Under the pieces are notes generated by a model. It saw only the letters and a program-made list of their open reading frames with translations. It ran no database searches and had not been told where the DNA came from. The position numbers were made by a program, and so were the translations under genes. A stretch of 64,000 bases of DNA from Prostheceraeus crozeri (lineage: Eukaryota; Platyhelminthes; Polycladida; Euryleptidae). This document shows, piece by piece, positions 1 to 64,000 of this stretch. The stretch spans positions 310,001 to 374,000 of the forward strand of contig CAJQUW010005245.1 of NCBI GenBank assembly GCA_907163375.1, read 5' to 3'. Positions within the stretch are counted from its first letter, which is position 1. Each line of letters starts with the position of its first letter.

Positions 1-1020
1 ATAGGAAACATGAATTACCTTTCTACAGTCTGAATTCGCATTTCGATCACCTCACATTGGACAAGTAACTCACTTCTTAATATCAGTCATGATTCTTTAT
101 GAACATTCACACAGCGGCTGCTGACGCCGCTATACTATCGACCTCAGAAGGCGCAGGACGCCGAAGTCCCGTCAAGGTGTACTTTTAACTATAAACTTAA
201 CTTCGAGATCAAAATCTTTTCTTTTTCACGGGAGTGCGGGAAAAATGAACTGTCTCAAAGTGAAATACAGATTATCTCGGTGCTTGGTCAATTACGTTAA
301 TTTGACAGACTGGGTATGCTATGTCCGATCAGTTGTGGTCAGCAGATTTAAGAATTATACAATTCTGGTCATTTTATTCAGTGATGTCTACAAGAGGAAC
401 TGCACAAAATGCAAGTCACCAATGAATTAGACATTCAATAAGCTTTTAGACGTTCTTATTTTTGAAATTTGACCTAATTTAGAGCATTTTCATTCAAGTT
501 TTATAACTTACCTCAAATTGACACAGAATTAAATAGAATTCAGGTTTCTGCTTTTTATATTTTCGGATTACTTTTAAAGGATCAGTCTTTTTACATCGCT
601 CTAACACTCTCTAGCATATAGTTCACAACAAATTTTCATAAATCAAAATGAACTGACTTGCACGCCCATCCTGCGCTGTAGCCTCGGTGAACTCTGACTT
701 CAGTTTGTGAATTACCAAATTATGTAACAGTTGCCACAGTGACAACTATCTTGACCGATACTTATGTCAACTGCTACTTCGAACTTTCGGAAAAACGAAT
801 CGTTGCCTTGAGAATTTTGGAAAATGCATCTTATCAACGAATATATTTTTTATTCCGTTTAATCTCTAATTATATCTATCAACATTTTGTGATTTTTTTT
901 AAAAAATCATTATTACTTTGTAATTTACATGACATAGTAATAATGCATAATTCATGAGTCTAGTTATTATCTAATTCAAAATCAAAGGGATTCTCGCTCG
1001 CATGTAATTCTAACTTTTAC
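1..1020. other. Intergenic stretch, no gene recognised
   Basis: AT-rich sequence with only short chance open frames. A slightly GC-richer patch near 120-175 gave no recognisable peptide on either strand. I see no repeat structure that I can name here. Confidence 0.5.
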
Positions 1021-1024
1021 TTGT

Positions 1025-1215
1025 GGTTTCCTTGGCACAGTGGTTAAATGCTTTGGCTAGCGATCTTTTGGTCTACAGGTCGAGGCCCGAAAGTGTCATT
1101 GGAAGTCATCAGGAAGGGCATCCGGACTAAAAGTACTACAACGCTCCAGAAAAGTCTATGTCATCACTATCGAAGTCCCCAGTATGGGGGAGTAGTGAAG
1201 TTCAAGCTTCATTTT
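1025..1215 (+). repeat. SINE-like repeat with tRNA-derived pol III promoter
   Basis: Positions 1033-1043 (TGGCACAGTGG) match the tRNA A-box consensus TRGYNNANNNG at every fixed position. Positions 1078-1086 (GGTCGAGGC) match the B box GWTCRANNC with one mismatch, and the 34-bp spacing is normal for a tRNA gene or SINE head. The following 110 bp do not fold as a tRNA 3' half and include AGGAAGGGCATCCGG, then a T-rich/AT-rich end near 1210. This layout, tRNA-like head plus unrelated body, is that of a tRNA-derived SINE on the plus strand. The family is not assigned, and an old tRNA pseudogene fused to unique DNA is the alternative. Confidence 0.5.
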
Positions 1216-4200
1216 TTTACTTAAAAATAATAAATGCAGTATAGTTACTCTATGTAATCTCCTGTGAGTCCGTATTTCAAGACAAAATGCATCTGGTCAC
1301 TGTATCACACTACCGGTACTTTATGCTTTTTTAAAAAGCAAGAAGTCAGATCACAAGGGGAGCGAATCCTTTTGCTTCTGAATTGGACAATCTCGATAAA
1401 GAACATCTCTTACATCGCATTTCTTACATACGAGTAGAGCCTATATCGCACTTTCTAAGTATAATGAGTTATGTGTAAGTATGTCTAGTTTTCTCAAACT
1501 TTAGGAAATTTTCTAATAAGCATATAATAGGGGCCTACGTAAATCTCTCAAAAGTAAATTTCAATGATATTGTCAGCAACATGTTGCACATTTGTTATGT
1601 CAATAACGTGCAATTCGCTTTAATCCGTGCGAGTCCTTGTAATATGTGAATAAGTCAATGTAATACTTGATCCTAGCCCTCATAATTTACGTTTATGATA
1701 AGTGTAATCCCTTTTCGCCATGTGTTTGAAGATACTCCTTGGTTGCTCCGTTCGAAAAGGGATATATGACAATGCGGAAGGACATGACTATCCTAACAAG
1801 ATATAATGTGCAACATGATTCTATTTAGATTTCTTTATCTTCACTATGCAACGTGATCTTGAAATTGTTGAGGCTTTGCTCATCAAAAGCATGCAACCCC
1901 CAACTCAATCGGCAAGATCAAAGCTCGACAAGGCGACTGCTAGTTTTGTAACTCAATCCTTATTCTTCTTTATGTTTCTTTAATTCTTTCTATTCAAAAT
2001 GTTAGTATATCATTAGCTATATATATATTTCAAGACATTGATTTTCAACTAACATACATGTAGTTTCAAATTTGCTTCCTTTTTTAAATGTATTGTGTCC
2101 TAATTGTTTCACTCCCTGAAAATGTATAATGTAAATATCCGGAACGCCTGTATCAATATTTTTGCGATCAAATGGTTTTCTAAAGTTGCTTTTAAGTTCT
2201 CTAGTTTTATAGTTTTGTACTAATGCACAATTCGCTTTATGCGTGTTGCCTATGCGCAATTACTCAAGCAATCGGAATTATTGATAATGTAAATCATCTA
2301 ATCCTTAATGATGCTACATCAACCTATATTCAATGTGTCCATTACATGTAGTCGATATTATCTCGCACTAATGGCTGTGCTGGAGTACAATTTCAGCCAT
2401 CACGGCTACTCTAAATATTGATATCACGTGACTCTCAGTCATGTAATACGTCCGTTTATCAGATTTGATAGCACTCTGTACTTTCCTGCCTTGCAATCAA
2501 CTTTGTCATGAAGAAAACTCGATAGATTTATCTTGATTTCTTCAATGTGATTCTCCAGCAAGTTGATAATGCTTTGTTGACAATAAGTTCCTCTGAATTG
2601 TCAAGTCACTTGCCCCCTTCCAAGTTCATTGGAGATCACGCATATACGGTATGCAGATTTTGGCTTTCCTGGAACTGCAACACGTTTATCCTCAAGTCAT
2701 GGAGCTAATGAAATGTGTCACGAGCTTGCAGATATCATCCTGTGCTATTGTTTATCTCATCTGCACTATAAAATCGTGTTTGAGATCGGATGTCGCAATT
2801 TATTTATGTCAGTGACGTGTCATTAAATGCCAATGATGCTATGAATATAATCAGTAAAGTAAAACGATGAGGAAACAAAGCTGGTTCATAGATGTCAATT
2901 AGCTTTTATGAAAGAGAAATATCAGCATCTGTGAGCTAACCTTGTTTCCTCGACCCTTTTCTTTTACCAATAAATTTCAGTTATCTTAATGGGCAGAATT
3001 ATTTGAATGCACTATATGAATCTGAATGCGATCAATCGCGGTAAGATAAACAAATGAGTTGTTACTAGATGTATTTCAGAACCTGAATTCGATCGTGCTA
3101 CGGTGTGCATAGGAATCCAATCTCTCTCGCTCAAGGTATCTTCTATCTCGAGGTTTCGTAAGATGTTGATGATAAACACTTAAATATCGTAAAAATTAGC
3201 ATGTTATAGAGAAACAGACAAAATTGCATAACATACCTCCTACAAAGCAAATATGGTGAAGTTTAGGCCTAGCTCTTAGTTTTGAAAGAAGAGGCCTATG
3301 CACTTAATGATATTTTCCGACGTTTTCATCAACTTATTCTCCAACTTTCTTTTTTATAAATTTCCAAAGACGATCTCTTTCACTATGCAAGGAACCTATT
3401 GTTGAGAACCGAATTTTTCAGCATTACAAAATTGTCATCTTGTAAATTTACAGTAGAATCTATCCTTGATCACGTTGCATCTCTCCATGCTGCAAAACAC
3501 CTTGAGTAGTATACTGGATGAACCGAAATTGCAGTAGAAAGAAGCAATCCTCAGTGTGACTAGTGCTGAAGTCGGGATCATTGTAGTTTGCGACGAAGAC
3601 AATCTTGTTCCAACAGGAGTTATCTTCTTTGTCAAAGAATTAAATACTAATGCCCTTCAAAATAGTAATTCCCTACAAAACAATATAGTCTGTAGGCTAG
3701 TTTCGATTTGCTTCCCTTATTCAAGGGCATCTCTAATTATATTTTATTCTACATGAGAGCCTCCGTCATTCAAGGGCATCCCTATTGAAAGGTGACTTAT
3801 ATTTAAAAAAACATGATGCTATTCAGGAAATAGCGAACATATTTATGAGACCTTCTCCAAATATTGTTGGTTTAATATCGATTGGGCATTATTTCGGTTG
3901 AATATCACAGTGTAAAACCGAAACGAATGGATGAAAAAGTGAACTTTGTGGTGGACGTTTAGAGTGTGCGATTTGGACATGTTGTCTTCGTTGTCATCTT
4001 GGCGACCTTATATTAATGATGTTGTGTTTTGAAAAATTTTGGTGCGGTTTTTGTGCATTGTATTTTTTGGACGTTGTTGTTGTATCATTCGACATGAGCT
4101 CCCCTACCCCTGTGTCAATCGAGGATCGTGGGATTGTTAAAATAAAATATATTTTACATTCCAATAAAAAATTTTGTGATCTGGCATTTCATATGCATGA

Positions 4201-4359
4201 AATATATTTGTCCTGAAGATACATCTATTTGCTGTCTGATTGCCATCATTGGATGATAGTCTGAGGACAATTATTTCCTCAATTGGTTATTTTAGGACAA
4301 GTTATTGAAACTGTCTTAAGTCAGACGGTTTTCAGTTATTCAGATAGTTTCTTGTTGTC
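1216..4359. other. Intergenic stretch, no gene recognised
   Basis: Several frames of about 60-80 codons occur on both strands, but none resembles a known protein or shows splice-linked continuation. A 14-bp direct repeat (CATTCAAGGGCATC) lies near 3719 and 3769. Two AGGCCT palindromes occur at 3265 and 3292. I see no transposon termini. Confidence 0.4.
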
Positions 4360-4380
4360 TTAAGCCTCGTTTATACTTAT

Positions 4381-4445
4381 GCTGTACAGCAAAATATGTG
4401 TTGCACAGCAAATGCTGCAAATGTTGTATGAGTTTGCTGTACAGC
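4381..4445. repeat. Left subterminal palindrome cluster of Harbinger
   Basis: GCTGTACAGCA occurs at 4381-4391 and 4435-4445, with degenerate forms (TTGCACAGCA, ATGCTGCA) between. The 10-bp core GCTGTACAGC is self-complementary. Clustered palindromes just inside the TIRs are plausible binding sites for the element's MADF/Myb-like protein or transposase; that role is inference. Confidence 0.6.
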
Positions 4446-4620
4446 AAGATTAGTCATTTGCCGGAACGACATCTGCGTCAGAGTATGAACACGTGTTCGG
4501 CAATAAGATTGATCGAGTGACGCATACGCCAAATCTAGCAATACGTCATGCTGTAGAGGAAAATTTATCGGAATCTTTCTACACGGCAGTCTGTGCAGCA
4601 GTCATCATACGTTCGCGTGA

Positions 4621-6016
4621 ATGGATGAAGAAAAGTTAATCGAACTTGTACATAATTGCAAGCATCTGTGGGACTTACACTGCGCAGATTACAAAGATAA
4701 TATCAAATCCAATAATTCTTGGAATGCCATAGCCCAACATCTTGGAGTGGAAGTTGAAGGTGTAAAGACTCGTTGGAGATCACTGCGTGACGGATACGTT
4801 AGAGCAAAGAGAAACTTAAAGAAAAAAAGTGGTGATAAAGGTGGAACAAAAGCCAAGTGGAAATATTTCGAAAAAATGACCTTTCTTGACAAAGTATTGG
4901 AACGGAGAAAGGCAGAATCAAACCTATCAAACAAAGAATCCAAGGAAGCAGAAACAAGTAATGAATCAAACAATGGCAACGACAACATCAGGTAATATTG
5001 ATATCATAATCCTATATTTTACATAAGTTTCTGTATGGTGCTATACCATTAACTTCATACTTCTAAGTAATTGAAATACAATAACATGGAATGCATTTTC
5101 CTATTCATCATCACAACAGCAACACATCCACCACTCTGGACTCCTTCTGACCTAGTGCTGCTTTGACCTACTTCTGGACAGCTTATATTTCATGTCTTTC
5201 AACCAAAATTTACTGAACTCAGTATGGTCGATATGACTTGGATAGACCATTTTTGTGAGGTTCAAATCACTTTCTAAAAAATAAGAATTGTTTGAGACAG
5301 TTACATGAAGTTCTTCATGCATTTATTGGCCTCTGGAAATGTGATCAAAAAGTGTCCATATCACCCCCACTTTACCCTATGGACTACGACGATTCATCTA
5401 TTTAAGCTTGGCTTGTATCGGTACACCCAATACAAGTTCTGTCCAACCTATGCTAGAGGAATGAGAAAGACACATTTCGATCTAATTTAGAAAATGCTGC
5501 AATATAAACCGTGAGACAATATCATAAGATGCTCTCGACGAAATAGACCTATACATGTAGATTCTAAAATGGATCGTTTTTATAAGCTCATATACGGAAC
5601 ATGAAGATTATTCAATTTATGAGGAGTTTTTGTTTTTCAGCAACGACACTCGTGATGAAGCTGACAGTGAAGGCATTGAATCTACTCAGGATGAATATTT
5701 ATCGAATAATCCGTCTGCTATGATACCACCTCCACCTTTGCCTTCACCTGCAACATCGAAGGTTCGACAAAAGGCGCTGGATGATGCAATGCTGGACTAT
5801 TTGGAAGGATTAAACAAGAAAGACGATGAGGGTCTGTTTGGTGAACATACGGCTGCATCATTGCGGAAATTGAAACCTATTACAAAGTCACATACAAAAA
5901 TGCGAATTCAGCAGATTCTCTTTGAGGCAGAACAATGCGACCTAAGTAAAACAGCATGCGAAAACGGATTCGTCGGAGATTTAATGAATACAACAACTTT
6001 CCACAATCTAGGATAA
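4621..6016 (+). CDS. Harbinger MADF/Myb-like DNA-binding protein (two exons)
   Basis: This is the accessory DNA-binding protein of the Harbinger element. In this superfamily such proteins bind the transposon ends and help the transposase enter the nucleus. Exon 1 is 4621-4991 and exon 2 is 5641-6016, joined by a GT-AG intron (4992-5640) with donor CAG|GTAATA and a T-rich acceptor ending TTTTTCAG. The join restores one codon and leaves a 248-residue protein. Residues about 5-93 form a MADF/SANT-like helix-turn-helix with tryptophans at W17, W34 and W52 and the motif KWKYFEKM near residue 80. An acidic, Ser/Asn-rich linker follows, then a C-terminal helical segment (LDDAMLDYLEGL, MRIQQILFEAE) like the conserved tail of these proteins. 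The first ATG after the TIR is used. Confidence 0.88.
4992..5640 (+). other. Intron of the Harbinger MADF gene
   Basis: A 649-bp GT-AG intron. It starts GTAATATTG and ends in a pyrimidine-rich tract TTTTTGTTTTTCAG. Reading continues in frame across the join (codon split after its second base), which fixes both splice sites. No other feature was seen inside. Confidence 0.85.
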
Positions 6017-6171
6017 TAATTAGGACAGTAAACTCACGAACGCTTCCCCCCTGTATTCGCATGTGTAAGGCCTATGCCTTTCATTTATATTTGATACACC
6101 GATTCCATTTTGTCTCCTCAGTTTATATGTATGTCAAGAAAAAAGAGCGGTTATCCATTGAGAACATCTGT

Positions 6172-6177
6172 TTTATT
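6172..6177 (-). other. Poly(A) signal for the Harbinger transposase
   Basis: AATAAA on the minus strand, 34 nt after the transposase stop codon. Position and orientation suit 3'-end processing of that transcript; it lies in the 194-bp gap between the convergent genes. Confidence 0.5.
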
Positions 6178-6210
6178 ATCAAACCTGTTGAAAAATGGAA
6201 AATTATGGTC

Positions 6211-7500
6211 TTACATCGCATATGAACTCGACTGCATAGGCAGTGTTATTTCAGTTCCGCGACGGATGACAGCACTTTGCCATGGAATGGCACCAGCATC
6301 CGAGTTGAAATAGTTCATAAACTTTTGTCTTACTTTGTAAGCATACTTCGAACATGAAGTTTCTGACATATTGGAAATATCTTCCATTCCTGCATCTTCA
6401 GCGGTAATTTGCCGCCATCCTCCTAAATGAAGTACACCATCTTGATCTTCATAGTCCACAAAATTAGATGGACAATACCTGGTTTCAGGTACAGATTGAC
6501 CATCCTTTGATTTGACATAATTATGGAGGAGAACACAAGCCCAGATAATGGAATCCACAACATCAGCAGTGCACTCAATCGGGCGCCTGAAGATTCTCCA
6601 TCGTGCTGATAAAATACCAAATGCATTTTCTGCAATTCTTCTGGCTCTGCTGAGTCGGTAATTGAAAACTTGCTTTTCATCAGTCAGGTTTGTGCCAGAG
6701 AAGGGTTTCATGAAATATGGTCGTAATGGAAATGCGTCATCACCAATGAATACATGTGGGACTTTCTGGTCGGCTCCAGGAAGAAAATTTGGGGACGGAA
6801 GATGTATACTTTCCTTATGCAGTGCTTCAGCAACATCCCAGTCACTCCAAACTCCGGCGTCACTTTCTCTCCCACTTCTGCCAATGTTCACGAGACGAAA
6901 GAGATATTTGGCATCGACTATGGCCATCAGTACAACTGAGAAGCTGTTCTTGTAGTTGTAGAAATTGCTACCGGAGTTTGCAGGTGCTGTGATAACAATG
7001 TGCTTCCCATCACATGCTCCGATGCAGCAAGGAAAATTCCAATAAGCCCAAAACTCTTTAGCGATTTCTTTGAAATCATCCTCAGAAGGAGGTGAAAGAT
7101 ATTGTTCTTGAAGAGCAGCTCTGATCGCTTCGATCGTTTCGCGAAAGATTTTGTTGACTGTTGATTTGCCCATTCGGAAACTATGAGCGACACTTTGTTG
7201 AGAATTTCCTGTTGCTAGTAAACGCAGGGTGACTGCCAGTCTTATTCGAGGAGAAATTGGGTAGCGATGGGTGGGTTCGTGATATATAAATCTTTCCACT
7301 TTCTCGAGAAGATTGTCGAAACTTTCCTTGGACATTCTGAAGTAACTAAAGTGCGTTTCTGTATCCATTTCCCGCATCTCGTCGATCAGACAACATTCAC
7401 TTCTTATGTTACGAGGAATATTCAATGGTCGAACATACCAACGTCGTTGTCGTGACTTTCTTTTATGGTGATGAAAGTAAAGAAGCACAAGTGGATCCAT
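6211..7500 (-). CDS. Harbinger DDE transposase (HARBI1-like)
   Basis: A single-exon 429-residue transposase that would cut and rejoin the element ends. The N-terminal third contains a helix-turn-helix-like region (NSQQSVAHSFRMGKSTVNKI, about 99-118). The catalytic DDE/nuclease core carries GACDGKHI (Asp164), the conserved GRSGRESDAGVW (Asp214), FIGDDAFPL (Asp254/255) and RRIAENAFGIL (Glu291), all in the positions expected for HARBI1/PIF proteins. Length is near the usual 350-430. The start is the ATG at 7500-7498, the first after the right TIR on this strand. There is no internal stop. An AATAAA lies 34 bp after the stop (6177-6172). It converges on the MADF gene, its usual partner. Confidence 0.95.
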   Translation of the reverse strand: MDPLVLLYFHHHKRKSRQRRWYVRPLNIPRNIRSECCLIDEMREMDTETHFSYFRMSKESFDNLLEKVERFIYHEPTHRYPISPRIRLAVTLRLLATGNSQQSVAHSFRMGKSTVNKIFRETIEAIRAALQEQYLSPPSEDDFKEIAKEFWAYWNFPCCIGACDGKHIVITAPANSGSNFYNYKNSFSVVLMAIVDAKYLFRLVNIGRSGRESDAGVWSDWDVAEALHKESIHLPSPNFLPGADQKVPHVFIGDDAFPLRPYFMKPFSGTNLTDEKQVFNYRLSRARRIAENAFGILSARWRIFRRPIECTADVVDSIIWACVLLHNYVKSKDGQSVPETRYCPSNFVDYEDQDGVLHLGGWRQITAEDAGMEDISNMSETSCSKYAYKVRQKFMNYFNSDAGAIPWQSAVIRRGTEITLPMQSSSYAM

Positions 7501-7602
7501 TTTGTAATCAAACTGAGACCTTTGCTGTGTATTCCTTTCTTAAGTATGAACGCTCGCACAACACAACCAATCAGACAAAGAAAAAGTTGTTGTAATACAA
7601 CT

Positions 7603-7691
7603 GCTGTACAGCAATGTCGTACAGCAATTTAATACGTTTTGCTGTGCAGCATCTACAGCAATACAGCAAAGTCTGATTTTGCTGTACAGCA
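7603..7691. repeat. Right subterminal palindrome cluster of Harbinger
   Basis: GCTGTACAGCA occurs at 7603-7613 and 7681-7691. Variants are GTCGTACAGCA (about 7617), GCTGTGCAGCA (7641-7651) and two shorter CTACAGCA/ATACAGCA copies. This mirrors the left end and is denser than it. Confidence 0.6.
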
Positions 7692-7711
7692 TAAGTATAA
7701 ACGAGGCTTTA

Positions 7712-10306
7712 GGTCGAGCCGATGCACGCATTAATCAACTCAGCTATCTGTCTGTAGCTTATGCAGCAGGTCTATGATGAAGTCCTTGACCTTAGTTCAC
7801 AGATCCAAAGTAGCCTGTCTACGATCATTCGAATAATCGAGTGCAATGTAATTGATGAACATGATATTGAAGAGATACAAATATTATAAACCAAATTCTA
7901 TGACATGGAAATTCATGACGGATTTTTGAAAGCGCAAAATGATCAATCAAATAAGACAGTCGCATTAGTTCAAATTCAACACAATAAGGCACGCACAAGA
8001 GGCAGTCCTATAATCCACTAACTCTAGGTTTTTTTGACTAGCGATCGCGACAAATGCTTACACATTGGATGTGATTGTTACGATATGTTATCAATTGAAG
8101 TTCTTGAAACTTCTGGACAGCTAAGCGATTCTTCTGCACTTGGACAGAAGGAAAACGACATCTTTTTCGAGATTTATTTGGAATCATTGCCGCAACACTA
8201 TGCTGTGAAAGCAAAAGTGACAAAGGCAATTACAAAATCAGTTTTCTCGGAATGAAAATTAGTAATTTAATGAACAATTTCACGGTGAGCTTAGCTTAAT
8301 TTAACTTTAATTGAAGCTTATTAACGAGCTGAATTAACGTCTCATAAACTCGATGGCACTTGTTACAGAAGTTGTTTTTAGATATCTTCTTGCCCTCCTA
8401 CAAACCTTTTGAAAAAATTTACTTGATAGACTTAAAGACTTGAAAACCATTCCTCAGTGTCGTTATTATTAACTATGTGGACAGATTCACAAATGTGTGA
8501 AATCAATTTACAACTCGACACATTCATACATCGGGATTTGACTTTAGTTAGTATTTCCATAAAATTTCTTTTTGAGTAAGTTTAAATAACTCTTCTGATT
8601 TGACCTCTGATATGCCACTTTTTAGTCTGAAGACAAGACAATTTGTTTATGAAAAGTATAAAAGACAAAAACAATTTGCTTATAAAATTGATACACTAGA
8701 ATTTTTTAAAATCTGATAACAACTGGATGTCTGGCTTTCGTTTTCTTTTGTGTTTTATTCGTGGCTTTTGTTTCGAGCAAAGGTTTCGAGTCCAACGATG
8801 CGGATAGTCACTTGAAATCAGATCGTCTGTGACGTTTTATAATTTGCTTAATACAGGTACATTTGAATGTTTTCAATATTATCTGATAACAACTGTATGT
8901 CTGGCTTCTGTTATCTTAGAAGTTTTATGACGGGAACTTTTAACACTTTTTGATAGAAAATTTCTAAAGATAGCGTTTGTCATGCTGCAATACCATGAAA
9001 CAAACTGTGAATCAGCTAACAAACCTATCACATTATTTTCAACTATCCAATTAATATGTCTCTTTATATACATCTTAAACGAATTATTTGTCAACTAGTT
9101 AATGGAAAATTGAATAATGAACCTTTAACGGAAACAATCACTTAAAGAATGTTGATTTGTTTGTTAAGTCATTTGAAGTGATTTTTATCTTTCGCTTCTT
9201 TTTCTAGAAAGCTGTTTTGTAATGAAATGCTCCTGCTCATACGCATACTTAATTAGCGAGAATAATCGTCTTTTGATCAACTTCTTTGAAGTTATCAAGT
9301 CACTCATTCAAACTGTAACTATAAGTCATGAACGCTCTATACATTGACAGGTCGTAAATGTGTTCTCTGAGCTGAAAGCAGTACTGATTATTTCGTCAAG
9401 TTTCGTTGTTTCGACTTTGAAATTCGATCATCGTGAAATCTCTTATTCAAAATGAAAATTTGGTCATGAAAATCTGAAACTTTGATACAACGTAATGATG
9501 AATCGAATCGTCAAAAGAAAATGGGATTTCCTCTACATGGTTGATTTGTGACTGTGTTCATTTCTGAAAATATTTAGCAAGAAATCTTATTGATGATGGT
9601 CATTCAACATTCTTTGAGGCGTGGTAAATGGTAATATCATGCGTGCAATGATGAAATCTCATTAATCATTCGGAAATATAAGTTGATAATTCGGAATGAG
9701 CTAAAATGTACATAAAATTTGATTTTGTTTCCATGAAAATGCAGCTGAAGCCTGATGTTCTCAGCGGTAGGCCAACATTTTGTGATCTCTTACAATAGCA
9801 TGTCGATTATTGACACAACTGTGATTCTAAAATGCTTCAGCATTTTTGCAGTTTCAAGCGATTCAAACAATCGTTTACCATACAGTCCTTGAATCAAATA
9901 TGAAAAATGAAACACTTATATAAACTTACTTCACTAAACTTCACGGTCATTTTGTCCTATGTAGAAACGTTTGTATTAATTCGTGACTTCCACTAGAAGC
10001 AAGTAAAGTTATTTTGAAGATAACGCTTAAATCTTATGCACCTGTGAGTCGGACTTGGAAAAATACTTTCGTTTGTGAAATACACATGTATTTATAAATG
10101 TCATTGTATTTTTTCAATTTTTTATCAACCTGTGAAGCCGCGAGTAGCCGAAGTATTGTCGAACTTTAAAGATAGAAGGCTCGCACGTCGGTGAAATTAT
10201 ATCAGAACTTGCGCTTTGACTGCTATCTTTATTTTGCACCGAATTTTCGGATGACTGACCACCATCCATCTTCAGGGTGAACATGAAGCAATGAAATGAT
10301 ACAAAA
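7712..10306. other. Intergenic stretch with one short direct repeat
   Basis: No recognisable gene. A roughly 50-bp imperfect direct repeat (ATCTGATAACAACTG followed by TATGTCTGGCTT or GATGTCTGGCTT) occurs at about 8711-8766 and 8880-8933. A 73-codon open frame at 8034-8255 starts with TTG and has no visible family features. Confidence 0.4.
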
Positions 10307-10410
10307 ATAGAAATTAACAGCAATAAAACCTCTAGAATGGAAGTAAAGCTTCATGCAATACACAATAGTGACACAAAAATAGCACGCATTTTCACTTAGA
10401 TACACTTGTC

Positions 10411-10889
10411 GGCGCAGCATGACTTCTCGCCCGCTTCAGTGAATGCCGCTGAATGATTACTCGCCCGCCAATTTATAACATAAAAAGCAATCATTCAAAT
10501 GCCAAAAATATGATGTATTAGGTCTAAAAAAATTGAACGGTATGTTCTTACATGGGATGCTTCTGTGAAATGTGTTCAATTAGATTTATCAATCCTGAAG
10601 ATACGTTCGTTCGGTAGCGATCATTTTTCAGCAAACCTTTGCTTTTTAAAAAGCTGATTGCCGACCACTGGGAGTTCACAGACTCAGTTAAGTCAAAACA
10701 CGTGAAGTTCATGGCAAACGATGTAATAAGTGACATAAGAACAAATGAATTGATCATATATTTGAGGAAGCTAAAACACACACACAGACGCCTAGCAGAG
10801 CGCTCATACATCACACACAGATGCCGCAACAGAGCGCTCATACATCAGAAACATATGCAGCGGCGGCGGGCAAGAAGTCATGTTGCGCC
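10411..10889. mobile_element. Merlin-like non-autonomous element inside MITE S
   Basis: A 479-bp insertion with 24-bp TIRs (10411-10434 GGCGCAGCATGACTTCTCGC... and 10866-10889), which differ at two positions. It is flanked by a perfect 8-bp direct repeat CACTTGTC (10403-10410 and 10890-10897). The paralogous S copy near 62.57 kb lacks the insert, proving its boundaries. An 8-bp duplication and GG-starting TIRs suit Merlin (IS1016-like) elements. On the minus strand a peptide containing QWSAISFLKSKGLL resembles the N-terminus of Merlin transposases. The catalytic domain is absent, so it depends on another copy. A hAT origin is the main alternative. Confidence 0.75.
10790..10846. repeat. Two-copy tandem repeat with CA-rich start
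   Basis: Two imperfect units of about 32 bp, each CACACAGA(C/T)GC... followed by CAGAGCGCTCATACAT, lie inside the Merlin-like insert. Confidence 0.6.
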
Positions 10890-11119
10890 CACTTGTCAGC
10901 GGCTTGATCATTGGTTTAGATTCAGTCACATGTGTAAATTTAAGCTTTTCATTGGTGGTTCATGCCCCAACTTGGTTCCCCCGGATGTGCCGCGACCTTG
11001 AGTCAATTTCCATTCTTGTCAACTACACATAAACAATCTATTTCTATGATATAAAGTGAGAAGCAAGTTAAGTTAAAAAGAGAGAAAATCACTAAAAGTC
11101 AAGGTTGCACTAAAGCACA

Positions 11120-11660
11120 CTAAATGCACGGTAAACCTGAATCTGTATGATTGAAATTGTCATTTCGCGCTATGTGCCAAGTTTCTAAAAATAGACGCCA
11201 AGTGTAATTGCATTCTCTTGTGGCGATCACTGTATTGTTCCAATCAATGCGATGACTTTCAGACAACGAATGCAGTGCCACAGCGGATTTGTCTTCCTGC
11301 ATCAAGCGTGTAACAGCTTTATGCGGGTCTCCAGGGCATTACTCGTCTGGCCCACATACGAGAGAGGGCAGTCTTTGTAAGGAATCTGGTAAACGGCTCC
11401 TCTTGTCTGATCCTTAGGAGGTCGGTCCTTTGGTACACCCAGATAGGAGGGAACCATCATCGGGGCTTGGTAAAAAACCTTCACCTTGAACCGGCGAAGG
11501 ACCCGGGCCAACTTCCCTACATCCTTGCTAATGTAGGGCAAAATCTTTTTCGCGCGAGCATCTTCATTATCCTTGGGACTATTCCTTTTCTTTCTGATCA
11601 TTTTCTTAGGATATCGATTCGCCATCAAATCGCTGGTCACCCACAAGACGCATCATCTCA
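11120..11660 (-). pseudogene. Penelope-like retroelement, 3' fragment with GIY-YIG nuclease
   Basis: This is the C-terminal part of a Penelope-like element polyprotein, which pairs reverse transcriptase with a GIY-YIG endonuclease. The frame 11646-11302 shows the linker typical of the family (ILPYISKDVGKLARVLRRFK) and then the start of the nuclease (GAVYQIPYKDC, LSYVGQTSNALETRI). After a frameshift or stop, the frame 11305-11120 continues with the downstream part (SAVALHSLSESHRIDWNNT), matching the family's H-x-IDW motif. The reverse transcriptase is missing, so the copy is 5'-truncated as well as broken. It lies directly downstream of MITE S. Confidence 0.82.
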
Positions 11661-11757
11661 CGTCTCACAAGAAGTTTAATGGATCGATCGACTACTCATT
11701 TGTCAGATGAGCAAAGAAGGAGAATTGAAGTGAGAAGGGTGACCAGCGATTTGATGG
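11622..11757. repeat. 21-22 bp inverted repeat at the Penelope-like fragment end
   Basis: GGGTGACCAGCGATTTGATGG lies on the plus strand near 11735-11756, and its reverse complement lies at about 11622-11643, where it encodes part of the Penelope-like protein. The spacer is about 90 bp. It could mark the start of a second, inverted copy, since these elements often insert in odd inverted or tandem arrangements. Confidence 0.6.
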
Positions 11758-11864
11758 TGAATGGATCACGGGAAAGAACATTTTTGGTCACAAATTTCCA
11801 AAATTATATATGCAGAAACACGACGTGCCCTTGGTGGTCTGCGCTTTCTGAGATCGATAGCTAA

Positions 11865-13100
11865 GTTTCTAATGTATGAATGTTCATGGAACAAATGCAT
11901 GTTTTGAAAGATCAAATATTATAATACCAATAGCTTACTTTGAAATAAATGGAAATGTTCCAGAATGTCAAAATACAAATACAAGGAAAAGTCTTTTCAT
12001 GCTTTTCATCGAAATGAACGAAAAAATATGCGTATGTGCTAGTAAGGGGCAGTCACGGGGAAAATTGCGAATTCTTTTAAAATTGCATGAACGAAGCAAT
12101 TTTTTGCCTAATATTTTTTCTTTGAAAGTTTAACTGACAATCTTAATGAACCGTCGAAATGTCATACTGTAGATCAAGGTGATATAATGTCAGGTTGAAA
12201 TATTCTACCGAAGAAGCGCGAAAAAAGTCTATCTATGATTCACATCAGCTGCGCGGTAAATGTATCCTTTTATTTCTTGTGCTCATTCAATGACAACCTT
12301 GAAGTAGAAATTGTGTTTTGAAAATTTTAGGAAATAGTCGATCTGTTAAATTGCGAGTCTCAGAACACTAAGGTAGCGTCAGACTTTGACTTGTATTGCA
12401 TGGAGTAATGAACAAACGCGTAGAGTGACAAAACACACATGCAAGCAATATTGCGAGCGAGTACTGCTTACTGCTGTGACAATAGAACAACAGGAATAAA
12501 CTGTCACTGTAGAGAATATGAAGTGTCACAATAGATGGACATAGATATCACACAGCACGATCTATCTTAAAAATCTCTAAAGCAATCTTACAAATTTTTT
12601 AGTGCACACTTTTTCTAATGTTATAAACGTTGTTTTCAGAATCCAAAAATGCAGAATATAAATATGCTACTTCAGAAAAGCATCTGTTTCAAGCGAGTAT
12701 TAATTTCTGTGAAATGTTTGAAACCTGACATTCTTATTTCTGCAAATTTCTTTAACACAATAATCAAACTCTTTTTGTTTTCTTTCCAGCATTGGTCTTG
12801 ACGTTCCTGTATCGCAATTGAATAAGTGATGAAATTCTGACAATCGTGAACTGTCCTAAGACCCTGTTGTCTGCAGCAGTGTTTGATCAGTGCATTTGTC
12901 TTATCATTCCTTACTTATTGTATCACTATATTTGTTGATAAAGATATTTTTTGTTTTGATCTCATTTTCAAGTGAGCATAACTCTAGCTTTCAATATTTT
13001 CAAATGCTTGAACCTCCTCATTGGTTTGTAATGTTGTTTTGGTATGAATATTGAGGAATACAATCAAGAACAATAAAGATGATGCATCTTGAATGATTTG
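11865..13100. other. Intergenic stretch, no gene recognised
   Basis: AT-rich, with one 85-codon frame (11876-12133) of no recognisable family. I see no inverted repeats or transposon ends. Confidence 0.4.
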
Positions 13101-13198
13101 TTTTCAATTCAAATTTGCTAGGAAGGTTTCGAAGGTGTACAAGGTGTCGAAGGTGTAAGAAGATCAAAATGTTTGAAGAATTCTCGCCCTTTCGATAC

Positions 13199-13358
13199 TT
13201 TGTAGATAAAAAACAAAGCGATGTTCATACTGTGAGAGAGCAAATGACAATATATACACAAATATGTATACAAATATACAATATATGTACAAATGACGCA
13301 ACCCTCGCGTTGACAATATACGTACAGCATGAACATCGCTTTGTTTTTTATCTACAAA
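13199..13358. repeat. Perfect 30-bp inverted repeat with 100-bp loop
   Basis: The arms 13199-13228 (starting TTTGTAGATAAAAAACAAAG) and 13329-13358 are exact reverse complements. The loop (13229-13328) is AT-rich with alternating ATGTATAC-like steps. The short GAAGGTGT repeats at 13129-13155 lie just outside. It would form a long hairpin in RNA or single-stranded DNA, and may be a small foldback element or palindromic MITE. No target duplication is evident. Confidence 0.85.
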
Positions 13359-13656
13359 AAAATCAAAATCATCAGTTGACGATAACGAACAATAATGAAC
13401 CGAAGCGTCATTATCACAAATTTGAAGCTGATTGAATGCCTCGCTCAAAAGTTAGAGCGATTTATAAATGTAAGGTATGTGCAGTAAGGCTTGTGATACC
13501 TGATGCTCTCTAACTTTGGAGCAAGATATGGATGCATCTATATTCCTAATTTTAAAAAAAACTCCATACTCCTTAATAATAAGCATGGGCCTAGCTCATC
13601 TGTCAGCACTCTACCTTGAGGGACGTGATACGCAATGCAACAGCAATAGAACACTA

Positions 13657-14087
13657 GGTGACATGCCACGCTCAATCACGCGTAATTACACATGACCCTA
13701 AACATTCGTGGCTATGCGGGATATTGCTGCAACATCTGTTATATAAGTTAGTATAGTTGGCAGTCCTGTTATAAAGACTTTGCGTCTCATGTGTCTGCAT
13801 GTATCAGAGGCTAAACAATGTGATAGGACCTCAATTTCATGCTCAGGGAAGACAGAACATGCTTAGCGGTTCATCCGTGGTTAAAGCGGCAGCGCAGACA
13901 ACCGTAGACGACGCGCAAACTATAAACGCTCCCCCGCGCGTATTCATAAATATTTCCCATGTTTTAACAGCATCAGATCAAGTGATTTCTGACTCTTAGT
14001 GCAGCGCGTATGTACGCGGGTAGAAGAATAGAATGTCCTTAACCACGGATGTTTGGGGTGTTCCGTAATTACGCGTGGTATGTCACC
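13657..14087. mobile_element. 431-bp MITE with roughly 55-bp imperfect TIRs
   Basis: The left end GGTGACATGCCACG (13657) and right end CGTGGTATGTCACC (to 14087) are inverted repeats. Similarity continues inward through GTAATTAC, CCTAAACATTCGTGGCT on the left and the complement of AACCACGGATGTTTGG on the right. The element is flanked by TA, or by CTAG (13654-13657 and 14087-14090, overlapping the first base), on both sides, so the duplication could be TA (Tc1/mariner type) or CTAG. An internal copy of ATCCGTGGTTAA at about 13875 repeats the right-end sequence. No credible coding frame; GC content is higher than the surroundings. Confidence 0.75.
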
Positions 14088-14090
14088 TAG

Positions 14091-15848
14091 GGAATATAAT
14101 ATAGTGACTTTTATTAATTTAGATACCTCGACTGTATACCAGCATCTGCGTTCACCCGGCGTATGCATAACTGCTTAAACTATTTTGCACATGATGTATT
14201 CTTACATTGTCGGCTACATATTTTACCTGCAGTAGGCGTGTACTTATAATGCATGTATTTCAGTTATCCGTGAATTGCAAATAGCAAAAAATTGAAGCAA
14301 AAACGCATTTCTCAAAGATAAGTGCTCTTTCTTGTATGTTAGATGGAAAAGTGCGCACACATTTGGGAAAACACCCTTCCCTTTGCACGCAAATGAACAC
14401 ATTTGGCCTATAGGCCTATACCCACCCCCTGACTGCGTGCGCACTAGGCCTATGGATGGCCGTTTATTATCTGAGTTATCGACGGTTTCAGAGGCGAGTC
14501 GGTTTGATGGTGTCAGTTTGGCTCAAGTGACGATTCTGCTTTTGATAATTTGTTCAGTAAATAAACTATACCGTGTGTCGCATGTCTGAAATCTATACTT
14601 TTACATTGCAAGTTAATTTCTGGCTGACATTTGTTTACATCGAGTCATTTTGGGTAAATAACTCTTCTCAATGTCCTATCAGTGTTCTTTTCAAATACAG
14701 TTGGAACGATGATGCCCTCCGGATGAAACTCCGGCCGCATGCAACGGTCATATTTTTTGCTTAATTAATACTAATAAGTCAGTTCTTATGCAAAAATTGA
14801 AAGTAGTAGCCTATTTTCTTTCTACTTCTTATATATAAATGGAAAGTGAAACTTGATTGTTGAATGACATTCTTCTAACATAGTTAATTTCAGTACTGAA
14901 TCAAATAATCTATAAATTGATCAATAGCTACGAAAACGCATTTTGTAAGAGCACCATGTATGTCCAAAGATTAAGAAGATCAAATGATTTTCTCCCAAAC
15001 GAATCCAGGCGACGGATCGGATGAACGATGCGTTGTCAATGGTTTTTAAAATATGAAAACGTCGCAAAAATCAAAAACTGAATTTATTAAAAGAGGCTTT
15101 TTAGCTCTTTTTATATTTCTCCTGATGAAAATTGGACAATCTATGTCATCTTGTTGCCAATTGAAACCGGTAGAGACTAAATAATTAATTCATTTTTTGA
15201 TTTTCGACGTTTTTATATTTTGAAAACCAAGGATCAATAAGTCAAATTTTGAATTTTTTTCATAGCAAAAGCTGAAACAAAGTAATTCAGTAGGCCTACA
15301 TACGGCATTAGTAGAATGGTCTGTGGCTACTGACTTGGGCAGCTGTTGGGAATGAATCCCAATAGTATATTTGTTGTCAACTTGGTTTACTTAATACTTA
15401 TAACATGTAAAACTGAATTTTTCGATTTCTATGTATTGTTGATTAATTTTAGCTTGGTTTACAACGCCTGCAAAAGTCGTCTGCATACCTGAATGAATAA
15501 AAATCCTGACATCCTACCCTTAGATTCCTTACTTATATTTCAGAATTGAGGATTAATAAGCTTAGCTACCTTTGATAGTTTGACAAAATGGTCAGCAGCT
15601 GAATAATTTGTTAGCTAGCGTTCATTCTTTTTCAATGCAAGGATGTGATGCAAGCGTCTTGAAGTGATTCGAGCGACATTTGTGATATACATTGAAATCA
15701 GCGAAATTCTGCCATTCATTTATTTTTGGAATAAAGTAAATGAAATCGTGATATTCAACGAAGCTCATGTATTTGCAATACAATTGCAAAACATTACTTT
15801 TTATGTTTCTAGAATGATTTAAAAATATTTCCCAACAATTTATATATG
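14091..15848. other. Intergenic stretch, no gene recognised
   Basis: Three AGGCCT palindromes occur (14412, 14446, 15292), two of them within a GC-richer patch near 14400-14460. No protein family was recognised in the short frames present. Confidence 0.4.
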
Positions 15849-17115
15849 CAGTCAGCCCTCTATAATTCGACACTCGATAATCCGACACCTTCATTAAACC
15901 GATAGATTTCTCAGGGAACCAAATAATCGTTATTTTCAAGTACTCATTAGTCCGACAATTCAATTCTCCGACATTGACATACGTTTTGGAAAACAATGCA
16001 TCTCTACAGCGTGTACATTGCATGCGATAATCCAACACAATGTTTTGATGGAGAGTGGCTGATCAAATCTGACCGAAAGATGCGATTAGATAATCGGTCT
16101 TCTATACTTCTTCTAGACAATGGACCGTACCTAGACAATAGACAATACCTGATCCTACGTGTCTTCGCAACGTGAAGGTTCATTTCTTATCACCGAACAC
16201 AACGACACACTTACAGCCTCTGGAATTGTAATGTCAAATGCCATTACAATTGAAGAGCAATGCAACACCGCCTCGAAGTCGCCGACGATACTTAAACGGG
16301 TGAGCTCGACATCCGACGTGCTGTAGAGTTCTTGGGGAACGCTTGGAATGATGTCAAGCCACAAATGATTGCAAATGTTGGAGACACAGAAAGATCCTAC
16401 TCTATGGATCCTACCAGTCCCAACCACTGAAACCGAAGCAGAGGCTCAAATGGAAGAAAGTTCACTTGAAGAGGTTGATCATTTGTTCAGGAGAATGGAT
16501 CCGGATACCGCAGTACGTGCAACGGACCTTCTTGAGTGCGACGAGAACATAGCTACTGAAGACGAAATGACAAACGAAGCAATCATGAATATTGTGGAGA
16601 CGAAGCCCAAAAGGATAAATACGCCTCCAAAGGTGTCCATGAAAGAATTTCGGCGATCTTTGGTCGGTGTGAAATACTTCATTGAGCAGCATTTGCATCT
16701 TAATGCTATCAAGTAGAAGTCGAAGAAAATCAAGTGTGACACTCAAACAATTATTACGGACTACTTCAAAAATCTTTCAAAAAAGTAAAAATTCTATGTT
16801 CTCACATATTTTGTTCGAGTAAAAGGAATTTCGCTTACTGTACCCGTATATATTTTACTAATGAGAATGCATGTACAATACACGTACATTGTTAATACAA
16901 CGAATATTTTAATTATGATGAACGTGTAACTCGTGTAACTAGCGGGACAATCTAAAACTTTGGTATGATTATGATAGCACTATATACATTTTGTACGTAC
17001 ATTACTTTATAACACCATATAAACTGCATTGAGCAAAAATTCACTGATTCGACATCATCGATAATCCGACATTATTTTTGAGCACGGAGTTTGTCGGACT
17101 ATCGAGGGCTGACTG
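15849..17115 (+). mobile_element. pogo/Tigger-type transposon, internally deleted
   Basis: The ends are 24-bp inverted repeats (15849 CAGTCAGCCCTCTATAATTC and, on the minus strand from 17115, CAGTCAGCCCTCGATAGTCC), with three mismatches. The outer CAGT is usual for pogo/Tigger. TA follows the right end, whereas TG precedes the left end, probably a decayed TA. Subterminal copies of TCGATAATCCGAC occur at both ends. Length is 1267 bp, about half of an autonomous copy. The only coding remnant is the transposase C-terminus. Confidence 0.85.
16341..16716 (+). pseudogene. Tigger-like transposase, C-terminal remnant
   Basis: The frame from 16369 to 16716 has the acidic C-terminal tail of pogo/Tigger transposases (DLLECDENIATEDEMTNEAI, then a final KYFIEQHLHLN helix, where family members have a similar 'FLEQ' segment). 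Just upstream, in a different frame, AWNDVKPQMIANV (from 16341) matches the 'AWxxVKxxTI' helix that follows the DDE domain, so a frameshift near 16370 separates the two. The HTH/CENP-B and DDE domains are absent. Not functional. Confidence 0.75.
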
Positions 17116-17117
17116 TA

Positions 17118-19110
17118 CTTGCTATTTCTAAATAGTGATAAAATAGTTAAAATAGTCATTTTAATAAGTCATTCTACACGTATCGATAAATGATAGGGCC
17201 ACATAGGCTGCGTTCATAGTAGGTGGCAACAATGAGAGCCTTTACCCTACCATTTCAAACCTCCAATTCGAAGACGCTCTTTTATCAAACTTTCTTCATG
17301 AAAAACTTTCATCCGTTGTTGTAATTATTTCATTAACCAAAATATATAGTAATCATTCAAAAAATGGATATAGGACTTAAGTTTTGAAAGTTATAGTCCA
17401 TCAGCTATTTATATGCATCACGAGGAGAATAAACTCGGATGGAGGAGTCCCTCAAGTTCAAATCGAAACAATTTTCCTCGTGAGTGATGGTTTCCGCTGA
17501 CATGAACTGATATTGATTGAGAAGACGCTGAATGCTGATGGGCACACGAGGTACGTGCTCTCATTTGATAACGGGCAAGTTGTCGAAAATTAATTAGATA
17601 TGAATCCATGTAGTCTATCAATAGGCACTGACTTGCGTCATTACCAACTCTTGAACCCGCATTAACACTGACATCGGTCACTACTCTTGTATAATCAATT
17701 CCATTCCGTCGATCAAGAACAGAATTTGGCTTATTACACGGCTTTCCCCTCTTTACGACATATTTCTGCTTTCGTGACAGGTTGTGAACACAGATCTGAT
17801 GTGAATGAGAGAATGAAGGAGTTGTGATATTTTTGGAGATTTCCCTGTGATATTGACGTCAATCGTTTTCCCTTGTTATCAGTTCGATGGCTATTTTTGA
17901 ACGCAGTATTTTCTTCTAGAATAAATGAATGTTTACATTTATCGTTTGGGAAGGATCTATTTTCAAAATCGCATTCTACAATAACATCAAAGTACATGCC
18001 GAAATGAACTTGAAGCATTGAGCATGAGGACAACTTTGTCGGAGCTCCATCGAAAAACTATTGGTTCTTATGATTGACCTCTTCTTTGCGTAGAATGTTT
18101 CGAATGTACATGTGAGATTGTTCTCTTGGTGTGGGAAACATATGTTTGGATTTTATTAAGCTTATGAGGATCAATATTTCACTAAGATTGTTTCTGTATG
18201 CAGAACAGCCTGTGTACTCCCAAAAGGGTCGGAATCGATCAGATTTTCGGCAGCAAGGTATCTCTGTAATCATTATGAAGTCGGCGACTATATAAAAGGA
18301 ATCATTCTAAAGCCTAATCAACATCAAAATCCTATAGAATACAAAAATTTTTCAATGAATTTGCTTAAAAGACATTTAAAAATTGAATATACGTGTTCCA
18401 AAAAAGCTCATTTATTAATGATTTGCCTGAGTTCATAACAGAATTTCCCGCATCGAGACTGACAGTTAATCTGGAATAAAATTGGAAAAAATAATATATA
18501 TGTCGATTGCTGATTATGGCTTGAATTTCAACCATATCACTTGGTGTCACATAATGCTAAATTATTATTTCATTTGTTAAAATACTTGATGTTCCGATAT
18601 CCCTGTGACATTTTTAAAAGAGAAAATTTCAGTGGAAGCTAAGAAATAGTCTCATTTTATTTTATAAAAAAATGTGGCACACAATATTATCAAGAAAATA
18701 TGTATCTGATCCGATGAGTTCACGATATATTGCAAACATTGGGACCAGCAACTGAAAAACTGACCAGCAAGAGATACCAATTTCGAAAAGATTATATTAT
18801 ATGCTAGGTCGCTGATAAGTCATGCAATTTGCCACTAATCGCCACTGCTAGTGGTCAGAGGTTTTTACCCGGTGCGTTATCCCACTCATTTGCCAGAAGT
18901 GGCTACCGGTGGCAAACTACTTGGTTCACAAAACGAACCACTTGAAATAATTTACCAGTGAAGCAATCAAATCGGTCATTTGACCCATTGATTTAACAAA
19001 AACATCCACCCATCCGGAACATTTTAAATAGTGTTCGCCACGGCATCCGCATGCGATTTTGATAGGTTATTCGTTGGTAGATTCGATGTATTACTTAGTA
19101 AATGCCATGT
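17118..19110. other. Intergenic stretch, no secure gene
   Basis: Four minus-strand frames of 61-99 codons lie at 17418-18550. One contains CDFENRSFPNDKC, faintly like a Cys-loop receptor signature, but the spacing is wrong and no neighbouring domain is seen. Nothing here can be annotated with confidence. Confidence 0.35.
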
Positions 19111-19113
19111 CGC

Positions 19114-19188
19114 TCGTCGATAGCTCAGATGTTAGAGCGTTGGCTTAGAATACCAGAGGTCGGTGGTTCAAATCCATCAAGACGGGCA
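19114..19188 (+). repeat. tRNA-like sequence (tRNA pseudogene or SINE head)
   Basis: A and B boxes match consensus fully (TAGCTCAGATG at 19121 and GTTCAAATC at about 19166). It can be laid out as a cloverleaf: D stem GCTC/GAGC, anticodon stem TTGGC/ACCAG with one mismatch, T stem GGTGG/CCATC with one G-U. The acceptor stem has two mismatches at its inner end. The loop TTAGAAT would give anticodon AGA, yet a serine tRNA should have a long variable arm, which is missing. I therefore read it as a pseudogene or the head of a SINE whose body may be the following 100 bp. Confidence 0.55.
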
Positions 19189-19189
19189 G

Positions 19190-22000
19190 TTGGACAGCTG
19201 TTTTCCGCCTGTTGAAATACTGTCAAATGCAATGAAATTGAGAATCAAAGATTTGCCATAAAATCATGTTTTAGTCATTTATTTGTTAATTTTTTAGTAC
19301 ATAAAGTATTTCATAATTAGATGTATATGGAATCTCACAATTTAATGGAATGAATCTGTAAAAGATGATATTCAAATCTCTTGGTGAAGTGCATTGAATC
19401 TCCTAGCATGTATTAGGTGCTTCCTTTTTTCAAGAAGAATATGATCCATCCAAAATGACTCAATCATACTGGCATTCAATTTTCACATGTTTTTACTTTT
19501 GTTAATGCCTATAGTCAAACTAATTCTTTCTATTTCTTCAACGATTTATGTTGTCCGATGTTTCACATTTTACTGTTTTAATTTTTAAAACATGACATAC
19601 ATGTAGTCAAAACTATGACGATACGGAAATATTGCCTTAATGGGAATTCCTTGAAGCCTAGAACGCATAAATGAAATTAGCATTAAAAACTTTCATATCC
19701 ATACCCTGATATAGAATAAGATGCATAATAAAAGAGGAAAAGCTAATAATACCAAAATGATAGGAGAAGGGAAAACTGACACTACCATTTCTACAACCCA
19801 AAGACGAAAATGCAATCCAAAATCCAGCGACGATATAGTAGCCATATCATGCAGTGCTACACAAAACTGAGAAGACTACTATAGCCATATGTGAGGAGTC
19901 ATCAGAGAGGAACCATATTACTGCGAAAAGCAAGGTTTTGGCTCCTATAATTTCAAACAACCTGTACCACATGGCGGGGTTCAAATAGACAAAAAGAATA
20001 TGAGATTAGGAAAGTCCATTATTTTGAGATTAGAATTATCATAATGACTGCCTGAAACATAAAGAGATAATTCATATTTTTGAGGCATTCATCAATATTT
20101 TGACAAGTATGTCCTATTAGTCTCAGCTGTGGGCCTACTTACGGTATCCAAAAGTGAGGCCTATTACAAAATTGTTCTACATGTTATAGTCCAACTGCAA
20201 ATTGAATTTCCACTTATTCTATAATTACATTGGAGTTTTTAATTGTTGAATACCTGCAGCCACATCATTAACCGCATGCATGTTTGAGTAAGACCAGGCA
20301 GGCTGTTACATAAGTCGAATAAAACATTTAATTTTCAACATTGACGAGTGTTGTTGAAGCATGGTCCATTGGAATCGCATTAGCATTTATCATCCACTTA
20401 GCATTCTATCAATAATCACCTAGCTCAAGGATATCGATATAGATAGCTTATATCATAGATGTCCCTTCCTAGCTCCATTATCATTTCGTTTTAAAATACC
20501 GCATCTTTCCAAATTTGAAACACTCTTTCATACGACAGATGAGCCATCATCCGACTTATATTTATATAAAAATCACAATGCAATTCATGCTTGATATCAA
20601 CTTCTCACCATATGAATTATCATTCGATTTAAAACGAACAACTAGAGCCATGCGTATATGCGGCTTTATGTGCCAAATCAAGAAAATTCGAAAATCAATT
20701 TGGAATTCTAATCACCTCTTCATCCTTATACTTTAATCCGTTTTTAAGCGAACTGCGATCAATGAGACCCAATGAATTTTTTTGGTTTATTTGAAACAGA
20801 ATGCACGGAAAATTGCAAACTTCGGTTCTGAACTGATTATAGAAAATCATTAGAGCTGAATGATTCTGGTTAGTTACAATTTATCATGCAGACTTTGAAA
20901 ATGTAAATGCAATTCAAAACTTTATGTCTTTGTTAATTTGTCGTGAACATGACTATGGTGGACAATAGTCAGAGATGTTCGTCTTATTGTAAACTTCATA
21001 ATTCTATCTTGCAACAAAAAGGTACACCTGCACCTGGGTCCTTCCGCTTTTCAAAGGCAGTTCTAAACTATTTATATCGTCGCTGATCTCGTCCTCTAAG
21101 GGCTAATTTTTATCTGAAGCTCTTTCCGTTTTTGATTGTTTAATTTTCATCATGCATTAAGTTCAACAAAATAATGACTGGGTGTTGATTTATCTAGGTG
21201 TCCACTGAAGCAATCATTTATATAACCTTGGACCTGCATTTCTATTGTTATTGATGGGACTTTCGTGTGACCTGATTCCATGACTACAATTGGCAGGAAT
21301 TTAGTAGGTTCATTGAATTGTAATTTTTAGGGGAAGTATAAGTACAATTTCATACTTTCTTTTACAGAAACTTTAAAATGTTTAAACAACATGCGTGACT
21401 GATTGAAGAATGAATGCATCACACTTTCAATGAATCTTTATTATACATTGTGACTTGGAGGTCATTAAACGAAAACTGTTGCTCTCGTGCATTGTCATCA
21501 AACATCGGCACACCTAACCACAACTCTGGAATATCAAACAATTCTCGGTCCATGAAATGGTACATAGGAAAATTACTGCATAATTTCGAGACTAATAGGT
21601 TTAATTTGTTGTGGTGATGAATCTTCAGATAATATAAATTCATTTCCAGCTGAAGTGAAACCAAGTCATTATCGACTTCAAATGCACTGATCACGATTCC
21701 TACGACCAAATAGGTTTTGGCAGTTAATTGCTCTGTTAATGTTACTTCAATTAATAATTTAAATTGGCAAGTTATTATAGCAGTATTCCATTATAAATGA
21801 CTGCTGGGATGATTTTCATCATCACATGAGAATTACCGTCATTGATTGAAAAACATTCGTTCTACAGGACCAGCAAACCCAAGCTACCGACCCTACCTGT
21901 GAGTTTTGATATAACTTAACTTATTTGATAATCCTTTTGAAAGTAAAAGTCTTACTCATTGTAAACATCCAAAATTTACAATTACAGATAAAAGGAAAGC
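19190..22000. other. Intergenic stretch downstream of TENT5, nothing recognised
   Basis: No transposon termini or protein families found. Short open frames only. Confidence 0.4.
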
Positions 22001-22021
22001 AAGACTTTCAGTGATCCATCG

Positions 22022-22027
22022 TTTATT
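22022..22027 (-). other. Candidate TENT5 poly(A) signal
   Basis: The first AATAAA on the minus strand after the TENT5 stop codon, 1.1 kb downstream. It would give a 3' UTR of about 1.1 kb, reasonable for this gene family. No transcript evidence is available. Confidence 0.4.
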
Positions 22028-23125
22028 CACATTTTTATAACAAATTTTCATCAACAAGGATTACTCAAAATACATGTCAAGAAGCCTCCCAAAATAAGTT
22101 TCAATGTCTTTATGCAAAAATTTCTATCAATCGATCCTTCACTTTATCTACAAAGATTTTTATCTTGCACCGGTAGAATGCCAAAGCGAACCGCATGGGA
22201 GACATGAGAATTTGAATCTCTATATAAGAGACATTCAAACATTTACAACAACATGAGTCTGAAACGGATGCTTCTAACATCAAAACTGCCATTTACAAGA
22301 AAGAAAATGCTTAACAACTGATACAAGGATGTGAAGAATGAATATTTCATATACAAAATGGAGATCTCGGTGGATAAATTTACAGTTTTTGATATCGTCT
22401 CTTTTGGATGAAGAGTGTTCCTGGCACATGAGAGAATATGTATTAAAAAATATGTAAATGAATGAAATCTCTACTGAGTAGAAAAGAAAAGGTATGGGAC
22501 GGTATTTTCACAGCATTTTGGCAGTTCCTATGCACCAACAGATGTTGTACAGTTAAATAACCGCACAGAAATAAGCGTCAAATATAAATTTTCTGCACTT
22601 TTACAGTATACCTTATTTTTTGGATTTTCAGAAAATTTTTCATCGATCAAAAACAAAGGATGAAACTATTACATGAAAATCTTAATCATCGTTAATTCGT
22701 CAAATACTGTCATGACAAAGATGAAAATGTGCACGGAAACTGACACAACCGCAGCCTATGAAATTCCCATCACCAATACTTTGACATTCAAAGATTGTTT
22801 CAGTCTAGTTTTAGAAGTTTTCACAACTGCGTTGGGGAACTGCTGGCGTAAAATTCAAAAACGATTACCGACTATTTCTAACATGAATACCGGTGGTGAC
22901 ATCTTGACGACAGGTGAATCTCCTTCCCGTTCTATCAATTGGTTCACCTGACCATTATTCAAGTAGCAGCTGCTTTTGATTTTCGTAAATATCACAGTAC
23001 ATGTTTTTAAACATGCCGGTGCGATCAAAGATACATAGGATCAACTCTGTGTCCGAGATTTGTCTGAGATACTAGCTACACATCTCTCGACGAACTGGTC
23101 AGGTTGATGTATCTAAATGCTCTTT

Positions 23126-26100
23126 CTAGACGCAACCGTAAGATCCACTGGAGATACACGACGGACTAGACACAGTACTAGACGTCGACCCGCGATACTC
23201 TTGGCTTGCACTTGAACTTTCTACACTGCCCATAGTATAAAAGAGATCATTGTCATGTGCGGGACTTTGTAACGTGGAAGTGGGAGGGCAATAGCCTTGT
23301 GGGAAATGGCTCCAGCCGTAAAACACTTGATCTAAGACCCATTTGTCACTATTGAATTCTTCCAGCTGAACGACATTATTCCGATCACGGATTTGTAAAC
23401 AAACATGATGTATGAGTTCTTCGATCAGATATAAGGTTTGCCTGTGTTCGTGACTCATCAAGCAAACAGTAGAGTGTGCAACAACACTTCGCAATGTCTC
23501 AAGATATGTAACTTTGAGTTCATCGTTATCAAAATGATTGTCCAAATAAGCAAGTAGTCGGCACCGCTGGCTAGTTAGGTCGGCAAAGTCAATGAAAAAC
23601 CTCGAGCACATGTAAGGTTCTAAGCTTCGAATATCGGCGCAGTTGACAGGTCGGTAACCTTCAACAATAAGTCGGCAGTATCGCAAAAGTCCTCCGCCGC
23701 GAATTTCTTCAGGATTCCTCGTTGCAATGAGTTTGTTTTTCAGGTGATACAACGCCTCTGCAAAACTGCCGGACACCGCCTCAGCCACGACTGTCGGATA
23801 AAAATGCTTTGTCATTGGTTGGTGGCAATAATCTGAATACTTTAAAAGAGAGTCGAGTATTATTTGAAATGAGTCAACAGAAAATTCAAATTGTCGGCGC
23901 ATTCGATCGACGAATTTCAGCTCTATTGACATGCGGCCTGGTCCGTGTTGGCCCAAACCGAGCAAGTACCAAGAGTCTCGTTGGTTCTGAACACGCACCA
24001 ACTTCCCAATGAAAGTCTCGGCGAGTTGGGATTCCGTAGACAGATGTGACGAAGTCCTCAACAATGAAGGTTTTGATGGAGGGAGCAGTGATGGCGAGGA
24101 TAGAGATGGTGGCGGGGTTGATGGAGGTGAAGGGGTAGGAGTATGATCCATGGAAGAGGAAGAGGAACCCGACATCTCACGGCCCCGAGAGGTCCGCTTC
24201 TTGGTCGCAGGGTGGAAGAACTCAATCAGTGATTGCATGACAACTGATTTGATGGTGGAGATTGTCTCCAAGTCATTCAATTCAACTCCAAAAAGAAGAT
24301 CAATATCATTGAAGGTGGCATCTTTCTTCAATCCTGAAATGCAAGAGAGCATCATTAGTTACAGAGGCTAAAATGAATTCATAACATGCAACAAAACGCT
24401 GTCTGCTAGAAAGAATTCATTATGAAAAAATATCATATCTTATGCAAATACTTAATGCAACACTTGCGGAGCTCACACAAATGAATTTCAAGCAGCTGAT
24501 AAGTTCGCAACTTAATACGAAAACTCGATATTAAGTGCATAATCGCTAAACTTGAAGATTTTAGAAAGCTAGGTGGACAATGATTTGGAATCTCCAATAT
24601 CGAACTGATATGATCCAACCTTGGCAAGAACATTATGCATTTCGACTGCACTAGCAGTAAATAGAGAAAATCAAATAAAAAGCCGCCATATTACAATAAA
24701 TTGACAGTTAGAGCAGAGATTTCGTTGTTTAGTGTAATGTCGAAGCATTTCATATTAATGAAACTATGTAGTAGGATTTTGAATCGCAAGCTGAGTTATA
24801 AAGTTGTTTCTGGAAAATAATAAAGCAAAAAGTTGTGATTTTGATTCTTGATCTTTCAACTTTACTATTTTCTCTAGAACAGAGCAACCAAATTAATATG
24901 AATATTTTGAAAAAGATAGTCTATTACACTTCCTACTTATTTTTAGTATAAAATATTTACCAATGAACGATTAGAATATTGACGATGAATGATCAGTTCA
25001 GCGTATGCATTCTCAGACGTAAGAACTTTTAAGATTAATAACTTCAATTAAATTTCTCCGGCTATCTTACGATTATAATTCTCATTTTACAAAATAGAAT
25101 TTAAAGAAGATGTGCCTTCGAGTCAAATTTTGAACAACTAGCGATAACCGTTTCAGTACATCAATACATTCATGGCAGACGCAAATGTCTTCCCAAACTT
25201 CATTTTGTGAGAGCTATTACAGCACACTGATCGATCAAATCCAACCGAGATCCATATTTCTTCAATATGAATCTGCTTGTTTTCAATGATGGTACACTTT
25301 AAAAGTTCTTTATAAAACAAGAAGATCCAACAAATTGTCTGACCTTACATCAGGTTATGAAATAATGAAACATTTATGACCAATTTGAGTTTCAAGAATA
25401 TGTTGAATCCAGTTGGGAAGCGCTCATTCAATCGACAAGAAATTCCTTGACCAGAAAAGTTTATTACTTTCCTATGTAGTTACGAAAACAACAGCTGTTC
25501 TCAACAACGATTTGTACTGTCATGCAGCGGTAGAATCGATTCAAGTCAATTACTTTCGATCAGAAAGAGCAGAGGGTTGTACACAGTCTTTGCCACAGGA
25601 GTACACATGCGCAATATGTGAGCTACCCTTACTGTCTTCAAAATGCTAATCAAAGACAATATCTAAATAGAATACCATGAGCCATACAGCCCTCATGTTA
25701 TCACGCAGTATAGTAATGTTCATGTTGCCAGTAGTCTGTATGATCAGATCAATTCGTGTCTGTAAGGATGTGGGGATCATTATGAACCAATTCCTGACAT
25801 AAAGTGACATTTTCGTAACCGGTACATTCCAGACAGATAAACAAAGCACATTCACATAACTCCGATACCAATGTAAGCTTACGTATTCCAATGTTACTAT
25901 TGTACATACTGTAGAAATACAAAATTACGAATATCACTTGAACATTCATTACAATGTCAAGGTCTTTTTCAACTAAGTCACTGAAATTCAGATTGCTCAA
26001 ATCGATTAACTCATGAACTAACTTGTATATATATTGATGTCCGTTATGGCTTTATGGCTTTATCTGTCATACAAGCATTAGTTGTATTGCTATATGCAAT

Positions 26101-29100
26101 GCTTAAATACACCATTTACTCTTTAACTTAGAAAGACGATTTAGTGATGGAAAAATAATGAGAAACGAGTAAACAGATCAGAAATGCTTATCGTTGAACT
26201 TTCATGATTTTCATAATCGGTCGCTTCCTCGTTACATAAATAACATGGTTCTTAAAAACAATAGAATTTGTTTCAATAGAAACAAAAAATTAGGGACGGT
26301 GATCTTTTGACTTAAAATTAGCAAAATCTATCATTTTTCAAATTAAGATTTATTTTAATTAATGATTTTATTTAATATAACTTTTTAAATTTGATTTTTT
26401 TATATTCATTTTATGATTGTCTACGACTGGTGCGGATTTTCAAAACTCAAATATCTGTTGATACGTGATCTATTGCTTTGTCTGCAAGCAGCGTAATTAT
26501 CGATTTTATCATGTAAGCATTACAGTAGCAATCGGTTAATATGTCACAGCCATTTATTTAGCGCTAAATACTTCTACATTACAAACCTCCTAACTTCTCT
26601 ATGTGCATGTATGCTAAAAATCGCTAAAATCAATTTAAACATCTTGCGTCGCCAAAATTTTTTCTAACAAACAGATAAATCAATAAATGCATTTTTGATG
26701 ATCATAACTTGCTGTAGATCATTTGATTCAAATCAAATAACCTTCCTGTAAAATTTAAGAAAAATAAATATATAATTTTTATTATTGAATAATTTATTTG
26801 AAATAACAGGCCTCACTCATTCGTTGGATAGTTAAAACAATTGAGGCTGAGAAATTGATGGGTTTTGAATTTCGTCCTTTTTAAACATCGGCCCTTTTAA
26901 GAAACATACCAAAAAATTGCATGTCAAAATATGTATGAAATTGCAGAATACAATTAAGTATCTGATCATGATCTGCATTTCGTCATAATTGGACCCAGGT
27001 TTAGATATTGATCACAACAACCGACAATATCAATAATGCCATTTGTATTTTAAAATCGTCATTTGCTTCATCATATTGTTGGTGATTAGGAAGATGAAGA
27101 ATATTTCACGCGATTTTATGTATGTTGCGCAATAAAGGTGTGGTCTAGCCTCTCAATTCACTCAGATTCAAAGAGGTTATTAATATTTAGATTCACTAAT
27201 CCTTGACCGTCTTGAACATCAACTCGTACCTCGCATCGAATGAACTATGCCACATTCTTATCTTAAGTTACTAAATCTGAAATTTTATGAAACAATAAAG
27301 CATTGGTGTCGACGAGTTAATTTGTTAATTAGTTAGAACAATGTAATGCACTAATAGACCAAGGTCTAGAATCCATTTATAGTCATGATTTCATCTTTAG
27401 TAGAAAGTACATTGATTGAATCTTTCAGCAATAGCGGTAGCAAAAATTAGTTTGGTATTTGTACCCAGTACATGTCCTACTATAAATATTCATTAACAAA
27501 AAATACAGAAGTTGTTGAATGACGTAAATTATTCTTCCCAGTTGAACCCAATGAGGTGGAATAAAAATGCTAACAAAATTCTTCTTTTGTTAAGCAGCAG
27601 TCAGCTATGCTACATTTCATACACACACTCAACACTGATATTTTTGTAATGTTCAACCCACAACAACTAAAAGCTATCCGTTAACATAATTTTCGCAGTC
27701 AGAATGCTGGTCATTCTCTCAACGGACAATATTGAAGTTTCGAATTGAAATGGATTAGCGAACTTGATTTCTTAGTTTCGAGAATAGAATTCAACTTATT
27801 TAGTTTGTGACACGTAAACAGTTGCTATCACATCTAAATGCACATCGGTAGATTCAGCAAAGTTCAGCTGGCCTAATTGCAGTCGATAGAAGTGAAAAGT
27901 TTTCTAGCATTCAAAAGTTATATGAAATTGAAGTATAAAGTACATCGCATCCACTTTTTTCTGTTCAGTCTTGATGATTTTGAGATAAGTTTGAACATTT
28001 ATGATCGAATCAGGTTATGACCTTCATAACGGATACTGGCTGGTTGATAGCATGGACTTGATATCAATGCTACCAGACTTTGGATAAGCATGATGTGATA
28101 TTTATCTACCATCATTAAACACTGCAACTGACAGCAGTTAATGAATAAATACTTAGCGTTGGTACGAAAAATCCTTAGACACAAATAGAGATGCTGACTG
28201 CTGAGTAGGCATGGGCATTGAAATTCTACAGAATTCTTTAAGAATTTCATATCTTCTTTTTGGTATTCTCAAAAACATTTATTTAGAAGTGCCTCCAGTA
28301 TTTGTCTTGCGATGGAAATCACTATGTATGCCGATAAAACCTCGCATCCTCTAATGTATTTCGTCGTCAAAACATCAGCTTCTAAACAGAACGATGCTAT
28401 TCAGAATTGGTCTCAACGCAAATGCAAGCGTTAACGATTGATCGAATGAACTCTTACGTCGCGGAAGAAAGACTATCACAACTGCTAAATTGTTATCATT
28501 GCAATTACCTATGATTTCCCTTCACGGATCATGAATTAATCAACAACTAGTGAAATGTTATTTAGGCTTACTCATGAAATTGAATATGAGATGACAAATA
28601 TATTCCATATACTCACTTATATACTTAATCAAAAATATAGTTTCTGAAGTTGTGTTTAGATTAAGTGAGACATAAAGACAACGTGACCTTTATCAAGCAA
28701 TACTAGTGTTATGAAAACTAAATTGACATTGCACCAGCAACAGCTGATTCTTCGATTGAGTTATTTTACGATAAAACAAATTTACCTGTGGATAGCAATT
28801 TACGCACGTGCTACTACAACTAAGAATGATACAGGCGTGAAACCAAAACGTTCGACTGATGATTTAATACATAATTGAATTTTGGATAATTGATAACCTA
28901 AATTGGACTTTTTAGTTGATATCAAATTGATTCTCGATGTCTTCGTTTCCGTTAAACCACAACGCATGCCTCAATTAAATCGGCTACACGATGAGCGGTT
29001 TCTCGACTGAAAATCTGCAATACTGCCATCTTTTATGTAAGATATGGTTGGGATTATACAACAATTAAATAGTCATTTCAAAGCTAATTCCTCCCTCATC

Positions 29101-32100
29101 AATTCTGATTAGGGAACTATCAACTGATGAACCACTAGAAAAAAGCCTTTTGTCACTTCATCGGACTTTAAATGTCAATACATGATAATTTGACACTTTT
29201 CAGATGCGATTTGAAATATGCAATCACAAACAAGACAAACATTTAATAAAAATTTGGATGCTACAAATGTTTGTTTCAGACAGAGTTAATTTAGTCATAC
29301 ACAGTGAATGACTGATAAACGGTGGATAAATGAGACAGAATCGCATCTTTCACTGATTATGTTCATGGAGTGGTTAAGCATTATTTTCGTTCAGCAGAAA
29401 CGAAAGATCATCCGAATAACTTGACGTATTTTCGAAAATCTGATCGACCAAACAGTACCGTGATAGCTGATATTCGAGTGCGTGCGCTTGTAAGACTGTC
29501 CAGGGTCAATGATTCATGATATATCACGATCAGATTAGGTTTTCTCTTAGATATGAATTAAATGCACAATAGAGGTGATCTTGATGATGTGATAATTGAG
29601 AGGAAAATGATTTTTCAGTATTAAACCATAATCATACAATACATTTCTTTCGTAAATCATTCAACGCTTCAAGGGTCTGCTGCGTTCATTTCAAAGAGAT
29701 AAGTTAGATAGTAAAGTGAGATAATAATACATTTTTGGGAACGATTTAGGGAACATACACGAGATGCCGTGCAGAATGCGTCGGGAAGCAACACTCACAT
29801 GCGATATATTTCTTAACAGTAGGATTACTATTGACATTTATTTTATATGCAGCATTTTTTAGAATTGCAATTTAAACAACAATAGACTGGCTGCGACTGG
29901 TTTGGGCTTGATTCATGATGAGATATCTCTCAATACAGAAAATTTGGATAGTGCTATTGCAAAATATTCAACCCATTCATACAATAAGTTGATAAAGTTG
30001 CATGTCATACACAAGGGAACCTCTCTAAGCGACCAGTTTCTTGCAGTTCCGAATTTTTCTTCGTAAATCCATGTTGAAGAGAGCTTCTGTAGCGACCATC
30101 CTTCTCTATTTCTCGACTAATTTTTGTCTCATTTTTAGTGTCACACAGACCTTTGGGTCTGGTTTGCAGGAAGCATGCATTAACATTAACTAGAATTTGT
30201 TGTTTCCTGTATATACATCCATAGGCTAGTTTATGGAAACACGGCAACAAAAGTGCATATATCAGAAATGTCACATGCAACATCGTGCAATAATAGCAGC
30301 AATTTTGTAGATCGAACAATTTTCAGAATGTTTTTAAGTCAACTCTTCTAAGGCAAGTTTTCTTACCGTCGGATAAGACATGATCATTGACTAGCAGTCG
30401 ATATTTCTAGACTTGAAAGATGCCTTGAGCACTGCGCAGTGCTAGAATTCTTCGAAATTATGTCTTAAAGTTCCACTTCAAATCGCTAAATGAAAATTAA
30501 GCAGAAACTCTACAAGCCAAATATAGTAGAATATTATATCGTCTTTGCTTCTAGCATTTTAACAAAGAGTCAGCTTCACGAAGTAAGAACACTCTCGGGA
30601 ACTCCTATTTTCAAGAGTTTTTAAGGTTTCATTCGAGCGGTCAATCGATACATTTTCTATATTTCATTTAAAGCTGCTGAGTGTTCCGCCGACAAAACTG
30701 GAAAATTTGAGTTATGTTCTATACCAAAATGTGAAAACTGCATGCATGGGATGAAAAGATTTAACACGAATTATCGTCCATGAGTCCTTTCCAAATGCGG
30801 TAAGCACAAGCGCATTACGCTTGTGTGTCTCGCTAAAGTGACTACTTCAAACAGCTCCGTTTGTTGGTCGCTACAGAGGAATCCAAGTGAAATAGTTGTG
30901 TTGTACAATGTAAAAATTTGACAATTTTCAAACAATCAATGCAATATGTGAGCACATTGAGATAATCTTTCAATAGTGTGTTGACTCTTTTCTTTGCATA
31001 TGCATATACAGTTAAATCAATTCTTTAAATAGAAAGGGAAAATTCTAAACAATACTTAGACAAGATATTAGTGGCATTAGTATAGCAAGCAAGCAAACAT
31101 AGGACTTCATAAAACGATATCAGAAGAATGATGAGGTCGCTAAACCAGCAGCAAGTGAATAAAATGTTGATAGGTACCGGAGCCGATCTAAATTGACTCA
31201 GTGATGGACTATTGGACTTAAAGTCTGATCGTTATACTGCTAGCCAATTTTCTTAGGATTAGTGAGCTTTATCGCTAACTTGCTGATAGACAATGATTCT
31301 GTACACAATGAAAGTAAATTTGACCATGATAAGTTTTGATTTTGGAAATTTTAGCAATTTAATTTTGATTTAGAGACTCAATAGATCATCGTATTATGAC
31401 AATGAACATAATTGTAAAGAAGCAATTTATACTCTGAAATTTAGAGATCATAATCTTCAAAATATCATTAGGGCCTACTATTGCACGCAGTAAAATTACG
31501 AGAAGCAAATGAGAGTCCTCTACCACCTCGTTTGAATAAGGAAGCGAAAGTTAGTGAAAACTATATATGAATTATGTATGGCTATATACATACTTAGCGA
31601 AAACGGATCATTATCTAAACATTGAATGGTTCTTATGGGCTATCCCCTTCCCCAACGTTTTCACATACACTTAGTTTAGTATATTTTCTACACACATGCA
31701 AAAATTATGGAGCAAAATTGGACAAGTACTTTTTACACTGGAAAAGATAACTTAAAAGTATAGAGATGTCACCAGTTTTATCTGACTTCGTTTGTTCGAC
31801 GCATTATTATGACTCTTTTTTAACTTACATTATAGGCCCTATATACTGTCGCACCTTTCATAAATTAACAATATTAGTGTACGAGATGGAGCTTTGATCA
31901 CCATCCCTTCACTAGTTGTCACGAAAAGAATTTCTCGACTTCAAGAGCTATCTGTACTGCGTCGAACAGACGAAGTCAGATCAAGCTGCTAACATGCACG
32001 TACAACGCTACACTTCAAGTTATCGTTTCTAATTCAGATTCTTCCAAATTTTTACATGTCCGATATGCATGATTCTTTCGTTGCGGTTAGAAAACGTCCT

Positions 32101-32839
32101 CAATTGCGTGTATCCGCGGCTTGGTGACGATTGATAGTTTCACGAATTTCAGATAAATTTAATAGTTTGGGGGGAGGAGGCACTTGAGTACCCTTTTATG
32201 GTTTATGTATGTTGATACTAAAGAGTAAAGACCATGTGTCTTTCAATTAACATTCATATCTATATATACATGCATCATCGATCACTCATCAAGCAACCAC
32301 CCATTTAAAACGACCGATTTTTCCATTTCGAGCTATCCACGTACATTCATATCTGTCCCACTAAACCGCATCCCACTCGCTCAAGCGACTATCGTTGCTT
32401 TAGAGTTCTACTGCACTTTTTCTTCTGTGATTTTTTTTAATAAGAACAAGCAAATCATTTGAGAAGCTGATTTCGAAGACTGAATATGGGGCTTTTATAT
32501 ATAATGCTACTGATCTACTGACGCACAATAAATGCGTGCAAAATATAAGGGACATTAGCACCTATGAAGATCACTTGGGCCTCAATGTGTGGTCTACTCA
32601 CCGATAACGTAACTCGCCGCTCCTCCATTCAATCGAGTGTCTCGGACATTGACACCTGCCGCACTGATACCATCACAGACTAGTTTGATAAGCTGCCGTA
32701 AAGTCACTTGAACAGGGGGTAGATCATCACATCTCGAATGCAACTGCACAGTATCTTCGAGCATGTTATACAGACGACTGACTTGATCGTGGTTCAATAC
32801 TTGAAACCGATTTTCTGCTTGCTTTCCTGTAGTTTCCAT
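23126..32839 (-). CDS. TENT5: TENT5/FAM46 non-canonical poly(A) polymerase (two coding exons)
   Basis: TENT5 proteins add adenosines to mRNA 3' ends, often on transcripts for secreted proteins. Coding exon 1 is 32839-32602, exon 2 is 24333-23126; donor ATCG|GTGAGT, acceptor ATTTCAG|GATTG. The join completes a Gly codon and yields 481 residues. The nucleotidyltransferase signature is complete: LNGGAAS (about 71-77), then NDIDLLF with Asp89/Asp91, and a third acidic residue in ELKFVDRMRRQFEFS (Asp222). Other family blocks are ATRNPEEIRGGGLLRYC, YMCSRFFIDFADL and STVCLMSHEHRQTL. The start ATG has A at -3 and G at +4, and an in-frame TAA lies just upstream. Oddities are a Ser/Pro-rich insertion of about 55 residues between the DxD and the third Asp, and a Ser-rich C-terminal tail. 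Confidence 0.95.
24334..32601 (-). other. TENT5 intron, 8.3 kb
   Basis: A GT-AG intron within the TENT5 coding region; the reading frame is preserved exactly across it. I found no further coding exon, transposon terminus or retroelement protein fragment inside, in contrast to the flanks of the window. Candidate enhancers cannot be judged from sequence alone. Confidence 0.8.
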
Positions 32840-35800
32840 GATTGCAAAAGATAAGTGGAACCAGGCACTGAGTTACACGGCAGAAGAAGTCGATCGTCGT
32901 TGTGGTGGCCTACAGATGCCGTCAGTGAATTGTACAATACAGGCACAACAGTTAATCAATCAGAAGTTGGATTCACAGACCAATGTCTCCACGGGAAAGC
33001 TATCGACGAAAGCGCGCGCGATGACTGCATTCACTAAATGAGAGAACACTTTTACCCGTAGCTTCATTCATAATCATTGATGATTTCAACCAATGGCGTA
33101 ACAATCATTCATTATTGCACTATCATCAATAGTATCCATCCTAGTAGTAACTAAAACTCTTCGAATCATAAAATAGGAAAAATTCGAGTTTAAGAAATCC
33201 ATTCGATTTTTTTCAAATTCGGCACCGGGTCGAATCTATCTTCAACGAAACTCTCAAATCATCGACATGGTTGGAACGACGGTGGATTCGAAAGATTGAC
33301 AGCCTCGTGTTGCACCTATCCCCTGGACGTAGACCTGCAACTCCAGATATCTATTTAAAATTTACATTTTAGTTCCAATTTTTCAATTTTAATATTTTGT
33401 TTTCATAAAAACGAGTCGGTGATAATCATGGCAATATAGAGAAAATGCATCGGACTTAATTTTAATTTATTTACACCTAAATCCTTTTCAAGAACAGCAA
33501 CAAATAATGTTTTGAAACATGGATAATGTGATCAAATTGAAATCTTCATCAGACACTTAAACTAAATAGGCGATGAAATATGTTAAAGTCGATGTTAATG
33601 AGAGATAACAGAATTCTATGCCATCATAATATGCATGATAATAGAAATAGACAAAAATTATTATATGAGTTACTTAAGAAAATCTGAAATTATGAAAGAA
33701 ATTATGTCATATTATTTATGACGCAAAGTCTCAAATCTTATTGAAAAGGATTCGACGTTGGCTTCAAAGTTAAGCGACACTGCCACAGTCATAATATGCT
33801 AACAACATTTATGTTGTGTTTGAAAAAGCCAACTCTGGTATTGTTAAGTTAAAAGTTGTATTGTTAAAGCTGCATAATTACTCAATCAGAAACTACAATA
33901 CAAATTTGTAAAAAATTTATTACATGTTTTATGACTGTGGCGCAGCTATCAGAGGACAGTAGTAGGCCTATGTTATTTTTGACATATAAATCGATAAAAA
34001 CAATGCTGCTTCGGCGAAAAAATGCTTTCTGTGAAAGCTATAATTATGAGAAGGGCGCTAGCACAAAACTCCGATTCAACAGGACAGGAAAAGTACTTGT
34101 TTCGCAAGATAGGCCTACGGGGCATTCAATTTTGTTGGATGTTTTATTCTCTCTTCGGCAGATGTAGTCCTACATGCATGTCTATATGTGGGTCATTTCA
34201 CTTTGGAATTATTTTTAAGATGGAATGGATGTCGGTTAAATAGAATAACGCATAAGCATCTTTCAGCAGATCAACGGCACAAAGGCAACGGAATACAGAC
34301 TAGTCTTTCGGGGAGCCTTGCGCGGTCTAAGGCTGGGTGAATTCTTTTCGGGGTGGGCTATATTCTCTCCCGTTATAGGGCCCACGTGCACGCAGAGGAA
34401 AAGTGCGATTTAGACTTTCAGCATCACATCAAAAATATAATAAAAATTCAAAACATTTTGTATCTTAAAAATTTTATAGTTTTAAACATCGATTTGTTCG
34501 AGCTGAAAATTATTTATTTTTTTCAGCATCAAACTTAGATAGCATATATAAATGGTGAATAGCTATTCTAGCCTGCGGATGATCCTCAGTATCTTTATCT
34601 AATTGCATTGTAAACAATACGATAGATTATCATTATAACTTATTTATAAAGCAATTCAACAGGCGAAGAAATTTTCATCAACGTCATATTTATTTTCCAT
34701 CGGTAATAGCACCATGTGGCAGAATGGTATAGGACAAAATACAAAATATCTGGAAACAGTCATTGGCGTCATGGAAAAACATAAATCAAGAAAATCAATT
34801 TTGGAACAAACAATAGAATGCAGCAATTACAAGACTTAATTTCAAGGTTTATATGCTTGAATGGACAGATGGATGTTGAAATACCTTCACAGACAGGTAC
34901 ACGCTGAAATGCATGAAAAGTGACTTTTTCATAGAATTTTCATCCGTGCGAACCATGTATGGAGCTATATGGACTTCTCAATGAAAAAATGGGAATTTAG
35001 ATAACTTTGGATAAACAAGCGCAGAAATGAAAGCCTGTGTTCTTATTGAATCGTCTCCATCAGAGCTACACGCATACCTCTTGAAAGCATCAATATTGTG
35101 TTGGTCATGGAGAGTGGCATCGGATGATGATTCCAAAGCTATGCTTTGGGATAAAGTATATCTTTGAGCGACTCACAGAATGTGCGCGTTGTAACTCACA
35201 TGATCGCATGTGAGTGCATTAGCTGAGCTCTGAGTTAGCTTCTGAACAATATCTTAGGTTCGGGTACGCACTCATTTCCAGCAGAGGTGCTTCTACCGAA
35301 ACAGCATCTGTAGAAGAGACATAAATGAAGCGTCTGACGAAGAGCAACTGCAACTCGTTTTTCACCCGCAAAATTCTTGACAAGTCTCACGCTTGACACA
35401 AGCAACGAGTCAATTTGGAGTCCTATTTTATACGGACATGCCTATATATCCTGAAGATATTCAAGGAGTTGCATGAAGTCTTTCTTATATTAACTTGGCA
35501 GATACTTTAATCAAATATGCATTTCGTATTCACAGTGCATGTATCTACTAGCGGAACCATCAATGATAAGGAGAAAACAAAACATAAACTAAAATGTGGC
35601 ATGCTTGAAGTTGTGGTAAAAATATGGGTTGATGAGATACACCAGATAGTAACAAATATTCCAAATGTTTCCTCAATCTGATTTCAAAATATTAAGCGAG
35701 AAATTTTCGATGGAGTAAATGTGAGATGAAATTACTGATTAGGTATCTATGAATTGCTGCATACAATGTTATTACAAAAATTAAAAAAACATATTACAAA

Positions 35801-36590
35801 ACTAAATCACTATATTTATATATAATAGATTCGGAAATAAACGATGTCATGAAGAATCTTCTTCCATGTAAATAATGACAATTAATTAATTTCTTTGCGC
35901 AGTGATCCTTTCTTCTCAAGGCTACCTCACACATAATGTCTCTGAATAAGAATGGAAGGCACACAGATACAACTACGACAAGTACATGTTGCATGTTATG
36001 CACATAGCCTATCATGTCATGTGAAAGAACAGATTTATGTGTAGGCGGAGAGATGAATGAAATAGTTTATTGCTATTTACGTCAAAGTTGGTTCTCCATA
36101 TTGCATGCATGCCAGAATGGTGGTTGAAGGCTAAAATAATAACAACCTTATTCGCAGAATAAATCGTAGTTATAATGGAAGCAAAATAAAGACAAAAGTA
36201 AATACAAGCAGAAATGAACAAATTTCAATAATACATTTGTATCAGTAATGCATTTTCTATCAAATGAAAAGAAATGTTGGTAGATCAACATAAATCATTA
36301 TTCAATATGTTTGACGAGTCTAAAAACGTTCAAATGACGAGCATTCTATAGAAGTAATGCTTTGAAAATTCTTTGCATGATTCAGAATAAAAAAGTTAAA
36401 ACTTTTGAGACACCCTGTATACGCATCAATATGAAAATATATGTTTATTATTGACTTTTACTATCCCTTTTCCAGATGATGACTTTTGAATTCAATTGCC
36501 ATTAATCAAACGCCTATTTGCAACTCTATATCATCAAAACTGTAATTTAGAAAATGAATGAAGCTCAAATAAGTCCATGCCATAGAGTAA
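32840..36590. other. Region upstream of TENT5, nothing coding recognised
   Basis: The first few hundred bases beyond 32840 should hold the TENT5 5' UTR and perhaps its promoter, but I see no TATA box or other motif I would call. A GC-richer patch lies near 34270-34390. Two TAGGCCTA palindromes occur at 33963 and 34110. No protein family or transposon end found. Confidence 0.35.
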
Positions 36591-37195
36591 GCATAAGTAT
36601 ATTTGCGTAGAGTGGTAACTCAGCATTTATTAAATTCCCAATGTGTATGCAGTTTCGATTTCATTAAATCAGGGATGCGGAGTCGGAGTCCCAGAGTCCT
36701 ATCATTTTTGCTGGAGTCTGAGTCCTATCAAATGATAGAACTCCGGACTCCGGCCTATAACTAGACCCAAAATATAATGCAAGCAAATTATTTAATCTTG
36801 TGCATATAGCTGTCACTGTCTTGATGTCAACTTTTTCCGTCAAACAAAAGTACAGAGACACTGCTGTATGCAAAGCTTGTAATAGTTGAGGGAATGAACC
36901 GTGATAGTGAAAAAAGGATTGTCTTTTTACTCGGTGATTTAGTAGAGAAGACAAGCCTTCCTTGCCTCGATCACACCTACGTACGAAAGGTCACATCGGA
37001 GACAAAAATGAAATACTAGTTTGTTTGAGAACATTACCTCTTACCCTCACGTTAATCGCGTGTGATGGCTCCTCTAAAGCGCATTAAAGTCGAATCAGCT
37101 GTTATCAACTGCTGTGGCTGACAACTCCTGTCCAAAAATCTTTGGATTATTGATTTTTTATCACGTGACTGTCCTTCAATCGCCATTACGTCAAA

Positions 37196-37951
37196 ATGAC
37201 AAATGTATCAGCTGACGATCTTTCATACAACAACGTGCGGAAGATGTCTGATAGCGACATGAAGAAATTGACGAAGCAGCAACTCGTGAATGCATTAAAG
37301 ACAGCCATTCAGCAAGCTGATGTTTCTGCTGTTCAGCCGGTCGATGCGGATGTGATTAAAGCGGCTGTCTCTGAGGCCGTTGCTGAGATCAAAAATGAAT
37401 TGTTAAGTGAAAGCTTGAAACTGATTATAGACGTTGAATCCAAATTTGAAGCTAAGATTAGTACTTTGACTGACATGTTGAATGCGACGCGTTCTGACAT
37501 CATTGATGAAATTCAGCTTCGTGATTCTAAAAAGAATAACGTCGTAATATTTGGTATGAGCGAGACCAACGAAACATACTCAAGTACCGGTAGCAATCGT
37601 AATAATGATAAAGACGCCGTCCTTGATTTAGTGTCGACAGTTGGTCTAGAGAACGAAGTGAAGGTCTTGCGATGTTTCCGACTCGGTACGAGGCGAATTA
37701 ATTCGTCACGTCCTAGACCTGTCAAGGCTATTCTTGAGTCTGCCAGCCAAAAGCTTTCGCTATTGAAAGCTTCGCCTAAGTTGAAAAAGCTTGCCAATGG
37801 TCACAAATTTCGCATGGTCTACATTGACAAGGACCTAACACCTGAACAGCAAAAGAGCGAAAGTTTATTGCGCTTTCAGTTAAAGCATCGCAGAGATATG
37901 GGAGAAGACGTGTTCATAAGGCGCGGTAAAATTGTCTCTCGCTCTTCATGA
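37196..37951 (+). CDS. LINE ORF1 protein (RNA-binding, RRM-like)
   Basis: A 251-residue protein expected to bind the element RNA and form ribonucleoprotein particles. Residues about 15-110 are Lys/Glu/Leu-rich and likely helical or coiled-coil. From about 114 there is an RRM-type ORF1 domain (NNVVIFGMSE at 114-123, a basic RPRPVK at 172-177, DKDLTPEQ at 211-218), the order seen in ORF1 of CR1/L2/Jockey relatives. No CCHC knuckle is present. It ends with TGA nine bases before the ORF2 ATG in the same frame (TGA-CTG-CCT-TCC-ATG), an arrangement compatible with termination-reinitiation. Confidence 0.8.
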   Translation: MTNVSADDLSYNNVRKMSDSDMKKLTKQQLVNALKTAIQQADVSAVQPVDADVIKAAVSEAVAEIKNELLSESLKLIIDVESKFEAKISTLTDMLNATRSDIIDEIQLRDSKKNNVVIFGMSETNETYSSTGSNRNNDKDAVLDLVSTVGLENEVKVLRCFRLGTRRINSSRPRPVKAILESASQKLSLLKASPKLKKLANGHKFRMVYIDKDLTPEQQKSESLLRFQLKHRRDMGEDVFIRRGKIVSRSS

Positions 37952-37960
37952 CTGCCTTCC

Positions 37961-40567
37961 ATGCCCTCACTACTTTTGATTAACGCCCGTTCCATTGCAT
38001 CTGATGGAAAAATGGACGAATTGCGTCTATCCTGCTCGTGCCTCGACCCAGATATAGTTATTGTGACAGAATCTTGGTTAAATGATGCCCATGATGATTC
38101 CTTCTTTCAAATGCCGAGTTTTCAACTTTTGAGATGTGATCGCAATGATCGTATTGGTGGTGGTGTTGCGATATGGATAAAGTCAAATATTTCTGTCACT
38201 CGTCATAACTTTTCTTGTGTTCGTTGTGAAGCTATTTTCATATCTTTTAAGTTGAAAAACTACAATTTTGTGCTACTGACTATGTATATTCCGCCTCAAT
38301 TGCCTGTGACTTTTCGCAAGGAGATATCAGATAACATATGTGATCATTTAGATGCTGTTGCGAAAGATATACCAGATGTTAATATCATTGTTGCTGGTGA
38401 TTTGAACAACTTCGAAACATCTTCATTACAAAGTGCATACGATTTGGTCGACAAAGTTGTGACTCCTACACGTGGCAACGCCGTTTTAGACCGAATATTG
38501 GTCAGCCAATCGCTTGCTGATAATTATCCACCTGCTCATGTAGGTCCACCTTTCAATCTGAAACGTCGGGGCTCTCATTGTCAAGTATTTTTGCGCCCAA
38601 AAGTAGACAGTGTTAGAAATGTTCATGAGCATAAACGTGTATTGTATGATACAAGTGATCATCATATTTCCCAATTTCTTTCTAAGCTCAATGATTGTTC
38701 TTTTGCTGAAGTGTATAGTGAATCAGATGTTGACAAAAAAACTGAATTGTTTTATGCAAAATTCTTTGAGTGCTTGTCTGCTTTTCCATGTAAAGTTGTA
38801 ACCATGACATCGAAAGATAAGCCGTGGATGACACCGTATTTGAAAGATCTGATGAACAAAAGGTGGAAGGCTTATCGCGAGAGAAATTTTCCGTTGTATA
38901 ATCATTATAAAGAGAAGTGTAAATATGAAATTGTGAAATGCAAAGAAAAGTGGGTTCAGAGTTCAAAGGAGTCTTCGCGAAATGTGTGGAATGTAGTCAA
39001 TGACATAAAAGGCAAGCATAATGGCAACCCTATTTCGTGCATAATGCAAGAGTACCCGGATGGTCAGACTGCCGCCGATGCTGTAAATAGCATCTTTGCT
39101 GATTACCTAACTGACAGTGAGCCATTGACATACTGTGATGACGATGATTGGTGTCCTTTGTCGGATCCTATTGATGTGTTTAACTTTTTGGATAATCTAT
39201 CTTTGCGTAAAGCTACTGGCTCTGATGGCATATCAAATCAATTTTACAAGCTGGCTTCCCCCTTTATCTCAGAGCCTCTTTGTAACATTATTAACTCTTC
39301 TGTTATAGCGAGAAGGGTGCCGTGCATTTTTAAAAATTGTGTAATTTCACCAGTCCCGAAATGTATGCCTGTTTCCATTCATGAACTACGCCCGATTACT
39401 TTGTTGAGTGTACCAGCCAAGTTGCTAGAATATCTTGTGCTGAAGCATATGCGTGATACATTTTGCAAAAACATTCCTGATTTTCAGTTCGCCTATAAAC
39501 GTCTCTCGAACACTACTTCTTGTCTAATTACGATGCATGATGCCGTGACTAGCATATTGGACTGCTCTGACTCAGGAGGCTGCATTATGCTAAACTATGA
39601 TTTTTCCAAAGCTTTTGATACTATTTGTCACAATGTTCTTGTCCGGAAGCTTATTGATTACTGTTATCCACATGGTTTTATTTCTTGGCTTTGCTCCTAT
39701 TTAACAAACAGGTACCAATCTGTGAAAATGCTTGATTCTCTTAGTCAGCAGCGTATTGTGACCAGTGGTGCACCCCAGGGATCGCTCTTGGGTCCATATC
39801 TTTTTGTCCTGTACTGTAGCGATATAAAGCCCATGTCCACGACTACCGTTTTAACTATGTATGCTGATGACATTTGGGAAATCTGTCCTATTTATAGGAA
39901 TGATATTGTCAAGTCTTTGGGAGCCGTGTCCGAAGAGTTTTATAATATATCAGAGTGGGCTGACTTGAACAAATTGAAATTAAATCAATGTAAAACAAAG
40001 GCTGTGTGCATTTTGAAGAAAAATTTCTCTATTGTCTTCCCTTTTCCATTTAGTATTGTGAGCGAGTTAAAGATTCTCGGAGTAACTTGGAATAAGGATT
40101 TGAAATGGAACTCACATTTCCAGAATGTTATTTCTTTGTGTAATAAAAGGATGTATGTGCTTAGAGTGTTGCGTAGACTGTTAAGTCATGACGAGTTATG
40201 GTCTGTTTTTAAGGCCACAATTGAAAGCATTTTGCTCTATTGTACACAATTGTTTGGCGTTTACAGTTTTGAAACGAGACAGCAGATAGAAAGAATTTTC
40301 AAACGAGCTCGGAGAATTATCTGTAAAAATGATTGTATTTGTGCCAACAGTATATGTTCATTAGATAAAGTTCGCTTTCAAGCCTACCTTTCACTTTTTT
40401 ACAAGAGTCAGAACGTCGATCATCCTCTTTTTCCTGTTGTTCCGCACGTGCGTAATGATCGACTAATTGTACCTTTTTCTAGAACTAGCAAGAGACAAAA
40501 TTGTTACACTGTTCTCATCACCTTGGTTTTTAATGGTCTTTCTGACCTAACAAGTATACCAGCTTAA
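37961..40567 (+). CDS. LINE ORF2: APE endonuclease and reverse transcriptase
   Basis: An uninterrupted 868-residue enzyme that would nick target DNA and copy the RNA in place. The N-terminal APE-like domain shows Asn8 (LLINARS), Glu37 (TESWL), GGGVAIW and VAGDLNN (Asp147, Asn149). The usual final SDH motif reads GSH (204-206), so the catalytic Asp appears replaced by Ser. The reverse transcriptase contains LRPITLLSVPAKLLE, NYDFSKAFD, SGAPQGSLLGPYLF and MYADDIW (active site Y634-A-D-D637), followed by a thumb and a Cys-containing tail (RARRIICKNDCICANSIC). Full length for this group; the possible loss of endonuclease activity is inference. Confidence 0.92.
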   Translation: MPSLLLINARSIASDGKMDELRLSCSCLDPDIVIVTESWLNDAHDDSFFQMPSFQLLRCDRNDRIGGGVAIWIKSNISVTRHNFSCVRCEAIFISFKLKNYNFVLLTMYIPPQLPVTFRKEISDNICDHLDAVAKDIPDVNIIVAGDLNNFETSSLQSAYDLVDKVVTPTRGNAVLDRILVSQSLADNYPPAHVGPPFNLKRRGSHCQVFLRPKVDSVRNVHEHKRVLYDTSDHHISQFLSKLNDCSFAEVYSESDVDKKTELFYAKFFECLSAFPCKVVTMTSKDKPWMTPYLKDLMNKRWKAYRERNFPLYNHYKEKCKYEIVKCKEKWVQSSKESSRNVWNVVNDIKGKHNGNPISCIMQEYPDGQTAADAVNSIFADYLTDSEPLTYCDDDDWCPLSDPIDVFNFLDNLSLRKATGSDGISNQFYKLASPFISEPLCNIINSSVIARRVPCIFKNCVISPVPKCMPVSIHELRPITLLSVPAKLLEYLVLKHMRDTFCKNIPDFQFAYKRLSNTTSCLITMHDAVTSILDCSDSGGCIMLNYDFSKAFDTICHNVLVRKLIDYCYPHGFISWLCSYLTNRYQSVKMLDSLSQQRIVTSGAPQGSLLGPYLFVLYCSDIKPMSTTTVLTMYADDIWEICPIYRNDIVKSLGAVSEEFYNISEWADLNKLKLNQCKTKAVCILKKNFSIVFPFPFSIVSELKILGVTWNKDLKWNSHFQNVISLCNKRMYVLRVLRRLLSHDELWSVFKATIESILLYCTQLFGVYSFETRQQIERIFKRARRIICKNDCICANSICSLDKVRFQAYLSLFYKSQNVDHPLFPVVPHVRNDRLIVPFSRTSKRQNCYTVLITLVFNGLSDLTSIPA

Positions 40568-40616
40568 CTTTGTGACTATTTAACTTTGTGATATATTTTG
40601 TGATTTTCATTTTGAA

Positions 40617-40636
40617 AAATATATATATATATATAT
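40617..40636. repeat. (AT)n microsatellite at the LINE 3' end
   Basis: About ten AT dinucleotides directly follow the LINE 3' UTR and probably represent its 3' tail. Confidence 0.85.
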
Positions 40637-40898
40637 TCTCTTCTCTATTCTCTTTTAGTGTACTCATATTTTTTGGAGGAGACTGGAGAAAAACCGTGTG
40701 AAGCACACATCAACAAGATGGAAGCAGTCGAGTCGTATGCATACAACTGAAAGCGACATTTGATCAACTTTCATCGAAAATGATTGATAATTGATACAGA
40801 AATGATCACTAATAATAGGTTCAGGTAAGCTTATAATGATCAATGTTGCCAGTTAATTTTTCAAAAAACTAGGCTGCATATACTTGTCACCCGGAGTC

Positions 40899-40925
40899 GG
40901 AGTCCTATCAAAATGATAGGACTCC
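40899..40925. repeat. 12-bp perfect hairpin near the right hAT end
   Basis: GGAGTCCTATCA (40899-40910) pairs with TGATAGGACTCC (40914-40925) around a 3-base AAA loop. A similar, imperfect hairpin (GAGTCCTATCA, AA, TGATAGAACTC) lies near the left end at about 36728-36752. Confidence 0.85.
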
Positions 40926-41689
40926 GCATCCCTGCATTAAATGAGCATGAGTCGAGACCATGTAACACACGTGAGATATGCAAATTTTTACACTTTTGGA
41001 GAAATGTACACGAATTTGACTGATGATTATAGCAATAGAGAAGAAAGAAAAGTAATTTACAATTCTTCCATGTCATAGCAACATTGGAGAGGTAACATGG
41101 TTTGTAAAATTAGCAATTTGATAGGTTGCCTTTACTATATGCTAAGCCGTATCATAATAAGATGATTTTCTTAAGCGTGATCATATCACAAACTGCCACT
41201 GGAAGAGCAAAACATCACAATCAAGGAAGATTATCCTAATTGACTCTAAATGATGTTAATGGGTTCACACTGCTATTCAGATTCAAGAAATGACGTCTAG
41301 TGATCCATAGAATCATGTCGATGAAAATTAAAACAAAAGCACGACATCTCAGCCAAGAAACTCTCATAAGATCAATTAACTTTTTTTGAAGACTTGCAGG
41401 GATTTTGCATTATGTAGTTCATGAAATTTCCTACATCATCAGCTTAATTTCCGCTTAATTAAGATGCTTGTTAATAAATATTCATTCCTTTTGATATCCA
41501 ACTTGTTTCATACTACTTATAAAGTGGGCTTCATGCCGGTAGTATATAAATTTGCAAACAGTTAACTTTTTAAAAACTACTCGAATAATTTTTTAGACCA
41601 CAGGAACGTATTCTCCGTAAAAAACTGAATCTTTTCTTATAAAAAATTTCACTGTATACAGACACTTTTATTGAGTCGACAATCTACCT

Positions 41690-43325
41690 CTTTACGGTAT
41701 ACTTACTCTATCGTCCATGCATTTTTGCACGAAATTTTTTGTAACATGATAACAACTAGTGAAATCTTTATGAACAATCGAGAGATTCTGATCGCTATTC
41801 CATTCGACTTCCAAGTTATCTTTATCTTCAATCGTTCCTTGAGGAGTGAATGTGCGTAGGTCAAACACGACCAAAGATAGGCGAGACAGGCATCACAGTG
41901 TCATCTTCTAATTTTTCTATTCTTGCAAAACACATCCGATCATTTCGAGTACTATTTTCAATAATTTTTCATTCGAGTTGTAATTTTCCACCTTTCACAT
42001 TGAATGAGTGAAATGGGAATGAAATCGTCATTCACATATCATGACTGGATCACACGAAATGAAATGGATTATGGCCAAATTAATTAATTTGATTTTTACA
42101 TGGAGAAAATCAGTTGAGAATAATATCTTCAACTATGAAGCGATTTCATTTCTTATTGAGAATTTCAATGATTCTTTGCATGTTGTTTTGGAAATAACCA
42201 ACGAAAATAATTTCATAAATTAAATGAGAGCCATTGCGGCATGATAAGATCATGCACTAGATCTATCCGCCAGTCTGTTTTTGAAGAATTATTAATTTAT
42301 TGAAGCGCTCCAGATTATGAACCATTTTCTGCTTGTTTCGATAAATTTAATTAAAAGAAAATTGTATAATATTCTTGGCAAATTTTCAAAATTCTTCAAT
42401 TATTATCGTTATTTTACTTTTGACTTTAAAGTACTTTCTCATGTCTTATTCAAATGCTTTCAGAATTCCATTCAGAGCACATGGTTGCAGAAAACTCCAG
42501 GCGCCAGAGGCAATTATTACAGTGAATCAAGTCTAAGCTGTCATTCTCGCATAGCTTTAATCTGTTCGCGTGTGCGGTTGGATTCAGTTACTCACGTCAA
42601 AATTTTAAATCAAAAGCATCATTGCTTCAATAAAATGGCTTGTATTTCTCATTGTGACCATGTGAATTTGTGAATTTTTTAAGGAATTCTTCTATAACTG
42701 CAAAGCTTTCTTTTGAAAATTCAGCTGTTATAAGTAGGCAACTATACGAACCATACAAATGTGTGCCTCTCAGATTGTTACAGTTATCGTTTACCCATGA
42801 CTTTACGTGAATGAATTAATTCATGTACCGCTGGGGTACGTTGTTGTAATGAAACATCGCGTAAAGCATAAGATCAGATTTTCGACATGAATTCGGTGCC
42901 CAGTTTTCCTCGATGTGCATTTTCAATGTATATTACAATAAACTTATCACCTTTCTGAAAAAATAGAAAGCCTTTCAATGACAAAGTAATTTATCAATTT
43001 AATCAATGTGAGTTTGGATAGAGTCAAAATTTGTTGATGTTATTATATGACTTTCATTATGGATCATGTACAAAATATTTCTATCATAACACAGTGCTTA
43101 TCAGGTTTAAAAGAATATCTTAGACTTTTGTATTTGTAAGCTATGTTATGCTACTATGCCCCCGTTATGGACCGCATGGCATATGAATTTGATTTTGATA
43201 TCCTCGTAGCTTCCTGTCTGAGATTTTCTTTTAAAATTGAAGATAGAATGTGATGAGAGATAGATATTAATTGTTGATGATCAATGATAATTGTTTTGCA
43301 ATTCCAAAATTACAGTACTGCCGTC
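41690..43325. other. Intergenic stretch, no gene recognised
   Basis: Short open frames only, including one of 118 codons at 42317-42673 with no family features. No repeat termini noticed. Confidence 0.4.
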
Positions 43326-43329
43326 GTTG

Positions 43330-44376
43330 TTGTCCTGCATGGATAATGACTGCCTTGATGAGATCGACATCACAATTCGCAGCGGGTTAGATGTTATACT
43401 GAATATCAAACTGGATGATGCCGCTTGGGAGCAAGCTTGCTTATCTACTTTTTTAGGATGACTAGGAGTTAGATCAACACTTCCATCCTTCTTATCTTCA
43501 GCCGGTGCATCAAGAGAAATGTATTTGACTCTTCTACCGAAAGATTTTCACGATGCTGATCAGTGTTTGGAATCAGCTGAGAAAAATAGTGTTCCTTAAC
43601 CCAGTCTGCTGGAATCCTGTCATATAAACAAAATTATTTAGACAAAACAGTATCTAGGGTGAAGACGGATTATCTTTTAGCAAAAGCAGATACTCTCACA
43701 TCCCGAATACACCTTCAGTGCATTAGAGGTTCTTTCGCGGGAGCTTGGCTGAACTGTCCACCATCCCAGTCTCTGCAGACCAAATTAACGAATGATGAAA
43801 TTCGCACTGCAGCTGGTCTTCGTCTTGGGACACCTCTGTGTGAGCCCCTTGAGTGTCCTTATGGAGTGACTTGACAAGACAAGTTTGCATGGACTATCCT
43901 GCTCCAGTCGTCATCATGCGGCTAACAATTTACTGTCTAAGACATTGAATTCCATCAACATATTATCAATAATTGAACCTTCAGGTCTTATACAGTCTGT
44001 AGTGAATGGCATGATGGTGTGTCGCTTATCCCATTCATGAAAGTGAAACCTCTTGCATGGGATTTCACATGTTGCGACACTTTGGCAGCCTCTCATCTTT
44101 ATGTTGCCAATGGAAAGGCGGGCTCAGTCGCAAAGTAGGCAGAGACGAAGAAATCTGTGAAGTATGAAACTCTCATGGATTCTTAATGACTTCAGCGGAG
44201 TTTCAATTGAGACCCCAGGTGCGTTCGGACTAGGTGCCACCCTTCATGTTCGACAGATCGGAAACAAATCAGGTGACCCTCTGACGACAGTCCAAATGAC
44301 CCAACGATTGAGTCTTGCCGTGCAGCGTGGTAAGAAAGCCTCTACCAAACATAGTCAGTTAATTATCGATTCCTAA
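43330..44376 (+). pseudogene. C-terminal remnant of a restriction-like-endonuclease LINE polyprotein
   Basis: Five consecutive pieces in shifting frames follow the order of a polyprotein tail seen in many invertebrate retroelements. These are (1) LDVILNIKLDDAAWEQACLS from 43330, broken by a GGA-to-TGA stop; (2) FAGAWLNCPPSQSLQT with AGLRLGTPLCEPLECPYG (to 43874); (3) LHGLSCSSRHHAANNLL, a Cys/His cluster plus R-H-x-x-N; (4) HDGVSLIPF with PLAWDFTCCDTLAA, where relatives have a PD...D pair; (5) 44164-44376 with the terminal MTQRLSLAVQRGKKAS helix. The Cys-His, RHxxN and D...WD order resembles the endonuclease of R2/NeSL-type LINEs. The reverse transcriptase is missing. Non-functional. Confidence 0.7.
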
Positions 44377-44379
44377 GTT

Positions 44380-45010
44380 TTTGTTCCTTAGAGGTGTGCT
44401 GGGAGAATGGCAACTTTTGTAGCCTTTTTAGCAATAAAATATTTTCAGGAAGCTGTGTCCTGCGTTCAAAAAAATGATAAAGATAAAAACATCACTAAAT
44501 TTTGACTCCTCCCAAATTCCTATTAATCAGATCTCTGGTAAAGACATTTTTCGCAGTTTGTCAATCACCGATACCTCCATATTGCCTATAGGACCTACTA
44601 TTCTGGTCCGTGCAAAAAATGGCTGCTGTAGATTGCGATTTTTAAGGTTTTCGTATTATTAACTATTCTGTTTTTTGGAAGAAAAAGTTCAAAATTTCAT
44701 TTGGACATGTATGTATTTAATAATTATGTAAAATATAAAATTGATGTAAAGTTGCTTTAACAGAGGTCAAGCGGTTAACAAAATGAACCAGCAGGTATGA
44801 ATATGGAATTGACTTTCTGACCAATGCATTGGTCAAACGAAGAGGCTCCTTCACTTGTCTCGATCTGTTGCGCAGGAGTAGGAAGTTCGAGCAGAAATAG
44901 CTGCCGTGTGAATTATTTCTATCTGACCATCGGTCTTATCTGGTGTTGATCGACACGATAAGGAAGACAATGATCATGGGTTAACTGACCGTCTTTGAAT
45001 TAAAGTCGTT
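44380..45010. other. Intergenic stretch, nothing recognised
   Basis: AT-rich sequence between two retroelement remnants, with no assignable feature. Confidence 0.4.
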
Positions 45011-45985
45011 TTGAATGAATGAATGATAACTTTATCTTTATTAGATCCACCTGGTAATTCGGTGGAAGCATACAATTTACAAAATACATACATATTACGT
45101 GTACATAATGATAGAGATAATCTAACAAGTCATAAATTTACAGTACTTTACAAAAGATTGACTGAAACGGGTCGTTCGTCCAAAACGAGCGAGCAAGAGC
45201 TGGGTACCTCGAGTATGTCCTGCATGCCGAGTATTAAACAAGCCACGTAGTAAATGCTCGTCATGCTCAACAATAGCACGCATCAATTCTACTCAGGCAT
45301 TTTCAGCAACAGTCAAAAGAGAGGGGAATTGGTTAGGGTTGGCACCAGCAGTACGCAAAGCTCTGAGTTCCACAACTGACAATTTATGCAGGAGGTATTC
45401 CGGTGCATAAACCATACAGAAAACGCGTGCAATAAAACCGATCTTATCAAAGACGAGTAAGAATCAAGGATGAGTTTCTGAGGACAGTCGGCTCTCCTCA
45501 AACATATCAAAATGTAAAGTCGCTTACAACTTTTTTACAACGTTATCAATGTGAAGTATCCATTTCACATTTTCACACAAGGTAACGCCAAGAAAAGGAA
45601 GACCATCCACTTCCTGCAACATATTATGGCCATCAGGCAGGTAAATATCTGGAAAGGTCATATCCCTCCTTGTGACAATGTTCAAGACCTTGGATTTGCT
45701 GATGTTAATCGGCAAGTTAGCGATATCAGACCAGCAAAATATGTGGTCAAGCTCAGTTCTTATTTGATCATCACCAATGGAGGACAGACACATCATAAGC
45801 ATACTTGACATAAATCGAATTGCTACAAATGGGAGACAAGCTATCCAAAGCGAGACAGAACAGAATGGGACCAATTACACTGTCCTGAGGAACGCCACTA
45901 GAAACAATAGACCAAGCAGACGCTTGATCACCAATACAAACTCTTTGCTTTCTATCAGAAAAAACAGCGTGATTGAACATCGGAT
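45011..45985 (-). pseudogene. 5'-truncated LINE (CR1/Jockey-like), 3' half of ORF2 with tail
   Basis: On the minus strand the frame from 45980 gives the reverse transcriptase blocks SSGVPQDSVIGPILFCLALD and VKYAYDVSVL, where the active site YADD has become YAYD. After a frameshift, 45874-45524 continues with LPINISKSKVLNIV and LPFLGVTLCENVKW. 45510-45313 adds RSVLLHAFSVW. Toward 45163 the C-terminal RFGRTTRFSQSF is readable. The 3' end at about 45011-45025 is a (CATT)n-like tail (TTATCATTCATTCATTC), typical of CR1-like elements. Truncated upstream of the active site; not functional. Confidence 0.8.
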
Positions 45986-45989
45986 ATAT

Positions 45990-47750
45990 TACCTACATAA
46001 AACCCACAACGAAATGAATTAGTAGATATCGGTAATTTGTTATCCTTCCTTAGCCAGTTGAACTGCAACATTTTCGTGCTATGGTGCTCTGTATTTGATT
46101 ATTCAGCAAAATTCCATCATCAGCACAAATTTCTAATTCAAGATGAACTTGTCCTTGAACTAATAAACATCATTTTGTTTATGCACAAACTGGGGGTTGC
46201 TGAAATTAACTGATATTTACTTCAGTCAGCATTCAATTAAATAAAAATTTTGTGTTTTCGACTTTCGTATTTCACATACCTCAACGTATTACATCATAAT
46301 AACTGAGCAGGACGTGGACCCATTGCATTTAACATTTTTCATATTTGACTTACTTTAATGAGCCATCATTATTACATTTACTCATACATACGCTTTCTAC
46401 ATGGATCAAATGATGCATGTAGTTGGAGCTTATTTACGAGTATATGAGCTTCTGAATACTCATGTGCGGTCATTCTGAACAAGAAAATATCTTGAAATAT
46501 GATAATTTCTGATTGAACAATCATAGCTTACAGCCGTTTAACCGTTTACTGACTTTATATTTTGACGTACTGTGGATTAAAATAGTTATGAAATTTTCAC
46601 ACAATCATAGCTTTGCACGAAAGTCTCCGCGATTGAAATCCTTCATCAATGAAAATGATAGATATCATAGGAAAACAACTTTACTTCTCTAAAATTTTAC
46701 ATGAGCAATTCAGAATGAGTTGAACTTTACTGCAGTTCGTTGCGTTTTGCCTCGGCATAATGCTTCTGTGAAGAATGCACTGTCTTTAAGATTGATTTCA
46801 ACACAATGTCTAAGTTTAAACAATGTTTATCATCATCCTCTCATACTGAACAGATGATGCGCTAATGCTCTTCCTTAATTGTCATGTTTGATTTACATTA
46901 TTTACTGCGACAGAGTACTTGATAAGAAAGTATAAATTTGGGAGCAAAACTTGATGCCAATATAAACATGTTTATTCATTCAGCCAAAATATCAACTAAC
47001 TCTTCTCCTTCCCTACAGAATATATTTGAACTCCATCAAAACATGAATGGGATTGCACGTAGATCTTCATCGAAGGGGAGTATCCGCATCCAACCTACGT
47101 CAGGATGCAGCCTAAATAAATGAATTAAACGACGAGCAGAAAATCGTTAAACAAAAAGATCTATTTTTAGCACTGGCGATTGTTTCGGTGTGTTGCTTCT
47201 ATGCTGTGTTTGTATTGCTTTTGGGGAAGTTTGGATTTTTAGTCAATGAAGATGACAAGTACTATTTTCATTAATTTCCATCATTAGGTTGTCGTAGAGG
47301 TCAGAACGCATGAGATAAACGTCTGATCAATGAGACATCCGTGAACACTTTTGTAAGTGGCCCAAGTAGTCCATGACACAGTCCATGACACAGTCTGGGC
47401 CAGAAAATCTATCTTCATTTTCCTGATAAGATGTGAAGTGAACAACCATGGCATTAGACATACGTGGGCCGTGGAATCATCTTGATGGGACCCACGTGAT
47501 GCTGGAATTAATGTGAAGGTATTGATAAAATTAGAGGAGTGACTACCGTTTCTTTTCAGGTGGCTTAGTCTTTCGTCGTTCCGCACCTTCAAAGGTCGAT
47601 AGAACTAGGTGGACCTACAGTAGTTCAACCTTATAAAAGTTAATTAAGGATATTTAGAAAATAGGATTGAGTAAAGATATTAGAACTTACAAATTTATAA
47701 TTTGTAATTTATCATATATATATACTCGTATATATCTGTGTGTGAAAAGA
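45990..47750. other. Intergenic stretch, no gene recognised
   Basis: A minus-strand frame of 102 codons (47592-47284) has no recognisable family. A short TA-rich microsatellite lies at about 47714-47735. Confidence 0.4.
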
Positions 47751-47759
47751 AAAAAAACT

Positions 47760-47818
47760 GGTTCCGGACTAATTTCATCCTCAGCGGAATGATTGAATCA
47801 TCCTCAGCGGTTACAAGT
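47760..47818 (-). repeat. Short duplicated motif 3' of the second Penelope-like element
   Basis: On the minus strand CCGCTGAGGATGA occurs twice about 26 bp apart, with GATTCAATCATT between. It lies just beyond the end of the Penelope-like coding region and probably belongs to its 3' UTR. Confidence 0.6.
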
Positions 47819-47863
47819 TATAAAATCGCTTAAAATTAGCATTATATACAAATTTACATGTGT

Positions 47864-48733
47864 TCACAAACGAGTCAAGGTCATTGCATAGTTCCGCTTT
47901 ACGTCATTGATGTTACAAGTCCAGAAGAAGAACATGTGATCCATGACGCTCATTCGATGAGACAGTCGATTATTGTTTTCCTTTATCATGATGGATTCAA
48001 GACTTAATTGCTGTCTGAAGCGACCAACAATAGTGAAGTTTTCAGCCTTGGGGCTATGCTCGTGCATAGATATCTCTGAAACAAAGGGATATCCACGCAG
48101 CTGCTCACTAATACGAGTATTGAAGTGTCTCTTAGTGGCACCGACGTACCCCATAGAAGAGCGGTCACAACTATATTGATCAGAAATGTTCGATTCAACG
48201 CCACAAAGGACAGGATCTTTGTTATAAAAGAAATCCTATAATTTTGAAGTTCTATAGGCAACTTTTATTTCAGAATTTTAAAGATGACGGTTTAATTTCT
48301 CAATTTTAAACTGCAGCTCTTTTGAGCCTTCCTGAATGAACGGAATGGACCAATGGACTTTAATTTTATCCTCTTTTTCAGACTTGCATGCATTTCGAAC
48401 ACCCTGTTCAACTGTCTTATTGATACGATCAGTCAGGTCGTCCGTAAAACCGTTCAATTTGAAGATGTTGCGAATACGAGAAGCAGCCTTTTCATACAAA
48501 TGGCTCTCTGAACAAATTCTTAAGGCTCTATAAAACAAAGAGCGAATGGCTCCCGTGTTAATGTCTTTTAAATGAAAGTCAATTTCAAGTTTGCTATTTT
48601 TGAGAGTGAGTTTGGTATCAAGAAAGGTAAGAGACTTTTCGATACGTTCTTCACAAGTGAACTGAATGTTTTCATCCAATTCATTTAAAAAGTTCAAGAA
48701 ACCTTTTGCCTCTTGGTCACTATATAATATCAC
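47864..48733 (-). pseudogene. Second Penelope-like element, RT end plus GIY-YIG nuclease
   Basis: The frame 48733-48278 is the end of a Penelope-like reverse transcriptase with thumb (FLNFLNELDENIQFTCEE, then LTFLDTKLTLKNSKLEIDF and ALRICSESHLYEKAASRI). A stop and a frame change follow. Downstream, RTSKL, then NKDPVLCGVESNISDQYSCD and YVGATKRHFNTRISEQLRG form the GIY-YIG nuclease, with H-x-IS and a late Glu in SLESIMIKE. The catalytic palm is missing (5' truncation) and at least two disabling changes are present. The sequence is clearly diverged from the Penelope-like fragment at 11.1-11.7 kb, so this is a different family. Confidence 0.83.
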
Positions 48734-48753
48734 TATATCTTGGTTACTATATA

Positions 48754-48810
48754 ATCTTTCACAAATATATTATGCATAATATATATTATACATGTATATT
48801 TGTGAAAGAT
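48754..48810. repeat. 16-bp perfect inverted repeat (hairpin)
   Basis: ATCTTTCACAAATATA (48754-48769) and TATATTTGTGAAAGAT (48795-48810) are exact complements around a 25-bp loop made of AT palindromes. It sits 21 bp beyond the truncated 5' end of the second Penelope-like element. Confidence 0.85.
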
Positions 48811-51376
48811 ACATCAATGCTTTTGACTGAGTGTTTTTTTCTGCAAAAACTAGCGGTGTTCTCATGATATGAAATAAAGGAAATAAGTCAAATCGATTAT
48901 ATTTCAATGCTAGAAATGCTCATAGGATATGCTATACTTATATAGCCAGTTTTATATTGCAGGACATCTTTAGCTTCTGACAAAGCTGCCCAAATGTCAT
49001 CAAGCCAACATATTCAAGCATTAGATTTTCAGAATAATTAACATATGTAGTCAGTCTCAATTTAGTTATCAAAGTTCAGTTTCATTCAAAATTTATTCAA
49101 AAATCAATCTCATTTTTCGCAAATAGTTTTTGCACACCTAAACTAGACAATATTTAATGCAATCAGCAAATATTTGGGAAACATATGATTAAAGCTTTAA
49201 TTTTTTCACACAGACAAATTAAATATGTTTGTGGTATTATAGTTTATGTTGCATTGAATTCTTGCTTACCCTATACATTCACATTTTATTAAATTTCCAA
49301 TGGAGATCCAATATCATGTAATAGGACATGTAGACAGTAGTAGTACTTATAAAAAGGGAGCTCAGTGAGCTAGATGATGATTTCCCTGTAATATCCCGAA
49401 CTTCTGGCTAGATATTACCACTCCTTACCAGATATATCCTGCAATCAGTTCCATAAAATAGCTTTTACACATTGGATCGCTGCTAGTTACCAATTTATCT
49501 GTTCAGATATTTCAGCATTAATAAAAAGTTGCGATGCAAGAACAAATAGATGCTGACAGACGGCAACTCAAAGCATGAACTTCAAAACTCAGTAAATGGT
49601 TTAACTAACTTTATGAGATAGCTCTACTTTGCCACGAGTGATCTAATCCGCACTAATGATAGATGTGACCGTACCCGGCCTAACTCGTCCAACCTAGGCT
49701 GGGACCTGCTTCAGACCTTCCGATTTCTAATAAAAATTTGCCTTCTCCCAACTCTGGTCGGCTTATCATTTTTCATATTCTATTACTCATATTTGCTTCT
49801 TTCAGACTTTTTCTTTTGTCTACCGAGATATTTCAAAGAATTGAATTGATTCAAAATTAGTCCTTTCAAAACCATCATCCTTTAATGAAAACCTAAGACT
49901 ATTACTTCGGAAGAAGCACATCACATAATCATGTCACTGCAGAAGTCAGACTAATGTGGATAAACATAATTAATTACTCGACTAGTTCAAAAATAGACCT
50001 GTTGTCACCATGAACGTCTGATAAAACGTAAACATCATTATTGCACTTTGGCCCTCTAAATACATTAAGACTGTGATATACTGTGTACATTTAAGACTGT
50101 GACCATGTGATCAGACATAGTGTATTCAACAACTTGACTATACAATCATTAGCCTACTGCGACAATTGCAAGGTAATCAGAATAAATTTGGTAATCAAGG
50201 TAATCTTGCAAGTTAAATGAAATTGTACGTGCATCACTAATAGAGTATCGTCATCAGACAAAGTCGGATGTTACAATGTAGACTATTTGAAGCATTTTGT
50301 AATTCAGTTGTAAATGAAACCACTTCAATAAACCGCAAAAATTGATTGTGAAATTAAGCAGTTAAGTGTGCTGGTGTAAATAGCGCACTCTAAAGGAAGA
50401 TAGATATCAAATGAACACATATTTACAAATACTCGCACTTCTGAAAATGTAAGCTGCTGTTTATATGCCTGTGATGGCATTTGCTATCAGATCACTTTGA
50501 TTGACAGATAAAATGCATGATGATTGATTCTATTAATGATTAACACACATTTGTACGGTATTTTGTTTTCTTTTTTCATGAATAACCCTCTAATGGATCG
50601 GGTCATATTTGTCTGCATGTACATGTACGTGCCCGTATGTTGTATCAAATAAGTTATGAGTAATGTGTCTATTGTACTAATATACCAAGCACATTATATT
50701 CACAGTGTGATCAATATTCTGTTTATATTGATTCTGATTCGAGCTCGTTTCTCAAAGATATATGGTATTTCATTATTTATATTGGTGATTGTCCACATAT
50801 CCTGCTTTTATTTAATCTTATTTCAAGCAAGATAATGTGGCTTAAAGGAGCTGAAATTTAATTGATGTAGTTTTATATGTTCTCAAAAATCAGAAAATTG
50901 TCGATAATTTTGGCGCGCTTCGTCCCAAAAAGGGGACTGAAATATATAGTTGGGTGGCATATTGTATAAATGGCGCAGTGATCTTATTTAAACGGTGCAG
51001 TATAGCATTTTTACTTAATTCATTACGCCCCTGAAAAAGCAGCTGAAAGTTCTAGTCTCCATACATTGCATTCATAATATCTTGTTGGCCATAGTCTCCG
51101 TTATCAAGTCGCAATCAGATAACAAATTCCAATTCATGCTCCAAACTCTGAGCAAAATCATGTATTATCGAAAGATATTGAGGACAAGTGGTTCTACAGC
51201 TTTAGTCCTTGTAATAAATTGATAACATGAATGAGGCTGATGCATGCCGGCGTATTAGTAGGCACTATGAGTTTGCCCACGTTTATTTGAAGATATATCT
51301 TGAGGATTCGGGCTTCAGGATCACCTCCGCGTCCATGATAATGGAATAGTTAGGAAGCGCATTATTCAAACTTGTG
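48811..51376. other. Intergenic stretch, no gene recognised
   Basis: No open frame over 60 codons on either strand, and no transposon ends noticed. Confidence 0.4.
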
Positions 51377-52131
51377 TTAATTACTCATGAAATGTAATTG
51401 ATTACAATTACAAATTACATCTTTGTCAATGTAATTGATTACAATAACAGGTTGCTCCGCATTTCTTTAATTACATTTCAATTACTTTAGATAATTGCCG
51501 GCATTACGCTATTCGTTTTCCAAACATTTCTTTATCTGGGCTGATATGCAAAGGTCAATCACTAGTCCTCCCCGGAATACAGACCATACGCTTGTAGCTT
51601 TGATATAAAATTGCCAGTTCTTTATTCCCCCAAGTGCCTCACATCTCTACTACGATTTAAGCTGAAGATGCAATGGTTTGACACCCAAACTTACGGCTTC
51701 TAGGAAACTATTACGATTGCATTTATATCTCCGTTAAGGCCTAAATTGATTAAAACATTTAAACTGTGGACAAATTCTTGAAGAGTTCATGTGCCTCTCA
51801 TTTTCTGAGGGGTCCATTCGCACTAGTTTTCTGATTTGCATTTTCGGATCAGCAATTAGAGGGGAAGAATATCGCAACACCGGCAGTTAATTTAGATTTC
51901 GACAATTAGCTTCGTAGTAAATTTATTCGAAAAATGTCTAGTGGCACTACACCCAGTGTATATGCACATCTAAGTCTTTTAACGCATTATCGACGAGGAG
52001 AGTAAGGTAATTTGAAATGCATGCTAATGAACAGAGCTGACCGTAAAGTAATTGCAATTAGGCTATATCTTAATTACATGGCTAAAGATGTAATTGATTA
52101 CAATTACTAATTACTAATTACTAATTACTAA
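51377..52131. mobile_element. MITE with TAATTAC-rich inverted ends
   Basis: The left end carries GTAATTGATTACAATTAC and AATTACATCTTTGTCAATGTAATT (about 51398-51450). The right end carries their inverted counterparts (CATGGCTAAAGATGTAATTGATTACAATTAC, about 52078-52107), then four tandem TAATTAC units to 52131. Such ends are common in hAT-like MITEs. Outer boundaries are approximate and no target duplication is certain. No coding sequence inside. A LINE fragment begins exactly where it ends. Confidence 0.65.
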
Positions 52132-53424
52132 TTAGCTGCTCCTTTTATTGCATGGCCCCTATGACACATTACAAATTCATCTATTTTGGAAAGGAAAGTA
52201 CCGTCGGCCTTCAAATAATGCGTTGTTGCTCCAGTCCCTAAGTCTAGTCCTGCAAGCATCAATAATCTACGACCTATTACTTTGTTGAGTGCATCAAGTA
52301 AGATCCTCGAAAAGGTGGCCTTAAATTCACTCAAGAGCATCATGATTTCTTGATTTCTTGCATCGCAATTTGCTTGCAAGCCTAAGTCGAGTATTGCGTC
52401 TTCATTGATTTCTTTACATGTCCATACTACAAAGTCTTTGGATGACCTCATTATATCCTCCTGTTTGCTACTTAGCTATGATTTCAGCAAAGCGTTTGAC
52501 TCTATTCCTTTGACATCCTCATTAACAAGCTTGTTGCACTTGACTTCCCTTCCGGATTTATTTCCAGCACGACTATTTTTGAGTCAGAAACCTAAGAGTC
52601 AAATTTAAAGGTGCTCTCAGTAACTTACTTCGAGCTATGTAGTGGTGTGCCATAAGGTTCCCTTTTGAGTCCTTATCTTTTGTGATGTACTGCTATGACT
52701 TACAACTGGTATGCGCGGATGCATTTTTGATACAATGTGCTGATGATATCTGTGAAGTTATTGATATTAGACATGATGATTTCTGAAACGTTTCGTCGAC
52801 AATGAGAAGAGAGCATGATTGCATTCGTCGTTGGTTCTCAAAAAAAATAAGTTGATGCTAAATGAGTCAAAATATTTCATTGCAAGTTTCATAAAGCAGA
52901 GATCGCCGAATATTTTATGTGATTTGCCTTTCTCTTGAAGAGAGAATTCAAATTTATCGGAGTATCTTGGTCTGATGATCTAACATGTACATTTTCATCA
53001 ACTTGAGGTACGCTGATCACGACGGTTGTATATTTTGCGTGTTCTGAAACCGGTCCTATCTCATAACGAATTATGCTTGTTTTAGAATGCTATGATAGAA
53101 AGTATATTTCTGCACTGTGCACCTCTGTTTGGGCATCTCAGTTTTAAATGTTGTCATATTATAGATAAAACTCTTCGTCGTGCACGTCGTATCATCTGCT
53201 CGTCAGAATGTTCGTGTGCCTTTGCTTATTCTAACAATTTCCTTGATAAGCACAAGTCATCTTACAAGAAGTTACTCCGGTCAGAGAACTTACTTGACCA
53301 TCCTTCGTATTCAGTATGTTCCAGCAATTATAGAAAATCGAGTTTCTGCTCTTGCAGCTTTAACGAGCAGGAGGAGGAGGAATTGCTTCACTGTGTATTC
53401 AAGTATTGTGTAGAATGGACTTGA
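52132..53424 (+). pseudogene. Decayed LINE related to the 37-40.6 kb element
   Basis: Plus-strand pieces follow ORF2 of the nested LINE in order. They are APFIAWPL and SINNLRPITLLSASSKILEK (from 52132), LLLSYDFSKAFDSI (about 52460), SGVP-stop-GSLLSPYL (about 52643), CADDICEVID (about 52738), and finally 53092-53424 with ESIFLHCAPLFGHLSF and RRARRIICSSECSC. Multiple stops and frameshifts separate them. The tail ends in (ATT)n near 53520. The endonuclease half is absent; the copy starts at the edge of the adjacent MITE. Confidence 0.82.
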
Positions 53425-53429
53425 GTCAA

Positions 53430-54466
53430 TTTTATAAGTCACTTTTCCACTGAGAATTTGCATCTTTTACAGTTTATCATTATTGTCTTTTTGATTTATA
53501 TTTCATTGAATGTTGAAATTATTATTATTTATGCTTTTATTCTATGCGTTTAGCTAGTTTGCATAAGAGGATGAATGGACACAATACGGCATCCTCCCTC
53601 AGCGGATGAACTCCATGCAAATGAAACATGGAGGTGGAAATTCACACATGGCCTATTTGCGAAACGATTGATATTATATGAAACTCCATTTGACAAAGTG
53701 AACTGGAGTAGGCTCTTGTCATTTAGTATGCATTGGAATTCGGGACTTGAAGCTGTACAAGAATTACGAAATTGCCAAATGAATTTCTTCCCTTTCAAGT
53801 TTCATTGCCTTGCATTTTTCACAACGCTTGCAAGATATTTACACTCTATAGTTAATAAACAAGTTTAATAACTTTGCAGCAAAATGCAAGAAAGTTTTCA
53901 TTTATAACACACGAACTTTTAACCTAACAGTAATTCCCAAACTGGTCACATTGCACCCAATCCCAAAATTTTTGGAGGAAACTTTGAATTTTTCAAAAAT
54001 AAAAGCCTAGGTCACGTAGATTTGTGAATTAGGGCCTACCGGTACATGAAAGCCAAAATCCATGCTTTTGCAAGCGTAGTAGCTTTGATATTTAACATTC
54101 TGCAACCTGTAGACGGATCTGCTCTTTATTTGAGCTTGGAACAATTTTGAAGTGATCTAAGAGGGCAATATACCTCAATAAACGAACGGCCTCAGGTGAC
54201 ATTCCCATAATCTAAGCTAAAATATGGGCTCACAGAAGCCGAAAATCTGATTTTAAATTAATGCGGTAAGTCTACGCTTAAGGAACGTAGATTGATGCAC
54301 ACATCATAATAATAATAATTGGCTTTTTTGCGAAATGACAGACGCATATCGTTTACAAAAGTGACAAGGGACAAAGAAAAGGAAAAATCAGTTACTGTGG
54401 ATCACTGTTACTCAGAAAAAGTCACTATGGATCATTCGATTGATCAATGTCCTTGCGTTATTCGCA
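53430..54466. other. Intergenic stretch, no gene recognised
   Basis: One 97-codon plus-strand frame (53575-53868) has no recognisable domain. A short (AAT)n run lies at about 54305-54318. Confidence 0.4.
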
Positions 54467-57400
54467 CTAATTTGTCTTTCTCTGCAGCCGGTGCAGTCCT
54501 GGCCTGAGATTCCTTTGGTGCGCAGCTAAAGGCAATAATTGGCGGTGCAGCATGTGCTCTTTCCGCATTATTTTTCGGAATAACTTTCTGTCCATTTCCG
54601 CGTCGACTTCATGGATATCCGCGGGCTTGGCGTATCCGTAGCGTGCTCCTCGCTTCATATATTTCTCGATGCGTTTCTTATCATCTGTGCTCGCGAATCT
54701 CCACCAACTGGGTACGGCGTACATAATTCTACTTGTCACCATCGCTGTGCAAATTTGATGCAGCAGTATTTGATTAGCACCTCGGCTTCTTGATATCTTC
54801 ATGATATACAAGCTTTCATTGCACTTCTTAAGTAATTTGCTGACGTGGATGCTCATGGTTCGTTTTGTGTAAAAGTGACTCCAAGGATCGTAATTTCGTT
54901 CGCTCTTCTTATGTTTGGCAGCTCTGGAGGTTGAATGTTTGATCTAGGTCTTAGGAAGATAATTTCTTGCGATTTCTTTTCGCTGAGATGGAGATTTCTG
55001 ATGTTGATCGCCCAATGTTTGATGTTCTACAGTTCTTGTGCTGTCGCATAGAAATTTTCTGGTGGCACTATGAGATATGTGTCATCCGCATATTTTAAGA
55101 TAGCGTTCCCTTTGATGGTCACCTTCAAGTCAGACACAATTATTGAGAAAGCACTTGGTCCGATCACTGAGCCTTGAACTACGCCTGCATGGATATTAGA
55201 TAATTTTGAGGATAGTTCATTCATAAGTGTTGCTTGTTTGCGATTTTCAAAGAAGCTAATCATCCAGTTGTATATTTCATCAAGCAAATTCATATTACCG
55301 AGGTTTTGAAAAAGGGCTGAACGCTTTGCTGTGTCGAATGCTTTTGAGAAGTCTAGTGCTACCAGTCGGACTGCTTTGTTAATTTCGAGAGCTGATGCTA
55401 TCTCATTTAATATTGCTATCAGCGCTGCAGTTGTGCTTCCAGTTGGTCGGAGGGCAAATCGGTCAGCAAATTGGATGCTCTCCATAATAGCTCTGTTGAT
55501 GAATTTCTTGACGATCAATCTTTCACAAAGTTGTGACAAAACTGGTGTGATGGAGATTGGTCGAAAGTCACCTGGCTTTGATGGTCTTGGTGTCCTTGGT
55601 ATGGAATTTGCAAAGGCCAGTTTTTATTGCTCTGGTGCAATGCTTATTTGAGGGGACCTGTTGATGAGCCTCGCTAGCGGTTCACAGATGTTATCAGCTG
55701 CCAAACGTAAAAGCCATGAAGGTACACATTCGGACCCTGTAGCAGTTTTCTTCAATTTCGATAGAGCCATTTGTATTTCATACACTTCGAAGTGTTCGTT
55801 GAGGCCGTTTGTTGGTCCCTCTTTCCGCATGACTTCTTCATAAGTATGATCAGTTGAAATTTCTGTGTAATATTCATTCATTGTTTTCGCACAAAGCTTA
55901 CTATGTCTCGAAGTTTCCTTTTCCTTCCTGGCTATGTTTCGTATTTCAGTTTATTTGAATTATCGATTATAATGATTTCATTCATCTTTTCGCTTATGAT
56001 GCCAGTTTTGGTCACATTACCCTTCCGCATGCACTGATTCTTCTTCCGAAGTAAACGCTTAATATATGGTGTAACAAATAAGGGGTCTCTCGAAGTTATT
56101 GTGATTCCTTTCTGCGGAAAGTATAAATCCATAACAGCATAAAGCAATAAGTAAAACTCGTTCGATGTTTCTTGGAAAGTGCCAGCCAGCATCTGGTTCT
56201 AGTTTCAACTTGTTGCGAGACATTTCTTCGTGGAAGCGGGCGATGTTCTTCGGGTCTCTTACTCTGATTACTTTGTGATGCTTGGTTTTTGGAGATTTGT
56301 GCCGTTCGTTATGATTTTCAGTATTAATGCCAATGATGCATTGGTGGTCAGACTTCACAGCCGATTTCAAAACTGAAACATTCAATAGCATTGTTTCACT
56401 TGTGTATATCCTGTCCAGAGGGCGATCTTTCCTTGTTGGTGCCTTAACAATATCTAATAGACAGGTTGATTCCGCAATCTGCCTATCATCGAGTTCATTA
56501 AAGTCTCCTGCAAGTATGATAGTATGTTTATGTTTAGGGTAATTGACTCAGTAATCGCTGACAGTGGTTTCCAAGTAATCGAGAATAGGTACAGTGTATG
56601 ACGCTTTCGGTGGGTGATAGCAAACGCCGATGATGTAGTAGGCATTACTGAGAGAGGTCTTAATCCATATAACTTCGTGGTCTGATGAGTTATTTATTTT
56701 GGAATAGTGCAGATTGCTTTGTATATAATTATTGCTATGCCTCCTCCTTTTCGCCTTTCTCTATCCTTCCTAATAAATGTCGTATCCTGGGAGTGAAATG
56801 ATCTTCCCATCATGATGCTGCTTTAGGTGAGTCTCTGCTATATAGCCAAGTTAGATGTCATACCTGTAGTGTGACACCTTGTGACATGATGTCAGTTCAT
56901 GTAGTGCACCGATATCTGGCAGTAAATCTATTGATGGTTGAAGCAACGGTTGTTCTGAATGAGTATAAATAATTTAAAAATTTTTAATTTAAAAACAATT
57001 TAAAAAGTAATTGTAAAAATACCCACCAAGGTCTGCATACAGTTGATCTCTTGCATAATGCTTTGCAATAGATGCGACGTTCAAGACGTAGATATTAGGT
57101 ATTGTTCGAGTATCAGCTATGACTTTGTCGTTTCGTTGTTCATTATGCGGTATATCAATCAGTTGACGTGTTTTGCAATCCTTGATCTCTGCGTTTGTAG
57201 TTTCTGGTCTACCTCCTCTTCTATATATCACCTCAATGGAACGGATTTCTTCAATTCCTGCGCTTTAGAATCCCTGTTGTTGCATTGCTGATCTTTCCGT
57301 CTTCCATTTATTTTTTCTTTTCCCTGATCGTCTTTTTCTTTTTGTTCCACCTCGCTTAAATCTTTTCCTGATATCACTTGGGATTTCGAATGGGTTACTC

Positions 57401-57700
57401 AAGTAAGGAGCAAGTCCGGCATAGCTCCTGCGAGGATGCAGGGGAGGTAATTGCTCAGTCATAATTTATAGAAATACTTGAAAGATTTGGAGGTGAGAAA
57501 CAGACACCCGAAACAGAGCCTGCGTATTTGGGAGGAGACAACGGATGTCAATCCTGAAACTGAGTCCATTGGCCTGGTACCGCCCCTCTCTTCAAGCCAG
57601 ACCACCCACGTTAGATACTGATTTCCTATCAGCCATTCAGTTCTTCGGCACGTTCGGATGCACCTTGAACTTAGGAATTTTCTGCCTGTGTTTATTCCCA
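54467..57700 (-). pseudogene. Near full-length but broken LINE (CR1/Jockey-like)
   Basis: Minus-strand fragments cover a whole ORF2 in order. The frame from 57462 has a basic N-terminal segment (RFKRGGTKRKRRSGKRK). 57231-56989 gives IYVLNVASIAKHYARDQLY (APE start). 56391-56059 gives SDHQCIIG (APE end, SDH intact) and the linker. 55881-55624 gives MALSKLKKTATGSECVPSWL. 55539-55027 gives ALDFSKAFD, VVQGSVIGPSAF and KYADDTYLI (active site intact). 54856-54467 gives the C-terminal CTAMVTSRIMYAVPSWW. At least four frameshifts plus stops separate them. It differs from the 37-40.6 kb LINE, so a second family. Sequence 57463-57700 is probably its 5' leader. Confidence 0.85.
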
Positions 57701-57701
57701 T

Positions 57702-60700
57702 AGTTTCTGGCTAAAACCTATATGCGAAACAACAAAGCCATCTGATATGATGTTCATAGGTTCGATTAAGTGAGTGGCCAGATTCTTCATATGCTATATA
57801 AAGAATGAACATATGGTGGCCAGATAAACCTATGCTTATTTTGCCTAGTAAGGGCTATGGAGGCACATGTAGACTTCTTAAAAGGTAAGAGGTGGAAACG
57901 GCTGTTGGAAAAGTCGCTTCTATAATCAAACACATAGCTGTGAAGGTGTAGTCGCCTTCAAGCGGCCTTTTTCAGAGGCAGATGTGGGTATCTGGCATAG
58001 GTTGAAGGCAAGTGTTGAAAAACGCCACCACCAAAATCATGCTCAGCGCGGCGGATACGAAGTCGGCGGTGCGAGGAAGAGCCTTTCTGCTCGGAGGTGG
58101 AAGCGAGGGAGCATCCGGCATAGGTTGGAAGCGAAAGAGGATGGTGGCAAAGGTAACTCCATATCCTTGTTGCCTGGTGACATACAGCTCAAAAAGGAGA
58201 CATTGAATCCTCACTAAATTTTCAGTAGGCCTGTAGTAAGTTAAGATCGATTAAAATTGGTTTTATAGGTTCCTCATGGGATTCGATTTTTCTAAAATGG
58301 TGGATTTCTTCATGAGATAAAATAGGTTATATCTGCGTTTCAAGCATTTCTCATCAGAGCGTAGTTTTATAACATAGTTATGAGCGGCTGAACACATGTC
58401 TCGTTTTCGAAGTAAAGTTTTTCATCAAAATGGCTATCATTTTTATTCATTATTATTTTATCCAATTACTTTCACTTCGCGTATTTACCAAAGGAGTGCA
58501 AACAACCGTTGTAACTTTTTGATGCATTGATAATTTAATCAGTTTAGAGTGCTCGCATATGGATTATATAATGACTGATTTACTTATACAAGTTCAGGTA
58601 TACATTAAAGTGTCACATCAAGCGGTTAACTGACTTGCCACGTAATGCCATTTTAAAAGTTTCCCTCACACGGAAGTAGACGAGCAAATGTGAAGGACTC
58701 TTTAAAAATCATCAAGTTTGCATTTAGAAAACCAATATTGCGCAAATAAACATGATGTAAGATAGAAAGTATTTCTACTAAGATTTCAATGCAATTTGAT
58801 ATGGGAAGAGGTTTTCCCAGGATTTTGTAGGTGCCGGTAATCTGTTTCATTTATTCTTGCAAAAGCTTTGTCACTAGGCATACAATCATTATGAATCAAT
58901 ATTAATTATAATGATTATGATATTATGATTAATCATTATAAATATATTTTGATATTAAAATTGATTGCAGTCAATATTAGCAATTAACACAGTAGGCAAA
59001 TGTCAGCTATGTTTTCCATTCAACTGAAATCTTCCTTGAAAGAACACTTCGTGTTTCGGGTTCCTACCGTTCAGTGACTTTCCAGTGGTTACTTTAATGC
59101 AAACCGAAGGATTTTACGAACATATTCTTGATAGTGAATCGAAATTTTGTACAGTTCCAATATAAATTTACTCATTGACAATACATGAAGGGCACTGGAA
59201 AACAAATCAAACGCTTCTTACTTGCGTACAATCGTACTATTCGGAAACATTCTGTTGCTCTAGTGATCTAAGATCAACAATATGCAATTATTGTATGAAG
59301 ATGCAATAATGATATGTAATTTTGATGGAGTATTTTCTGCTAAAAATTCATGGGATCGATGAATAAACCATATCAAGTAGTCAAAGCCAATTATTTTGAG
59401 TTGGTACGATTAGAATCCTCATCATTAGACATTTGATGTTTGTGTCCAATATGGGGGTCTCCAGGCCTCAGTAGTTATCGCGATTTCCATCAGGTCAAGA
59501 ATTTAACAATCTGTGTCAATGCGTTTCATTCGATTTCGTTCTATTGTATTTTATCTGCTCACTGTCACTTCTTATTGACGTTGGCATGCTTACGTAAATT
59601 GCAATTCACTGAATCTTCCAGATGTTCCTTTCTGAACATAAAAATAAAATGTTTAAACCTATAAAATTCCTTAACCCTAAACGGTCCATGGTGTAATATA
59701 ATGAACAGACTGTTCCACCCTTCATACAAATACTGCGATACTGGTTTCAGCCGATCTTTGTAGCAGAAAAGTAGAGCAGTCACTGGCATGATATTGCTTT
59801 ATCACGTATCTTCACGTAGTTGATCATTTGTGATGAAATATATTCGAATTTCAAATTTATCAGCTGCTCTCGTCTACAGACCTATTCGGCGTGTGTGACC
59901 CAGGCGACCAGATAAATTTTTATCCCTGAAAAAATTAAAAAATGTAGAAGGAGATGCAATTGAGATATTCTGAGTCTTGTCTAAAGTAAATACCAAGATA
60001 TAGGATAATTTTGATCGATGAACAAGTTTGTGTATCATAATGCACAATGTGCAGTTAGGACATTCTGTGAAAGATAGTCAATTCACGAATATTGTGAATT
60101 TAGTGAATTTTTTGATGAATTTAGTTTTTGATTATCAAACAACACTAAGTATGACATGTTGAGACTAGTAGCCATACGCTTCCTATATATTATATATATT
60201 CACAAATTTTGCAGAATATTTAGTAGGCCCACATTACTAGACATCATTTTTTTCTTTTTCATATTCACAACCATAGTTTTAATCGCTTCTTGGAGAGACG
60301 AGAGTGCCATCCATGATCCATTACCTGCACGGGAACTGCAAAATTGGTTCATTGCCGATATTATAAGAGATCGCTAAAATTGCTGCATAAAACAGAAAAA
60401 AATTTCAATCACTTATAGAACTCTCAAGAGTCGAAAAAGTCAGCTTAGTTGTTATAATGCACATTTGGCTGAACTGCCCATCGTTCATTATAATACACAA
60501 ACTCATTCTTAGAGCTCTGAAACATTTATTCATCTTTAAATGCTTGATTGTGTGTTATGACACGGAATAGCAATTTCTCTCAAAAGAAGAAATTTTTCTT
60601 ATTAAGAGAAGGTAGTTTGAGCAGTTTAAGGTTAATAAACTTATTCTCTTGTCAACGTTATTGCCCTTACTAGAATTTCATGTACAATTCTACTTACAGA

Positions 60701-60823
60701 AAGAGCAGTGACGCAAAAGTGTTTCTCAATCATCTCACGACATGCATTTAACCCTTTCCATACCACCAAAGGCCTTTTTTGTCAATTGTCACCTTTTTTC
60801 GTGGTCCTCAAAACTGAGCCATC
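57702..60823. other. Intergenic stretch with a GC-rich patch
   Basis: 57990-58200 is GC-rich compared with its surroundings and repeats GGCATAGGTTG(G)AAG at 57994 and 58117. It could be leader sequence of a LINE or an unrelated repeat. Around 58909-58945 an AT-rich near-palindrome (TTATAATGATTA and TAATCATTATAA) occurs. No gene recognised. Confidence 0.4.
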
Positions 60824-61618
60824 GTAGAGTGTCGACTGAAAATGTACCTATATACAGCAAAAAATTTTATATGAGAAAATTCAGCTTTTAACGGAGAGTG
60901 CGTCCCTGCGTTCCAAAAAATTATTTGAGCAGTTTATAAATAGCTGAATTCTTGCAAATTCATATACTACCGACATGAAACCGCTTTATAAGTAGTATGA
61001 AACACGTCGGATATCAAAAGGAATGAATGTTTCATAACAGGCATCTTAACTAAGCGGAAATTATGCTGATGATCAAGGAAATTTATAATGGAAGTCTTAA
61101 TGAAAAAGTCGAGAATTTATTATGCTTTCTAGACTGAGATGTCATGTATTTGATTCAATTTTCCTCGACATGATTTTATGATTCACTAAATTTATGTTTC
61201 ATTTCTTGAATATGAATAGTGATGTGGACCCATTTACATCTGTCAAAATTAATTGAAATCATTGTATTTGATAATGTGATTTTACTCTACCATTGGCAGG
61301 TTGTTTGTGTTATGATCACGCTTAAAAAATACTCTTAAGGTTGAGCATGAAAGTAATAGTAGCCTATCGAATTGCTAATTTAACAAACATAACCTCTCCA
61401 AGGCTGTCATCACTCCAAGATCTGTAAAATGCTATCATTCCTTCTGCATTACTATCATGATACAGTAAATTCTGAGGATTTTTTTTAAAAAAATTGCGTA
61501 TCTCACATTTGGTAGCAATTCCAAATTGTGTTCACCTCGAGTTCATTTAATAAAATCGAAACTGTATAGACATTATATACACATTGGGAATTTAATAAAT
61601 GCTGAGTTGCCACTCTAC
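60824..61618 (-). mobile_element. Repeat R, copy 2 (uninterrupted)
   Basis: A 795-bp reverse-oriented match to copy 1 (36607-41687 minus the hAT). Shared blocks in R orientation include CAGCATTTATTAAATTCCCA, GTGAGATACGCAA, TTAAGCGTGATCATA, CATTCATTCCTTTTGATATC and CATACTACTTATAAAG. The sequence at the hAT target reads TTTATTAAATGAACTCGAG with no insertion. The ends (GTAGAGTGTCGACT at 60824 and the complement of GTAGAGTGGCAACT at 61618) are weak inverted repeats, suggesting a small DNA transposon. No coding frame. Confidence 0.8.
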
Positions 61619-61619
61619 C

Positions 61620-62463
61620 TAATATACTTATTCTGTGGATCCATCTAACATAAGCTTTTGTGATGTTTGCTTTCAGCGCATTTCTAACTCTCATTCAAAA
61701 ACATTGGAATTTGACTCACTGGAAAGAGGCATTTATGACCTATTTTGAAAAGCAATTTCTTCAAATGTCTAAATTTTACTATTTTGTGCAAAGCCATGCA
61801 TATAAAAACTTCCAACGAAGTCCATTGATTTTCAATATGAGCGCATCATTTGATTGATACCAGGCGATAATAAATAATGACAATCTATTATAGGCCTACC
61901 CTAGAAATTGAATGCAATCTTAGAAATGTGATTCAATCTTGGAAATTCGAATAGTATGCAAACATGCTGCATATTATATTTTTCAGTAATAATCGCACAT
62001 TTAATAATTGTAGTCACTTTTGTGTCTTCTCTCAAACAATTGAAAATTTTGGATATCCTCATTCTTCTTTATAATTGCATTTCGAGGTACAGATTGTTTC
62101 ATAAAAAATGGATCACCCTTAAACATCGCCTTAACTTCAACTTTGTCTAACTCCGCCAAATTTGGACGAATTTCTCTGAAATTTGGAAGATATGTCAGTT
62201 GTACTTACTAATATCATTGTTGGAAATTTCAAGCATGAATATTGAGTTGTTTTCCTGTTATAGATATAAAAGTAGTAGATAATTTGATCTTCATTTAGTA
62301 ATGTTACACAAAATCATGCCTCACTCTTATAAAATTACATTTGTTTCCTTTGTCGTGTAATATGCTGTTCTACAAGCCAAAAGCTATCAAGCAAAACAAA
62401 AATAAAGAAAATCGGTCAATCAGAGCCAGTATAGCACCATTATTCATCAACAATAATGTAACT
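61620..62463. other. Intergenic stretch between repeat R and MITE S
   Basis: Short frames only; nothing recognised. Confidence 0.4.
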
Positions 62464-62471
62464 GCTGCATG

Positions 62472-62727
62472 CATAGAAATTGACAACAATAAAACCTCTA
62501 GAATGGAAATTAAGCTTCATGCAATGCACAATAACGGCACATAAATTGCACGCATTTTCACTTAGATGCACCTGCCAACGTCTGTATCATTGGGTTAGAA
62601 TCAGTCACATGAGTAAATCGAAGGTTTTAATTGGTTCTTCATGCCCCAACTTAGTTCCCCCGCATGTGCCGCGACCTTGAGTCAATTTCCATTCTAGCAA
62701 ACTTCAGATAAACAGTTTATTTCTATG
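62472..62727. mobile_element. MITE S, copy B (intact, hAT-like)
   Basis: A 256-bp element starting CATAGAAAT and ending ATTTCTATG, with inner inverted pair CTAGAATGGAAATT (about 62501) and AATTTCCATTCTAG (about 62684). It is flanked by a perfect 8-bp duplication GCTGCATG (62464-62471 and 62728-62735). An 8-bp duplication with CA...TG ends fits hAT MITEs. It lacks the 479-bp insert found in copy A at 10411-10889, so it preserves the empty site (CACCTGCC near 62569). Confidence 0.88.
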
Positions 62728-62856
62728 GCTGCATGTGATTAACTGGACTTCATGTTCCATAGCTTCCTGACTTCGTTGCGGTGGTGTTGGCAGCACTCCT
62801 GATTGCTTTCAGCTAGAAATCTATCTCTTACCGGTTGAAAACAATACAAAGCACAA

Positions 62857-63852
62857 ATGAACAATAACGAGATCGCGTTCACAAAAGGCAAAGTGTCAGC
62901 CTTGCTAGAACTGGGGTTTTCTTTGTGAGCTACAAGCAAGCGACTAAATGTCCCTTACACAAATGTGCATCGATGGCATAATGATGATTTTCGACTCTGT
63001 CGTAAAGAGGGCTCTGGCCGTCCACTCAAAACATCCAAACGTAGAGACCGCCTAATTTTGAGATTTGTTAAAGTTGATCCAAGTCTCTCGTTAACTGAGA
63101 TGGCTGCACTAGACTCGTCTATTTCTAAGTCCACTATTCGTAGAAGACTTATTGAGTCGAATTTCAAGAGCTGTAAGAGGCCCTCTCAGATCGAATTATC
63201 AGATCAGCATACAAAAAGACGTCTCAGATGGGCAATGAGTCATTGTTACTGGCGAAATTAATGGGATCGGGTTGTTTGGTCTGATGAGGCATCAGTCCGT
63301 CTGAAGGATAGTGATGGTCGATTGAGATTATGGATAAAATCTGATCAGGAAATTCCGAGACATTTACATCGTCCCCGGGTACAAGGTGGTGCGACTCTAC
63401 TGATTTGGGCTGGCATTTGGACCAATGGCCGCTCTGAACTTCACATACAGCAAGGAACCATGAATTCTGAACGCTATGTGAATGTTTTACGAATGAACAT
63501 TGGCCAAATGACAGATCAACTTGGTGATCCATCGACTTGGTTATTTATGGATGATAATGCTACGTGTCATAGTAGTAGTAGAGTCAACTTATGCAAGTCT
63601 CAATTAGGGCTTAGGACATTATCTTGGCCAGCTCGTTCTCCTGATCTGAATCCCATAGAAAATGTATGGAGTATTCTAAAACGTAACGTTCGTCGTTTTC
63701 TGCTACCTACAGATGGCGTATCACAACTTACGTCACTGTTAAAAAGAGAGTGGAGAAAGTTTGATCAGTCAAAAATCAACGATGTCATCGAATCAATGCC
63801 TAGACGAATTGGTAATGTCATTGACAATAAGGGTAGGGCCACAAAATATTAG
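62857..63852 (+). pseudogene. Tc1-like transposase with two in-frame stops
   Basis: A full-length Tc1/mariner transposase reading frame, 331 codons from ATG 62857 to TAA 63850-63852, without frameshift. The N-terminal paired-type HTH is readable (TKGKVSALLELGFSL, then RLNVPYTNVHRW), followed by the GRPLKTSKRRDR linker. The catalytic triad is complete: first Asp in VVWSDEASV, second in FMDDNATCH, third Glu in SPDLNPIENVW, with 34 residues between the last two (DD34E). Two stops disable it: TGA at 62926-62928 in the HTH, probably from CGA, and TAA at 63259-63261 just before the first catalytic block. TIRs were not identified; the element may run past the window edge. Confidence 0.88.
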
Positions 63853-64000
63853 CTTCTTAAGAACCGTTACTGTATCATAGCTTATCAGATTATATAAGGA
63901 CATTTAAATATATTAGGGACATGAAATAACATGAAAAATGCTTTCTGTATCATACTTATGTTTTATTTAGTCAAATTTTAGGATGATCCACTTTTTATGA
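63853..64000. other. Sequence downstream of the Tc1-like transposase
   Basis: Presumed 3' part of the Tc1-like element. The window ends before a terminal repeat can be recognised. Confidence 0.35.

Follow-up and report, generated by a model that had tools for sequence, protein, structure and literature searches.

Nested insertions allow transposon families to be dated relative to one another with no need of a clock. A locus at which one mobile element lies within another, and both within a third, raises the question of whether the order of their arrival can be read from it and of what kind of element forms its outermost level. We addressed this for one such nest in the window (the whole 64,000-nucleotide stretch of DNA analysed here), which consists, from the inside out, of a LINE in a hAT-type element in a repeat that we call R. 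Our main reading, to which we give a probability of roughly 85%, is that three ordinary transpositions occurred at this one spot, those of a P-superfamily-type R MITE, then of a hAT-type element and then of a LINE. The predicted three-level containment proved real, with the ends, both 8-bp duplications and the empty relatives all present. The nest itself is of an ordinary kind, common in repeat-rich genomes, and both outer elements have copies without the inner ones; both host levels can be checked against insert-free relatives in one genome. Nest-based chronology is an established method (PMC3014933, PMC5657132); TinT (PMC3014933), for example, likewise orders element activity by interruptions of one element by another, using a genome-wide matrix where we have one locus. 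A limited literature search on ordering transposition events by nests returned no paper, and we do not claim from it that the nest or the R family is absent from print. The original prediction was right in outline and is partly supported by our results; what had to be corrected are the nature and limits of R, the empty site, which holds at the level of the family, and the late arrival of the LINE, which is a deduction.

An alignment of copies defined R as an inverted-repeat element of ~850 bp with ends of ~28 bases, starting with CATAGAGTAAG and ending with CTCTATG. On the forward strand of the window, its left part (36581–36669) starts with CATAGAGTAAG in an ~28-base inverted end common to other R copies, and its right part (40943–41712) ends with ACTTACTCTATC, the usual R end being CTCTATG. 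Identical 8-bp target duplications, GTCCATGC, flank the whole at 36573–36580 and 41713–41720. The inverted ends together with these duplications give limits of 36581–41712, so that the span of 36607–41687 proposed earlier falls short by 26 and 25 bases inside R. Similarly, the claim of an anonymous ~800-bp repeat family stood as to the family, but R is not anonymous: it is a DNA transposon of ~850 bp that has inverted repeats and is flanked by an 8-bp duplication of its own, GTCCATGC. The final 8 bases of its left part (36662–36669) are the left copy of CATTAAAT, the duplication of the hAT-type element, the right copy of which lies at 40935–40942. This duplication is perfect and the element has CAGGG ends, both as predicted, the left one being CAGGGATGCGGAGTC at 36670 and the right one its complement, which ends at 40934; the inverted ends form a 15-base perfect pair. 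The left (36670–37094) and right (40657–40934) parts of this hAT-type MITE, both on the forward strand, amount to ~720 bp with the LINE removed. The LINE, also on the forward strand, ends at 40656 and starts at either 37092 or 37095, since the GAA at 37092–37094 fits the hAT or the LINE side of the left junction.

A second R copy (60824–61637), on the reverse strand of the same window, is uninterrupted at the hAT site. When the two flanks of the hAT-type element were joined with one copy of the duplication, they matched this region in reverse orientation, as had been predicted for 60824–61618: 623 of 861 columns were identical to the reverse complement of 60824–61634 (E 4e-131), in one piece running through the junction, and with R's own limits the match to 60824–61637 was 72% (E 2e-131, 454 bits). 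The window is 64% A+T, and AT-rich DNA could conceivably produce such a match by chance; however, 500 random sequences that preserve the base-to-base transitions scored no higher than 39.2 bits, and 39 further scored places in the genome match at 79–82% over most of the query. Chance similarity of the R copies, the main refuting condition set with the prediction, is thereby excluded. As for the site itself, the other R copies carry nothing there that would speak against an insertion: no letters stand between the two flanking columns in 21/21 other aligned rows, 11 of which read TTATTAAATGAA while the remainder differ by point changes. Neither of the two conditions named beforehand as refuting the prediction was therefore borne out. 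The paralog at 60824–61637 lacks the outermost bases of the right end, and a target duplication around it was looked for and not found. It had been described as showing the target before insertion, which holds in the family sense, but it is another R member at another place and not the same site in its earlier state. The empty sites of both R and the hAT-type element are related empty sites, that is, other insertions of the same families, and not this locus before the event.

We characterized the R family further in the window's own genome (2.05 Gb in 14,165 contigs). With 60824–61618 as query, 42 matches were obtained, for which the best 40 of 12,082 candidates were scored; beyond the query itself, they comprise two fragments and the above 39 places, the majority of which are close to full length. 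In an alignment of 22 rows (20 fetched copies with flanks, the window copy and the paralog), 15 rows show 8-bp duplications with at most one mismatch, versus 161 of 4400 random pairings. Two of these 15, L047 and L051, may represent a single insertion that entered the count twice: although on different contigs, they have their flanks and their duplication, AGTAGGTC, in common, owing either to segmental duplication or to the retention of both haplotypes in the assembly. The left end sequence of R recurs with at most two mismatches 4522 times in forward and 4661 times in reverse orientation, giving 9,183 matches, a number of end sequences and not of complete copies, and the backward control gave none. 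A coding remnant of a P element was not found in R: stop-free stretches in the 20 copies reach at most 119 codons, and four of the longest such pieces (119, 88, 73, and 73 aa) matched no Pfam family above the cut-off, the one weak match among them being ubiquitin-like (E 0.04). In addition, perfect R ends are regularly spaced on two contigs, by 5833 bases twice on C46 (47163, 52996, and 58829) and by 5337 on C4 (4996 and 10333), which suggests larger tandem units containing R.

At the middle level, a search with 40560–40964 gave 41 matches (best 40 scored of 3105 candidates), from which 19 other loci were taken. In the other copies of the family, the left part (36670–37094 or a piece of it) directly adjoins the right part (40674/40679–40934) in one element of ~720 bp. 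Fifteen of the 19 loci were aligned, with L018, L021, L027, and L028 left out as their left part is only partial. The LINE is present in 0/15 aligned copies; 13 run straight through its site, at which L010 and L026, the remaining two, show small deletions. The window copy itself is without ~28 bases, starting 22 bases past the LINE, that are present in other copies. Duplications flanking the 15 copies are perfect in six, perfect in one more on the assumption that its last base has changed, one mismatch away in two, and unmatched or with ends that could not be fixed in six. The 22-base end, with at most one mismatch, gave 2631 and 2519 matches in the genome and none in the control. MITEs of the hAT type have CAGGG-type inverted ends, 8-bp duplications and a short length, all of which are matched by the window element alongside its thousands of end-sequence matches. 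By its ends and its 8-bp duplication, the element at 36670–40934 minus the LINE can be classed as hAT-type, with a putative link to a hAT transposase. The family copies L010–L028 also contain an exon-like stretch, namely an ATG, a C/H-rich peptide and then CAG|GTAAGC. The peptide had 10,176 first-look candidates, of which 150 were scored, and one of six peptides, the one joined across a frameshift, gave a zf-BED match below the cut-off (E 0.038). We rejected coding constraint on this stretch: substitutions at the three codon positions number 48/872, 61/874, and 45/871, with no third-position excess.

The innermost element has two open reading frames on the forward strand, both intact: ORF1 (37196–37951; 251 aa), which matched neither a Pfam family (up to E 0.001) nor a PDB sequence (up to E 1), and ORF2 (37961–40567; 868 aa), which combines an endonuclease domain (PF03372, Exo_endo_phos; E 2.9e-8) with a reverse transcriptase domain (PF00078, RVT_1; E 7.3e-23). 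These are followed by a 3′ tail of (TA)n and TTCTC-rich sequence. The junctions are clean, with hAT sequence up to ...TCGAA, then the LINE, then AGTGTACTC..., and no target duplication was seen at the junctions around 37092–40656. A genome search with 40000–40700 gave 42 matches (best 40 scored of 143 candidates), and 20 LINE copies were fetched. Nine of them begin matching exactly at 37092 and continue upstream, eight being alike by eye over 150 bases of this upstream stretch and L077 only near the junction; because these nine share further sequence upstream of 37092, part of the 5′ region of the window LINE has been lost, making it slightly 5′-truncated. The other 11 have later starts, which in L061 at least is due to the end of the contig, and the 3′ ends of all 20 fall at window 40639–40662; the copies thus have variable 5′ starts and a shared 3′ end. 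APE-type two-ORF LINEs have an ORF1 followed by an ORF2 with endonuclease and reverse transcriptase, undergo 5′ truncation and carry a repeat-like 3′ tail. The window LINE matches them in ORF order, truncation and tail, and on the ORF2 domains, variable 5′ starts and shared 3′ end we class it with this type.

From these relationships the following course of events can be proposed. An ~850-bp non-autonomous R element would have inserted by cut-and-paste, duplicating GTCCATGC; an ~720-bp hAT-type element would then have entered it at CATTAAAT, duplicating those 8 bases; and a LINE copy would have been reverse-transcribed into the latter between ...TCGAA and AGTG..., with loss of part of its 5′ region and without a visible target duplication. 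R and the hAT-type element would both have been moved by transposases supplied in trans, presumably of the P and hAT superfamilies, respectively. The original prediction held that the order of the three events can be read directly. This is so for the first step, for R is certainly older than the hAT insertion in this R copy, but not for the second, which we infer from divergence and from the lack of a second composite; containment does not prove it because a hAT-type element already bearing the LINE could have jumped. In such a scenario the LINE entered the element elsewhere and the composite of ~4.27 kb later moved as a unit into R, and the perfect CATTAAAT copies and 15-base hAT ends are as compatible with a recent jump as with an old one. 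Against this, among the best 40 of 3105 candidates for 40560–40964 no place besides the window spans both LINE and hAT sequence, and among the best 40 of 143 for 40000–40700 no other match extends past query position 663, seven bases beyond the LINE. Moreover, the window hAT copy differs from the majority of its 15 copies by 0.057, within the 0.038–0.067 of its relatives, while the LINE lies less than 1% from its closest copies (of the nine that match from 37092, seven differ by 0.25–0.65% and two by 2.3–2.8%); as the LINE values are pairwise and those for R and hAT are from a family majority, only their order should be read. For R, the divergence from the majority of 20 copies is 0.215 in the window copy and 0.149 in the paralog, values that are not fair ages as the copies were chosen as best matches to the paralog. 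Since the hAT-type element is as diverged as its relatives, the LINE nearly identical to its closest copies and no second composite present among the scored places, a jump of the composite is improbable, and the LINE likely arrived last, completing the order R, hAT, LINE.

What, then, is R? Its 8-bp duplications (15 of 22 rows) are a feature of the P and hAT superfamilies alike, and further evidence for its affinity comes from the P elements of the same genome. The P HTH family gave 150 scored matches of 699 candidates, all of those listed exceeding the cut-off and many lying in long open frames; matches were found in none of 14 control genomes. We fetched eight P loci of the 150 listed, belonging to several families, and could fix the ends of only two families, both of which start with CATAGAG, the same seven bases as R. 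The first (L081, L090, and L091) has its own ends, CATAGAGGTAGAATAT..., and the second (L083 and L093) starts with CATAGAGGTAGAGTTTAGTAGAGTGCTGAGTAAC, its two members being alike to within one base of the terminus at 98%. One of these CATAGAG families has the full P transposase domain set and the other a P HTH match in an 874-aa frame. When the first 40 bases of R were compared with the second family, the score exceeded all 2000 shuffles; with the first family, 65 of 2000 shuffles reached it. In weighing the motif, one should bear in mind that the L083 end was itself chosen, among seven loci, by a search for five motifs that included CATAGAG. The motif also occurs in L084 and L086, as a putative terminus, and is absent from L082, L087, and L088. 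The shared start and the shuffle scores support, but do not prove, a P assignment, and judging from sequence features of this kind we consider R to be very probably a P-superfamily MITE.

The competing possibility is that R is a non-autonomous element of the hAT superfamily, which the 8-bp duplications would fit equally well. hAT elements prefer targets in which position 2 is T and position 7 is A, a bias that the 15 good duplications share (8/15 at each position). On the other hand, the CATAGAG start is that of two P families of this genome, and an inverted end of ~28 bases is long for a hAT. It fits the 27–31 bases given for Anopheles P elements, in which 8-bp duplications are likewise found (PMC1562414). 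We regard a hAT origin of R as unlikely and retain the P-superfamily assignment.

Among the eight P loci fetched of the 150 listed, none is an autonomous P element with R's own ends. One candidate parent was a P element on contig C2783 (L085/L089), where a mismatch-free R left end and 528 bp of 87% similarity to R precede a 738-aa P transposase frame. This frame contains THAP, P HTH, RNase H, and GTP-binding insertion domains and matches the P transposase structure 6p5a (E 2.1e-20). We rejected it as R's parent, as the element has its own P termini and its own duplication, ACAACAAC; three other copies of this P element (L081, L090, and L091) show where its ends lie, and the R stretch proves to be a separate, truncated copy next to it. 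Between the two lies a mosaic of other repeats (~650 bases), and a search further downstream (L092) yielded no R right end. As a separate observation, in 13 of the best 40 scored places the match is confined to one and the same inner stretch of the P transposase (query 302–1259; 92–93%), suggesting a deletion-derived family that has kept part of the coding region.

The closest parallel comes from the P-MITEs described in Anopheles gambiae, where P inverted ends of 27–31 bp and 8-bp duplications are reported, ten MITE families are associated with six of nine P subfamilies, and copies per family number 5–310, or 44–571 in another passage (PMC1562414). They resemble R in being short, with P-like ends, 8-bp duplications and transposase-bearing P elements in the same genome; they differ in that R has no parent sharing its ends among the eight P loci fetched, and in that 9,183 end-sequence matches, as opposed to complete copies, face their 5–310 copies per family. 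It may be, although we would put this at somewhat below even odds, that few P-superfamily MITE families on record are as numerous as R, which would have several thousand copies in this 2-Gb genome, and that the P transposase's own element has a different inner sequence or was lost, the MITE having outlived its parent. Through the nest we arrived at what is probably a P-type MITE family, and a very large one, in a genome where P-transposase matches number at least 150; the two together could serve to study the spread of P elements and their MITEs.

Beyond the nest, the window holds several other protein-coding stretches. A 429-aa open frame on the reverse strand (6214–7500) matches DDE_Tnp_4 (E 1.1e-28), which we take to be a Harbinger-type transposase, and a 176-aa frame on the forward strand (63322–63849) matches DDE_3 (E 1.6e-13), presumably a piece of a mariner/Tc1-type transposase. 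A further retroelement piece is seen in a 170-aa reverse-strand frame (55030–55539) that matches RVT_1 (E 2.4e-14). Finally, a 409-aa frame on the reverse strand (23129–24355) matches NTP_transf_7 (E 1.4e-92), and is presumably an exon of a TENT5/FAM46 host gene.
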